Shown here in pieces: positions 1 to 64,000 of a stretch of 64,000 bases of DNA. The position numbers and the translations under genes are program-made. Where the stretch lies: positions 626,752-690,751 of the forward strand of contig AZLU01000003.1 of NCBI GenBank assembly GCA_002224055.1, given 5' to 3'. Source of the stretch: Pezizomycotina sp. ARF18. Lineage: Eukaryota; Ascomycota. Numbering within the stretch: position 1 is the stretch's first letter; each line of letters starts with the position of its first letter. The notes beneath the pieces are model-generated. The model ran no database searches and was not told the DNA's origin. It saw only the letters and a program-made list of their open reading frames with translations.

Positions 1-702
1 TTGAGCTCATCGAGCTTGAAGTTCTTCGCAAGGAGAGGCACATCCGCAAGAGCTTGATCAACAGTCAAATTTCATATCCTCGGGTCCGTCGAGTGCTGAT
101 ATTGACTGGTGTGCTAGTACCGTAGTATACACATAATATGCATCAATTAGCATATATTTGAGTAAAGACAATAGAGGTGGGAAGAAGGTGTCCGTACCGG
201 TGCTCCATACGATGCCAATGCCATTGTGTTCATGGATAAGCTGGTTGAGAACGAAGTGTTCATTTGTCAACATTCTCCTGCGGGCCCACGGCCAGTCGTC
301 ACCTTCACCACGGCGTAAATGCACAAAGGCTGTGTTAGATTACGAAGCTCAAAATATTGTGTGTTACATATTCATTGGGACTCACTGAAGACTGGGTTTC
401 AGGTTTCAGTTTCGAGCTATACCCAGTAGCGGTTCTTGAAAGTTTTGCTTTGGTCGTATCCGAAGTGATCGAGAGGACATCCATCGTTAGAGCGGAAACA
501 TCCGAATGTTATCCGCAGCGATGCCAATGTTGCCAAGGATGGAGAGCTGGCCGGAGAGCTCGCTGGCGAGGTCATTGGAGAATTCGTTGAGATTACGCAG
601 AGCAAGCTGCGTGCGCATCCTTTGCTGGTATTGGAATCGTAGGCCGCAGGGCGTCTACGACTTGCGACACGGCCGCAAGGCCTAGAAGAAAGCCGACTTC
701 AT
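1..702 (-). CDS. Serine peptidase family S28 (Pro-X carboxypeptidase-like), partial
   Basis: Secreted or vacuolar serine peptidase that would cleave near proline; the 3' part lies beyond the left edge. From the ATG at 702 a hydrophobic leader (MKSAFF, then LGLAAVSQVVDA one frame over) looks like a signal peptide. The family N-terminal block follows near 420-480 (CPLDHF, TFKNRYWV), then an intron. The next exon (about 180-330) has GEGDDWPWA and GIGIVW, with EHRYG of the family's EHRYYG block in the neighbouring frame. After another intron the last visible exon reads LTVDQALADVPLLAKNF, the conserved TxDQALAD block. The catalytic Ser motif should lie off the window. At least three one-base frame changes are needed, so this is either a decaying gene or affected by sequence errors. 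Family assignment is firm; exon ends are approximate. Confidence 0.8.
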
Positions 703-3680
703 GATGAAAATCCATTGTATTAAAACCACGCCAAATAGAAGAAAACTAGGTGGATAAAAGTAGAAATGGATGGTTAAGGCACCTGGAGGTACGAAGATGC
801 CACGGGGAAACGGTTCTTTTCCTTCTCGTCTGCGAATGGGAACATCCGAGTAACTTATATGTGCTCGCGACAGTCCGCTATGTGTCTCCCATATTTACCA
901 ACAAGCATTCGACCAGATTGATTGGAGGATTTTGGTAAAGATCGATTATGGCAAGTATCGGCGATATCGCAGCTCCTCCCACATATTGCGATTGGGACGG
1001 CAGTCGTCAGCGGCTGCCAAGATATGCAACTGCAGAATAAAGATTACACCCCTAGGTCGCCCCGCCTCTATTGCGACTTCTTGCCCCTGGCAGCAGATGA
1101 ACCCTTGACTGGAAGGACCGGGATCCGCGGTATAGAGAACCTGTGCAGTCGTTGTCTTCCATTACACGTATCCGGGAAGCCTTCTTTTTTCCCCCAAGTC
1201 ATGTTACATCTGCACCAATGAGAAGGTGCCGCCTGGGTAAGGACCTACTACTCTTCTTTCTTCGTAGCATCTTTTATCTCACCGTATCTTCCTCCTTTTT
1301 CCAAAACTTTTGCCCTATAGAGAAGTAGAGTTGTTTCTCGAAGGCCTTATCGATGAATAAAATGGGGAAGTGAGACCCCAAAGAACGTTATTAATTTTGG
1401 TGGCTCTTTCCCCTTGTCCAGTCGTGTCTAATTAGGAAGATCCCAAAAGCTTGTCGTTGGTGCTTTTGATAGTTCCCCTTTCCGGAAGTTCGCCGCTGTC
1501 GTCATTTCAGGAAAGCGTGAAAGCGTCTGTGCTCCTAAAGTATTGCTTGTTCCTAGGTACTAATGAGATTAAGGGCTGACGATCCTCATGTTTTCCTTTT
1601 TTTTTTTTTTTTTTTTTGCTTTTCTTAAATATAACAGGCGCGAGCAAATAATAGTAGCAACATTTCAGTTGCTCAAAGTTCTCGTGCGACAATATCACAA
1701 ATTGCCACGAGAACAACGTCCAAAGGGGGACGCTCATTTTGGTATTTGTTTCTTTGGAGAAAGAGCAAATGAGGGAAATACCCAAGGCATCAAGCTCTCT
1801 AACCTCCAGACCAATTAGCGGCTCTGCAGCATAGAAGCATTCTAGAAAAGGCAAGCGATCTCGAATCTGCAGTCTTCGGAAATCGGGAGTCCACCACCTG
1901 ATTGGTTCCTCCCCGAAATAAGCCCTATCAAATGGCAACTGGTCGTGTCATTCAAAGCCTCTCATGCTGCGCTGCCGTCCAAGCTCCTTTTTTTTTTTTT
2001 TTTTAATAAGCAAAGGATCCCCACAGCCTTCTGTCAAAACGTCCACACCCATCTCGAATTCCCGTGATTGAAAACGTCGCGATGTTTGAACTCTTCCGCC
2101 CGCTATATATCTGACCTATTAAGAGATTGATGCCGGAGAATTGTGAAATAGCTTCAAGAATTGCGAACCGCTGTCTCAACGGAACCAGCAATTCCGCCCG
2201 TGTATCATCCCGAATCCGACGCCAGCAAAGCAGCGGATCGAGAAACAAACAGCGATGTACCTTGCACCTTGCAGAATGTGACAAGCGACCTTCGTGTCGA
2301 GACTTGGCACTCATGCGTGGACATGAGATGAGACAAATGAACTTTGAATGCCTGCCGCCGCGATAACGGTCGGTCATTGAAAGGCCTGTGCGTAAAGCCC
2401 TGCTATCTCTTTGAAAAATCTCTCTCTTTCTCGAGAATTAGCAATTGCAAAACCGGATATGTAACGGAATCCTGATAAACTCCTTGCGCGGAACGGATGA
2501 ACTTAGTGATAATGAGCGTTGATATCGATATCGCACACTTATGCATGCAGGAACGGCTCGTAGATTGTTGCCTGCACAGAGCTGCCAAACGTCCCGCGAG
2601 ACACAAATCTCTGAAGGCTGTCGGTATGCAGGTACTGTACGAGCTCGATAGCTTCTTGCGTACCGGAGAGATATTTCACGACACGTTATATATGATCAGG
2701 AGACAGCAATAGGAACTCTTTTCTTCTATACGGGATTTTTTGATTTAGATGCAGAGGGAATTTTTCAGTGCGATTTTTGCGGAAATCGATGCTGAAGGAT
2801 GGAATTGGTGAAGAAAAGTGCGAGAGGTGGAATTTTTGCGAGCTCGAGGTGATAGCTGTCCAGAAATTCCCTTCTCAGCCCTTTTTTTTAGTTTCCACAA
2901 TAATTTCTCCCACGCCGTCAATGTTTCCATCTCAATACTAAAGTAATTTCAATTTGTCTCACGAAGAAAAAAAAAAAAAACTTTTCCATCAAAACATCCC
3001 AAAGTCGAAACGAAACGCCCCTCGTCATCGTGCGTCAATTAAGAATAAAGAAAGACACGACAAGGATAGTATTAATAGATGAATTATATCTCGAGGGATA
3101 TCCTTTCTCTTTTAAGGGTTCTTGGAGATGAGCTCCACGGGGCTGTCGTCCCTGGAATCCTTCGTTAGCTAATTGGGGCCAAGAATCAATTGCAATTCGT
3201 ATGTACAGCTCTCTACGAGCTCAACCATTTTTCTTCGGCGTCTTCCAGGTCAAAAAAAGCCATCGTTCAAGTATCTATTACCTCCAGTTTCTGGCATCTG
3301 TTCTTCCAGCGGCGTTCATGCGGTTCCTTAGCTAAAATTGGCGGTCGTTACTTTCTTTCCAGAAAAGTCCAGGGTGAGGGTTCGGTCGAGAATGGAAACT
3401 GTCAAGCACTCGTAGTTGAGCAGTAACTAGCTTTCGCCAATTTCAGTGAACATGCTCGTGGCCAGGGAGTTAAACAATACGGGAATAATGGCCGATCTCC
3501 ACGATGTTGGAAAAAAAACCGATCACGAGGAAATGTGGAGATAGGGAATTCCTTGCAAGGAATATTCGAACAATCCGGGTCTTCCTAGTTCGTCCTAGGC
3601 ATCCGAAGTTGCCGAGGGGCGGCAAGGGAAGGCCACCAACTCTTCACCTCCTTCCGTAAAGCGTTCTCACGATAGCAGTT
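703..3680. other. Intergenic region without recognisable gene
   Basis: No conserved protein, RNA or repeat family was recognised. Several 60-140 codon open frames exist on both strands, but none has introns, domain motifs or family resemblance. T-runs of about 21 (1597-1617) and 17 (1988-2004) and a 14-base A-run near 2967 are present. The part near 703-1000 probably holds the S28 gene promoter. Confidence 0.5.
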
Positions 3681-3832
3681 CACAGAGGCATTGATCGGTG
3701 GTGTTTATTTCTAATCCACATACTTTCAGTCCAATCTAGAGCTTGTGAAGATCATACGCTCTCGCAGCGCTTCATATTTGGTTCGCGGAAGATCGTCCGT
3801 GTCGATGTATCGACGGTCCTCAATCCTCGACG

Positions 3833-3975
3833 ACTTCATGAGAGCCGCGATTTTCTACTTTCCATCGCCCATGGCAGGTCTTGCTTTGGAATATCAATCG
3901 AGTCCTAAAATATTGGCTATTCTATTCCGCTTGGTGAGTGATTCCGTCTCGGATTGAAGACAACTAATTAGTAGT
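3833..3975 (+). repeat. Diverged direct repeat R1 (partner at 4946-5085)
   Basis: About 140 bases recur 1.1 kb downstream. Both copies hold GAGAGCCGC-ATTTTCTAC and ATTCCGCTTGGTG-GTGAT. The TTGGTGAGTGATT string has the form of a 5' splice site, so the unit may derive from an exon edge of a lost gene. The two copies lie on either side of the tRNA gene. Confidence 0.55.
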
Positions 3976-4492
3976 TGATTGATTCCGGTTAGTTAATTTA
4001 TTGCCCCACAAAATTTGAGCCTCAGCCCGAAAGTTGTTCTCAATGCCCCGGAGCAACCATATCGGAATTCCAAAGCTAGTTTCTGAAATTGGACAATCGA
4101 GTACTTCGCTGGTATGCAAGTAGGGGAAACTCTTTTTTCCAATAGCGAGTACTTTTTTCTTCGTTTTCGCCAGATGTTAAGCTATTCGTATCAATAGCAT
4201 TCTAGCCATGTGCTAGCAAATGCTTAAGGCTTAGGAACGGATTCGGCTCAATATCGCCATTCGGCTTGCGCCTCTCAACATCGCTGAACGTCATTATATC
4301 CAGCAGAATCCGCACGATGTAACATTGCAAGATCGCCTATTAAAGTTCGTATTTGTCTTTGTCTTTCTTTGACACACTTGCTAAGCTACGGAGACATACC
4401 AGAACTTTCCGCGCCGGAAAGCAACTAAACTTCGAGCTTCTAAAACAGCACTCTCAACCCCGACCCTGCACTCCCGTCCGACCGCTAAAGTC

Positions 4493-4499
4493 TATATAA
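4493..4499 (+). promoter_or_regulatory. TATA box upstream of the tRNA gene
   Basis: TATATAA ends 32 bases before the first base of the tRNA. Upstream TATA elements assist Pol III on tRNA genes in some fungi such as Schizosaccharomyces pombe. Here it may matter more, because the internal B box of the tRNA is split by an intron. The spacing would also suit a Pol II start. Confidence 0.5.
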
Positions 4500-4566
4500 C
4501 CAAAATCGCCGGGAAGCCGCCATCTCAAACGGGGATGTGGTCTAGGGGTATGATACACCCTTCGCA

Positions 4567-4581
4567 TCGTTAAGATGACTT
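4567..4581 (+). other. Canonical anticodon-loop tRNA intron
   Basis: Fifteen bases (TCGTTAAGATGACTT) lie directly after A37, the standard site for introns removed by tRNA splicing endonuclease. The exact edges can slide by a base because T occurs at both ends. Confidence 0.75.
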
Positions 4582-4601
4582 TGGGTTAGGTCCGGGGTTC
4601 G

Positions 4602-4663
4602 GTATGTTCAATTCTCACCACCAGCACCAAATTTGTCTGCAATTACTAACATTCAAATCGTAG
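4602..4663 (+). other. Spliceosomal-type intron inside the tRNA T-loop
   Basis: The insert begins GTATGT and ends CGTAG. It has an exact TACTAAC branch site at 4644-4650, 13 bases before the end. Its 62-nt length falls within the range of the protein-gene introns in this window (56, 64, 67, 70, 71 nt). Excising it restores TTCGATT, a consensus T-loop, and rejoins a consensus B box. All three splice signals are textbook for ascomycete mRNA introns and are not features of introns removed by tRNA endonuclease. Confidence 0.8.
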
Positions 4664-4681
4664 ATTCCCCGCATCTCCATA

Positions 4682-4691
4682 TTTTTTTTTT
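4682..4691 (+). terminator. Pol III T-run terminator
   Basis: Ten T residues start three bases after the discriminator, the usual Pol III termination signal. It suggests the locus descends from, or still is, a Pol III gene despite the split B box. Confidence 0.6.
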
Positions 4692-4945
4692 CTTATTATT
4701 TTTTTAAATATATATTTCAAAAAATTTTGGTCATAGTTCACCCAAAGGAGTTCGATTTCAATCTACTCTGGGCCATAATTACCATTAGTTCCCCTTTTAT
4801 TTATATATATATATTTCGGTTGGATTTAGGAAGTTATAACGGTGTGAATGCTGTCCTGCAACACCTTTGACTAGCGGAGTATTGTCGACCCTTGTGGGTG
4901 CGTTTATGATCTGATTTAAAATCTGAAGATCGGTAACGTCTCGAC

Positions 4946-5085
4946 GAGAGCCGCCATTTTCTACATCTCCAGTACCTGCTGGGCTTTCAAGATGTCCGGA
5001 CCGATAAGTACTAGATTCCGCTTGGTGGGTGATTTATTCCGCCCCCCTCGATTCAGAGACAATTCCTGGAAGCTCATTCATTTCG
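4946..5085 (+). repeat. Diverged direct repeat R2 (partner at 3833-3975)
   Basis: Second copy of the unit described at 3833. It keeps the ATTTTCTAC and ATTCCGCTTGGTGGGTGATT blocks and the trailing AGACAA-T segment. No open frame spans it, so it looks like a relic. Confidence 0.55.
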
Positions 5086-5953
5086 TTACCTAATTCAATA
5101 CCCACATTTCAAGATCCACTTCAAGAGACCTCTCAAAATATTCAAAATAGCCTTGTAAAAGTTGTAACGTTCGCAATGAATGTATCATGAGCGGACCTTA
5201 AAATTTGGAGGCCCGCCTCTTTTGAAATCGGTTTTTTTTTTTATTTTTTATTTTTTTTTTTTTTGTCCTTTTCCTTAAAAAATGCGGAATGAGACACAAC
5301 TAGGGTTTTGCCGCCGCTCGAGGAAGCGGTTTCCGCCCGCAGAATTACACAGTATCAATCGTCTATTCAACATGCCGCTTCTGCCCTCATCCAGAAAAGA
5401 CAAAAGACGAAAAGATGAGAATTTGACAAAATTCTGCCAATGTCGTTAGGCAAATCAGGCAAAAGCACTCTGCATATGAGTTGGAGAGGATTTCCGCGCG
5501 GTCTTCGAGCCGCTAGAAGCCACTCCGAAACGTGATTGGGCGTCTGACACGGCCTTGCAGACCACGCCTTGAAAACAAAGAAAAAACCCTGCAAGGCGAG
5601 TTCCAGCATGCATGAGTACACAGCTATCAAGATAATAAAAAAACAGCACTCCTGTAGTAGGGTTTGAGTAAGGCTTGATTGTGTTGGTTTTCAGCGTGGA
5701 AAAATGCACGTTTGATTGTGTCTGGTCTCAATCGAGACGCGGCGGTGATGTTTCCCTAAACCTAATAGCTAGAAATATTACGAAGAAATAGCTTTCACCA
5801 GCTATCTCTAATGCACGAAACCCTTTGAGGGTTCCTCATGTTGTCGTCGTCAGATTAGCAGCGTTCACATTCATCTTTTAGAGATGGCAGTTTGGATTTT
5901 TTTAACACCTTTTTTGTTTTCTTCTCGATCCAGACACCTATTAGTAAGATATC
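5086..5953. other. Intergenic region
   Basis: Contains an impure T-tract near 5230-5265 and no protein or RNA motif that I recognise. The part directly before 5954 should hold the promoter of the first family B gene. Confidence 0.45.
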
Positions 5954-7474
5954 ATGGCTAGCAATTCTCCACAAAATCCAACAACTTTTCCGGAAGCCAA
6001 TGGCATCAGGGTCTCTGTCGTATTATATCCTGGGGGGAATCGTCAGTTAACGCGCCCATTCAGTGATGTTCGTTACGAGGGAAGGTCTCGAAATTGTGTG
6101 GAAGAAACGCTAGCGGCAGTTCGCGGCGCGCCATTTGCTTTTCATTTGACATCGGACGCGTACGAAAATGACCATCACCACCCCATAAGTCCCGATGCTT
6201 AAAGGTAAGCTCCGCATCAACGATTCGATACTCAACTACGGAGACGTCGCTAGGAGGAAAGGGGATATACTGAAAGAAGGAAAATATTGCAAAGCCACGG
6301 TCGTCAATGGACCAGGAGGATCAGAAGGAGGATTGCCTTTGAGATTTGGCATGAGAAGTATGTTTATTATTCATCTTACAACTGCTGGCTATTTATACAT
6401 TTGCTGATTTTAGATACGCTACAGCAATGAATCCGGAAGTATCCGAGATCATCTTCTACAAATCCGTGCGAATATCTTCGCACCACCTCTGCCCCCTCAC
6501 AGGCTGTAACGACCCATGCCAATTTTGGCGTAAGGAATGGTACGACGCCTATATGAGAAGCTTTCGAGGTCTCAAATAAGAACAGGAAGCAAGCGGAAGC
6601 GAGAATCAGAAGAGCCTGAAAGCTCGCCGCTGATCAAGGGGACAATGATCCTGTTTATGTTAAGATCATGCAGAAATGGCAAGTATGTTACCCTACTCTC
6701 CTGTTCTTCCTCTCCATTCTTGTTTACTTTCTTTCTTTCTTTCTTTCCTCCATTTTCGTTCTCTTTTCCCCCTCGTTACAGAATGGCTGCAAGAGGAAAC
6801 GATAGGGTTTCCAACAAAGCAATGCTAAAAACTTCTCAACCGCTCGCAGTATTTAGGGTCAAGGTTGATTATCTAGTCGGGAACGCGCCGGCTTCCCGTA
6901 GGTTGTCGTAACTGCCTAAGAGGAACTCGATACGGGAAAATCGTGACGATACCCAGTCTGAAACCTCCACAGACTCTGGAGGAGTTGGACCATCGCGGCA
7001 GCTCCGCAAGGGTAACCAAAGAGCCCAACCCGGGCGGCTACCGAAGACGCTACGCCACCGTTTTTAACTCCTCGAGGTGACGAGGATGACAAGAGCCCAG
7101 ATAGTGCGGTAAAACAATGTACACCAAAGACCGAAGGCGATAAAATAAATAACGGTGTCATCATATCCTCCGATGGTGAGGATGCAGATTATGACGAAGA
7201 TGACATTATCGCGATCGATAAAAAAGAGTTCGAGCGCTCACGTTCCAGAAAGATCCCACGAGACCGCCTCGGTGCGGTCGAGAGGGATATGAAAAGACTT
7301 CGAGCGCCGGTGGAAAATCTCCAAAGACAGCAGAAGGAGAACATCCGACAAGACGAAAGAATTAGAGAACTGGAAGCAAGACTTGAGGCGTCGAACGCCA
7401 AGAATACGCGCCTGGAGAAGGAAAAGGATACCGCACTTCGCGATCTAGCTACCTATAGCTACAATAAAAACTAG
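5954..7474 (+). CDS. Family B protein, copy 1 (unknown function)
   Basis: First of five related three-exon genes. Exon 1 (to 6357) encodes a beta-rich domain with PFAFHLTSDAYEN and then, one frame over, INDSILNYGDVA and GDILKEGK; the family version is LNYG-x-A-x-E-x-GDVL. Intron 1 is 6358-6413 (GTATGT, TGCTGAT, TTTAG). Exon 2 holds PEVSEIIFYKSV, the family YDIxIYxAKVV block, and ends KIMQKWQ before intron 2 (6683-6781, with a TTTC repeat). Exon 3 carries PLAVFRVKVDY, matching KPTAAFRIIVDY of copy 3. It then has an acidic SSDGEDADYDEDD stretch and a coiled coil (about 7290-7474). No known domain was recognised. Two or more frame changes are needed; similar breaks in nearby housekeeping genes mean they may be sequence errors. 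Confidence 0.6.
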
Positions 7475-8113
7475 GTCGCGTTGCGCAATTGGGTAAAGGC
7501 GACGCGATAGTTTCCCGAAGCCGATGAGGGCCGAAGAAACATCTTTCCGAATTTTGTTTTTCAAAGACAATTAGACCGGCATTTTCTTCGCCCTCTAAGT
7601 TACCCTCGCACCCGCCCCCCTTTCTTCCCCCAATGGGATATTCCATGATCTCCAATGTCCTTTCACCAGGAGGTTAACCGCCCCAAAGGCTTAGTAGCAC
7701 ACATTTCTACTCCAAACAAAACGATGGTAGGAGCATGAAGTTCACAGGCTACTGAGCATTAGCATTTCTTTCTTCTTCATTAATCTATTTACTCCTTTTT
7801 TTATCTTCGGTCTTGGAATTCTGGAGCTATTTATCCCATTGACCTATTGTTGGTATTCGCTCTATTTATTTCATTTTATTATTTATTATTTTATTATTTT
7901 ATTATTTTATTATTTATTATTTTATTACCAGCAAGCCAGCACAAACACTTAGACCTATTTTCGTTTGAATACTTCTCCGCAACTGGACCTTTTTATTTCC
8001 ATTTCTTCTTCTTTTTCTAACACAAAGACCGTCTTTCTTCCTTACGCACCTCCTTGGATATTCCAAATTCAAGCTCTTTTCACGATCAGAATACAACCCT
8101 CATCCCTCTTGCC
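7475..8113. other. Spacer with (TTTTATTA)-type minisatellite
   Basis: Between family B copies 1 and 2. The stretch 7874-7926 is a simple array built from TTATTATTTTA units. No gene recognised. Confidence 0.5.
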
Positions 8114-9455
8114 ATGAGTTCAAAAAGTGTTGCTACCGCCTTAGCGCCCTAGGGTCGAGTGCTCCGTGGTTCTCGAACCGGATAATAGTGATGTCAGGAG
8201 GACCGTTGTTCTCAAGAGTGTTCGACAGGTCGAGGGACCGACTTCCTCCGGCACTGCCGCCTTTGAAGCCATTCCGAATACCTCCTTTGGATTTCATCTC
8301 AAGTTCAAAAGCCCCGCCTCCCCTGCGCATTGTTATAATCAGAGATAACAAGGTCGAGGACCTCTACGTCAACTGCGCTAAGGAGGAGGAGGAGAAGGAC
8401 TAGACGATCAGGAGTGTCATTCATGCGCAAACAAGTCGAAGTTAAACGAAGCCGAAGATTTTCCGGAAGCAAATCAAGCTCAGGTTCGGTAACGCAGGTA
8501 AGTTTTAGCACCATGACTCCCACATTAAGGATGATGCGGCTTGCGATTAACTGAAGTCATTTTATAGCTTCGGGAAATGTCGACAACTCGATGTAATCCT
8601 ATATAACGCTTGTACCGTCTCTGAAGAAGTTTTCCGAGGTTGATCGAGAAGAAACTCACACTCCTTCACCACTATGCAGAGAGGATTGGCGAACCGCCGA
8701 GTTTGAAAAGTCGTACCTCCGCAGAAAACTCGGCGCGAAGAGGAGGAAGGGTCAATGAGGTGTTGTATTGGCTGCCAGGGATAACGAGGTTACTGATATA
8801 CAGACGGTACAACCATGGAACGTAAGCATACTCAGCCAGAGCGATCCAGTCCAGGTCAAGTCTCATCAACTAATCTTTGATATAGTGCCCAGTGGCGGCG
8901 TTCAGATTCATCGTCCAAAATACCGGAAATACGTTATAAGCATCGCATGTAAGACGAATCAAGAACGAACCGGTGGATAATAATTCGGAAGTTCCTCAAG
9001 AAGCGAAAGCGGAAAGTGTCGAGGATGAATATGCAGATATGGTTAGATACAATATCCGTAATTTCACGGGCGACAATCTCTATGACGCTTACTCCACCGA
9101 CCGCAAACTGATGCCCAAAACGGGACTTTACGCTAAGTATTTCTGATGTTGGGAACCGCAGGGAGGAGATTCACCGGGCTCTCGATGACGACCCAAGCTA
9201 GCGACGAAGTCCGAGGGGTCTATCAGGCCCTACGAGGATGCAAAGAAGGTCAAAACAGCAGTTATTTAAAGGATACAAAATCTTAAGGGAGCCCCTGGAA
9301 CGAGCTCACAACAGGTTGACAGTTTGGGAGTCGGCGAAAATGAGCTACAGGCTTCGTATAAGCTACTACAAGCGGATTACGAGATGTCTGAGGCTCTCCG
9401 AAAGGATGACCAAAGGACTATTGAACGCTTGCAGCAGAATATCAGAGAAATGTAG
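8114..9455 (+). CDS. Family B protein, copy 2 (diverged, unknown function)
   Basis: The most diverged family member; it was found by its shared exon plan. Exon 1 starts MSSKSVATAL. It contains NTSFGFHLKF, and DNKVEDLYVNCAKEEEEKD lines up with LKVDGRCLNYGTEAEENGD of copy 4. It ends KQIKLRFGNAG before intron 1 (8498-8567, GTAAGT...TATAG). Exon 2 has DVILYNACTVSEEV, equivalent to DVVIYETKVVDEP of copy 3. Intron 2 is 8822-8885. Exon 3 begins PVAAFRFIVQN, the family KPxAAFRxxVDY block. The C-terminus ends in a coiled coil (GENELQASYKLLQADYEMSE to QQNIREM). Intron positions match the other copies, which is good evidence for common descent. Several frame changes are needed. Confidence 0.55.
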
Positions 9456-9808
9456 CTGAGAGGTAAAGTCTTGGACAAAATTGACTCGGGAAGGGTTTGA
9501 AAACGATTTATATAGCTATGGGGGGGTGTATTTTCGTGTAAACATATATTTCATTTAAAATTTCAATTGATGATAGAGTAAATCACCAGATACGCATATC
9601 GTGCTTTTATTCATTCGTAGAAGTTTGCTTCAAAGACCGCCCTTTTTTTTTTTTAATCACCACAAAATTCCGTGAGGACACTAAAATAGAATACGAATGC
9701 GGCACCGTCACGAAAACGTTGAGGAAAACTGCAGTTCAAGATAATCTTACACAATTTGCGACAACAACACCTACATTAATCCAATTCGTTTCGTTAAAGT
9801 CCTACATC

Positions 9809-11694
9809 ATGTCGCAAACCCTCACTGTCGCCAACTTCAACTTACAACTCTCGTCGACAAGGACGGCGAGTCCACCTCCGAAGTTCTCCCTCTCCAAATC
9901 CTAGAATCCGGCGACGAAAACAGCCCGTACGTCCTCGCCAAAATTGCAGCTCAGCCAAGTCGCTTCTTCGAATTCAACATCGCCTCCGACGCCTATAGAA
10001 ATGTTCCGCTCTGGATCGCGTTTTACAGGAACGACTTCATCATCGAGGAGATGACGCTGAATTACGGCCAAGCTGCGAAGGAACGAGGGGACGTACTAGA
10101 GCCTGAAGTCTCAAGGACATGCGATTATAGATCGTGGAATGCTCCAAACGTGGTCCGAGGGGAGCCGAAGCCGAGACGACGGAGCTGAGGTTGAAGTTCG
10201 ATTCTACTGGTAGGTAATCCTTCACTTCATGTCCTTATTTTATGCAGTTTTCACTGATGACCCGAAAGATTGTGAGGATGGCGAACAGTACGACGTCGTT
10301 ATCTACGAGACTAAGGTCGTTGATGAACCAATGGCGGGACCGGAGCCACTGATGCCCTGCGACGATCCATCGCCTATCTTCAACCCAGCGTGGGTCGAAA
10401 CTCGTTTCGAGACGAAGAGTAGAACTGAGTTAGCTCAGCGACAGGGTCAATACAATCCGAAGCCTAGTGATGGTATCGATGCAGATGATGAAGACGCAGA
10501 CGAAGAAGAACTTCCAATTGTCCATATGGCGATGTTACGCGAATGGCAGGTATGCTCTTTTTTGACCTTTAGTAATAACTTCTTTATCAAACTCTCACAT
10601 TCACGTCCTTCTATAGAAACCCACGGCCGCATTTCGTATCATTGTCGACTACGACACCGAACACAACGATATCAGTGAGAAAACTAGCGCGGAAGAAAAT
10701 TTCGACCGCGGATGTCGCGGCAGTTGAACAAGACTTGGAGATGACGGATCTCCAACCTGAGGCGACCAGCCGTCTTTCGTCGCCTTTAAGCGATGCTGAT
10801 TCCGACACGGAGGTACCCGAAAGTCTGAAACATCTTTTCACACCTAGTGGCTCATTGAGAACGCAGGATATGTCGTCAAGAGATGTTAGCGTCATCCCGC
10901 AGAATGAAATCGATAGGGGCGATGATACACTCGTTGCGGATGGTTTCCTAGACAATATCGAGCAGAGCTTCTCGAGGGCCGAAGCCATGAATAAACAAGC
11001 GATGAATAATCTTTTCAAAACGGTTCAAGAACAGGAACTTCTCCTGAATGAGTACAGCCAGCAGCTCGAAGAGAAGACGGAGTTATTAATTCGCTCGAAA
11101 TAGAAATTGGAGGACAAAGGGTATCTGCGAACAGCAAGAACTCGAGATTGAGCTCCTGAGCAAGCTTGCTGATGAAAGAAGAACACAGCTGGCGGAGATA
11201 GGAGAAAACGCACAGCGGCTCTTCGATTCCTTTAAATCTAAGGAGGCAGAGTTTAACGCAGAGAAGCAACAGCTCAAGTCTGAAATCCAGGAGATGACCG
11301 CTTTGTATGGTACTTTGAAGACGCAGCTGGTAGAAGAGAGGCAGGCTCACGAAGCACACCTGCAATACTAATAACTCCTTGAATCAATTGAAAAAACTTT
11401 GTGGGGATGAGCAAAAACGCAAATTTATCTCCAGCGGGAAATCCGGGCTCTCAAGCAGAGCAAAGACGCCTCGAGCAAGACAGCGAACTAACACGAGACA
11501 GCCTTTTATTATTCCAGAAGGATAATAAAGACCTCCGTGGTGAGATCGAGCAGTTGAAGCACACAATTCAGGTTCAGAGGCAGCAACTAACTTCTCACGT
11601 GGGCCGCCCCAACCTAGATGAATCGGAAAATTCTATGCCGTATAGAATCAAGCTTATTGCCCTCGTTCTTCTTTCCCCCCTTTTCGCCAATTAA
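9809..11694 (+). CDS. Family B protein, copy 3 (unknown function)
   Basis: The start MSQTLTVANF aligns with MATRVEVSNF of copy 4. Exon 1 includes FFEFNIASDAYRNVPLW, MTLNYGQAA and RGDVLEPE, and ends TTELRLKFDS near 10210. The first intron is short (about 10210-10247) and its donor is uncertain. Exon 2 is the clearest in the family: YDVVIYETKVVDEP, a D/E-rich run (DADDEDADEEELP), then AMLREWQ. Intron 2 is 10550-10616 (GTATGC...TATAG). Exon 3 opens KPTAAFRIIVDY and continues into a long Gln/Glu-rich coiled coil to about 11600. The end is uncertain: one frame stops at 11371 (AHLQY) while coiled-coil sequence continues in others to 11694. No function can be assigned. Confidence 0.6.
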
Positions 11695-12582
11695 AAAAAA
11701 AAAAAAGATTGGTGTATCGGCGCAAGTCTGCTTGAATCTTCTCTTTCGTCATTTTATCTTATCCTTATTTTTGTTCGATTTTGCAAGCACGACACTAAGC
11801 CCTCTGTTGACATCTTTTGTATTCCTTTTGATATATTTGAATATGTACATCGTTTCTTTGCTCCCCTTGTGCTTCCGTTAAGGATGAACTATATGGATGG
11901 CTCACTGACAATAATAAATCCCTTTTATGATACACATATTCTATTTATTGAATCTTATCCTCCAGTTCTCTTTTGACATGATACTAATATCCTCAGGTAA
12001 GACTGGAGATAACTTAATATATATATATATATATTACAAAAATAGAATAAATATAATTTGGAACAGTAATGCTAATATGTTAGTTTCCCTCGTTTCCGAA
12101 GCCATATTTTTGCTAATATGTGGCACTTTTTGGTTCAAATCTTTTGAAATTCATAAAGTCGACATTGTTAACACGTTGTGGTATTTAACACCTCAAGTTA
12201 CAGTATCGGTATTGCCATTTCCTATTGTCACGGTTCTCACTTGTCGATTGGTCTTTGGAATTCAACCCAATGAAATCTCCCTCGAGTACGACTTATTTCA
12301 AGCTTGATCCTGATCTTTTCGATTTTCCTTATTACTATCCGAATAACGTAAATTCCACGAGCCTGGGTGCGGGATTTAACTATAAATAAAGGCATAGTTG
12401 AGTCCCATCCCATTTTCTTCTACCCCAATCTGTACTCCCAAATTAAATCCATCAACATATAACAATCAGCTTAGTGATCTACCACTTCGAATACAAACCT
12501 CCGACATCTTCTTACATTACTTGATTCTAAATAGCTATCGACTTTTACATCCTCTCCGAATCTCAAACAAGCAGCGAAAACG
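11695..12582. other. AT-rich spacer with TATA box before family A copy 1
   Basis: Low-complexity AT-rich DNA with a short (TA)n run near 12019-12034. TATAAATAAA at 12381-12390 lies about 200 bases before the ATG at 12583 and is the likely promoter element. Open frames here are hydrophobic by AT composition only. Confidence 0.5.
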
Positions 12583-12907
12583 ATGTGCATACATACCTTT
12601 CTAGAATGGGGATGTGGGTGTAGAGACAAAGAGCCATTTCAAGTTTACCGCGGGATTGCCTCGTGGCAAATAGATTCAATATGGATTGTACACTCTCCGA
12701 GAAAGCGGCCGTATCCAGGACAGTGCAGTTCTGCGAAAAATGTAAAGAAAAGGAAGAAGGGGAGATCAAGGAGAAGGAGAAGACCGCAGAGGAGCAGGAA
12801 GGAGTACACCAATGGCTGTTGCAGACGCTTACTATAAGAATCTTCAGAAGGACTGGCAGGAACGGCAAGAACGGAAAGACAAAGATAAGCGAGACCAGAG
12901 GAGATAG
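12583..12907 (+). CDS. Family A small Cys/coiled-coil protein, copy 1
   Basis: Starts MCIHTFLEWGCGC. This matches a start pattern (MC, an aromatic spacer, then CG-H/C) that I recall from many uncharacterised ascomycete proteins. A CxxC pair follows (FCEKCKEKEE, one frame over), then a highly charged helix and YYKNLQKDWQERQ, equivalent to YDKAQ-x-DRQE of copy 2. It ends at 12907 with RDQRR. About 108 residues if frames are combined; at least two frame changes. The four to six Cys plus His suggest metal binding at the N-terminus (inference). No signal peptide or membrane segment. Single exon, unlike family B. Confidence 0.5.
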
Positions 12908-13688
12908 CGATATGGCAGCGTATATAAGAAACTCACTTGGGATATACTGAATATCATTCTCGTTGGAGATCGGTTCATAGATATTTAAGATTTAATATGC
13001 TCATCAGTATAGTCTAGTCAAAATTTCAGTGGTCAAGAATTCGAATAGAATATAGATAAACAAAACGTAGCTAACAGTAAATAAACCTTGGGATTGTATC
13101 GCAAATTAGATATCAAACCCGCTGATTGTTGGCATTTGACAACTGGGGGATTTTTAATAGGCAGGCTGATCCAAAGGTAGCTAAATAGGCTTCTATCGAG
13201 TTTAAAAGATTCAGGTTTCGAACATTTGGAAGTTCTGTGCCCGAATACCATAAACACCATGAATTCGAAGAGCACATAGATATTTTGTCTCATCAGCCTC
13301 AAGCTCAAATATCCCTCTGGTATTGCTCAAGCTTGGGTATTTGTTGATATTTGAAGCTTCAGACGGACGAACTTTTTTTTTTTCAAACACTCCATATCTT
13401 TGTTCTTATCTTTTTCTTCAAGCTTAGAGTGTTGCAGCTTTTCAGTAAATAAATCACAAGTTCACGTTATCTAGGGATATTTAAGTAGAGAGAGAGAGAA
13501 CCCAGTGAGAATCTCTCAGAATTCTCTGGTACCTCTACACACAGTTCAAATATAGTATCGCGGTGTCATAATAGCTTGGCGATCGGCCTACAATTCGGGA
13601 AAATAGCCCTCCGACATCTTACACTGCGACTCCCTAGGTCGCTCTCGACTCTTATTTCACACCCAAATCTCGACATAGCGAAACGAAA
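12908..13688 (+). repeat. Spacer unit of the family A tandem array
   Basis: Part of the array's duplicated spacer. The stretch near 13055-13100 (AGATAAACAAAACGTA then CAGTAAATAAACCTTGGGA) recurs after copy 2 at about 14118-14163. The shared flank shows that whole gene-plus-spacer units were duplicated. Confidence 0.55.
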
Positions 13689-14140
13689 ATGTGTTTATTT
13701 ATATACGCCTATATAGAATACAGATGCGGGTGCAGAAGCTTACCCCCCTATCAAATCTACTGTGGGGTGGCTTCCGTTGAAGAATATCTGGAAGAGGTCT
13801 CTGAAATCCCGACAGCGAAGTCGCAACCTACACGTTAGAATTATGTGAAGCTTGTGAGGAAGAGCAAGAGGAAGTAGAATGGCAGGAACTCGAAAGAGAA
13901 CATCCATCGGCGATTGTACAGGCTTACTATGACAAAGCTCAAAGGGACCGACAGGAACACCAAAGTCAACTGACTGAAGAGGTGCAAACCAGCGAGGTAT
14001 TGGTTTGCAGCGTGCAAGAAGCCAACTTGGCTGTACGGTATATGTATTATTTTGTCGAAGATGCATATATATCTAGAAGTTTAAGCAGAATACGTCACGC
14101 CAGTCGAGAAAGATATAATCAGATAAACAAGACGTACATA
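13689..14140 (+). CDS. Family A protein, copy 2
   Basis: Starts MCLFIYAYIEYRCGC and keeps the paired cysteines (LELCEACEEEQ). The charged helix then reads VQAYYDKAQRDRQEHQSQ, the best preserved version of the family C-terminal block. Two frames are used, and the usual R-W/Y-R-Y terminus is not clear, so the 3' end is approximate. The gene lies in the same orientation as copy 1, with 1.1 kb between starts. Confidence 0.5.
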
Positions 14141-15001
14141 CAGTAAATAAACCTTAGGAATGAGTTGCAGACTGTATATCGAGCTCGCTCCTGACTGCAG
14201 GACTGGTTGATAGCTAGCGAGCACGGCGCGAGAGCGAGACTGCTCCATGCAGAGGCAACGGAAAAACGAGTACCAATTGGCTGGTGTACCGGCAGACTTA
14301 TAGGCTTATATGTTCGATAAGCCCAATTAGCTTAAATCGGAGACAACTTTGGGAAGATCAAAGAGGCCATGGAGCGCTTTTAATATCATCAATGATAAGA
14401 ATGTATACGCGCGAGATTATAGTAGGTATATCGAGAGAAACAGTATTAGAATCTACCTGGTTGGGAATCTCTATTGCTTTGAATGAATTTTGATATGCGG
14501 AGTTCTAAGATTAAAATCGAGTTCAAGGCTTGTTAGTTTAATACGAAACCAAGTCTATAAGACATATCTTTAAGATACATTACAAATGTTATTGTCGAAG
14601 TACTTTTCACAAGTGCATCCAGAACCAGATTCATCAAAAGAACAGACGGTTTATCAATAGATTTGAGCTCAAATGTCACCATTTATTATTACTCATTGTT
14701 AAAGTTATCACGGTCGCTCTATACTTGAAGCTACTTTGATATTCATTTCTCAAAAAAATACACGTCTATTTCCCAAACTAGATGCAATCTCATCCTTTTA
14801 ATATACTTGTTTCTTTCCAGATACTGTGGGGTATAAATATAAGTACGGGACATGGCAGAGCACCTCATCAATTTTGTTCAATTATATATATTATTCCTAC
14901 ATTATTCTCATATAAGGTTATAATCCGTAATTTGCAATCTCGATAACGAATTCTCCTCCAGCTTATTCCTAGCCGTATTCAACAACAACAGCGACGACAA
15001 A
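14141..15001 (+). repeat. Spacer unit with TATA box before copy 3
   Basis: TATAAATA at 14832-14839 lies about 170 bases before the ATG at 15002. The stretch near 14600-14640 (CACAAGTGCATCCAGAACCAGATTC) recurs in diverged form in the spacers before copies 4 and 5, about 1.4-1.6 kb apart. Confidence 0.5.
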
Positions 15002-15447
15002 ATGTGCATATATTACCATACCAAATACAGGTGCGGGCACGAAGTTACCGAAATTGACACAGACTGTGTAATAGCACGAGACTGGAATATGGCCTGCACA
15101 ATTCCCGATGAAGAATGGTGGACCGAGTCAATGACCACTATATGTGGAAGCTGTAGTGAGAGGAAGAACGCGCGACAGGCGGGACTGACGATAGAAGAAT
15201 GGCGCAAACGAAAAGAGGAAAAAGAAGCTGGACGGAAAGGCAAAGAGAGGCGAAACAACGCGAAGAAGAACGTTACAAGGCATTGATGGCCGAATATGAG
15301 GCCCGAGCGCGACAGAAATACGCTGCAGAACTGGAAGCAGAAGACCAGCAGGCCGCTATACAGGCGCAATATGATCAAGCTCAAAAGGACTGACAGGAAC
15401 GCCAAAGCCAACAGGACGAAGACGAGCGAGATCGGTGGAGGTATTGA
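15002..15447 (+). CDS. Family A protein, copy 3 (best preserved N-terminus)
   Basis: The N-terminal 94 residues are in one frame: MCIYYHTKYRCGHEV with C2, C11, H13, C22, C32 and the pair C48-x-x-C51 (ICGSC), then LTIEEWRKRKEE. The rest is one frame over: a charged helix with AIQAQYDQAQKD, ending QDEDERDRWRY at 15447. The total is near 147 residues, like copy 6. One frame change at about 15200-15285 joins the parts. The Cys/His spacing suggests a small zinc-binding N-terminus on a coiled coil; this is inference. No targeting signal is seen. Confidence 0.6.
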
Positions 15448-16318
15448 TCATTTACAGGGTATTCACCAAACATGAAGCTCGCTTAAAATATTAACCTTCT
15501 TGACAAGATATTCTATGCCGTGAAGGTACCGCAGCTAGAATTTAACCGAGGATATAAATATTAAATTTCACTCCAACTTTAAGTCGGCTTGATGTGCGTC
15601 GACTCAATATACTTTATTGGGCACGCATCTCATGTTTGATGGAGCCCTCTCCTCTCGGTCAAAAACTTCAATCATTCAAGATATCCGGCTCATGGTGCTT
15701 CAACACACTCCATCCGCTTAGAAAACCATCAAAATGCTACTCGTAACTAGCTAATTGTATTATGAAATTACAGTTTCCTTTGTTCGTTCTTTTTTACCGT
15801 AATACAAATGGCAGCAGATGAGGCTAGAAAAGATAATATAATTGTTTAACTCTATTTTACAGACTTAAGGTCGGAGCATAGCAAAACCCGGGTAGGAAGA
15901 CCGTAATAATTTCAAATGCTCGGTATAATTCCTGGTTTTGAAGCCTTTTTGTTGTGCAAGTTTGAGAATATCGAGCTACAGCAAGTCGAGCCGACCCTTA
16001 ACTTGAATGCCACAAGCTGATAATCGCGAATGTATGAAACACATCTTTAAACTTGAACTTTGAACTTGACTGTTATTGGTACTATATTCTACAAGTGTCT
16101 TCAAAACCAGATCCAGTAACCTCTCTTCCAGATACGGATATATGCCCCTACCATGTATTAATAAGTTTTTCGTGTAAAATGAGCTAGTCTTGCAATGACA
16201 CATTGAATCCTGTTCTTCCTAAAATATATAAGTCAAAATTGTTAAATAAAAGCTCTTCCTATAAATCTTTACGGCCTATCACTCTAGCCCATAGCCACAT
16301 CCAGATAACAGCAGCTAG
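15448..16318 (+). repeat. Spacer unit S1 (partner S2 at about 17535-17790)
   Basis: Bases from about 15861 to 16142 are a diverged direct repeat of the spacer before copy 5. Shared blocks include TTAAGGTCGGA/CTAAGGTCGGA, CAGTAATAAT/CGTAATAAT, and AGCTACAGCAAGTCGAG/AGATACAGCAAGTCGAG, in the same order and spacing. Confidence 0.6.
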
Positions 16319-16568
16319 TGTTCGATACCTGGCGGGTTCGGGCGGGTTTTCAGGACCTTTCGCCGCCCGCGGTACCCTAATGGTTTTGAACCCGCCAAGA
16401 CCGCTAAACCCCTATAAAAAATAATATTATATAATTTTATATATTTTTTTATATAAAATATTAATATCATTATATTATAGCTTAATATTATAGCCTTGGC
16501 GGGTAGCCCGACCAGCGGTCAAAACCCGAACGGGCCAGGTCGAGATGACCGGGCCCCGATATCGAACA
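16319..16568. mobile_element. Non-autonomous terminal-inverted-repeat element (MITE-like)
   Basis: A 250-base element with matching ends: TGTTCGATA at the left and TATCGAACA at the right. Further inside, GGCGGGTTCGGG on the left is opposed by CCCGAACGGG and TTGGCGGGTAGCCCG on the right. GC-rich arms flank an AT-rich middle (about 16430-16490). There is no coding capacity, and no clear target-site duplication was found. It sits about 50 bases before the ATG of family A copy 4, so it interrupts that promoter. Confidence 0.65.
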
Positions 16569-16620
16569 TTACCAGCAGCAACCACAACAGGAATAACTAC
16601 AACAACGATAACAACACAAC

Positions 16621-17011
16621 ATGTGCATATACAAGTATAGGCATCTAAATGTATCACAATATACTACATCTCTGTAAGATTGACCCAGGGAATGTGAGGT
16701 AGCAAGAGAATCGGGCACGGCGTGCGGAACACCCACTGAAGGAGTAATAAAGCACGCCCCTGCAGGATTGCAAAAACTGTCAAGCTGAAAGGCTACAGTT
16801 ACGTCGCGACAAGACGTACGCAAAGAGACACGGAATAACACTAGAAGAATTATACGAGCACCGGAGACTACACGAAGAGGCAAAAAAGAAACGCGGACGT
16901 GCAGAACAACTTCGAGTGGCTATACAAGCTGAGTATGACAAGGCTCAAGAGTATTGGCGGAAACACCAAAAGGAATAGGATAACGACAAAAGAAACCGGT
17001 ACAGGTACTAA
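16621..17011 (+). CDS. Family A protein, copy 4 (promoter carries a MITE)
   Basis: Starts MCIYKYRHLNV but lacks the usual CGH; this frame soon stops. Downstream, DCKNCQAERLQLRRDKTYAK and HGITLEELYEHRRLHEE match copy 6 (LGLTVEELYAKR). AIQAEYDKAQEYWRKHQKE follows, then NRYRY and the stop at 17011. The C-terminal half is well kept apart from one in-frame stop, but the N-terminus is damaged. With the element at 16319-16568 just upstream, this copy is the most likely true pseudogene of the six. Confidence 0.45.
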
Positions 17012-17975
17012 TTATCGAGCGTCAAATAGAAAACCTAGAGTTCATATAAAATACCGAATACTTTATTAATAAGAACTTTATAGACACCAAAAGTAGACAC
17101 CACATCTTAACGGGCGGAGGCTCCATAAGGAAATAAATAAGTACTATAGCGTATTTACAATAGCTGTAAACTGTGCGGTAATAATTATTGGCGTGCAAAA
17201 CTTGTTCTGCTGGATAAACGCCGTATACATATACCCGCGATGTTTCTGTATCTGTCCAAAATCTTAGTTTTGAGCATTTAACGAAGAACTTTACTATTCT
17301 TCTCGATATTAGTATTCTAATCTTCTTATATATTTAAATGTAGACATATCTAAAACCCACATATTCCATTCTTTAGGTTTAATAAATCCTTGTGCCCACA
17401 CATATAAGTCGTGAGGTTTAAAGCGACAATGTTGAAATTTCCTTTGTCCATGATCCATTCTTTCATAACGTGATATGCATAGAATCAAGGAAATACGGCT
17501 GGAAAAATAATAGAATTATTTAAAGCCTGTTTGCACAGGCCTAAGGTCGGATCCTAGCCTACGGTAGGAAGCCAGTAATAATTCCAATTATTTACTCCAA
17601 TTCCCAGTTTTAAAGCTTTTTATCTTGCAAGCTTGGGCGATGTCAAGATACAGCAAGTCGAGTGAACCTTCAATTCGAGTGCTATAAGCGCTTAAGCTCG
17701 ATAAACTTGATTAGTTATTATGGGCTCTTTGCAAGTGCATTCGAAACTAGATTCCGTAACTCTTATCCATCTCAGAGAAGTAGGTGTCTATACGATGTGT
17801 GCCAAAGGGGTCCTTAATATAAATGGAACCAGTATGCCCATTGCGCATTCGATACAATCTCGCTCAGAAATACTTGCCATATTATTACTAAAGAAACCAA
17901 TATAACTCTCAACTAGGTATTATACTACTCTATTCTTCCTAGCCACCTTTCTCGACAGCGAAATCAATGACAGAA
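17012..17975 (+). repeat. Spacer unit S2 (partner S1)
   Basis: The segment from about 17535 repeats S1. It again ends in a GCAAGTGCATTCGAAACTAGATTC block like that before copy 3. No other gene is visible. Confidence 0.55.
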
Positions 17976-18502
17976 ATGTGCATATATCACTATCTTGTAT
18001 ATAAATGCACTCACATAGACCCTCGTCCTTATAAAATCGACCCAGAAGGTTGCGGCATATCAGCGGATTGGGTGGTATGATTTGTGAACTCCCCGACGAA
18101 AACGAAAAGGTATATACCAAGTCGACTAACAAATGCGACAACTGTGCCCTTGCAGTCCGTAAGCTTAATATTGACAAAGGTTGGGCAAAAAATTGGGAAT
18201 CACACTGGAGCTATACGAGCGACGAAGTATTAAGAAAGCGCTTGAAGAAGAGCGGAGACTTGAAGAAGAACAGAGGGCCAAAGAAGAGGCAAAAGTACTG
18301 GAAGCGGAATGGACAAGAAAAAGCAAGAAACAGCGAAACGTAGAGCAGAACGCAGGGGGAAACGTAAGACGGCACGCGACGCAGATCGCGAGGCGGAGCA
18401 CTTTCAGGTCCTTAGGTAAGAGCAGTTCGACAAGGCCCGAGAGGTTGGCAGAAACACGAAAAGGAACAGGATAAATACGAACGGGAGCAGTACAGGCACT
18501 GA
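17976..18502 (+). CDS. Family A protein, copy 5
   Basis: Starts MCIYHYLVYKCTH, with a CTH in place of CGH. The pair KCDNCALAVRKLN follows, then LGITLELYERR and a long E/R/K helix. The end reads KHEKEQDKYEREQYRH, a variant of the family R-x-RY terminus, at 18502. At about 175 residues it is the longest member. Three frames are involved. Confidence 0.5.
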
Positions 18503-19551
18503 TTATGTATCGTAAAATAAAAGATCCCCGGTAGCAGGGGAAGCACTGAGTACCTTTTTTCCATAGGAAATTTATAGCTACTTCTATGAACACATGTCTT
18601 ATGTCGGAGGCTACGTATCAATATCTATCGATAATAGAAAGTAACGATGATTACAAACTGTCCGGTATTAATGAATAAGTATAAATTCTAAGCCATTCAG
18701 GAGAATACATCGAATAACTACTGCGGATTACCTCACAGGCCACAGCTTCGCCCTTGAACATGAACCATAAATTAGGAATTATCCTTAAAGTAAGGTACAT
18801 TGCTAAAACACTGAGAGGCTTACATTATATCAAGCTACACCTCGCTAACTGTAAGCTTATAAGCCTGGAGCAGAGAGAGAGATCATACTCATGCGAGTCG
18901 ATACAAGCTGGACAGGTCGGAGGTGACCCTCGGCTAGGAAGGTCTACGAAGGTAATGCAGACGAGTGACAGTTAACTACCTCATCACAGCAGACCTTGCA
19001 CTTGCTTGTATTCTTTCAGGCCTCGAGTAGGAGCCCAGATGTTTAAGCTCGGATTAAAAGGGCTCTATCGTAATTCGATCTAGTTTCAAAGCTGTATTTA
19101 TTCGAATAACATCGATACCCGTGAGTTTGAGTGGTTGGCTGCTGCAAATTTTAGAAAAGCGCCTTTACCTTTACGTAGCAAATCCTTAAGCTTGAAGTTG
19201 AAGATTGTCCTGATCAATCTTGAATTGTTCATTCTTAGAAGATTGACTAATTCATGGAACTCAAATTGACGGTAGTCCTTTCGAGAGCAAGAACGTCCAA
19301 CTCGACCTCGCTCTTTAAGTCCTTTACAGCTCCTCGCGATCGGGTACACTTCCAATGCAAAGGCCTCGGGAATAAATAGAGGAATGAGGATTGGTGTAGT
19401 TCTCAACCCGTTCCGCTGGAAAATATTTTCATTAAAATCACTCCATAGCCCAAATAATTCCCGACGTCAACGACGTAAACTATCGCTCACCTTTTCCTAG
19501 ACATCCTCTTCCATCTTACGATCTGCAAAAAAAAAAAAAAAAAAAAAAAAA
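18503..19551 (+). repeat. Spacer before copy 6, ending in a poly(A) leader
   Basis: Carries remnants of the array spacer (AGGTCGGAGGTGACCCTCGG near 18915). It ends in an uninterrupted A-run from 19527 that runs straight into the ATG at 19552. Confidence 0.5.
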
Positions 19552-20027
19552 ATGTGCAAGCATAGTTATACAAAACACTCCTGTGGGTGTACAGCAAAGT
19601 TTATCAAAAAATGTCCATAGCAACGGAAATTGGCGAATTTTGTGAAGAGCCTGATAAGAGAGAATGGGTTAAGTCACGAGCTCGCTGCCCGGATTGTGGG
19701 GCCGCAATAAGACAGGCGTACAACGACAACCATAATGCGAAAAGGTTAGGCCTCACAGTGGAGGAATTATACGCGAAGAGAAAAGCAAAGGGACCGAGAA
19801 GACCCAGAGCAGTCCAAAAGGTTCATGGCATGAGCCTTCAGGCCGCTTTGACAGCTGGATACAAGGCCCAAGCGCAGAATATCAAGAAGGTCGACGGGGA
19901 GTGTGAAGCAGAACGTGAAGCAGAACGTCAGAGGGCAATCCTGGCTGAGGTTGAAAGGGCTCGGAAGGAAAGAGAAGAACTCGAAAGAAAGCAGACTGAA
20001 GAGGAACGGCAGCGCTACAGGTATTAA
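19552..20027 (+). CDS. Family A protein, copy 6 (longest intact frame)
   Basis: Starts MCKHSYTKHSCGCTAKF. After one frame change near 19590-19615 the rest is open to the stop at 20027. It contains RARCPDCGAAIRQAYND (the CxxC pair), LGLTVEELYAKRKAKG, a Lys/Arg-rich stretch and a long Glu-rich helix (EAEREAERQRAILAEVERA), ending EEERQRYRY. About 158 residues. The start codon directly follows 25 A residues, giving an A-only leader at least 25 bases long. Confidence 0.6.
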
Positions 20028-20519
20028 CTTTTGATAAAAAAAATCTACAGGCTACCGTTGGGGTATTCATGATTATTCGTTGCTTATCTTCATCACGTGT
20101 ATGTACATCGGATATCTCAACTTTCAGCGAATAAAAAACTATCCCTATCAATAGTAGGCTAATACTTCGCAATAATACCATCATAGAAAGAAACTCCTCG
20201 AGTAGCTCGGCTGGTGATAGTCTATAACCGATACATGCTTATCTGCTTATCTCAATTTGCTTTCTCACGAGGCCCGCTATAAAAATGAAAAAAGATCTGA
20301 ATCAACGTGTAGTATTGCTTGATTACCCTTATATCAGAAATATTCGTGAACGTTTCGGTAATATGAAGATATTCCTCCCAACCGTACGGTCTGGCAAAAA
20401 TTTCTCTACGGCAAAAAAAAAAAAATAGAGGCCAATTGAATTTCCGGCTTCGAATCATTTACCTAAACAGACAATAATAATTAAGAATAACGTTTCGATC
20501 AATCAAGCAAACTCTCAAC
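20028..20519. other. Spacer between the A array and family B copy 4
   Basis: AT-rich, with a 13-base A-run near 20413. No gene or repeat recognised; it should include the promoter of the next gene. Confidence 0.4.
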
Positions 20520-22438
20520 ATGCTGACGTCTCTCGAATCGATGGCGACCAGGGTCGAAGTCTCAAACTTCGAATTGCAGGTCAAAATCTATCAAGGCAAC
20601 GTTGCAATTCCTTTGTTTCTTGAAGTAACCGACAAGGATAGGAAGCACGTCTGCACTTACATCAATGCGACCCAGCTGCGCAATCATGGGTTTGGCTTCG
20701 AACTCCTTGCGACCAAATCCTTTGTAGGTACGCCGATGTACCTGGCTGTCGTCAAAGGAGATTTGAAGGTCGACGGAAGGTGCTTGAACTATGGAACCGA
20801 GGCGGAAGAGAACGGCGACGTCTTAAAGCCCGATGCTCCCTTAATGTTAGACGTAAAGTTGGTTGAAGTCTGGCAAAAGGTCACGAACGAGGTTGAAACG
20901 CAGATCTTGCCTCTCAAGTTCAAGCGGGAGGGTACGTTTTGATGAGAACTACAAACTACTTATACTTATTTCTTTGTTTGCTCGATATTTTCTTTCATTA
21001 TAATTGCCTTTGACTCTCAATTCACGACCCTCCTATTTTGTAGCGCTTCTAAAGAGGGGGAAAAAGTCAATTAACTCGATCTTCCATCTTCTTTGCCGAA
21101 CAAAACGAAAAGGCTTTGTCGGTACCGAGGTTTTTGACATCTTGATCTATAACGCCAAAGTTGTAGAGTAAAAGACCCTCTCCGTCAAGATGAATGCGAA
21201 ACTTCTTCTCTAATCTACGAGCGTACGTGGAATACGACGAAGACCGAGTCGAGGTCCATATACCCACCAACATCGACTCCTAGGAAGAAGAAAGCTGGCG
21301 CGGTTCGAGCTCCAGAAAGTGAGGCGTCTAAATGCAGCTTCAACGAAAATTATGTCTAGATGGACCTCATCGATCACTGGCAGTAAAGTAAACTTGCTCT
21401 TTGACCTTTTCGAGTGTTGCTGTCTTGCTTGCCTTCCCCGCGCGCTCCATATTTGAGCAAAGTTATATATTCCGATAGAATATTCATTAAAATTTGACGT
21501 TTTCCCCTCTTCCAGAATCTTATCGCGGCTTTCAGGGTCGTCGTCGAATACGGGATCGATCATACTCCAAAGACCCCGAAAAAGCCACTGGGGACTCCTA
21601 CCCGGAGCAGCGGTCGTATAATTCCCTCTTGGGCAATGGAGATGCCCACGCTGGGATCTCAAGCCGGCACGGCGAAGAAGGATCTAACCATCCCTAAAAA
21701 GAGTGCCGGCGGCAAGAGTAACGATGACGTCCTCAGCGACGCTGGACTTTCGGACAAGGAGAATGAAGGCGTTAATATGAATAACAGCACGACTGAGCGT
21801 TTCCTCCGAGAGGTAGAAATGGGTCTAGAATCTGGTAAGGAACTGAGGCTTCCGTCGTCAAAGCCCTCATCGAAAAAGTCCGTACGCAGGATAAACAGTT
21901 GGAGAAAGCCCAGAGCAAGCTCGAGGATAGGACCGAACTCTGCAATTTCTTTAAGATGAGATCAGCAAGGGAGATCAAGAACGCGACTTGAAGGTCAAGC
22001 AGCTTCAAAAGCGCCTTAATTTTTTCGAGGAATCGTCAGAGAGGCAACCATCATTGGTACGCTGCAGAAGGAAGCTAATCAAGGGATCGTTAAATCGAAT
22101 GAAAATTGCATGAAGTTCCTTGAAGGACTCCGGAAGGAACGCCAGAGCTTCGAGAAGCGTGCGGCGGAATATTTTACTCCGAAGGAAGCGGCTCCCGAAG
22201 TGAATGGCGAGCTTGATTCGAAGCTCGAATTCTATAAGATGCACAACAAGGAATTATTGTCGCGGATTGAAAGTCTTACTAAAGAGAAAGAACAGCTCAA
22301 CGCCTGCTACAGGTACGACATTCAAATGGCCGAAAATTTAAGAGGGACCTTGTCGAGCAGAGGAATGGACTTGTGAAGGAAAATCATTCCCTCAAGCAGG
22401 AAATCCTAAAGTTGAAGGGCGAGGCCCGACCCGGATAA
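20520..22438 (+). CDS. Family B protein, copy 4 (best preserved N-terminal domain)
   Basis: Exon 1 is open from 20520 (in-frame ATG also at 20541) to 20931, about 137 residues. It shows MATRVEVSNFELQVKIY, HGFGFELLATKSF, TPMYLAVVKGDLKVDGR, LNYGTEAEENGDVLK and ETQILPLKFKREG. Intron 1 is 20932-21043 (GTACGT...TGTAG). Exon 2 has EVFDILIYNAKVVE and, in another frame, VEYDEDRVEVHIP and DLIDHWQ before intron 2 (about 21383-21515). Exon 3 begins NLIAAFRVVVEYGIDH. It then has a Ser/Lys-rich linker and coiled-coil segments to EILKLKGEARPG at 22438. No domain is recognised. Several frame changes occur in exons 2-3. Confidence 0.65.
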
Positions 22439-23393
22439 TCCAAGCCTACTAAGGATTCTAATGAAGAAATGGTCATCTGCTCTCGAGAGTAAGTCTGAGA
22501 ACCTCTCTTCCGAAGAACGTATTTTTAAAAATCGCACAAAATAAGAGAAGGAAGAAAAGCAAAAGCTGGCCGGCGCGCCTGAATACCCCTCGTTGCTTTC
22601 GTATTTTAAAAATCTAGATATACCCTGATGAAGGACATACTAGGAGGAATACCCATGATATCTCATTATCCTCAATATACCCAATCCTCGTTGTCTTATT
22701 TTATAGCGGAGCTTAACCTGTTTTCTACTTTCTCTTATGTATTGTATTGTATTGTATTGGGGTCAACATCATTTGTTTGTGTTTTCTTTCTTTTTTTTTT
22801 TTTTCTTCTATACTTTTTTTTTACTAGGAGACAGACTTTACAGCAAATCCAATAAATTTTATCCACGGCGTTTATTATTCTGTGCTAGTTAAATGGAAAT
22901 GCCTGTACGTTTCAAGTCTATTTCTTGACGTTGTCGTCCCCTTCCTCTTTTTTTTTCTTTTTTTTTTTTTTTATGCAGGGAACCGCCGACACGTCGACAC
23001 GTCGACAGCTAAACTATCGTCTGAACAGGAAGGATAAAACAAAGAGCGAGATGCTCTGGGACGCTGTCACTCAGGTAACTGCGAACTCTCCTGCAGAACG
23101 GATGTTTGTCTTAGCATTGCGAACCTATACGACCTTGTCAAGAGGCCGCCCAGAAGAAATGGAAAGCATCCGAAGGAGCTAGCGGTGGCAAACACAACGC
23201 CACCGATGCTGCGTCTGGCGAGCCTCACGAACGCAAACAAGCTTTGGCCACGTAAAAGTCCTATCTGAGGCGCGCCTCAATTCGGTCCAACAGAAGAAAA
23301 ATCCTTTGCTTTCCGATTTGTTTGGATTCAAATATACCATTAGGGCACCTAAGACGATCGGAGCACAATAATAAACAGAAGAAACATTCCTCT
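22439..23393. other. Spacer between family B copies 4 and 5
   Basis: Holds a TTGTA pentamer array at 22739-22760 and T-runs near 22790-22820 and 22950-22972. TATG-CAG and short open frames occur around 22980-23180 (KSEMLWDAVTQVTANSPAE), but no family match was seen. Confidence 0.4.
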
Positions 23394-25020
23394 ATGATCC
23401 CTCCCCGCAATGCCCTCCCAACATCTACCCAAATCACCACTTCCAACATCACCCTACGCCTCCTCGTCGTCCGCAAAGACGACGCCGACGGCGAACCAGC
23501 GGCATTACACGCGTTCGAGCACGGCGATAACTACGTCTGCGCGAGCATGCGCGTATTACCCGCCGACAGAAACTACCAGTTCTCCTTCGAGCTGTCGTCG
23601 GCGATTACGAAGATGTACCGCTCTGGATATCCATGAGCAAAGCGGCTGGAGGCTCGACGACCGGGTTATAAACTACGGCGCCAAAGCGGAGAAGGACGAC
23701 GACGTGCTACGAGAGGGGAAAGTGATAAACCTAAATACGAAGATTAAGATGGAGTTTGGGAGCGCTACTCGTTATAAGATTGTTTGCATGCCGTTACTGT
23801 TTGGGAATAGAGGTTAGAGAATTTTCCAATGGCCCTTTTTTTTTTTTTTTTTTGGGGGGGGGGGGGTTTCTCCAGGTATCAAAAATTGAAAATTGACTTA
23901 TATTTATAGCTCGCCACCAATCGGAAACGTACGATATCGCGATATATCGGGCTAGCACCGACGGCAGGATGAGCTACGATCATTCCTGACCTTGTCCGAA
24001 CCCAACGCCCATCTATGACCCGTCGTGGAACGATGCTCCGTTGGAAACCTACCGAGCGAGAAAACTACTGCCGAAAAGAGAGGAAAACGAAGAAAGAAGA
24101 GGACAACGAGGAAGATGAGGAGGATAATGAAGACGGAGACTACAAGTACATAAGGATGTTTACGGTCGAGCATAAAATGGTAAGTTATCCGAATTTTCCC
24201 CTCTAAAGAAAAATTCTTCAGCCGGATTGCTTAAAGACGACTGTTTCTTTGGTAATTTTCCCGCCGAAATTTTATCGAAAGATTTTTTAATACTTTTTTT
24301 TTTTTTTTTGCTAAACATCATGCCAGAAACCCACAGCCGTCTTCCGCATCGTCTTCCATTACACCCGAAACCCCAGCCCCGAAATTCCAGAAAGCATATA
24401 CGACGAACCCGACGTCGGGGTATCTCCAATGAGTATCGATTCATCCGAAACTGACTACGGATCTCCACTACCTTACTCGCCGCCAGAGCTAGGTCTTATC
24501 GAACCGCCTCCAGAAGGAAATTTACAGAGCGGTACAATGATGCCATCCCTCCTTTCTCTTTCCGCTGGCGACGAGGTAGAAGAAACAGTGCAAGAAAGGA
24601 GAAACCTCCCAGTCGCAGCACAACAATGCTACGATAGCGTAACAAAATCCCTCGGGAACTCTGCGGACGTCCAATTTACCGCCACCGCGCGCGGACGCCT
24701 CAGAAACCTCCTACTTGAAAGCAGATCTCGAACGTGAAAACGCCACGAAGGCAGAACACATAACAACCCTCCAGCACTAAAATAAATCGTTATCGGAGGA
24801 TAACAGGAAACTTCAGAGAGACTTCGATTACATCGCCAAACGAAACAAAAGGCTGAAAGTAGATATGGAATTACTCAAGGAGCTACAGAGGGAAAAGAAT
24901 GAACTCAGAAAACAATTGGAAGATGAAAAGAGGGATAATCAATTCCTGAGGGAGACTTTGTGGTGGCTGAGTAGGCGGGATGGGGAGTTTGATGTTTTAA
25001 ACCCGCTGGATGAAGGGTAA
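23394..25020 (+). CDS. Family B protein, copy 5
   Basis: Exon 1 starts MIPPRNALPTS with ITTSNITLRLLVVRKDD, YQFSFELSS, LDDRVINYGAKAEKDDDVL and CMPLLFGNRG. Intron 1 (23813-23909) has an unusual GTTAGA donor and an internal run of 18 T followed by 13 G. Exon 2 has SETYDIAIYRAS and a long acidic run (EDEEDNEDGD) ending EHKM at intron 2 (24180-24326). Exon 3 opens KPTAVFRIVFHY, then a Pro/Ser-rich acidic linker and a coiled coil (KADLERENATKAEHITTLQH to LWWLSRRDGEFDV), ending at 25020. At least four frame changes. The domain order matches copies 1-4. Confidence 0.6.
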
Positions 25021-26022
25021 GCGCCGTATAGCAAAACAGGTGGGAAGGTATATACCAGCGTAGGTAGATTGCTCGCTTCGAGGTACGTGTCGTGGGCTTT
25101 ATATTCTTACGCGGAAAGTATTCTTTTGTTTTTCTGAGTTGTGCCAAGTTTACATAGCGACGTTCTTTATTACATTGACATCTCGGCATATATAAAACTC
25201 CCGCCGAGGATTCTTGATCTCAATAAATTACTATCGTAAGAAAAGCAATGTAGCAAAAGCTTCACTGTGCAAATCTACCTTCTTATATATGGATGGAAAT
25301 TACTATTCGGAGAGTGTTGTTGTATACATCATATGAAATACTACGTGCGTCCAGTCATGTAGGGAATATTACAAGGGCAGTAGAAGAAGCCTTTAGCTAC
25401 TTAGATAAACCAGATATACCTCGAAAAAGTGTTCGAAATGAAATAAGAACTCCAATTTATGAGTTTCCTGTGTTTGAGAAAGAAAGAAAATAAAACATCA
25501 ATATGTAAAACCAAAATGAAAAACGCCGATTCTATGAAACCTGATGATGCTGCAAAACAAAAATTGCTTTGCCATGGAAGCTTGAAATATGAGAAATATT
25601 AATGCACTCGAAGAACTCGTAAAAGGGATAGCTGTAAGGAAAATTATGTTCGACAATCTTGTTGGCTAACTGTATCGCTAACTACAAAAGAGAAGAACGT
25701 TCGTAGATATAGAAAAGCCATTGTTACCCAAGGATATAATCGAATAAGAAGCAATGAGTATTAAAGAAAAGGGGAATCCGAAAAATGAAGAACGCTTAAA
25801 AACAAAGAACAAATTGTAACCATTATGTGTCTCCGAAGTTTGTTAATCGCTGCTGAATGCTCTTGTTGGTTATTGAAAAAAAAATTTTGCCAAAGAATAT
25901 TTTCGTGCGATTTCCATCCTCCAGATTTGTTTTTATTTTGTGAATTATGCCCGTCATAGATATTGTTTGTAAGTTTAACCGAACAAAACTCCACGACAAG
26001 CAATATTTCACTCATGTCGACA
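25021..26022. other. Spacer downstream of the A/B cluster
   Basis: AT-rich. A 66-codon open frame starts at 25293 (MEITIRRVLLYTSYEIL), without recognised domain, introns or neighbours to support it. No element ends were seen. Confidence 0.4.
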
Positions 26023-26888
26023 TTAAAACGTCTTGGACTTCCAGAATTTCATGGCTTCCTTGTCGACATTGAGAGAGCTGTACGTGTCATCGGCCTCGTT
26101 GTTGTTGAACGTGGAAATGGAATTGCTCCTCAAGGCGCGCTTTTGATCCATCAGCCTGGCGTACTTCCCGAAGAGGATCAGACGTTGCTTCTCAAGAGCA
26201 ACCAGATCACGCATCAAGGCCGCGACTCGTCGTGATTCTCCTCGTTGCGCCTCGGCATCAACGGGAGGCGAGTAACGGTGAGTTCCTCCTCGTCATCGTC
26301 AACGGGGGCGTTTTCGCTGGCGACAGAGATCGAGGACTTGCGGATGCCGCTACCGTTGCCGGACTCGGAGCTCGCGGTTGAGTTGGCGAAACTCCTGCTC
26401 GGGGGTAGTCGTCCGTGTTGAAGAAGTCCTCGTAGTCCGCCTTGCGGAACATTTCCCTATTAGGAGTGATTCCTCCGGGACTTTAGATAGTGGGAAGAGA
26501 AAGATTGAATGTTAGTACCAATACTATAAATGGAGCCATTCAATGGCTATTACCGTATAATTCAGGAAGGGGAGAAGGCAGAGGAAGAGAAAAGGGAAAT
26601 AATATGGAGAGGATGAGAATGTCATCTTACAATAACGGCTTGACGTCCGTTTCATAGAAACAGAGGAGCTGCTTCTTGGCAAGGGCATGGCCTTCCTGAG
26701 TCTCCGGGAGGCCTTTCATCTTAAGATATGTGCCGTACCGCCGAAGTACTCTTTGGCGACGTACATGTGAGAAACCGGAATGGTCTCTTCGACAGACAAT
26801 TCAGAGAGCTTTTGCTCCAGCTCCAAGGGATCGGGCGGTGCATGCCCTTCCCCTTGTCGCCAGATTCGGCGTTCTCTTTGCCTTCCAT
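26023..26888 (-). CDS. Unknown two-exon protein with C-terminal helical region
   Basis: Read from the ATG at 26888 (MEGKENAESGDKGKG). Exon 1 continues, one frame over, as DPLELEQKLSELSVEET, IPVSHMYVAKEYFGGTAHIL and GLPETQEGHALAKKQL. The intron (about 26484-26635) has a GTAAGA donor and an exact TACTAAC branch. Exon 2 has MFRKADYEDFFNTDD, an Asp/Ser-rich linker (SISVASENAPVDDDEEELTV) and a predicted helical segment ALMRDLVALEKQRLILFGKY, ending MKFWKSKTF at 26023. Total near 240 residues. It reads like a conserved gene (proper intron, codon pattern) but I do not recognise the family. Three or four frame changes. Confidence 0.6.
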
Positions 26889-27101
26889 CTCGTAATATTG
26901 CGTTTTTATTACTGAAGATGCAAAGTGGAGAAAATGAGTAGAGATGACTTTGTTTTTCTGCTTTTGTTTAGATAGTTTGCTTTTAAGAAGTGAACTTAGC
27001 AAGAAAAGGGAATATTGAATAAAGATTTGTTTTGTTTGTGGGTTTAAAATATTGTGACGTGTTTCTTTTTCACACCTTTTCTCTGCTTTTTTTTTTTTTT
27101 T

Positions 27102-27136
<35 letters not shown>

Positions 27137-27734
27137 ATTCGTGAAAAGGGATCTCTTTTATAGGAGCCTTTGAGGAGCAACGTCGAGAGGTCCCGATAAG
27201 GAAAATCTCAAAATCGAGCCGATGCATTAACAAAAGCCTGTCCTCCTCAATACTGCTATATCTTTGCCAGTAAATTAAAAAAAAAAAAAAAAACTGAGAT
27301 ATATATATTGTTATCCTCAAGTGATTCTTTCTTCTTTCGAATTGAACAAAGCAGTGACATTAGGATATCAAATAAGTACCTCCTAGCATGCAAACGCTTT
27401 AAACCCCAAAAGCTTTCCACTCGAACATCGTGAGTCCCGTTGCGATGGTATTGAGCCCAAAGATAGCCGGCTCCTCGCACGGCATTCGTTTGCCATTTTT
27501 CCGCTTGGCACCTAACACCACCCCCCCAAATTAGCCGCTTTTGCCGCCATGGCAACCAATTAAAGTAAAGTAAAAAAAAAACATAAAACTATAAATTAGA
27601 TTTTGGACCCCGCAAGCGCTAAGCACCATAAGAGAGCCTGAAGGGCGGATAAACGGAAAAATATAAACCCCGGATCTTACTTACCTTTTTAAGAATACTG
27701 AGTATATATAAACTCTGGGCACCACACCAAAGAA
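26889..27734. other. Intergenic region with opposed T- and A-runs
   Basis: Bases 27087-27134 are 17 T, then ATA, then 29 A, a nearly perfect poly(T)/poly(A) inverted repeat. A 17-base A-run follows near 27277. The region separates the divergent gene pair at 26.9 and 27.7 kb and should hold both promoters. Confidence 0.5.
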
Positions 27735-29687
27735 ATGACTTACGCTGCTGCAGAGCTTTGTGGGGCGAGTCGCGGATTTCTCTGCCGCCCACTCGACGAC
27801 GTTGGAGAAGTCACCCCCATCAACATCGAGCTGAGGAACTTCCATGACCACCAAAGTTTCCAGATGGGAGCCATACGCCAGGTCGTTACCGCGATCCTCC
27901 TCCTCTCTGCTGTCGTCTTCGTTGCCCTCTTCGGACACGTCCCTGCGTTTCGGTGAGGTTTCACTTTTTCTCCCCCGGTCGTTCAGAAGTCGTTTCGTTT
28001 CAGCCGCACAAAAACGGCTGCGTTTCTGACGGCCTCGAATCGATTTTTTACTGGCCCTCGTAACTCCGCAGCCCGCGCCGGATGCGCTTCCTGCTAACCG
28101 TGTCCCTTTCTGTAGAAACACCCTATAGGTTGGTCGTACCGCCTCATTTGGACCTGGATCCCGCGATGGTTCACGGCGATAGACAACGTGATCACGGGCG
28201 GCCGTATCACCAGTACGGTCGTTAATATCACCACGTACCTCATGTACGAGCGACACCCCACGATCAAGTACTTCTACCTCCTCCTCGTCACGGGCGGCCT
28301 CTACCTCTTCTATTCGGACGTTTGGCAGCACATCTGGTCGCCGTTCCACAAGTATGCTCATGTCGCTACCCATTTGAGATCCTCTCCCTTGGGATCCTGT
28401 CAAAACTGAAGTTACCAATGGGGGATTTTCCCGCTGACATCTGTTTGCCTTTTTTTCCCTTTGTTGATGCAGGGTCTTCGCCGTCATCGCCACCGTCTTG
28501 CCGTACATAACGATGCACCTCGCTTCGACCAGTGACCCTGGTTATGTAACGCACGATAACCACTCGAGAGCGATGAAGCTGTATCCCTTCGACTATGCGA
28601 ACTTCTACCCCAGGAAGTGCTGTAGCACCTGCCTGTTTGAGAAGCCGGCCAGGTCTAAACACTGTTCCATCTGTAAGTCCATGCCGGAAGAGCCGCACTC
28701 CCCACTTGTAATAATGGACCCGCTCCTAATCAATGACGGACCTTGATCACGTCTAGGCAAGCACTGCATTGCGAAAGCCGACCATCATTGCGTATGTTTG
28801 CTCCCCTCCGAAAATTTTCTTCTTGAAAAATTGTTGTGGCTGACTTTGCAACCCTTCTTTAGATCTGGATCAATAACTGCATTGGGCACAACAACATGAA
28901 GTATTTCATTTGGTTCCTAATGGCCACCAACCTCATTTTGGTTTACGGATTCTACTTGACGTGGGTGATCATGTCGGGAGTGCTGAGGAGCAACCTTCCG
29001 AAAGGTGTCAAAATTAATGACCTGACCTGGGGACAGTATCTCACTTTCTGGATGGTAAGCATTATTAGTATTCCTCCTCAACGAAAATTATACGAAGATT
29101 GCCCTTCGATCTCAAAATACGAAGGTCGGAGTTGCTTGGACCTTTTGTTTACTTGTTTGTATAGGTTGCCTTAACGATGGAAACGTACAGCGGAGTTCTC
29201 TGCTTGTTGTGCGGCATGACTATGATCCTCTCGATATCTTTTACGGCTTATCATATGTAAGTTAACTTCTTCCTATTCAAATTTTTTTTTTCTTTTTTCT
29301 TCTTTTGAGATGGGAACAAATCTTACCGTATTGTTTTCCGCCGTCAGGTATCTGCTGTGGGCTGGCACCACCACCAACGAGACGTTCAAGTGGGACGACT
29401 GGAAGGACGACATGAAGCACGGCGAAATGTACATTGCGAAACTGCCGCCGCCGTCGGAACCGGAAGCAACCATGGCAATCTCTTCGGACTCCGGTTACCC
29501 CGACGCGTTTACTTGGCCGCAGAAGCCCGATCACATGCTGGCCAGGATCACCTCGCAGGAAGAGTGGGATACGCTCCCGCACCACCTGCAGTGGGAGCAA
29601 GCGGACAGCATGAGGGATGTGCGCAATTTGTACGACATTGGATTCTGGACGAACCTCAAGATGGTCCTTTGGCCGTCGAAGTTCTAA
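27735..29687 (+). CDS. SWF1: Palmitoyltransferase Swf1 (DHHC family)
   Basis: Membrane enzyme that adds palmitate to cysteines; yeast Swf1 modifies SNAREs and related single-pass proteins. Seven exons: 27735-27952, 28116-28351, 28473-28672, 28757-28791, 28863-29054, 29165-29256, 29348-29687. Exon 1 encodes an N-terminal membrane segment (VVTAILLLSAVVFVALF), and others follow (FYLLLVTGGLYLFY, VFAVIATVLPYI). The Cys-rich domain reads CCSTCLFEKPARSKHCSIC, then KHCIAKADHHCIWINNCIG. DHHC followed by I rather than P is typical of Swf1. TTNETFKWDDW supplies the TTxE motif, and NLYDIGFWTNLKM is a typical Swf1 tail. One base appears missing at the start of exon 2, in a CCC run before TATAGGTTGG, which breaks the conserved TPIGW. 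Otherwise intact. Confidence 0.93.
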
Positions 29688-30242
29688 AAGAAAAAAGGAA
29701 GGATGATATTTTATCTTCTTAATTCTATGACTTGCATATTCAACGGGAAAAGGGTATTTCTTTTTAAAAAGCGATTTTCATTTGTTGGAACTGGACTGTA
29801 CAAATCTGCACACACATACATAAAATGGAACGAGATGAGGAAAAAAGAAGGAAAATGAGATGATAATGATGATGACCCTTGAGAGATCGATGGTAAATAG
29901 GAGGGAGGATAACTTGTTCGTCTTTGTAATCTGACATTAAAAACATGAGCATTTGGAACAAAAAGAGAGAAGAAAGAAAAGGGAAAATAAATCGGCAATC
30001 AATACAACGGCTCCTTTTGAATTCTGCAGGAGCTGTCCTGGACTCTTCCATGAGCTTCGATCAAAAAGACATGATCACGTGCAGTGCTAAGGGTTCGTTG
30101 TGTTGCGGGTGATTCCGTGTCCTTTTTGCTTTTTCTCGTTTGTTTTTGTTATCATCACGTGGAATTGAAATTGTGCTTCGCGTCACCTTTTGTTTTTCTT
30201 TTCTCTTTTGCATCCACCAAGCAAGAACGAAAGAAATCGACC

Positions 30243-30273
<31 letters not shown>

Positions 30274-30430
30274 CAGCGAACCGCGAGTCCATTTACGAAC
30301 GTTACTTCACCATTCAGACAGAGGTATTCAGCCCTTTCTCCTTTCTCTCTACTACCAAATTACGGTTCAGCATTCCCTCGATGCGGTGACCGTTTTTCTC
30401 TCCCGACACTGTAAATGTCCAACGCCCACC
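29688..30430. other. Intergenic region between SWF1 and RAP1
   Basis: A 25-base T-run at 30243-30267 is the main feature. The SWF1 3' UTR and RAP1 promoter should lie here. No other gene is supported. Confidence 0.5.
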
Positions 30431-33400
30431 ATGCCCACAATAGTACACCACCGCGGCGGCCCCAGCGGCAATAACGTCGACGACGACGGAGGGGGCCTCC
30501 TCTTCAGCGGCATCACCTTCTTCCTCTCGAACTACGTTCCTTCGAAGAGCCATATAAGATCGCAGATAGTCGTTCGTAACCACGTACTCCCTTTCGTCGC
30601 TTCTTGTCTTGCGGTTTTTTGAACGAAGGGGTGCTAACTGTTCTCCTATATTCAGAACAACGGCGGCACAGTTACATTATCCGAAAACCAAGCGCAGATA
30701 TTCATCACCGATCACATGCACAAGAGGGCTGTTTCCAACGCTCCTGAGCAAGCGTATGTGAAGATTTCCTTTCCTTTCCTTTCCTTTTCTTTTTTTTTGA
30801 TTTTTTTTTTTTGAGTGGTACTTTTTGTGCTTACGGCTATGTGACTTCCGCAGTGTTTCATATACGTTCGTTGAACAGTCTATCAACAAAGGCGAGCTAG
30901 AAGACGTCAATGCACACCTCATCTCTGTGAAAGCGGCGCCACCGGCACGAGGGAAAGCAAGCAGCAGACCGCTGCTAGCGGTGCTGTACCGAGGGCTGCT
31001 CCGAAGGGAGGGTACGTGAATCAACTCATTCTATGGGCATACGAGCTCGGCCTGATGGCAGTTTTAATAATTTTTTTCTCGTATAGACGTACACCATTTT
31101 CATTACAGGACGACAACATATTGTTCACATTCATCAGTCGGCCAGGGGTAAGCTCAGCGGGAACAAAATCTACCAGGACATAGAACAATTGGTACTTTTT
31201 CTGCATTCTTCCCCAAAATTACATTGCTGCAAAAAAAAAAGCCTAACATCTTTCCGCACAGTATCCTCACCACTCCTGGCACTCGTGGCGCGACCGCTGG
31301 GTCCGCCAGCTCGCGCCTATCAACCCCGACGGCCACCCTATCCCCTGTAGACTTCGTACTACCACCCAGCCAAGCGGACCGATCCGACTCTACACCTCCT
31401 CCAAGACAGACTCAACGACCTACTAGGCAGCACCTAGACCAGCCAACCACCTCCACGCCGCGAACCGTCGCAACAGCTTCCTACACCAGTCAAATGGAAC
31501 CGAAACCCGTAACGCTGGCACCACGGGACGCAGGCATCTTGAAGGAGATGAAGGCGAAACTAATGGATCCGGACGTCGACCTGGGAGAGGTGTGCGCGCA
31601 GCTCAAGGAGGATCACCCGCACCACACGTACGAGGCGTGGATGGCGAGGGTTAAAATATTCCGCAGGGCTGAGACGCAAAAATCAAAACGCCGCGGCAGC
31701 CCAATCATCGACGCGTCAGCCGCAGCACGTGCTGGTTTCTAGGATAGAGCAGATGGAGCGGGAGGCTAGGAAAGCTGAAGCAAGGCGGTTAAGGGAGCAG
31801 GAGATGGCAGCTGCGGCGGAAGAAACGGAGAGTGAAGAGGAGGAGAATTCAGGAGAGAGGAGGGAGTCCAAGGGGAAAGGAGAGCTGTTCAGCGAGAGGA
31901 GCAGGAGCAGGATGCTACACCGTCGCCCTCGCCCTCGCCTAGGCTTGATCGCCGCAAGGCGAAAACGACGGATGCTGCTCAAGAAGTCAAAGATGAACCT
32001 GTGACGCGAAGCTTCAACAGACGAAAGAACCGTCATCTAGCGAAAAGCGAAGAACTGCGACTCCTCAATCTGCTCGAAAAGGGCCTGCTGGATCACCACA
32101 GTCTTCTCGAAGAAGCGCACAGGGTACTCCACAGTCCGCTCGAAAGGAAAAGTCGATATCACGTGATACCAACCCAACTACGGAGAAGGAGTCCACCACA
32201 GAGCACACGGTCGAAGAAGCTCCGACAACGAGGATGAGTTCGATAAAGAGCTCGCGAAGGCGATCGACGCTTTACCAGCAGATACGCCCGAAAGCGTTAT
32301 ACAATTCATAGTTCATAGTGTGAACGAGCAGATCCGCATCAAGAGGGCAGCTCGCGCTGCCGAAGCATCAAGCTCAAAAGCGGTAGAGGAGAAACAAGAC
32401 GAGCCAAATCACTCAGTCAACGAAGAACAGCCACGGAACAAAGAGCCCTCCCCAGTATACCGTCCCGAGACGCCGACCAAACCCTCAAACTCAATGGCAC
32501 CTCCGAAGAGCACACCTCTGAAAAGGGCGCAAGTTTCTGCCGTTTCAACTCCGCCAGCGCGTCCGACGACTCCTCAGGGTCTTCCAAGATGGCGAGCTGA
32601 GCGCCGCGTTACGAGCGAAACATTCCAACTCGAGGCTTCCTCGCTGTCTAACGTTACCCAAAAGAGTCTTAGCGAGCCTCGTGTCCGTACGCCACGTGCG
32701 ACCTCTGCGGGCGAAAGTTAAGCACGACCAGCTAGAAGAGCACAAGATCGGTCCTCGGTGCGCGCGCGTGGTCGCGAGCAGTCCATCCAGGCGCATTCCT
32801 GACGATCAGGATGTTTCCAGGAAACCTGCGAGTGAATGTATGTACCCTGTTTTGACGAATTTCCGTAACCCTAACCTAACCCTAACTTGGGCAAAATATT
32901 CAAAATCGATCATTATGATATTACTGTTATGCTTTGCTAACTAAATGTATGTTTTCTTTAAAGTATCCTGGGGCGCGAGGGTGATAAGGGAAACCCTCGA
33001 TGTCGTCCAGGTGTTAGAGAAGCCGCGTACAGTCTGAGACCGAATTGTTGGAGTAATGATGCACTTATACTCAAATATTAAACTGCGGTCGCTACTAACC
33101 CTACTTTCTGTGAAAACAGAATCAATGACGGAACAAATCTCCGCAAGTGCGGGTGCTCAAGTAGACAACGTCGACAACCAGAGCTCCTCCATGTCCTCCG
33201 CCGCTACAGTCCAACAACCCCATCACGCAACAAACGAAACCCCACTTCAACAAAAAAAAGACGTCAACAAAACACCCGTAAAGGTAGCGACATCGTCTAT
33301 GAGACTTCACCGATGCCGGCTTCGTCTCCTCCCGTAAGACGTGCGCGTAAGCGCGTAGCTGCATCTCCGATGGTCGCGGAACATAAGCGGCAGAGGATAG

Positions 33401-34290
33401 TTTCGCGGGATGTTATATCGTCCACGCCATCACCGGAAAGGGATGACGCCGAAGTAACTTCGCTGAGTAGTAAAGAGGCGGAAGCTAGTAATAGTAACAG
33501 TCAAAGCGTGTTTTTACCCGCCGCGGAGGATAGCGACGACGAAGAACTCATGTCGCAGTTTGGCGGTTCGGGGCTGGATTCGGGCGCTGAAGATGTTGAC
33601 GATGAGTTTATTACGCAGCTCGGCGCGCAGCCACCACATACGACGGCGACGAGGAAATGGACGATGACGACGGCGACGATACCGTTATTAAAGCTGAAGA
33701 TAAGATGAGGATAATGTCGTTATTAGGCGGAATATAACGAGGAGAGTTTCGTTATCAAGCAGGAAGAAGACGATGTTGATAGGTTGGCGAGGGCAGAAGA
33801 TGGTGATCATTTCGTTCCGCCGAAGAAGACGATGAAGGTGCACCAGCCAGTCAAGACGACTCGCAGGCCGACGTGCTAATACAAACCCTGATCGACAAGT
33901 ACGGCGTCCCGGAGAATTCCGTCATCTACGCGCTGGAGAGGACGAGCATGGACGCGGAGCTCGCGGAGGAAGTGCTGAAGGTCATGGTGGATCACCGTCC
34001 CGACGGCGGACTGCAAGGAGGTATTGTACTACCCTACTAAAAAAAAGACAAAGAAAAATGGTTTTATACGTTTCACGTTGCTAATGGTGTTTCTTGCGTT
34101 TTAGATTTCCCGCTACCGAACATTCCGGGCATTTTACAGAGGAAGAGGACGATATACTCCGCGCAGCGACAGGGCGCAGTGGGACCTCATCGAGGAGAAG
34201 CACGGCTCGGAGTGGTACGAGAAGCGGATGGAGTTTCTTGATATGTGGGACGGAACAGACGCAGATGGGGGACGAGACTGTGATGGATGA
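30431..34290 (+). CDS. RAP1: Telomere-binding protein Rap1
   Basis: Shelterin component. Exon 1 30431-30571, exon 2 30656-30753, exon 3 from 30854. These encode a BRCT domain (LLFSGITFFLSNYVPSK, then NNGGTVTLSENQAQIFIT, VSYTFVEQSINKG). Exon 4 (31109-31191) and exon 5 (from 31262) give the Rap1 Myb domain: FTFISRPG, KLSGNKIYQDIEQL, YPHHSWHSWRDRWVRQL. A second Myb-like unit follows (DVDLGEVCAQLKEDHPHHTY). Then a long Ser/Pro/Glu-rich linker with introns at about 32838-32963 and 33027-33120. The C-terminal RCT-type domain begins DVLIQTLIDKYGVPENSVIY, crosses intron 34021-34104, and ends FTEEEDDIL, WDLIEEKHGSEWYEKRMEFL. Domain order is as in filamentous ascomycete Rap1. At least five one-base frame changes; the first is in a GGGG run at the Myb start. 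Confidence 0.9.
32865..32886 (+). repeat. Interstitial telomeric repeats in a RAP1 intron
   Basis: TAACCCTAACCTAACCCTAAC is a tract of three and a half TTAGGG-type repeats (on the - strand), one lacking a G. It lies inside the intron at about 32838-32963, whose 3' part has a GCTAAC branch and an AAAG acceptor. Confidence 0.85.
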
Positions 34291-35499
34291 CATGGAGTAG
34301 ACGGTCTATGACAATGTTCTCTTCTGGTTGCTTTAGTCTCTCACTATTACGTCTTGTTTCTCAGTTTTTCTTTATATATATATATATATTAAACGTTTAT
34401 CGAAATGCTTTTATCATGGGGTTAGGGTTCAACAAAAGGGTTATCAGGCCTCGGTTACTTGGTTTCTTTATTCATGTTTTTCCTTTTCGTATAATAGGAG
34501 TTTGCGGGCGATTGCTTTTCATTCTCATTTTTTCTTTTCTCATTCTAACCTATTATACCTTTCGCCGCAATATAAAACCTGTTCTCGGCAAGTTTAATAC
34601 ATTTCTCAAGTTAAATTCTACCAATATATCGTTAAACGGTGCCATTCGTTTCCCTATCGCAAGAAAAATAAAAGCTATACTAATCAAGATCTCGCAAGAG
34701 AAAAGAGTGTGGAGATCATGAAAGTTATCGACAGCGCGAGTGTTGCTTAGCTGTAAGGCTTTTGGCCTTACTCGAACTTCTATCTCGAGACATCCATACT
34801 ATGAAATTGTCGGTTTGGGTATAAAGGTAACTCAAACTCTTGAATGCTATTATACTAAAGTTTTCTTTAGTCTTGTTCATGTATGCCGTAGGATGATAAA
34901 TCTGTTTCCGTTTTCAAAACCCACACGCAGCGCACTCGTTTGTTTCTAGAGAACGTCCCAAAGAAACCACACTTCAAAGGCTCGTGCCGTATACGTGCAC
35001 AACAGAATTGTTTTGAAAAATCTCCCTTCAGAATCGTTGAAACGAAACAAGAAAAACGCATGACGGCATTCGTATATCTTCGAATCGCAAACGACAATAC
35101 CCTTAGAAAACAAAACAGCGTGAGAACAGAGTCAATGAAACATGAAGCAGCACAAATTCGCCAAAACAACGAGTCTTTGCGGAAACCTTCCTCTATTCTG
35201 TAACTGAATGCATGTAGAGCTTGTCAATCATGGCATTGCGAAAACTTTGGGAGATCGCAGCGCTATATCAGTTCGCTCGCTGGCTTCAGATATGCTCGGT
35301 TTACCGTGCAACAATTTCCAGCCCTACGAACTTCAAAGCTCGAAATCTCCTAGATCGTGATAAACGGAACCTGACAAGCAAAAAAGCGACGACGACGACT
35401 TTGACAACTCCCTCCTAGCTTTACGCATAACGAGACTCGTCGATATCCAATTGCGACCTCAAATCGAAAACCAGCCCGAAGTACAGCGAAAACACTTCG
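34291..35499. other. RAP1 3' flank and intergenic region
   Basis: Starts with the RAP1 3' UTR and a (TA)n run near 34374-34390. Open frames of up to 144 codons here are AT-driven, lack introns and overlap the RAP1 stop, so I do not call them genes. Confidence 0.45.
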
Positions 35500-37257
35500 A
35501 TGGCACCAGCTAAACCTAAAGCTGCAACCGGCCGCGGCCGCGGACGACCTCCTAAGAAAGGGAAGAAAGCCGCCGCCGCCAAACCGAAACCCGTCACCGC
35601 GCAACCTGACGACAACAACGGACAACAGCCGGTATTACGTGCACGCGTCGGCCGCGGCAGGCCACCCGTAAAACGAAAACCTCTACAACCTACCGACGGC
35701 AACGCCACAAAAACCAAAAAAAAGCAGCGCCCCCCAAACTTAAAGGAACATGGCCCGAATATCCCCTAACCGAAGAGTCCGGTGTGATACACTCAGCGGA
35801 ACCGGAGCCGAAGAGCAGGAATCAAATCGTCGCGGACCGCATTACCGGTCTAAGGTTTTTATTGAAGCAGAAGTGGTTTCCGAAGGAGCACCACAGGTCC
35901 GTTAACGCTGTCATCGCGGCTTACCAGCAAGGCGACGGGACGATCATGCCGTGGATAGGGGCAGCGGTATCTTATTGGATCGGGGATAGGAAGGTTAACG
36001 AGAGGGTGCGTTCGAGCACGGGGAGAGACGTGGATGGAACCTTCGCTACAGCACGTAAGTTGGCACTTTTATCCACAGATATATAATTTTTTTTTTTTGT
36101 TCAGGATGGGCTTTGTGGCTAACTTTACGATGCTTTTCTTTTCTTTCTTTATAATATAGCTCGCGTACGGCAGGGATATAAACGCAGTCATCAGCGCTGA
36201 CAGGCAGAACATGATGAGCCAGCAAGAGCTCGATAACGGTGTCTTCCTCCAACCCGGATCGCGGGATTATCTTGAAGGTGACCCTGACTTTACTACGAGG
36301 CTGTTCAGATTCAATGTATGGTCGACACCCTCCCCTCCCCAACCCCTCTCTCCCTTTCCGTTTCTGCCTGCGGTCTTTATAGCCCTTGCGTTTCCAAGTA
36401 TCAAAAAAAAAGAAAAAAATGAAAACTAAATTGAAAAAATACTATTATCAGGTCAAGATCTGCGTCCGCTTCTTCCCCGGCTGTTCGATATGAAGCCAAA
36501 CTTCGTCCCGCAGCCCGCTACTCCGGGACAAAGCGTGGCCGAGTGGCGCATGAACCACGGCACCGTGACGGCGAGCCTCCTTTTCGATACCGGAGCGGGC
36601 CCGTCCTGGCTCAGTGAGGGAGTTGCGAACGACCTCGAGAGGTACTGCACCTACACCGGTCCCGAGACGTATAACCGATCTAAAGGCTTCGGGGCACGGA
36701 GACGTGGGGTATCGGCCGCTGGATGCAGTGGTCTATTGTTCAGGTTAGTAAAAAGGCGGGTTATGGAATTATACATCTCCCCTTCACCATTTCTCATTTG
36801 TTTTTTGAGGCCACGATGCTAACAAGTTTGCTTTTTTTCCCCTTTGCGAGTGCAGTATGTAAAAAATTTTGCCCGATCAAAAGTCGATTCTTATCCTCCC
36901 TCCAGGATAAACCATTCTCTCCCTCCTGTTTTTTTTTTTTTTTTTTTTTTTTTCTTCTTGATTATACTGATAATGCGATCGCTTTCTAGCCCGGAAACTG
37001 AGCAAGTAATTCACCAGCCGGTAGCCCGCAAGGAGGTTTTCGACGTACCCTTCGACTATCTCTGGAACCCGGACCGTCACTGCCCTAACATCATGGGCAT
37101 GAGGATGATGCACCATGACACTTGGGTCAAGCTGCGAGCCCGCATAGACGCGAACGGCTACAGCATCAGTAATCCCGCGGATGACACCAAGCTTGCCATG
37201 GTCTCGAACTTTTCGAAGATGGCGGCGCAGTTTCCGACTTCTGGATTGATCGACTGA
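35500..37257 (+). CDS. AT-hook protein of unknown function
   Basis: Four exons: 35500-36054, 36160-36315, 36452-36743, 36990-37257. The N-terminus has two AT-hook-like motifs, GRGRGRPPKKGKK and GRGRPPVKRK, in Lys/Pro-rich sequence, so minor-groove DNA binding and a nuclear site are likely. The middle is well formed but unrecognised: ITGLRFLLKQKWFPKEHHRS, MPWIGAAVSYWIGDRKVNER, INAVISADRQNMMSQQELD. Exon 3 contains LLFDTGAGPSWLSEGVANDL, which superficially resembles an aspartic-peptidase DTGA site. I cannot tell whether this is meaningful. The C-terminus (DVPFDYLWNPDRHCPNIMG) is also unknown. Introns have normal GTAAGT/GTATGG/GTTAGT donors. Confidence 0.6.
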
Positions 37258-37674
37258 GTTCAGGAATCACTTACCAGCTCGGAACTGTTCATCCGACGAA
37301 TCCACAGCGTTAAGTGTCTAGGAATAAAGGTGCATGACCGAAGGATTTCACGATTCGGTGACTTTAAATTGGGTAGAGCTTTATTAGATTACCTATTATA
37401 GACGTTGTGCGATTATCGATACCTAGTCATTAAGCGGTGCTCTACATATCCCTCAGTAAAAAAAGGAAAGAAAACGGGAGATGTATGAATATAGGGAGAT
37501 TTAGGTCTATCAAAACGAAAGCTTCGTAAATAGATACCTAAAGAAATTCATCAATATACCGTTTGTTTCAAATCTATCATAATACACTGTTATCTAGGTT
37601 GATCAAAAAAACCCCAACGATTAAAGGGTCTGGCCAGATAGTTCTATAGTATCTTAATGGCCCATTACTGGTTA
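37258..37674. other. Intergenic region
   Basis: AT-rich region between the AT-hook gene (+) and family C copy 1 (-), which converge here. Nothing recognised. Confidence 0.4.
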
Positions 37675-38028
37675 CTAATTGCATTTGCTTAGTGCAGCTT
37701 CACGCATTTTATAGACTTCCCAAAATAGATCACTACGTAGCTTACCGGAAACTTCTCTGCGGTGTTCCACCTTCATCCATTTTAAAAGAAGACCAAAGGC
37801 TTCTTGAAATTCACCCTTGACCAGTCTACCATTCCCAGTACTTTGTGTATCAAAAAAGATTTTTTTCGGTTCCTTTCCAAACTCGATATACCTCAACCGA
37901 AGGTTGATATGAACCGTGTCTCCAAGATAACCACGATCCGATGTCGAATCCCAAAGCCTATCGAGAAAAATATTAATATGATGACTGCTGGAAATAAATA
38001 ATTTTAAGGGGAGAGGACCAAACCCCAA
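37675..38028 (-). CDS. Family C protein, copy 1 (C-terminal exon, unknown function)
   Basis: An open 3' exon ending at 37675. YLGDTVHINLRLRYIEFG aligns with YGTKIKINLHRRYLRFG of copy 2, and EAFGLLLKWMKVEHRREVSG then SDLFWEVYKMRE aligns with DAFTQLREWMLSRERVQLFS then RDLFDEISVI. The same two blocks occur in the same order, so the two loci are related. The true start is not visible; the reading could extend upstream through an intron near 38028. No domain recognised. Confidence 0.45.
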   Translation of the reverse strand: MGFGPLPLKLFISSSHHINIFLDRLWDSTSDRGYLGDTVHINLRLRYIEFGKEPKKIFFDTQSTGNGRLVKGEFQEAFGLLLKWMKVEHRREVSGKLRSDLFWEVYKMREAALSKCN

Positions 38029-38207
38029 AATTACGCACCTTTGTATCCATGTAAGCTGACAAGTTTCCCTTCATTAAATATATGGTAATCAAGACTCGCT
38101 TTAATGCGCTCTCAAACATGCTCTATCCTCTTCATCCCAATCTATCTATTTCGATTAATTTTATAGGTACGGGATATATTCGAAACTAACGAGTTTTCAT
38201 TATCTCT

Positions 38208-38720
38208 AGTGAGTTCGAAGGCCGACGAGAATTCAATACACGCTTCGAGGATCAGGATCACTTTGGTCATAGGCGCGCAGAAATGCTAGCTGGTAGGCAT
38301 GCCTATAGTGCTAGGTACGCGGTGGAAATCCATGAACGCGGACAGTAAGCAGTCAATATCTTATTTTACATCCAAGGCGGAAAATCACAGCCCCAAACAT
38401 CATCAGAAGAAAGCGCCATTACAACCATTATAACATTGTTCTCGACTAACGATTTTCCTAAATTGTTAGAATGGCAGTGAACCGCCATCCCGGACGAGAT
38501 TCGGAGCCTCTATGGCACGAGAGGCAGCGCATTGAGGATTAAGGTCCACAATTCACGCTGGATGAAGGTTATCCAGCTCATCGCGGGCATCCCCGATGAA
38601 AACTACAGAAGGCTACGGACCCCCCGTCAGGAGGAAAGATATCGACGACATGGTCGAAGAACTGAGGAGCGTATGCGACATCGCTATGATTAGGTCAAAG
38701 CCACCTGGCCATGGCCGGGT
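38208..38720 (+). CDS. Orphan exons of an unknown + strand gene
   Basis: Two exon-like blocks around an intron at 38345-38469 (GTAAGC, CTAAC branch, GTTAG). The first reads EFEGRREFNTRFEDQDHFGH and HAYSARYAVEIHERG. The second reads IPDEIRSLYGTRGSALRIKV and HNSRWMKVIQLIAGIPDENY, then in another frame RRKDIDDMVEELRSVCDIAM. The splice signals and amino-acid pattern look real. No start, full frame or family is visible. It may be a 3' remnant or a gene with unresolved 5' exons. Confidence 0.4.
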
Positions 38721-39708
38721 TTCGAGATATCGCCCGTCTTTTCAGCTGTTTCACCATAATGAGGTTACCTATACCTACTACAGCTGTTTCGAGCTCTGGG
38801 GCTCCTACCCATGCTCTTTTTTTTTGATTTTTGATCAACGCTAGCGGATTTTCTACATGATCGCTAAAAGAAATTTCCGTTTTGTTTTGCCACTCTTATA
38901 TTTTACATATATTTCTTTCTTTGTTTCGTTTTGTTTAAAGCCCTTCGGGGCATCATATCAACCTCGTTTCCGCGTTGGTTTACATTGGCATGCTATTTTG
39001 CCTTGATTTTCTAGTCATGCCAATATCCCCATGTCCGAACCTTCTTTTCTGTCGCGATATTGTAGTTTAAATTCTGTATATTAGTACGCATCATGGTGTA
39101 GCAATACTCTGTATTAATAAATCGTGCATAAGTCTCTTGGGGGAAAGTTTTATAACTCGATCATACTATCGTAATATCTGCTTGAGTTTTCAGCCAAGAA
39201 GGTCTGTATCTGTAACCCCGTTATGCTGCGCGCTACTATATCGTCATTTATGTGACATCTTTAGGGCCAAAAAACGAAGATGCCTTTCAGAAGTGATTTT
39301 GCATTGAGTACCACTTGGCCCGAAAGCCATATCTGAATATACAGACATACATATTTAAAGCTGAATATTCGAAAGCATAAATAAACCAAGCGCAAGCAAA
39401 GTGGAAACCGAACTTAGACGGCATTAACATGAGTCCTTTGATTCTCATTCTCGCTTGTATATTCCTCAAATAAAGCACATTGACGGTCTTATTATTTTAT
39501 TTTATTTTTCCCTTAATTCAATGTACTTTATGTACACCTCTAGAAATTTAGGTCGAGAAGCAATTGTTCATACTTGTAAGGCGAATTATTTTACAAGTAA
39601 TTGCTAGTACGCGAGCCAAAAGTCAGAAAATACATATTTGTGCCTAGTTCGATAACAGTAAATACAATATTATTCTAATTTAAGACAACTAAGACTATGA
39701 GGGCTAAT
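38721..39708. other. Intergenic region
   Basis: Nothing convincing. CCCTTCGGGGCATCATATCA at 38941 recalls the 5' end of U6 snRNA, but the U6 core is absent (see rejected items). Confidence 0.4.
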
Positions 39709-40570
39709 TTAACCGTCTTTTACTCCCACATTCGCCTTTATCCTACCGGCAGGCACCATAACACAGCTGAAAATGACACTAATTTCGTCAAAAAGGTCTC
39801 TGCTGAAAAGCTGTACACGCTCCCTCGACAGCATCCATTCTCTGAGCTGCGTAAATGCATCATGAACTTTATATCTTACTAGTCTTCCTGTTTCGTCTGT
39901 CTCCTCATAAAATAACCATCTGTTGTGGTGGTCATCTGAAGAACATTTCCAAATCTTAAATATCTTCTGTGAAGGTTGATCTTGATCTTAGTCCCGTAAC
40001 CACCCTGTTGTAGGTCCTCAAGCCAGATTCTATGAGGGATATATAAGTTAGCTAATGTGCCAGACCGTGAAAATAATGGCCATTTAAATTGATGACAAAG
40101 CTGGCTTTTGAATATATACCTTTCTAGCCACATTGGTCCTCCGCAGTTAAATATATTGTACTCCAAACCATTCGGAATACATTCCTCGATTGATACTACC
40201 CGGCCCCACTCTCTGTCTAACTCCTCACTCACGGCGAAAAATGGTAGTCGAACAACTTTCTGCTCGAATGTACAGAAACCCTACCGTAGTATACGGCAAC
40301 AGTATGGGATCCATCGTTTCGTAGTTTACCTTACCAGGTTTCTTAGCTTTTTTACCACCTGGTAGGCGAAAAATGTGCAATTTCCTGCCGAGAATTTATC
40401 TAAATCGAAATCGTCTACGCGGACAGTATCGCAATCTAGAGGAAGGCCTCGAGCATAAAATGATAAACGTGTGGGTTTCTCGACCTGTAGACTCTCAAAT
40501 AATCTAGGTTGGTAGCTGGGCTACCCGTCCAAACACGCTTATAAAGATCATCTAGGTAACTTCGTGGCAT
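39709..40570 (-). CDS. Family C protein, copy 2 (unknown function)
   Basis: A longer relative of the gene at 37.7 kb. It starts MPRSYLDDLYKRVWTGSPAT at 40570 and continues in other frames with LSFYARGLPLDCDTVRVDDF, KKAKKPGKVNYETMDPILLP and VVRLPFFAVSEELDREWGRV. It then shows the stretch CGGPMWLERYIF, LYIPHRIWLEDLQQGGYGTK and the shared block INLHRRYLRFG, ending VMVPAGRIKANVGVKDG at 39709. About 275 residues if frames are combined. At least three frame changes; no introns resolved. No known domain or targeting signal. Confidence 0.5.
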
Positions 40571-41625
40571 AGTTAAGAAATAAGAAGACTTTAATGGGAT
40601 ATATCACTACGTATTCTTGGTGGACTTTTCATATGGATGGTAGCGATGCTTAGGTATAATGCTCTAACACTCTTGAACAAGTATATTTATTGAAGTCGTC
40701 TGTGCTGTTATAACATTACGAAGTCATCCCGCGTACTTTGGCATTTATATAATGTTATATTCTGCATATTCTTGATACCGTGAAACAGGAAACCGATTCC
40801 ATGGAATCCATGAGCTTGTTGTGAACATGGTCGAAGCTTGAAAACCCAACTTTCCACCAACGAAATAGCCTTCTCAAGTTAGCACTAAAACTTAAGATCA
40901 AGGGCATTATCGATCCCCACGTGGACACGGTTCGAAAAGAAAATGGAAGGAAGCTGTCATTCAGCTCTGAAAGAACCTGAGATCTATATTCGTTACAAGC
41001 CCAACCCCTATATCCACAAAGAAAGTTTCATGCTGGTGTTGTTCTATCGTTGTTTCAGATTTCTTTAGATGTTTTTGACGCACGCAAAATTCGAGGTTAT
41101 CGTAACACTGAGAACATGTATATGAGGAAAGAAATGCTTCAAAAATCCTTTGAAAGAAACGAAACGAACGACCTTGCATCAAAATTCTGGCTACTATTAG
41201 AATTATCGATTATGCAGCAGACACCGACATTGAGAGTGCTGCAGAGAAGTTTTGATAGGAGCGATTATCCTTCGTCAAGACGGTTTCCAAACAATATAAC
41301 AATACCGTTAGAACATCCTACACGTATAAGACTTTCAACCACTAAGTAGGGGACTGGATACTACATTTCATTCACCATCATCCAAAACAAGTTAATAGCT
41401 GAGAACAAAAAAGTTGAGAGTCGCGCTGTGTGGAAGGCGCGTCTACCTGCGGCTGCGAGCGTCTACTTAAATCGCCCGACCCAAGCGTGCTAATATCGCT
41501 TTCCGCCCGCTATATTTTTTCTGTATATTATCATTCCACAATTTCATTCGTCCCTCCATCCCAAAACCCCCACGAAACCTTTTCCTTCCTGACGACGCCA
41601 TAAAAAATCGTCAATTCAAATAACC
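40571..41625. other. Divergent intergenic region before COX15
   Basis: An open frame at 41050-41349 has no family resemblance. The last 200 bases should contain the COX15 promoter. No RNA gene seen. Confidence 0.4.
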
Positions 41626-43390
41626 ATGGCGTCGTCCTTCCGGCTGCTCTTGCCGCGTGGGCATCAGCGCTCTCATCATGCAGTAAACAGCTGCAAGCCC
41701 CAAAAATCCTCCGTCAATTGCAAACCGAACAGCAGCCGTCGCCGTTCGCCGGAGCTATTCGTCGGCTGACCACGCAGTCTTCCCGCCCCCAATTCCTTCC
41801 CCAGGCTAACACAACGACAAGCAAGCTCTTCCAACCACGGCGCTGCTTGCACAAACTAGCTGCTGAGCAGAATCCGACGCCGCTCGGCTTCTTTAGCAGG
41901 AAAAACAGCACCGTCGCGGATGCTACCGCTACCGCCGCCGCGACCGCGAAGGAAGCGCAGCAGCAACAGGCGCAGGCGCAAAGGCCGACAAGTATCCCGA
42001 CGTCTCCCACAGGTCCGTCGCGTGCTGGCTCCTCGGATCAGCCGGATTGGTCTTCTGCATCGTCGTCGTCGGTGGTCTAACTCGTCTTACAGAAAGCGGG
42101 TGATCACTTCCTTTCCTTTTGTCAAATCTAATCCCTTGCAAACAAAAAAAATTTTTTTTTTTTTTTTTTTTTTACGCTTCCTCACAACCTCTAGCTAAAC
42201 TATACACAATAAAATAGCCTCTCGATAACCCAATGGAAACCCATAACCGGCGCCCTACCCCCTCGCTCGCAATCCGACTGGGAGCGGGGAGTTCACCCTC
42301 TACCGCTCTCCCCCGAATTCCGCCTGCTAAACCCGACCATGTCCCTCGACGAGTACAAGTTCATCTACTACATGGAATGGTCGCACCGCCTCCTCGGCCG
42401 CCTCATCGGTATCTCATTCGTCCTCCCCGCGCTCTACTTCACCCTCCGCCGGCGCGTTTCCCGGCGCGACGTACCAAACTAGCCTCATCGCAGTCGGAAT
42501 CGGCATACAAGGCGTCATCGGCTGGTGGATGGTACAATCCGGTCTAGGCAACGAGCTCGGCGGCACGCAAGTCGAGAACTTCGACGAAACCGGCGGCCAC
42601 CGCGCGTATCGCAGTACAGGCTTACCGCACATTTAGGCGCTGCGTTCATAGTCTACGCCGGCATGGTATCCACCGCACTCTCCATCCTCCGCGATAGGAA
42701 ACTGTTGATAGAAGCGTCGAAGAGCAGCTTGCGGCAGAAGTACGAAGCTACGGCGAAGTTAATCAGTACCCGCCTGGCGCCGCGGTTCCGCGCGATACGC
42801 TTCGGCGTCGGTTTACTTACCTTATTAACATTCACACCGCAATGTCCGGCGCTCTCGTGGCGGGATTAGACGCCGGATTGGTATACAACGAATTCCCGAC
42901 GATGGCGGGCGGTGATACGGCTAACCCGTACCGTATTATACCACCTTACGATGAACTCTTTAATCCGATATACTCGCACGCCGCTGCACCGCGCACGACG
43001 ATTTAATATGGCAGAACATGCTCGAGAATCCCGTTACGGTGCAGCTGCAGCACCGGATACTGGCTACGACGACGTTTACTTACATACTCGGTTTATTTTT
43101 GTACACGCGGATGAAGAAGGATCTTATGAAGAGTCCGTCGAAGAGGGGGCTGCGGGTGTGTTGCACGTGGCGCTGTTGCAGGTTGCGCTGGGGATCAGTA
43201 CGCTGGTGTACATGGTACGACAGAGCTGGCGGCGGCGCACCAGGCGGGTAGTCTGGCGCTGTTTACGATGTGTCTGCTCTGGGGAAGCAGGATTTGGGCT
43301 CCAAAGGGGTTAATGAGGTTGCTGGCGAAGAAGGGTATTAAGGTTGATACTAGGGCTAGCCAATTCGTAAAGAATGCGGGCAAGTCGTAA
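41626..43390 (+). CDS. COX15: Heme A synthase Cox15
   Basis: Inner mitochondrial membrane enzyme that oxidises the C8 methyl of heme O to make heme A for cytochrome c oxidase. Two exons: 41626-42099 and 42218-43390. The N-terminus (MASSFRLLLPRGHQRSHHAV) and the following Arg/Ser/Ala-rich region look like a matrix-targeting sequence. Recognised blocks: YPDVSHRSVACWLLGSAGLV, FCIVVVGGLTRLTESG, LSITQWKPITGALPP, DEYKFIYYMEWSHRLLGR (heme-ligand His region), IGWWMVQSGL, HTAMSGALVAGLDAGLVYNE, ENPVTVQLQHRIL, LAAAHQAGSLALFT. The intron contains an A8-T22 run. At least six one-base frame changes are needed, several in C or G runs. The protein is essential for respiration and every motif is preserved, so these are probably sequence errors. 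Confidence 0.92.
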
Positions 43391-43741
43391 GGTGCTTGGG
43401 AAAATGTCTTGTAAATATATGATATCACTGTATATAACGAGGGGACTCTGTACAACAACAGCTAAAATCACCACTAGAATCGTATATATTTGGATAACAC
43501 TATCACGCAATCCTCCTACAACATCACTGTAATTATGGTAAAATTGACGCAGTTAACCCTTCGTTTTTATTGACCTTTTTTATTTTATTTCTCCAAGTCC
43601 TGACAATAAAACTAAAATTAAAAGAACAAAATATTTTCCTGTTTCATCTTTTTTTTATCCCCAAGATCTCTCTCTCTCGAATAATTAAATTGTTTTTTTA
43701 TGAAAAATATGGGAAGTTAAAAGCATGGTAAATTGCTCTTT
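43391..43741. other. Convergent 3' region of COX15 and the lysyl-tRNA synthetase gene
   Basis: Short AT-rich interval holding the two 3' UTRs. No further gene. Confidence 0.5.
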
Positions 43742-45838
43742 TCAAGGATGCCTGACAATTCCGGGGGCATCGATATCTCCGGGGTCTGCGCGGATGCCAA
43801 CGACCTCTGCGGCATTCTTTGACGACGACATCCTTCTCCTCCTTCATGAACGCTGCAGTTGGGAAAACCGTTCATGTTAGCTTTCTCCAGCAGTTCATTT
43901 ATTTTTAACAAAGGAGTGGAAATTATTGGGGATACTTACGGAACGCCAAAACCTCCCTGATGCTGTAATGGTTCGTCAGGAACATCACGATCCTGTCAAT
44001 ACCCATACCCCACCCACCGGTCGGCGGCAGACCGTACTCCAAGCTAGTGCAGAAGTTCTCGTCGATGAGCTGCGCCTCGTCGTCTCCCTGGTCCTTCTGC
44101 CTCGCCTGCTCCTCGAACCGCAGCCTCTGGTCGAAGGGGTCGTTCAACTCCGTGTACGCATTCACGATTTCCTTCTTGCAGACAAACGCCTCGAAGCGCT
44201 CGCAGAGGCCAGCGTGGTCGCGGTGGTACTTGGCGAGCGGCGACATCATCTGCGGGTGGCCCACGATGAAAGTCGGGTTGATGCAATTTTCCTCGATGAA
44301 CTCGCCGACGAGCTTGTCGAGCATGCGGGCGTTGGTCAAGGGTGGCGTGCAGTCGATCTTGAGCTCCGCCAGCAGGTTCTTGAGAAACTTGTTCGTCTCC
44401 ATGGTGTGCAGGTCTTCGCCCTTGGGGAACTTCTTGCCCGTGCACCGCTCGAGCTCGGGGATCATCTCCACGCGCTTCCACGGCTTCTCCCAGTTGACGT
44501 CGTATACTTCGCCGGTTTGGGTCGTGAACTTGGTCTTGTAGCCGCCGGTAACATGCTTGACCATGCCGGAAACGAGGTCCTCGGTGGTCTCGAGGACATC
44601 GTACATGTCCGCGTACGCCCAGTAGAATTCGCAGGTCGTGAACTCCGGGTTGTGCGTGAGGTCGATGCCTTCGTTGCGGAACTGCCTGCCGATTTCATAC
44701 ACGCGGTCCAAGCCGCCGACGATGAGCATCTTCAAGTACAGCTCCGGAGCGACACGCATGAACAGGTTCATGTCGAGCTCGTTATGGTGGGTAATGAACG
44801 GCTTGGCCGTCGCTCCCCCGGCGATGGCGTTCATCATCGGCGTCTCGACTTCGACAAAGTCCCTCTCGTCGAAGTAGCGGCGGACGTAAGAAATAATCTT
44901 GGAGCGGGTGATGAACGTCTCCCTCGTCCGGCTGTTCATGATGAGGTCCAGGTAGCGCTGGCGGTACCGCGTCTCCTTGTCCTGCAGGCCGAAGTGCTCC
45001 GTCGGCAGCATCCTCAAGCTCGGTGACAGGAGGATGACCTTCTTGGCGTACACTGACAGCTCGCCGGCGTCTTCGCCTTCCTTCGCACCCTTCGGGTTGG
45101 TATGTCCCGGATGGCCGACGACTCCGATGATATCACCGCGGCGGAGCGGCTCGTGCTCCGTGACGAAATCACCCTCGCAGTTCGCCGCAGAAGCCATAAT
45201 CTGCACCCTGTTTCCGTCGCATCGGATATCGTAGAACCTCAGCGAGGTGCCGAAGCTGCGGCTGCCCATTATCCTACCGCCAAGGAAATTTCATCTTCCT
45301 TGACCTCCTCTCCGGGCTTGAGGTGGGCGTACTTGGACAGGACGTCGGGGATCTTGTCCTTGACGTGGAACTTGTGCGGGTACGGGTTCGGCTGCTTGGT
45401 CTGGCGGAGGTTGTTGATGTAGCGGGAGCGGATTTCGAAGTATTGCTGCCAAGATGCGACAAGGAAAAGAAAAAAAAAATTTAACTTCCAACCCTCATGC
45501 GAAGGAGTGGTATATTAACAAAGGGAGCCATACGTTAGGCGTCAACTCAGCTTCCTCCGCGCTCTTATCTACGAGCTTCTTCTTCGCCGGACCCGATGGC
45601 TCCTTCGCCGACTTAGCTGCCGCCTTCTCTGCCTGTGTAACAAGCTTTGTTAATAATTGTTCGCATGTGTTAGTGTGGGGTCTATTGGAAGCTTCAGCAG
45701 ACAGACCTTCTTCCTCTCGTTCTCCCTCTGCTTCTCTCTCCTCTTCAATTCTGTCTTGGAGATCATTTCTCCGGTAACGGGGTCCTTGTGGAGGTTCTTC
45801 GCCGCCTCACCGGCTGCCGCTGAACTCGAATCGGCCAT
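43742..45838 (-). CDS. KRS1: Cytosolic lysyl-tRNA synthetase
   Basis: Class IIb synthetase that charges tRNA-Lys. Exons (complement): 45707-45838, 45534-45632, 43940-45445, 43742-43852. The N-terminus is hydrophilic ([20 protein letters not shown], then [17 protein letters not shown]), with no mitochondrial leader. The anticodon OB-fold runs [20 protein letters not shown] to [16 protein letters not shown]. Catalytic blocks: ETPMMN (motif 1), [20 protein letters not shown] (motif 2), [14 protein letters not shown] (motif 3). Motif 3 runs into IREVLAFPFMK across the last intron. The large exon is open for about 450 codons. One G appears missing in a GG pair near 45284, splitting [13 protein letters not shown]. 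Exon 1 ends at an unusual GTCTGT donor. The C-terminal 30 residues are uncertain in frame. Confidence 0.95.
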
Positions 45839-46161
45839 GTTTTAGGGGAAATTGTATATCTATCTGTTATCCGTTATCGATTGAGGTGGAGAAATGTTAA
45901 CAGCTGCGGTGAAGAAATATGTCATCGAACATATAATAAGCATAGTGAGATAGAATGATTCTTTGAATGATTCTTTAAGCTTGATAATGTATCTTTTTTA
46001 CCTTCTTTTATGGACGGTCCTTTACTTTGGTAGCTGTGAGTCAAAAAGTTGTGTAGTTGATTTTGAAGCTCTGACTGATATTGAAGCTTCCCTTGTATAT
46101 ATTGGTGGGGCTCGGAGGTGAATAAAAATTTAAAAAGAGGTTGCGGGTAAAAAAAGTCAGA

Positions 46162-46201
<40 letters not shown>

Positions 46202-47092
46202 ATTGAAAATATATGAGGGCGTGTAAAAATCTAGAACCACCGCTCACAAAGGCAAGATAGGCGATAAACACCGTGAAACAGCCGCCCGTGCTGTACGATA
46301 AGAGCTCCGTCCAGTATGTCCACGAGAACAAAGAGGGGTCTCGTGATATATTATCTAGCTTATAGTAGCTATCTATATATCTGCATATTCTCGTATGTAT
46401 CAAAGACTTCAATTGGATCAATTGATACCCATTTCTAATATAGGCCGTCTGCAGCTATTTGAGCGAGAGCCGCTTGATATCGCCTGCATAGGATTCACGA
46501 TAAAGCATGTTGATAGGTGTAAGCTCTCGAATAATAGAGATTGTTATTGTTTGCTTGCTATTTGTCCCTTCAGGGGAATTCTGGAAAAATATTTGTTATC
46601 GTAAAAAAGAAAACTACAGCTAGATATCGTGAGAAAGCAACTGGACTAGACAATCAATGTCATAAAATATGCGTGCTTCGATATTCTTGTATTCCTTTTA
46701 TTCATTTTGATCATCAATGAAGATTAAAGGTTTCTCCTTTGTATTCCTTTCCTCCTTTTTTTAATTTTATTTTTCTCTTTTCTTATTTGTTATATATTCT
46801 TAAGCAGATCTTTTACACTTTTTCTTGAAAACTTTTGTGAAAGGCATCGTTCCGCATCAAGGATTTGTGGGTAGAAGGAAAAGAAAAGCGACAAGAAATA
46901 AAAAAATATGTATCATCCAAAAAAAAAAAAAAAAAAATATTAACCATCTTCATATGTTTTTCAATCTTCTTCCAGTTGTGTTCGAGTCCGCTTTGCCTGA
47001 TGGATTGTCGTAATGAGATATCTGGTTTTAGAATGAAAATTGTCATTCACTCAAATATCTCGATACACGGTTGCGGACGACGTTTTCGTGAA
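45839..47092. other. Intergenic region with a 35-base A-run
   Basis: The A-run at 46165-46199 and a 17-base A-run near 46920 are the only notable features. The lysyl-tRNA synthetase promoter lies at the left end and the exchanger 3' flank at the right. Confidence 0.45.
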
Positions 47093-49990
47093 CTAGAATT
47101 TTGTAGAGTTGAAGTTGACCGCTCCACTACCGGCGCCGAAATCCGACTGACTTGACGTATTCGGATAGAAGTATGCCGCGACCCTAATCGTAGAAACATG
47201 TTAGATAAATTATTTGTTGAGGAAACGTATGATGAGAAGTTCGTAAACTTACGCAATGATCACGTAGGAAGCACACAGGAGTGAGCCTTCCAAATAGTTA
47301 CTCCTACCGTCGAGGATAAGGAAGTTGATAATGAAGCAGCTGACGAACAAAGTGACAGTCTCAAAGATGTTGAAATACAGTCCCATGTCCTTCTGGAGGA
47401 TCCAGCGAGGATAACAATGATCGGAGTGACGAAAAGTGCAATCTGGATGGAACTTCCGACGGCGACACCGATAGCAAGATCCATCTTATTCTTCGCGGCA
47501 ACGGTGACGGCAGTGACGTGCTCGGCAGCGTTACCAACGATGGGGAGAAGGATCAGACCGACGAAGGCTTCACTAATACCCGTGGTAGAAACCAGATCGT
47601 TGATGCTGCCGACGAGGAATTCGGCGCAGACGGCAAACGAGGGCGGTAGATCCGAGCAGGAGCAAGACGGCGGTCGGCGGCTGATGTGGTGCTTGGCTTC
47701 CGCTTCCGCTTCAAGAGAGTGGACAGACACGTTCAGAGGAACCAAGTGGGGAAGTTCCGGAAGGATGGGCTGATTCAAACGAGGCGGCAGCGAGTTGGCA
47801 CGGCGGAGCGGACGACCACGGGTTACCGGGTCTTCCGAAAGTTCCCTTGATGGCTCACGAGGACGAGGTTGGAAAGAGAACAACCTCGGCGCGGCGGCAC
47901 GGAATGCAGCCAATGGGTTCTCACGTACTGGTGCTGGGTTGGGTTCGGAAGTGGCGTGAATGACCGGAGTATCTTCAATGGTGACGGAGGGGCCAGGACG
48001 TGGCTCCTCGATCTCTTCAGGCTCTTCAAAAACAGGATCATCCTTCTCGATAGGCTGTGGGACATGGCGGTGAGACTATGTCGTCGTTACGTGAATTGAC
48101 GCTAAGCCTACGGAGACGCTCGCGGACAGCACGACCCATCCTGTTGGGGAAGGAACTGCTGTTCGAGGAACTCGAGCTCGAACTGCTTCGGCTGCTAGAC
48201 GAAGATGAGGAGGACGAGCTGCCGAAATGTGCCAGAACACCGGGTGAGATTCCTCGTCGATGATGTGTTGTGGGGTGGATTCGTACATGTACGCGTGAGA
48301 GTACAGTGGAAGAGGAGGTAAAGGATATATACCAGCAGCAGGACCACACTGGTCCGCGGCTGACTTTCAGTGTTGCATTATCTGCCTGCTCACCATTATT
48401 GAACGCAGCGTGAAATGCCGTCTAAACTCGAGTTAGTGTCATTCATAACATAATTTCGAAGGAAATTTCTGAAAATCAACCGGGAGTCTCACCGGAAGTA
48501 AAAGGCTCATAACGCTCAGACTGAGCAAGCAAGCACTCATTTGAGTGACTGTGCTGTTGTAGATCTACGCAAACAAGATATAGATGGTCAGTAACAAAGA
48601 CACCGCATAGACAAAAAGTTACTCTCTTGAAGGAGACTAATTTGATTTACCTGTTCTCGGAAGCGAAGACCGCCGATAAGGAAACACATTCCAAGGATTA
48701 AAAGCAAGTTGGCGAGAACGCTACCCAGCAAGGAGGCTTGGACAATACGAATTTCATTCTGGTGAAAGAGAAACATTAGTTAGTGAACAAATCGAAGGAT
48801 TAATCAGAAAGCACGGATTACAAAACTCACCTTTGTAAGAGCAATACTATGGAAAATGAAATTCATCGATTAGAACACAAGATATATATATATATATATA
48901 TATGAGAACCCGTTCAATTTACTCACATGCTGTTCATAAAAGTTAGCAATTTACTCTAGAAGAAAAGATTTTTGGGCTATATTTTCACTTACAAATAATC
49001 AATTCAACTGCGTTTCCAAAGGTAACATTCATCAATGCTCCAATTGTATCACCGAGGCGAGCGGCTACGCTCTCGTTGCAAAGGAAAGGAGACCGGCGAG
49101 TGGGACGATGGCGATGGCGTTCATGACGAATACGAGAGTTGGACTGGCGTTGACCGCCTTGAGCACGATCCCGACCGGAACAAAGACGAGCAAAACGTTT
49201 ACCCAGGACGCGAAGAGGATATTCCTAAGAGCCAGGAAAGAAACGCTTCCAGACTGGAGGCTGAACCTTGAAGGACTCATCGTCCCCGTCGGTGCTGCTG
49301 AGGGTCGTGGGCCCGCCATTTTCGTTGTAGGTGTTGCCGGCACCGTTGGCGCCGCACGGGAGGCCTGGGTGGTCGACTGCTGCCTTGCTGCCCGTAGGGT
49401 TGTTGTTGTCCTGTATATGAGGGGTATTCACGATGAGCTTTCCTTCCTCGATCGATATTATTACTTCTCCTGCTGCTGCTCTTATTATTGCTGCTGCTAC
49501 TGCTGCTGAGTGCTACTACTCCGCTGTCTCCACTGGCGGCGGCGGCGGCGGCGGCGGCTGCTGCAGAATCCGTTTCGTCGTCCTTTTTGTTCTTCTTGCT
49601 CTTCTTCCCGCCTTTCTTTTTGATGAATCTGGGGAGGTCAGGGTCAGGGTCGGGTTCAGAAGCAGTGTTATTATTACCGTGGCGTGAAAGGCCGGCGTTG
49701 GCTGCGGTGTTTGAAGCAGTCTGGCTGAGTGTATTCGATGCGGTGGCCGCAGCACCGGTCTGTGAGTTTACTTGCTGCAGCTGCGGCTGCGCAGGCTCGG
49801 ACCAAGGATTGTATCGGTGCGCATGCGCTTTCGATCTGGCAAACGATTTAACTTTGTCTGCACGACCCCTTGTCTGTTAGTGATGCCCGAACACGCTATC
49901 CTTGCCCTTGTTTCATCAAGCGTCATCGAGAAAGAAAAAGAAAGAAATTGAGGAATGCAACTTACGCATCTACGTACGGGCCGTTAACGT
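47093..49990 (-). CDS. VCX1: Vacuolar Ca2+/H+ exchanger (CAX family, Vcx1-like)
   Basis: Vacuolar antiporter that drives Ca2+ into the vacuole with the proton gradient. Exons from the right: part of the N-terminus near 49966-50010, then about 48995-49868, 48831-48846, 48651-48758, 48493-48564, 47253-48421, 47093-47182. The N-terminus is long and low in complexity (poly-Ala, Ser/Asn, Lys runs). The CAX core follows: [40 protein letters not shown] (first cation motif), [52 protein letters not shown] cytosolic Ser/Glu-rich loop is next, then [20 protein letters not shown] (second motif) and [19 protein letters not shown]. The tail is [17 protein letters not shown]. The first exon and start were not resolved. 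Three or four frame changes, mostly in the repeats and loop. Confidence 0.88.
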
Positions 49991-50501
49991 CGTCAGGAGA
50001 CGTGGACTGGTGTTGGTCAGAAAAGGTGAGATTAAGAAAAGAAGAAGAAGAGGAAGAAGAAAAGAAGAAGAAGAATAGAAGAAAAAGGAACTGGAAAAAA
50101 GTATTAAGAGACGAAAGGGGAACAAAAAGGTAGGAAAATAAAAAAGTGTATTTTTTTCTTTGGGGTGGCAGGAAATGGGCCCTCCTTAAAAGCCCGATTT
50201 CATCCCTCCAGAGAACGCCCCCAAGGCCAGAAAAGAGGACCGTGAGGACCAAAGAACGCGGAAAAATAGCCAACAAACGACACGCAGACGGTACTTCTTG
50301 CAGTACTCTACTGATGTAATGTGTAGGGAGAGACAAAAAAAAAAAAGTTGGAAAAAGAAAAGAAAGGAAAAAAAAAAGATACAAAAGGGAACGTGATGGT
50401 GTGATGAGGATAAGGGCCTCACGGCCTTGGGCCTATGGGGAACTAGAACTCCGTACCAGGCCGTAAGAGCAGATTTGTACTGTGTAGAATCAGGTTTAGC
50501 G
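49991..50501. other. Probable 5' region of the exchanger gene
   Basis: Purine-rich on + (GAAGAAGAAGA near 50040-50080, A-runs near 50336 and 50371). The true first exon or leader of the exchanger should lie here, but I could not place its ATG. Confidence 0.4.
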
Positions 50502-51057
50502 TCACTTATTCCTTCGCTCGAACAAGATAGAGATCCTTAATCCCTGGAAGTCCGTGTCGTTACTACTGCAGATGTATAGACCGCCAAGATGTATGTTTCC
50601 TTTTGATTTCTTGGTATTGAGACGAATCGAAGGACCGTATTGGCCGACGAGGCGAGATGGGTCGTCCTTTGCTGTAGTATCCAGTTCGTGATATAATTTT
50701 TTTTTGTTGAACGGAGGGAAGTAGCTTTCTGTTACGGAATAAGTTTGTCGAGGAAGGTTTAAACTGCGAGGGAAAAAAAAAAAAAAAAAAAAATTTGCTG
50801 CAAAAAAGACCCCCTCACTCTTAAAATAAGACCAGAAACAATCTAGCAAGAACTTCCACTCTGCCTCGGCATCAAAACGAAGAGAATATCTTTGATATTT
50901 TATAATTATTTCTCCATTCCTGACTGCTCCATCGACCATCGACCTCCTACTTCCAAAATACAAACATGCAGCTCGCTATCTGTTGAGCATCGGAGTTGCG
51001 CAGTTTCAGGGTAGCCCGGTTTTGCTCGACAGCTAACACCGCCTTCGCCGACGCCAT
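50502..51057 (-). CDS. Unknown small protein, two exons
   Basis: Starts MASAKAVLAVEQNRATLKLR at 51057. It continues, one frame over, as GSRRSMVDGAVRNGEIIIKY, QRYSLRFDAEAEWKFLLDCF and WSYFKSEG, then crosses a probable intron holding the 21-base A-run (50773-50793 on +). The last exon reads KLYHELDTTAKDDPSRLVGQ, YGPSIRLNTKKSKGNIHLGG and ends ISILFERRNK at 50502. About 160 residues. EIIIKYQRYSLRFD weakly recalls KIKINLHRRYLRFG of family C, too weakly to claim homology. Confidence 0.45.
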
Positions 51058-51821
51058 GTCTAGGATCTGATATCGACATCACTCTAACCTGCAGATGACA
51101 CAGAAATGAGTCGATAGTCCCGGCAAACCGTTATCACCGACCTTGACCACGAAAGCTTATCTTTTTTTTTTTTCTCCTTTTCTTTCGATGTCCTTGGATC
51201 CTTCCAAGGCGTCGAGGTTTTTCGTAATACCTTTGCTCATCGAGAGTTTGCATAGGATCCGGATCCTTCCAAGGTGTGCTCAGGAGATCTCTTCTGAGGA
51301 GTTTGCTCCCATATATTTCTCCTCTTTTCATCCGTATTTTTTTTTTTTTTTTTTTGATAACAGTTTGTTTGCACTATTCGCATGCAAAGCTTCATGCAGG
51401 CTGACATGTAAAAAGCTTGGACGAACTGCAGATATTTCAACCAACTGCTGCTAGTACGATGTACGGCCCCAGGCATGTTCTTCATGAGCGAAAGAAACAA
51501 CCGACAACGTGGCATGTTTTCGGACGGAAAGCTTTTCAAACTTTTTTCGGACAATTCACCTTTTTTCGTCTGAAGCTATGGTACGACGAAAATTTTTGCA
51601 AAATTGCAAAGTTCTCTCAGACGTGATGATGTCTACTCGCAAGAGTCCCTCGCAATTGACCCTATCATACGGAAATAATGGCATTCGACGGGGATTTGAT
51701 ATCTCTTCCTAGACAATAAAAAGAAAAATATAAGTAGCACCGCCATGCAAATCGAACACCGCCACAAATTAATCGAAAAGCTGCACGCTCAAACTAGTGG
51801 CGAGTGACTTTTTCAACAAAA
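51058..51821. other. Intergenic region
   Basis: Contains T-runs near 51162 and 51338. A GGATCCTTCCAAGG string occurs twice (about 51196 and 51262), 66 bases apart. No gene recognised. Confidence 0.35.
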
Positions 51822-52101
51822 ATGGACCAAACGGAGAAGTTACCGTTAATTGTGGGAAAAAAGTATTATAATGGACGCGTAATATTGCCTTTTACACTGA
51901 CCCATGCTCAATTACGTAGTGACCGGTCGAAATCAGAATCTTATCGTTCGTTAAGGGAACGGTCGACGGGAGAGAAAAAGTACTCAATCCAGACCGCGTT
52001 ATCTCGTTTTCTTTTTCTTTTTTTTTGCAGTAATTCCAACTACTACCACGTCCGCCCCCGAGATTTACATTGGAATCCCTAGGATGCGGTGCTTGTTTTG
52101 A
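51822..52101 (+). CDS. Possible small spliced gene (weak)
   Basis: Starts MDQTEKLPLIVGKKYYNGRV and continues ILPFTLTHAQLRSDRSK. A T-rich tract ending TTGCAG at 52030 could be an acceptor, after which VIPTTTTSAPEIYIGIPRMR leads to a stop at 52101. The donor is not clear, and no family is recognised. Confidence 0.25.
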
Positions 52102-52489
52102 GGACGTTCCAGCCTACTGGTAATTCAATTATCGTATAATGAACTAATTATTACCAATTGCAATATTTTCATATGATCATGATGGAATGGAAGGAAAAAA
52201 AAAATAAAAAAAAACTTGGGGTTCTTGGACTCTTGGGGGGTTTACAATATGCAAGGATAACACGGCAGAGTATAACCGTGTAGAATCCAGGAACCCTTGT
52301 TTGAAAAGGTGCATGCAGGTTTGTTTTTTGTCGAAAGACGAAAACGGCAGAGATAGAATACAGAAATATTCAGAGGAGCTTAGAAGACAACGCCCTGTAT
52401 AGGCAAGGTATATACTTTCTATAGTCTCCTATTTCTTTATACTACAGTAACAAGGAAAATCATTGAAAAAATGACCATGAGAGGATGAA

Positions 52490-52870
52490 ATGCAAGCAAG
52501 ATGCAGAACGAAAATGACGAAGAGAAATACAACAGGGAAAGGGAATTAAGAAGAACAATAATACTTTCTTGCAGTAACTTTACTTGCGAATAACAATCAA
52601 ATGCGAATACCCGTAACTTCCAAGGATTCTTTAGAGGGACGACAATCGTTCACCAAGAAGTCCAAGACGCGAAAACTCCACTTTCTTCAGTTTTGGAGAA
52701 TTGAAGTGGGGGAAACGTGCATGCTCTAAAAAGTCATGGCGCACACACACCGTTCCGAGACACCAATAGAATGTCACAATCCCCACTCCCAACTTGCTTC
52801 GGAGGTTAGGAGTTTTCGTTTGATTTCTTGGCCTTGGGATGCCCCTCCCGAAGGCCGTTGAGGTTGAGTA
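52490..52870 (-). repeat. Diverged duplicate of the DUG2 3' end and flank
   Basis: On the + strand, blocks GCAGAACGAAAA, AATCAAATGCGAA, GTGGGG-AAACGTGCATGC and CCG-TCCGAGACACC occur in the same order and spacing as at 57905-58110, the DUG2 terminal exon and 3' flank. The coding end here reads HPKAKKSNENS where DUG2 has TPKKQR. No peptidase sequence was found further right, so only the tail seems to be duplicated. Confidence 0.5.
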
Positions 52871-53257
52871 GTAGGACGCGGGTATTGTCTGGTGGCTATA
52901 GCTGGACTATTATAGCCTTGCGTGATCACTTCGGCTTCACCATACCGGATCGGCGGTATACAAATGCAAACTCTTTAAGGAGTAGATACTGCCTTTGCTA
53001 ACCTTTCATAATCTGTGATTTCAATATTTTCCAATGTTGCGTCCCTACTTTTCGAAGACATTATAATCTAGCTTCTTAAAGCATCGTTATCGACTAATGT
53101 CAAAACGTTTCAAAAAAAAAAAAAGCCTCGATTTCACGAAAGATGTTTTTCTTGGGAGAATTTTGTAAAGGTATTAATCACTGCGGATATTGACGGAGAG
53201 ACCTCTACCGTATTATCTGGCGGTGAAGCGATCATCTAATAGTAGCAGGCTACCTGT

Positions 53258-53456
53258 GTATAAGCAACTATACTTAGCCAGATAGCCTTTCCTCTCCCTC
53301 CATTATGGTGTATAAGCAACTATACAAAATATCAATAAAATACTGGCAAAATGGTGTTTTTTTTTTATAGTATTCTTATCAAATAAACTATTTTATTTCG
53401 AAATTACGAATAGCCAAGTATTCATAATATGGCAGATGATTGTATATAAGCAACTA
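53258..53456 (+). repeat. Three direct copies of a 16-base motif
   Basis: GTATAAGCAACTATAC occurs exactly at 53258-53273 and 53310-53325, and as GTATATAAGCAACTAA at 53442-53456. The ends GTATA/TATAC are inverted, so each unit could form a small hairpin. Too few copies for an array; function unknown. Confidence 0.6.
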
Positions 53457-53702
53457 ATTGTTAGCTTTCTGGCCACTCTGCGTTTTTATAAAAGCAACGC
53501 TGCTTCGCGCCGGATAATATGGTATTTAGGTACAACAAAAAGGCATATATGCAGTTACAAATAGCTATGACGATCTCATATTCTAGGAAGCCTGTGTAGT
53601 GATTCATATATATACATATATATATATATACCACATGCATCGTATTTAAACGGATTAGCGCTCCCAGTTTCGTGGATTGATATAAACTCACGGATCTCGG
53701 TT

Positions 53703-56160
53703 CTAGAAATGAAGTGTCATGGCCTTGGTGCTCACGGTGTATGTATCAGCCTCAGCGAGCGCTATATAAAGTTTACTGCCCTGGCTTGCCGTTGGTTTAG
53801 TGAGCATGCAGCTCGCGGTCCAGTGTCCAGAGGATCTAAATGCTTCCGTTCCGGGTCTTGCAGTACGATAATAGACTAAATCTTTGGAATTAACCAAATG
53901 CACGGAGGGGAGGATGAGGATTTGCCGCGTGGAAAGAGGTGTAGCTTAGGCTCCTACCTTATCCTCAAACTCTATATCAATCTCTTTAGCTAACTTGGCA
54001 GAGTCCTTGCCGGATGGCTGCGAAACCTAAAAGGCAGTATATACACGTGTTCAGCGGACGGGTGCAGAATCGATGAGGCTCCAGACAGCGGAAGAATAGT
54101 CTGAATTTCTACCCGTATTTTCAAATCGAATGGCTCATTGACTTGAGCATTTGCGTATCCTGTAACCCTTGGTTGGCTGAATGTTACCAAGCCCGGTTTA
54201 CACGACTTTAGATATTCCACGATGACGCGCGAAAGGTTCCTCGACCTGTCCGCTCGATTGTACCTTTGATAACGACCGCAATGTTGCCGTGAGCGAACAT
54301 ATTCGGGGGACGCTTTCTACCATGTTTGTTCGGCTTCTCAAGGACCTGTAAGGTGCCGTGCCCCTCATCGATGCCTTTTCGGAGAACAAGTTTAGATTGG
54401 ATGGTTCTGTCTCTGATTTTGAGATCCGCGTTGAGCGCCTGGAAAGCGCCCTCGAAGTCGTCCGCTACGTCGATTTGGACTGTTACGTAAGGGGGGTCGA
54501 TTTTCCCGTCTGGCTTCCAGATGTCGAGAATTGCTCGTGACCCTCCTCCTCCCACCGATAGCGGGTGTTGAGCCCGGCCAAGGTTTATTGGAATCATATG
54601 TTCATAATCAACTTCTTTATATATTTTCCTGAACAGCTCGGGGATGGAAGCTTGTACCGGTTTAGCACTATCGTACGATTTAAGCTGTTCATATTCCTCG
54701 ACAGTCAACAGACCATGCGCCCAGGAAGTTAGATTCCTCGTTCCAGTTTTCTGCGCCAAGCCCGGGGAAGTCTTTAGGTAGTATTGTCGGTTTTGGATCA
54801 AACGTCGTCGGCGTCCTACCGAAGTCTACCATGTCTTTCAGTTTCGTCATCAGAATAAACGATACAATGTGGTATCGTTTCCGCTTCTTTTCCCAGAACT
54901 TTGCGTAGAACGATGAGCTTCCTTCAGATCGATCACCGATTTGATATATTCGCTGTAATATTCTAGGCTGTCGTGCGGGCCGGCCACGCGTCGAGTACAT
55001 AGAAATCATCCTGGTCTGGTTTCTTGGGGCCAGGCGGGGGCCGATTATATGCACGAACGTAGACCCATTTGTGATTGTTGAACCCTCTCCCGTTGTTTTT
55101 TCTCCTCGGCTTGTCTTTGAGAAACGGATTTTTGACTTGTCCCCAACCGATGAGATCCGTTCTGTATGTAGCCGCAGGGCTCTTTCCACAGAATTCCGAC
55201 CTTCTGCACCGTAGAACCTTTGGTGTCCTTGCAGGTCGCAGGTATCCCGAGTGAAACCACGCAATATAGTAAAGATGACTGTCATAACAGTTCACCGTCA
55301 ACTACAAAAGGTTCATGAAGTCAGCAAATATAAATACGTTTCTAAAATATTAGCTCGACAAATGAATTATTACATAAACTTCTTACCAGTTTTGGTTTTT
55401 TGTTATATATCCACGAATCCATGTCGAAGCTGACGATCTCGCGTTGAATTGAATAAAATCGAGAGTTACCACCAATACGATCGTAGCGATAGCCATGGAT
55501 AGGTTCCAGTGGCGCGAGCTTTGCGATCGTTTGAGGGTCGAGTCTAGAGTAAAAGCACAACCGAACCACCTGTTCAATCCACTCTGACAAGGTATAAATC
55601 TTCAGCCGAACGCTCGGCAACGAGACGTCGCGCAAAAGCGTGAGACTAAATGAGCGGGAGGTCATGCACCACGAAGTATAGCTCCATCCAGGTTCGCGAG
55701 AGGAGGTATTCTTGGGGCGGGTGCTAGCAGTGAGGCCCTCCTCCTTGATATACCAGGAAACTCGTTCCTTGAATCCCCACGGAAAGTTACAATCTGATTT
55801 TGTGTAAAACCAAGCTCTGAAGTCGCAGTAGCTCCCTCCTTGTCATTATTCCGGGGGCAGTTCGTAACGTCGTTTTACCATCCTGTGAGATATATACGTT
55901 GAGATCGCAGTTGCGCTCAAAGTCGGCGAAAATGCTCCATTGATTGCAACTGGAGTTGCCTTTAACGGTTACATTCAAGGTTATACATGATTTGTCTAAA
56001 CTCAAGCACGCAGGTTTTACTCCCGTATCGTCGTCGTCGTCGTCGTCGCACCCTGGGTAAGGGTAAAGTTGAAGTCCAGAGGTTGCCAGGCGGAGTTTTT
56101 CTTATTGTACACTCGTCGAAGACGGGCGTGAGGATCCACCGTGATTTTGTTCAACTAGGT
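53703..56160 (-). CDS. Large unknown multi-exon protein
   Basis: Several good coding blocks on - form one gene. From the right: an Asp run (CGT repeats at 56028-56046) near PGCDDDDDDDTG, CITLNVTVKGNSSCNQWSIF, DCNFPWGFKERVSWYIKEEG, then LPSVRLKIYTLSEWIEQVVR and YDRIGGNSRFYSIQREIVSF. After an intron: CYDSHLYYIAWFHSGYLRPA, WGQVKNPFLKDK, KWVYVRAYNRPPPGPKKPDQ, FYAKFWEKKRKRYHIVSFIL. Then a long open block of about 195 codons (54208-54801) with HGLLTVEEYEQLKSYDSAKP, YEHMIPINLGRAQHPLSVGG, MFAHGNIAVVIKGTIERTG. It continues with LVTFSQPRVTGYANAQVNEP. After an intron near 53880-53960 the last exon ends TVSTKAMTLHF at 53703. Probably 650-750 residues. Cys and NxS/T sites fit a secreted protein, but no family is recognised and the start is unknown. 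Confidence 0.5.
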
Positions 56161-58108
56161 ATTCATATATATTAGCTTGGTTGTTTTGAACAAGGCTTCC
56201 TTTCGTTTTTGAGTCGGGAAAGCAACGTCAATGTACAATTCGTATATCTAAAGTATGAGCCTACTTTAAATTGCGTTGATGCCATCTAATGGCCTGCTGT
56301 CCGTGAACTGGGTAAGAAAATAGTGACGATATAACAGGTGGGTGGTGTAGAAGCTTTAAGACTCGTAGCACTTAAACCCAAAGTTCATCCGTTGGATAAT
56401 TCTAAGATCTGTCGCTCTGTAATATTGAAAATGATCAATGATCCACCCTATTAGTAGTATCAACGTATATCCTGATAATCCTCTGCCTTGTCCTTTTTAT
56501 TCTCTGTCGTGGAATATACCGTAGATGTTTTGATATGTCGATTACTTCCTAGATTTAGGAACATTCTAGACCTCAACGCTTACCCACTCTCACCCTCTCT
56601 CTCCTTGCTTCTGGTGAGTGGTGGCTGGAAACGCTACGAGAGATATTTCGGAGATACCGAAGCGCTCAAGAGCACATGTGCATATTGCAATTCTTGGTCT
56701 CAGACCGGGCCGCTTCTGCATGAAGCCTCAGTGGGGGCGTTAGTCCGCGAACGGAAAATCCCCGCTAAATAAAACCCCCACGTGCACGGTAGCAAACGGG
56801 CCTATCAAAACCCGTAAATGACGGGACCCATTATATTCGGCTCGGACCGGAGCGTTTTTGGGGCGCGCGCGGGTCACTTACATGTTCCCCAAAACAGTTT
56901 TCTTTCGAAGCTAGAATATGTTTCGTACAGTCTTCAAAGCCTCCTTGTTTGGCCATTTGCAGAACGTTTGGGGGAGGTAAAATAAAGAAAGGAAAAGGAA
57001 AAGGAAGGAGAAGAATTTGTTGTTCTATCGACATATCTCCTCTCGTGTTCGAAAATGTCGGCCGCACTTTAGGATACTCACACATTTGCTCTCATACTAT
57101 AGCGGTAGTCAAATATCTATATATTTTGAAATATTTAAAAGTAAATATCCAGGTTCGCCCCCCCCCCCCCCCCTACAGCTGTTTCTACCTAAAAAATAAC
57201 AAATATTCACCGTATATCCACCTCCGTATACACCAAATTTTAGTGTATACGGCCTTCATCTTTACCTACGAAAAATAAATATACCAAAAAACGGTAGTTA
57301 TACGTGCTTTACGTGCTTATCAGCGTATAATTAACAGACTTTCACTGACTTTTAACGTATAATATATGTTTTATGTTTAATAGCGTGCGGATGGCGCGAA
57401 TTTAAATATTTAATATAATAATATATTCACAGCGGTTCGAATAGGCTAGCTACGCTTTACCATGTATATATAAAAAAAAACTATTAAAAAAATATTTTTA
57501 TATATAAAAAAACCTACTTAAAAAAAGTAATTTATTATAAAAAAATTATTTTATTTGAAGGTGGAGATGAGATATTTGACTCCCCCGCATGTGATGCATG
57601 AGCAGAAAAGCGAATGGTATTGAGCGTTGTTCAGTTTTAATAGATTCATGAGCCCTTTTCAAGCGGATATGCTTATGAGGAGAGAAAAAAGGCCTTCGAT
57701 CATCATTTTTCCGGTAGTGTTTTTCAAAAAATTCCGTGAACACAACCCTGGACATATATTTGAATCTTGATCACGACTATGACACATTTAATATCTCAAG
57801 ATACACATCTTGCATAATATATACCCCCTGCACGCTCACGCAGGACAAAAAATACCAGAAAATACATTGAGAGACTGAAGAACAAATAAAACCAAAAGCT
57901 AGTCTAATATGCGGAACGAAAAAATCATCAAAGGAATACAACAACAGAGAACATGCTGCTTCGAATCAAATGCGAAATATAAATCCCAAGACGCTATGAA
58001 CCTCTTTCTGCCCACCTTTTCCTTGGAAGTTGTTGATGTGGGGAAAAACGTGCATGCCACCACCGCTCCGAGACACCGATTGAAGGTTACTTTGGAGTTT
58101 TTTTCGTG
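56161..58108. other. AT-rich intergenic region with C-run and hairpin
   Basis: Contains a 16-base C-run (57158-57173), the hairpin at 57224-57252, and A/T-only stretches at 57460-57545 that fold back on themselves. An open frame at 56488-56772 lacks any support. The right end is the DUG2 3' flank. Confidence 0.45.
57224..57252. repeat. Perfect 10-bp inverted repeat
   Basis: CCGTATACAC and GTGTATACGG flank a 9-base AT loop (57234-57242). It lies at the left edge of a roughly 300-base AT-rich patch and could be the end of a decayed element or a hairpin terminator. No matching second end was found. Confidence 0.55.
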
Positions 58109-61100
58109 TTATCGTTGCTTCTTGGGAGTTTCTGCGAAGACTTGCTTGAAGATTTCCTTGCTCTAGAAGTAGATAATCGATTAATTAGCTTTGTAAACTT
58201 GTAGGATGTAACTCCGTGGTATCAAAATGAGTAGAATTTGAGAACGTGACCGATTTTTCCCTCTTTTCTTTAGTTGTATGCAGATCCAGAACGCTTCGGC
58301 CGCTTGCAGCAGATGAACCCAAAATAGCAGAAACAACCCATGCAAGAAGCTTATTAAAAATGAAAGAAATTAACGAAAAAAAAAAATCGCGGGGTACGGA
58401 AAAGAAGGTCTACATCCCGTGCTATCTCTTTTTTGTCTTACCTTGTACAGATTCGTAACCCTCAACCGCTCATTATCCAAATGCGCGTGATCGCTCGCCT
58501 GGCCGCACGGTAAATGCGCCGCCGCAGCTCCGAACTCCCTCTCCAAAAACCTAACGCCCGGAATACTACCCCCTCGCGAATATACAACGGCTTTTCCCAC
58601 GCCTTCGTAACGGCCTCCTCGAGTGTCCTAAACGCGCTGTTCTCCGGATCGCCCAGCCACCACTCCGCGGCGTGATCGATCGTTATACCCAGCTTATTCT
58701 TCGACCCGAAGCGCTCAAACTGCCGCCGCAAAACGTTTTCCAGGCTCTTCGTAGTGTCTATTAAACTCTGATCGGGAACGATACGTATCGACACAGCGGC
58801 GGACGCGGAGCGCGGATGATGGTGGCGTTCGCGGGGCGATACGTTTAATCCTGTGGATTGTTAAGGAAGGATACCGCCATTTCGACATCAAGTGCTTCTT
58901 CAGCCTTTCGGCGGGTATGTTGCTGGGATGCGGACGGTGCGCGAATTCGTTCGTTATAGCGGCGTACTCTAGCTCCTCGCTGGGCGTTACTTCCCTCACG
59001 GGACCGTAGAAGTTCGGTATAGCAACTCTACCGTCGTCCCTCGTTAGTTTGCCAGCAGGTTTATTCAGGTCTATCGTCGGCTGTGGTTATCCGTACTACG
59101 TCAACACCACTGTGAAGGTCGGGCTTCTCGCTGTCGACCTCGACGGTGGCGTGTACGACCCCCCTGAGGCCGTACGTGAGGCACGGCGTCTCGTCGTCCA
59201 GCCAGTAACTATTCGCGAGCAGTATCCAGTCCACGGGTCCGATCATGTCCTTGTTATTCCTAACCGCCTCCGCAAATCCTCTGCTAACCACACTCTTCTT
59301 CACCTTCTATCAAAAAGACGATGTTCCCCGTTAGCTTGCCTTCCTGCATAATTCGCCTGCAGCGTATTGCCGCTAATATAGGTCCTTTATTATCCGATAC
59401 ACCTCTCCCGTAAAGGTACGAATCCATCCCCGTTAGGTCGAAGGGTCCGTGTTCCACTGGTCGATGTTGGTATCCGCCGATATAACGTCGTAGTGGCCGT
59501 AAAACAGTATCGTCTTCCTGTCCGCCGGAGGATTTAAGCTCGGCGGCGGTTCGAACCGGCCGTACACGATCGGGTTGTGATTATTCGACGTCGGTATTAG
59601 ACTCGACTGCGCGCCGAACCTCCTGAGGATCATCTTCAGGAAAGAAGCACCGCGGCGGCAGTCTTCCGTGTACGAGAGGTTCGACGATACGGTCCTGTAG
59701 CTTACTAGCGTCCTTAACGTAGCCAATAGCTCGTCTAATGAAGTTAGTATAGGGCGACATAGATTTTGCTGTTGCTTTTATGTAAAGTTTTACCATAGTG
59801 CGAACCGCTGCTTTCGCTCGAGGCGGCCGTGCGCTCGCAGTGCGAAATATCCCAGAGGGACACGCAATCGTCGTTTCCTCCTGTTATGTATACTGCGCGC
59901 TGGCCGATTACAGTCACCGCGGACGCTAATATAAGTCCCTTGTGGGCCTTCCACCGCCCGACCAGCTCGAACCGCTTGCTCCATTTCTAATACCGTAGTC
60001 GTAAATCATTAGTACATAGCTCATAAGCAGCTATTTTCTGTAGGAATGGATCTACCACTAACCCGCACGAACCCACTTGCCCCTCCGCTAAATATCAGAC
60101 TATTATATATCGTCATTGTCAATACATCGTCTTCGTGGCCACGCACGCTCCTGATGAGCTGCAACGTATCCAGATCCCAAATATTAATTTCTCCATCCGT
60201 CAAACCGCAATATAGAAAACTGATCCTGCACAGCCAGCGTAAGCACGCCGGAATCGCCCGCGTTGAGTGTTTTACTTCGTTCGTCCGAAATCCGCACGTC
60301 TCCTGGTCGATTTCCCATATCTTAACGGCACCGTCGCCGCCACCCGATATCAGCACCTGCTCGGACTCACGCGACATCGATTTAGCGAGCACCATGCAGT
60401 AGACATATCCGAAGTGCGCGTACTGCACGATGTTCTTGGGATCCACCGCTAACAACTTCGATTCCTGGACGTTACAACCCCGCTTCGCCTTCCCGCGTGC
60501 CGTCGTGGACGCGCGTCCGCTTCCCTCCTGGCCCCAGTGAGTCGAAAAACCGGTGCGACCGCCGCGAGGGGTGCTGCGCTACCGTCGCCTTCGGCAGCGA
60601 GTCCTTCGATTTCAAGTCGTACCACTGTATCGACGTATTCTGCGCCCCAAAGTATACGGCTTCGACGACGAGCTGTAGGCGACGCAGAAGAGGTCGCCGA
60701 CGTCGAAAGTAGAGTAGATCGTGTACATTATCTCGAAGTTTTTTCGCGTTCCAGACCTAAATTTTCAAACTATCGTTCAGCTTCTGTTCCGTAATTTCTG
60801 TGTTGCTAGGATGAGGGAGAAAAGAGAGTACGTTAACGATCGCATCGCCGGCGCTGGAGAATAGCAGCGATTTATCCCCCGATAGGGCCATCGCCAAAAC
60901 GCTCCCTTCGTGTCCTTTCATCATGGCGACGAAATCGTACGTTTCTAGCGAGAAGACCTGTCCGTAGCAAATTCCCACTTAAAAATTAGCTGTCTTTCGC
61001 TCTTCAATTCTGCGAAAGGACGAAATTTTTAACCAAATTGTTTTGTTTGAGAGTACCTTGATGTCGCCGCTCTGCGTCCCGGCAAATATCAGTTTATTCG

Positions 61101-61597
61101 AAACCACCAACGAGAGTACACTGTGTCGCAGTGGATCCGGTGCAGCGGCCGGCAGTCCAAGTCGAGCGGAGCGGAAGAGTGCTGTCCATTTTGAAAGTGA
61201 ATTGGTTCTACGAAGAAATCCGTTAGAGTCTCCATCTCGAAAACCTCGTCTCCAACAAGATTGCTGCTAACAGAACAACTTTTAAAAATGGTAAACGGTA
61301 AATCGAATCTCGCATTGTAAATAGATTGAGAAAGTTCTCTTATTTAAGCTCTAAAAATTTTCTTTTTTTTTTTTCTCCGTGGTAGAAGCCGAGACACCTG
61401 AAACCTCGCTACGGATCACAAAAAAAGCTCCGACGCTTGTCAATTATAAATCCGCGTAGGAACTCACCAGTTGCATAGAGCTGGGGTGTTAACGCCCGGG
61501 GTGTACCCGCCCTCGACGCGGGAGGAAACGGCGACCACCGCTCCGTCAACGGCGGCGACTTAGGCCCGCCGTCGTGGTGGTGGTGGTGACCGTGCAT
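58109..61597 (-). CDS. DUG2: Glutathione-degrading peptidase subunit Dug2 (WD40 + M20)
   Basis: In yeast, Dug2 with the amidotransferase-like Dug3 hydrolyses the gamma-glutamyl bond of glutathione in the cytosol. From 61597: MHGHHHHHDGGPKSPPLTER, then WD40 blades: LRHSVLSLVVSNKLIFAGTQ/SGDIK, LETYDFVAMMKGHEGSVLAM, AVYFGAQNTSIQWYDLKS, VLISGGGDGAVKIWEID, CGLTDGEINIWDLDTLQLIR, YITGGNDDCVSLWDISHCE. RFFDSLGPGG sits between blades. The M20 domain follows: FYGHYDVISAD (metal His-x-Asp), TDPFDLTGMDSYLYGRGVSD/NKGP, VFLIEGEEECGSRGF (catalytic Glu pair), GPVDWILLANSYWLDDETPC, LRGVVHATVEVDSEKPDLHS, then VSIRIVPDQSL. After a 250-base intron the end is SKEIFKQVFAETPKKQR. Full length is near the family's usual 850-1000 residues. 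Six or more frame changes; all catalytic blocks are kept. Confidence 0.92.
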
Positions 61598-63439
61598 GAG
61601 GCGGTAATGGAGTTGGTCCGTGTTTATCGCGCTCGGTGGTGAACCCTCATGATCGATCCGCTACGTGCTGCCTCGACGACGAACTTTCGTGGTGATCCGA
61701 TCCGGATAACGAGAACTCCGAGATAGTTGACATTATGTAGGGAGAACACAAAGAAAGAAAGAAAGAAGAAGGGGAGAGAGGGACTCTTTTAAAGAAACCA
61801 GGAGAAACGGACGAGGGCGAAACAGGGTAGGATGAACGTGGTAATAATATATATATAAAAAAAAAAAAAAAAGGGGGGGGGTGGGGGGTGGAAGCTAGAA
61901 CTGTTTATAGTCCTTTTGTTGGGATGAGATCTTTGGGTCGTGTGCTACATAGCAATAAATAGCTGCGTTTTGTTGGTTCGATGATTAGTTCGTTCCTTTC
62001 AGCTGCAAAATAACAAAAATAAAATGAAAAAAAATAAAAAATAAAAAATAAAAAAGCTCAGCAGCAGCGGATCCCGTATTTCTTCGCAGTTTCCCGTTTA
62101 CGTGCTTTTGCACCGAAAGCGCGTGATTATTGCTTATAATCTCATTTTCCTGGGAAGAAACGTTAATAATATTTCATGCTATTCGCTGGTAATTTATCAC
62201 AAGATAAAACCCATTTTATCGATAATAAAAAAAAAGTCCCATATCTCTCTCCGCAGGTGGCTTCTCCAGAAAAATACGGGTTCGGGGATTTACTTTGCCG
62301 GCCTTATAGGTACTGTACTTAATTAGTACTTAAGTAGGTAACCCTTACAATAATGTAGTGATGTTTCTCCACAATTTAGATGTTCACTCAAATTCCATCG
62401 GGGCAATTGGTCGAGGGGCGGGGTAGTATCGTCGGCGACCTCAAAGCTACCTCATATGTTATATAATAATAAGTGCTTACCTCAAAACCTAGTGGGTCTA
62501 TATATCGTGAAATTTCGCAATAATCTCTCGTGTAATAGCCTCTATTTGTAAGTCGAAATCTTTAATGTACGACATATAATCGTCAGTAAGTATCATATTC
62601 TAGCCAACGTTCCTTTAAGGGATCAAGATGCGTGTAGAGCTAGAAACGGACAGGATATTGCTGGTAGCTATCTTTTAGATCCAGGGACATTTCGTAACCA
62701 GATCTTCAGCCCCAGCATTCTAGAAACCATATGGAACATTAGGAGTCAGGAAATATATCCTCTGATCAGCCCTAGTTGAAGATTCCAGGACTTGACAGGT
62801 CTGGTGCATAGAATACCGCCATTACTTTTGATTATCTGGTATTAAATTAAGATTGTAATACTACTTACTATATACTATCTACTGTAATAAATTTTACATA
62901 ATACATCTACAGCAGGCTCGAACTGTCTATGTGAAAGGCGGAACCGATACTTTATACTCGCTATTCTTTTCCAAAGATATTCGAAAATCTAGAGTATAGA
63001 TGAGACGAAAATGAATTCCGCTATATGCACGATCCCACAAAGACGGAAACGGGTAGTAGTATACTGGATGGATCCCCCGAATCGTGATCCTCCACAAAAA
63101 CCCACAAGACCAATTTAAAAGGCCACAACATTAAAAGGATGTAAAAGAGGGAAAAGCTATAATACAAGGCAGAAGAAATGAAAAAGAAACAGTACCGTAG
63201 TTTTAAAAACGTACATCATGTAACCCAGACGAAAAAATTCTCCAACGCTTGAGAAGAAAAAAGAAAACAAAGAAAAAACTTTAAGTGTCATGTAAAGAAG
63301 TAATCCTTCTGTTTAGATATAAAAAGTGGAATGCAGAATAAAGAAAATCGAGATCAACAATTGAAGAAAACCGTGATCAGTTGAAATGCAAAACTCGTCC
63401 GCCTTTTTTTGGTTCTTCTTCCCAAGGCGGTTAACGATG
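61598..63439. other. Intergenic region upstream of DUG2
   Basis: Has an AAAG repeat near 61755, an A15-G9 tract near 61858-61882 and AAAAT units near 62030-62055. No gene or RNA recognised in the rest. Confidence 0.45.
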
Positions 63440-64000
63440 ACGCTGCCGTTTCCTAAAATCGGCTTTGATCTGGTCGGAGAAGGAATGCTATGTCTTCCCG
63501 AGCAAACTTGTCCCTCGTCCGCGTCATCGTCTTCACCCCCCCTTCCTCCTCCGGCGCCCTCGTCCGGTGAGTCACCGGTCAGCAGATCGATGGGCCCACC
63601 GTTGCTCGTCGCTTTCTTCTTCTTCTTCTTCCTCTCTTCTTGCTCGACTCGCCTCCGTCGCTAGGCTGCTGCGACGGCGACGGCGCGTCCGCGACAGATT
63701 CTCCCGGAGCCGCCGAGCGGTGTCCTCGGAGACTCCTCGGAATCGCTACTGCTAGTAGCCTCGACGATGACCTTCTTGACACCGCCGATCTCCTTGTTGA
63801 TCTCGATTAAGCTGCCAGTCTTGACTTCTTGAACGAGTACTCTGACGACGGGGAGCCGTTCCCGCTGCGGCTACTATGCCCGCTTCCGGGTCTCGGGGTC
63901 TTTCGTAATACCGGTATGTTCGAAGAAATAGTCGCGTTGCGCGTTGTCTGGTTCGCCTCTTCGGTTCGTCCTCCTCGAAAACGTTTTCGTGCTGATCGGA
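63440..64000 (-). CDS. Acidic, low-complexity protein, partial at right edge
   Basis: On - from the edge: HENVFEEDEPKRRTRQRATR, then VQEVKTGSLIEINKEIGGVK and KVIVEATSSSDSEESPRTPL in one frame, a Ser/Pro/Lys/Arg-rich section with a basic run (KKRGRRRRRKRR, or all-Lys one frame over), and IDLLTGDSPDEGAGG, ending IPSPTRSKPILGNGS near 63450. Codon choice is GC-rich like neighbouring genes. The composition suggests a nuclear or cytosolic disordered region. No domain is visible in this part. Confidence 0.4.

Follow-up and report, generated by a model that had tools for sequence, protein, structure and literature searches.

A tRNA-Ala(CGC) gene in three exons lies on the + strand at 4531-4679 of the window (the whole 64,000-nt stretch of DNA analysed), as read directly from the sequence, and its T-loop is interrupted by a 62-nt intron with the anatomy of a spliceosomal intron. 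We consider it very probable (about 0.88) that this is a functional nuclear gene transcribed by RNA polymerase III (Pol III), that each of its two introns is removed by its own machinery, and that it is one of a set of at least 14 genes. In the mechanism that we propose, spliceosomal introns would have invaded the nuclear tRNA gene set, and Pol III would transcribe the tRNA-Ala(CGC) gene, with a B box inside the intron recruiting TFIIIC, so that introns that break the B box would bring its replacement. In vivo, the 62-nt intron at 57/58 would be removed by the spliceosome and the 15-nt intron at 37/38 by the tRNA endonuclease (Sen complex) plus ligase. The T arm would form after splicing and 3' maturation would follow; this order is expected, since there is no T arm until the intron is out. 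The gene has the following features:

4493..4499, + strand: TATATAA, a possible upstream TATA element, 38 nt 5' of the tRNA
4531..4566, + strand: exon 1, the acceptor 5' strand, D arm and anticodon arm up to position 37 (direct reading, ARAGORN)
4538..4554, + strand: A-box region TGGTCTAGGGGTATGAT (exact match)
4567..4581, + strand: canonical tRNA intron of 15 nt, after position 37 (ARAGORN on the spliced sequence)
4582..4601, + strand: exon 2, from position 38 to T-loop position 57, with the B-box left half GGTTCG at its end (direct reading, ARAGORN, junction test)
4602..4663, + strand: spliceosomal-type intron of 62 nt, T-loop 57/58 (GT-AG, branch motif, exact junction)
4602..4607, + strand: 5' splice site GTATGT (direct reading)
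4605..4615, + strand: B-box-like TGTTCAATTCT, intronic, proposed as a substitute for the split Pol III B box (the gene's best B-box score, 11.0 bits)
4644..4650, + strand: branch-point motif TACTAAC (direct reading, pattern search)
4661..4663, + strand: 3' splice site TAG (direct reading)
4664..4679, + strand: exon 3, from T-loop position 58 to the discriminator A73 (direct reading, ARAGORN)
4682..4691, + strand: T10 run, likely Pol III terminator (direct reading)

Standard finders miss such genes: ARAGORN called no tRNA on the window as it stands, Rfam at its gathering score returned nothing there, and at E up to 10 it gave four matches between 4400 and 4800, none of them a tRNA. Once the 62 nt are taken out, ARAGORN calls a tRNA-Ala(cgc) with a 15-nt intron; the acceptor stem has G3-U70 and the anticodon stem a single C27.U43 mismatch (both read by eye), in agreement with the first-pass annotation, which had described a nearly perfect tRNA after removal of both introns. 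The proposal of a spliceosomal-type intron in the T-loop was likewise borne out by the GT-AG ends, the branch motif and the exactness of the junction: tRNA structure alone permits two slide-equivalent junctions, and one of these is GT-AG. The pattern GTATGTN{10,40}TACTAACN{3,30}TAG has a single match in the window; 100 shuffles gave a mean of 0.01 matches. The insert also splits the B box, as had been claimed, exon 2 ending in GGTTCG and exon 3 beginning at T-loop position 58. The alternative that had been offered as a refutation, that 4602-4663 is random sequence in a decayed copy, conflicts with the exact junction and with 13 further genes of the same intron anatomy, and on these grounds both a random insert and a pseudogene were rejected for the window gene. 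Our results go beyond that annotation in two respects: the phenomenon is genome-wide, and the intron of the window gene has a B-box match of its own.

A genome-wide set of intron-bearing tRNA genes

The window is part of contig C3 in a 46.4-Mb assembly, and a partial tRNA survey of this assembly yielded at least 14 tRNA genes with 16 spliceosomal-type introns, located in the T arm or the anticodon stem. The 14 genes cover ten anticodons and eight amino acids (the intron positions and the AAT and Ile-TAT anticodons are our own readings):

Ala-CGC, the window gene: intron at 57/58
Arg-ACG, two copies (L023, L062): intron in the T stem, before position 53
Pro-AGG (L041): introns at 31/32 and in the T stem
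Pro-AGG (L063): intron at 28/29
Asp-GTC, two copies (L143, L145): intron at 53/54
Ser-AGA, two copies (L147, L152): intron in the T-loop near 59/60
Ile-AAT: intron at 53/54
Glu-CTC (L021): intron at 31/32, 60 nt
Elongator Met: intron at 57/58
Arg-TCG: intron at 57/58
Ile-TAT (L160): introns before the T stem and at 57/58

All the introns are 59-76 nt long and GT-AG as annotated (16/16). The branch motif is CTAAC in 14 of them and TTAAC and TTAAT in the remaining two, and by the script's count over the 16 introns it lies 10-20 nt upstream of the 3' splice site. Such short introns with a CTAAC branch motif would suit a fungus, as the first-pass annotation had supposed. Before splicing, ARAGORN recognised two of the 14 genes and typed both wrongly; after in-silico splicing it recognised 13, Ile-TAT being the exception, and its types were those of our labels save for Ile-AAT, read as gat because the canonical intron was placed differently.

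Candidates came from the Rfam tRNA family and from B-box, A-box and intron patterns, and genes were rebuilt by acceptor pairing plus a downstream T run, or by eye; 19 nuclear tRNA genes without such introns, including Gln-TTG (L057), served as references. The B-box pattern gave 213 matches (control 127), and among the 100 matches listed all those on nuclear contigs were fetched and scanned. A T-loop-intron pattern gave 12 matches (control 6), namely four tRNA genes, three matches that are not tRNA and five not fetched; one of the three is an intron of an isovaleryl-CoA dehydrogenase gene. A further intron pattern gave 10 matches (control 6): two known tRNA loci, a lone T-arm 3' exon (L027, C3:405215, + strand) and the rest, which were scanned by script. 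This exon has GCTACTAACTATCATTTACAG in front of it and T runs behind it, and by eye no 5' tRNA part lies upstream. Arg-TCG and Ile-TAT were located by a pattern requiring GTRNGT and CTAAC, so their motifs are no independent evidence. The counts omit two unclear loci (L022, L035) and three tRNA-like sequences (L107, L113, L114; 181-291 nt) whose acceptor and T arms match and which hold long inserts, possibly tRNA-derived repeats. One contig is rich in tRNA genes (G000:C50, 231,088 bases) and is probably a large mitochondrial genome.

The junctions were also sought from tRNA structure alone. In Ala, Asp L145, Ser L152, Ile-AAT, Met and Arg-TCG this left two or three slide-equivalent junctions, one of them GT-AG in 6/6 cases, where we estimate by hand a chance of about 1% per gene; GT-AG solutions, one or two, also occurred among the 63 structural ones of Arg L023 and the 10 of Pro L041. 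The strict test, which did not include Glu L021, gave no GT-AG solution for Arg L062, Asp L143, Ser L147 and Ile-TAT, because their exons are at least one base short.

The signals are those of mRNA introns of this genome. The lysyl-tRNA synthetase (LysRS) gene of the window has an in-frame intron GTAAGT..GCTAAC..CTGCAG (by eye), and the isovaleryl-CoA dehydrogenase gene, on contig C92, has an intron GTATGT..CACTAAC..TTACAG, whose removal joins a protein that aligns gap-free to the PDB homolog 4kto; since these two in-frame mRNA introns share the motif, the tRNA introns appear to use the genome's mRNA signals. The first-pass annotation had called the 62-nt insert exactly like the mRNA introns of the window; the closeness in motif held against the two in-frame introns, and "exactly" was too strong, the sequences not being identical. 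The LysRS gene is of cytosolic type and has introns (- strand, window 43926-45290 plus flanks); by eye, a G run that lacks one base, just ahead of the long open stretch, seems to break the frame.

Split B boxes and the transcribing polymerase

The position of the intron decides the fate of the internal promoter. GTTCRANNC stays whole downstream of an intron that lies in the T stem or at 53/54, and introns at 57/58 or 59/60 cut the B box, which affects 6 genes. With a B-box matrix built from the 19 reference genes, whose own boxes score 10.3-18.1 bits (8.5-17.8 leave-one-out), the best match fell inside an intron in 5/6 genes with a split box versus 0/8 genes with an unsplit one (Fisher 0.003, for a test conceived after seeing the data). 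The scores of the five are 11.0 for Ala (TGTTCAATTCT), 11.0 for Arg-TCG, 10.0 for Met, 13.8 for Ser L152 and 13.3 for Ile-TAT, the highest intronic score in the eight uncut genes being 8.6, and in all five the match lies 3-6 nt from the 5' end of the intron. In the case of Ile-TAT, the match is in the upstream intron and the cut is made by the downstream one; the sixth split gene, Ser L147, has a weak match of 6.9 across the junction. Scores of at least 10.0 occur at 22 of 127,980 places on both strands of the window, that of the Ala intron included. The Ala gene thus has an A box, a T10 run, a split natural B box and an intronic B-box-like match, and we infer that this match may act as a replacement B box. 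TATA-like words between -30 and -54 were also considered as a full substitute and rejected as not specific: they precede 9/19 reference genes and 6/14 intron-bearing genes, two of the latter having had less than 60 nt of upstream DNA in this count.

The most serious alternative is that the introns are spliceosomal, but that Pol II transcribes the genes, by themselves or within longer transcripts, and that the intronic B-box matches go back to the common origin of a few duplicated introns. The spliceosome normally works in coupling with Pol II, and the introns of Ala and Met are the most similar unrelated pair (66%), so that the box may indeed be common to several genes by shared descent of some introns and not by selection; such descent would not contradict the use of the box as a promoter. 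Against this alternative, the intronic box is found in five genes for five amino acids, once in an intron other than the one that splits the box. T runs begin at most 21 nt downstream of 14/14 genes (a T run having served as a filter in several of the gene rebuilds), and T5 runs are absent from the introns: 0/16, versus 2/7 of the mRNA-like introns of the window, which are pattern matches and not all proven introns, and 13% of random window segments. The figures for T4 runs are 1/16, 5/7 of the same pattern matches and 32%. The absence of T5 is what Pol III read-through would require, although it is weak evidence alone (by hand, the random rate gives it a probability of about 0.11; the sample is small). 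U6 is a precedent for the spliceosomal splicing of a Pol III transcript, and in S. pombe its intron has a B box as well. We regard the Pol II alternative as unlikely.

Transcription by Pol III, with splicing by both machineries, leads to a wider reading that we regard as probable. In this lineage, spliceosomal introns would have come to occupy the nuclear tRNA set widely, translation would depend directly on the spliceosome, single precursors would need both machineries and the B box would have moved out of the mature RNA; an intron that breaks the promoter would persist thanks to a substitute B box supplied by an intron.

Paralogs, short exons and possible gene decay

In the case of Glu-CTC, L021 without its 60-nt intron aligns to the paralog L144 with no gap at the junction, so that L144 is a precise empty site. 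Comparison of the other paralogs separates exons from introns. The two Arg-ACG genes are 99% identical in their exons and 58% in their introns, which occupy the same site, and the two Ser-AGA genes 96% and 56%, respectively, when unrelated introns have a mean identity of 54% (spread 4). Being hardly more alike than unrelated introns, those of Arg and Ser have either drifted far or been gained separately, and separate gains at one site could explain them. The Asp introns are 74% identical (exons 93%). Those of Pro-AGG L041 and L063 are 64% identical, their anticodon-stem sites being three bases apart and their 3' end common to both, and look as if one intron had slid. As to copies of an introner or other repeat, the search covered GTTCAATYCYCAC, a motif chosen from the tRNA introns: it has 11 matches in the genome (control 5), of which four lie in tRNA introns and seven, by eye, show no tRNA.

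These comparisons bear on a second alternative, that the set consists of pseudogenes, with intron-like DNA lying in redundant, disused tRNA copies. Several facts would fit it: (i) intron-free copies exist of Glu-CTC (L144) and of Ile-AAT (L158, without the T-arm intron), and an Ala-AGC gene (L104) has no spliceosomal-type intron. (ii) Next to L144, about 200 nt off and on the opposite strand, there is a Glu-CTC 3' half with a related 31/32 spliceosomal-type intron and no recognisable 5' half. (iii) The exons are at least one base short of a full tRNA in 5/14 genes (Arg L062, Asp L143, Ser L147, Glu L021 and Ile-TAT L160), the T stem of Glu L021 being one base shorter than that of L144. The missing bases may reflect decay of these copies or assembly error; the latter is plausible, since a G run in the window's LysRS gene likewise seems to lack one base (by eye).

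The other side weighs more heavily. The Arg and Ser exons are conserved while their introns differ. In the case of the A-box patterns, which are blind to the T arm, 22 matches (controls 12, 3 and 1) comprised 15 tRNA genes and 7 places without a tRNA; spliceosomal-type introns are present in 5 of the 15, among them both Asp and both Ser-AGA genes located in this way. A pattern built on the Ala/Pro A box gave 11 matches (control 14), of which three are tRNA genes, the window gene and two Pro genes, all intron-bearing, and the other eight are one-mismatch matches that were not fetched. The mature Ala body matches only itself in the genome in a BLAST-type search, which would miss diverged or split copies, and a pattern search for another Ala gene (6 matches, control 3) found none. 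Decay of redundant copies is thus a quite improbable account of the set.

The weakest alternative, that the tRNA endonuclease cuts out the T-arm inserts at sites other than its usual one, on the model put forward for red algae, has parallels in the ectopic introns of Cyanidioschyzon, whose bulge-helix-bulge (BHB) motifs seem to guide cleavage, and of nucleomorphs (as described in parts of PMC4090602), but is barely credible here, with 16/16 introns GT-AG with a branch motif and a strict BHB central helix (4/4 pairs) in 1/16 (Ser L147), or 2/16 with one base of slack, at a chance of 0.024 per place. The window insert itself, at 57/58, forms 1/4 pairs of the strict helix (3/4 with one base of slack), which upholds the earlier statement that it is unlike the introns cut by this enzyme.

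Comparison with known tRNA and small-RNA introns

In the textbook view, tRNA introns are cut by the endonuclease, and in the B box of a tRNA gene promoter and T-loop overlap in a fixed way. If the genes described here work, (i) tRNA genes would be open to colonisation by spliceosomal introns, (ii) Pol III precursors would be regular substrates of the spliceosome, which could work at a folded tRNA body, and (iii) a B box in an intron would uncouple the promoter from RNA structure. The system makes testable both the entry of introns into structured RNA genes and the action of two splicing machineries on one substrate. We found no prior report of spliceosomal introns in nuclear tRNA genes among the titles and abstracts listed from the open-licence literature (subscription papers and preprints lying outside this scope), nor is there anything on them in passages of PMC13149111, PMC8362101 and PMC2695483. 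According to the part of PMC4090602 that deals with such cases, non-canonical eukaryotic tRNA introns are rare, with examples in nucleomorphs and a red alga, and where a single gene among many synonymous ones has an insertion in the D or T arm, it is usually regarded as a pseudogene.

The canonical eukaryotic tRNA intron, located at 37/38 and processed by the Sen endonuclease and the Trl1 ligase, has its counterpart in the window gene at 4567-4581. The 62-nt insert differs from it in lying outside 37/38, in its GT-AG ends and TACTAAC, and in having no BHB. The ectopic introns of Cyanidioschyzon merolae and of nucleomorphs resemble those described here in their position outside 37/38, including the D and T arms, and in occurring several per gene; however, BHB motifs seem decisive in C. 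merolae, whereas the introns here are 59-76 nt long with spliceosomal signals, and those of the Guillardia nucleomorph are 3-24 nt long, with a splicing mechanism left unexplained (all from the same part of PMC4090602). There is also a likeness to small structured non-coding RNA genes: according to PMC5832005, no small structured RNAs other than U3 and U6 were known in which an intron is often present. As in the fungal U6 snRNA, which is made by Pol III, and U3 snoRNA, mRNA-type introns are found here in genes of small structured RNAs. In contrast to U6 and U3, the hosts are tRNA genes, of ten anticodons, and most of them have a second intron, in the anticodon loop, in the same precursor.
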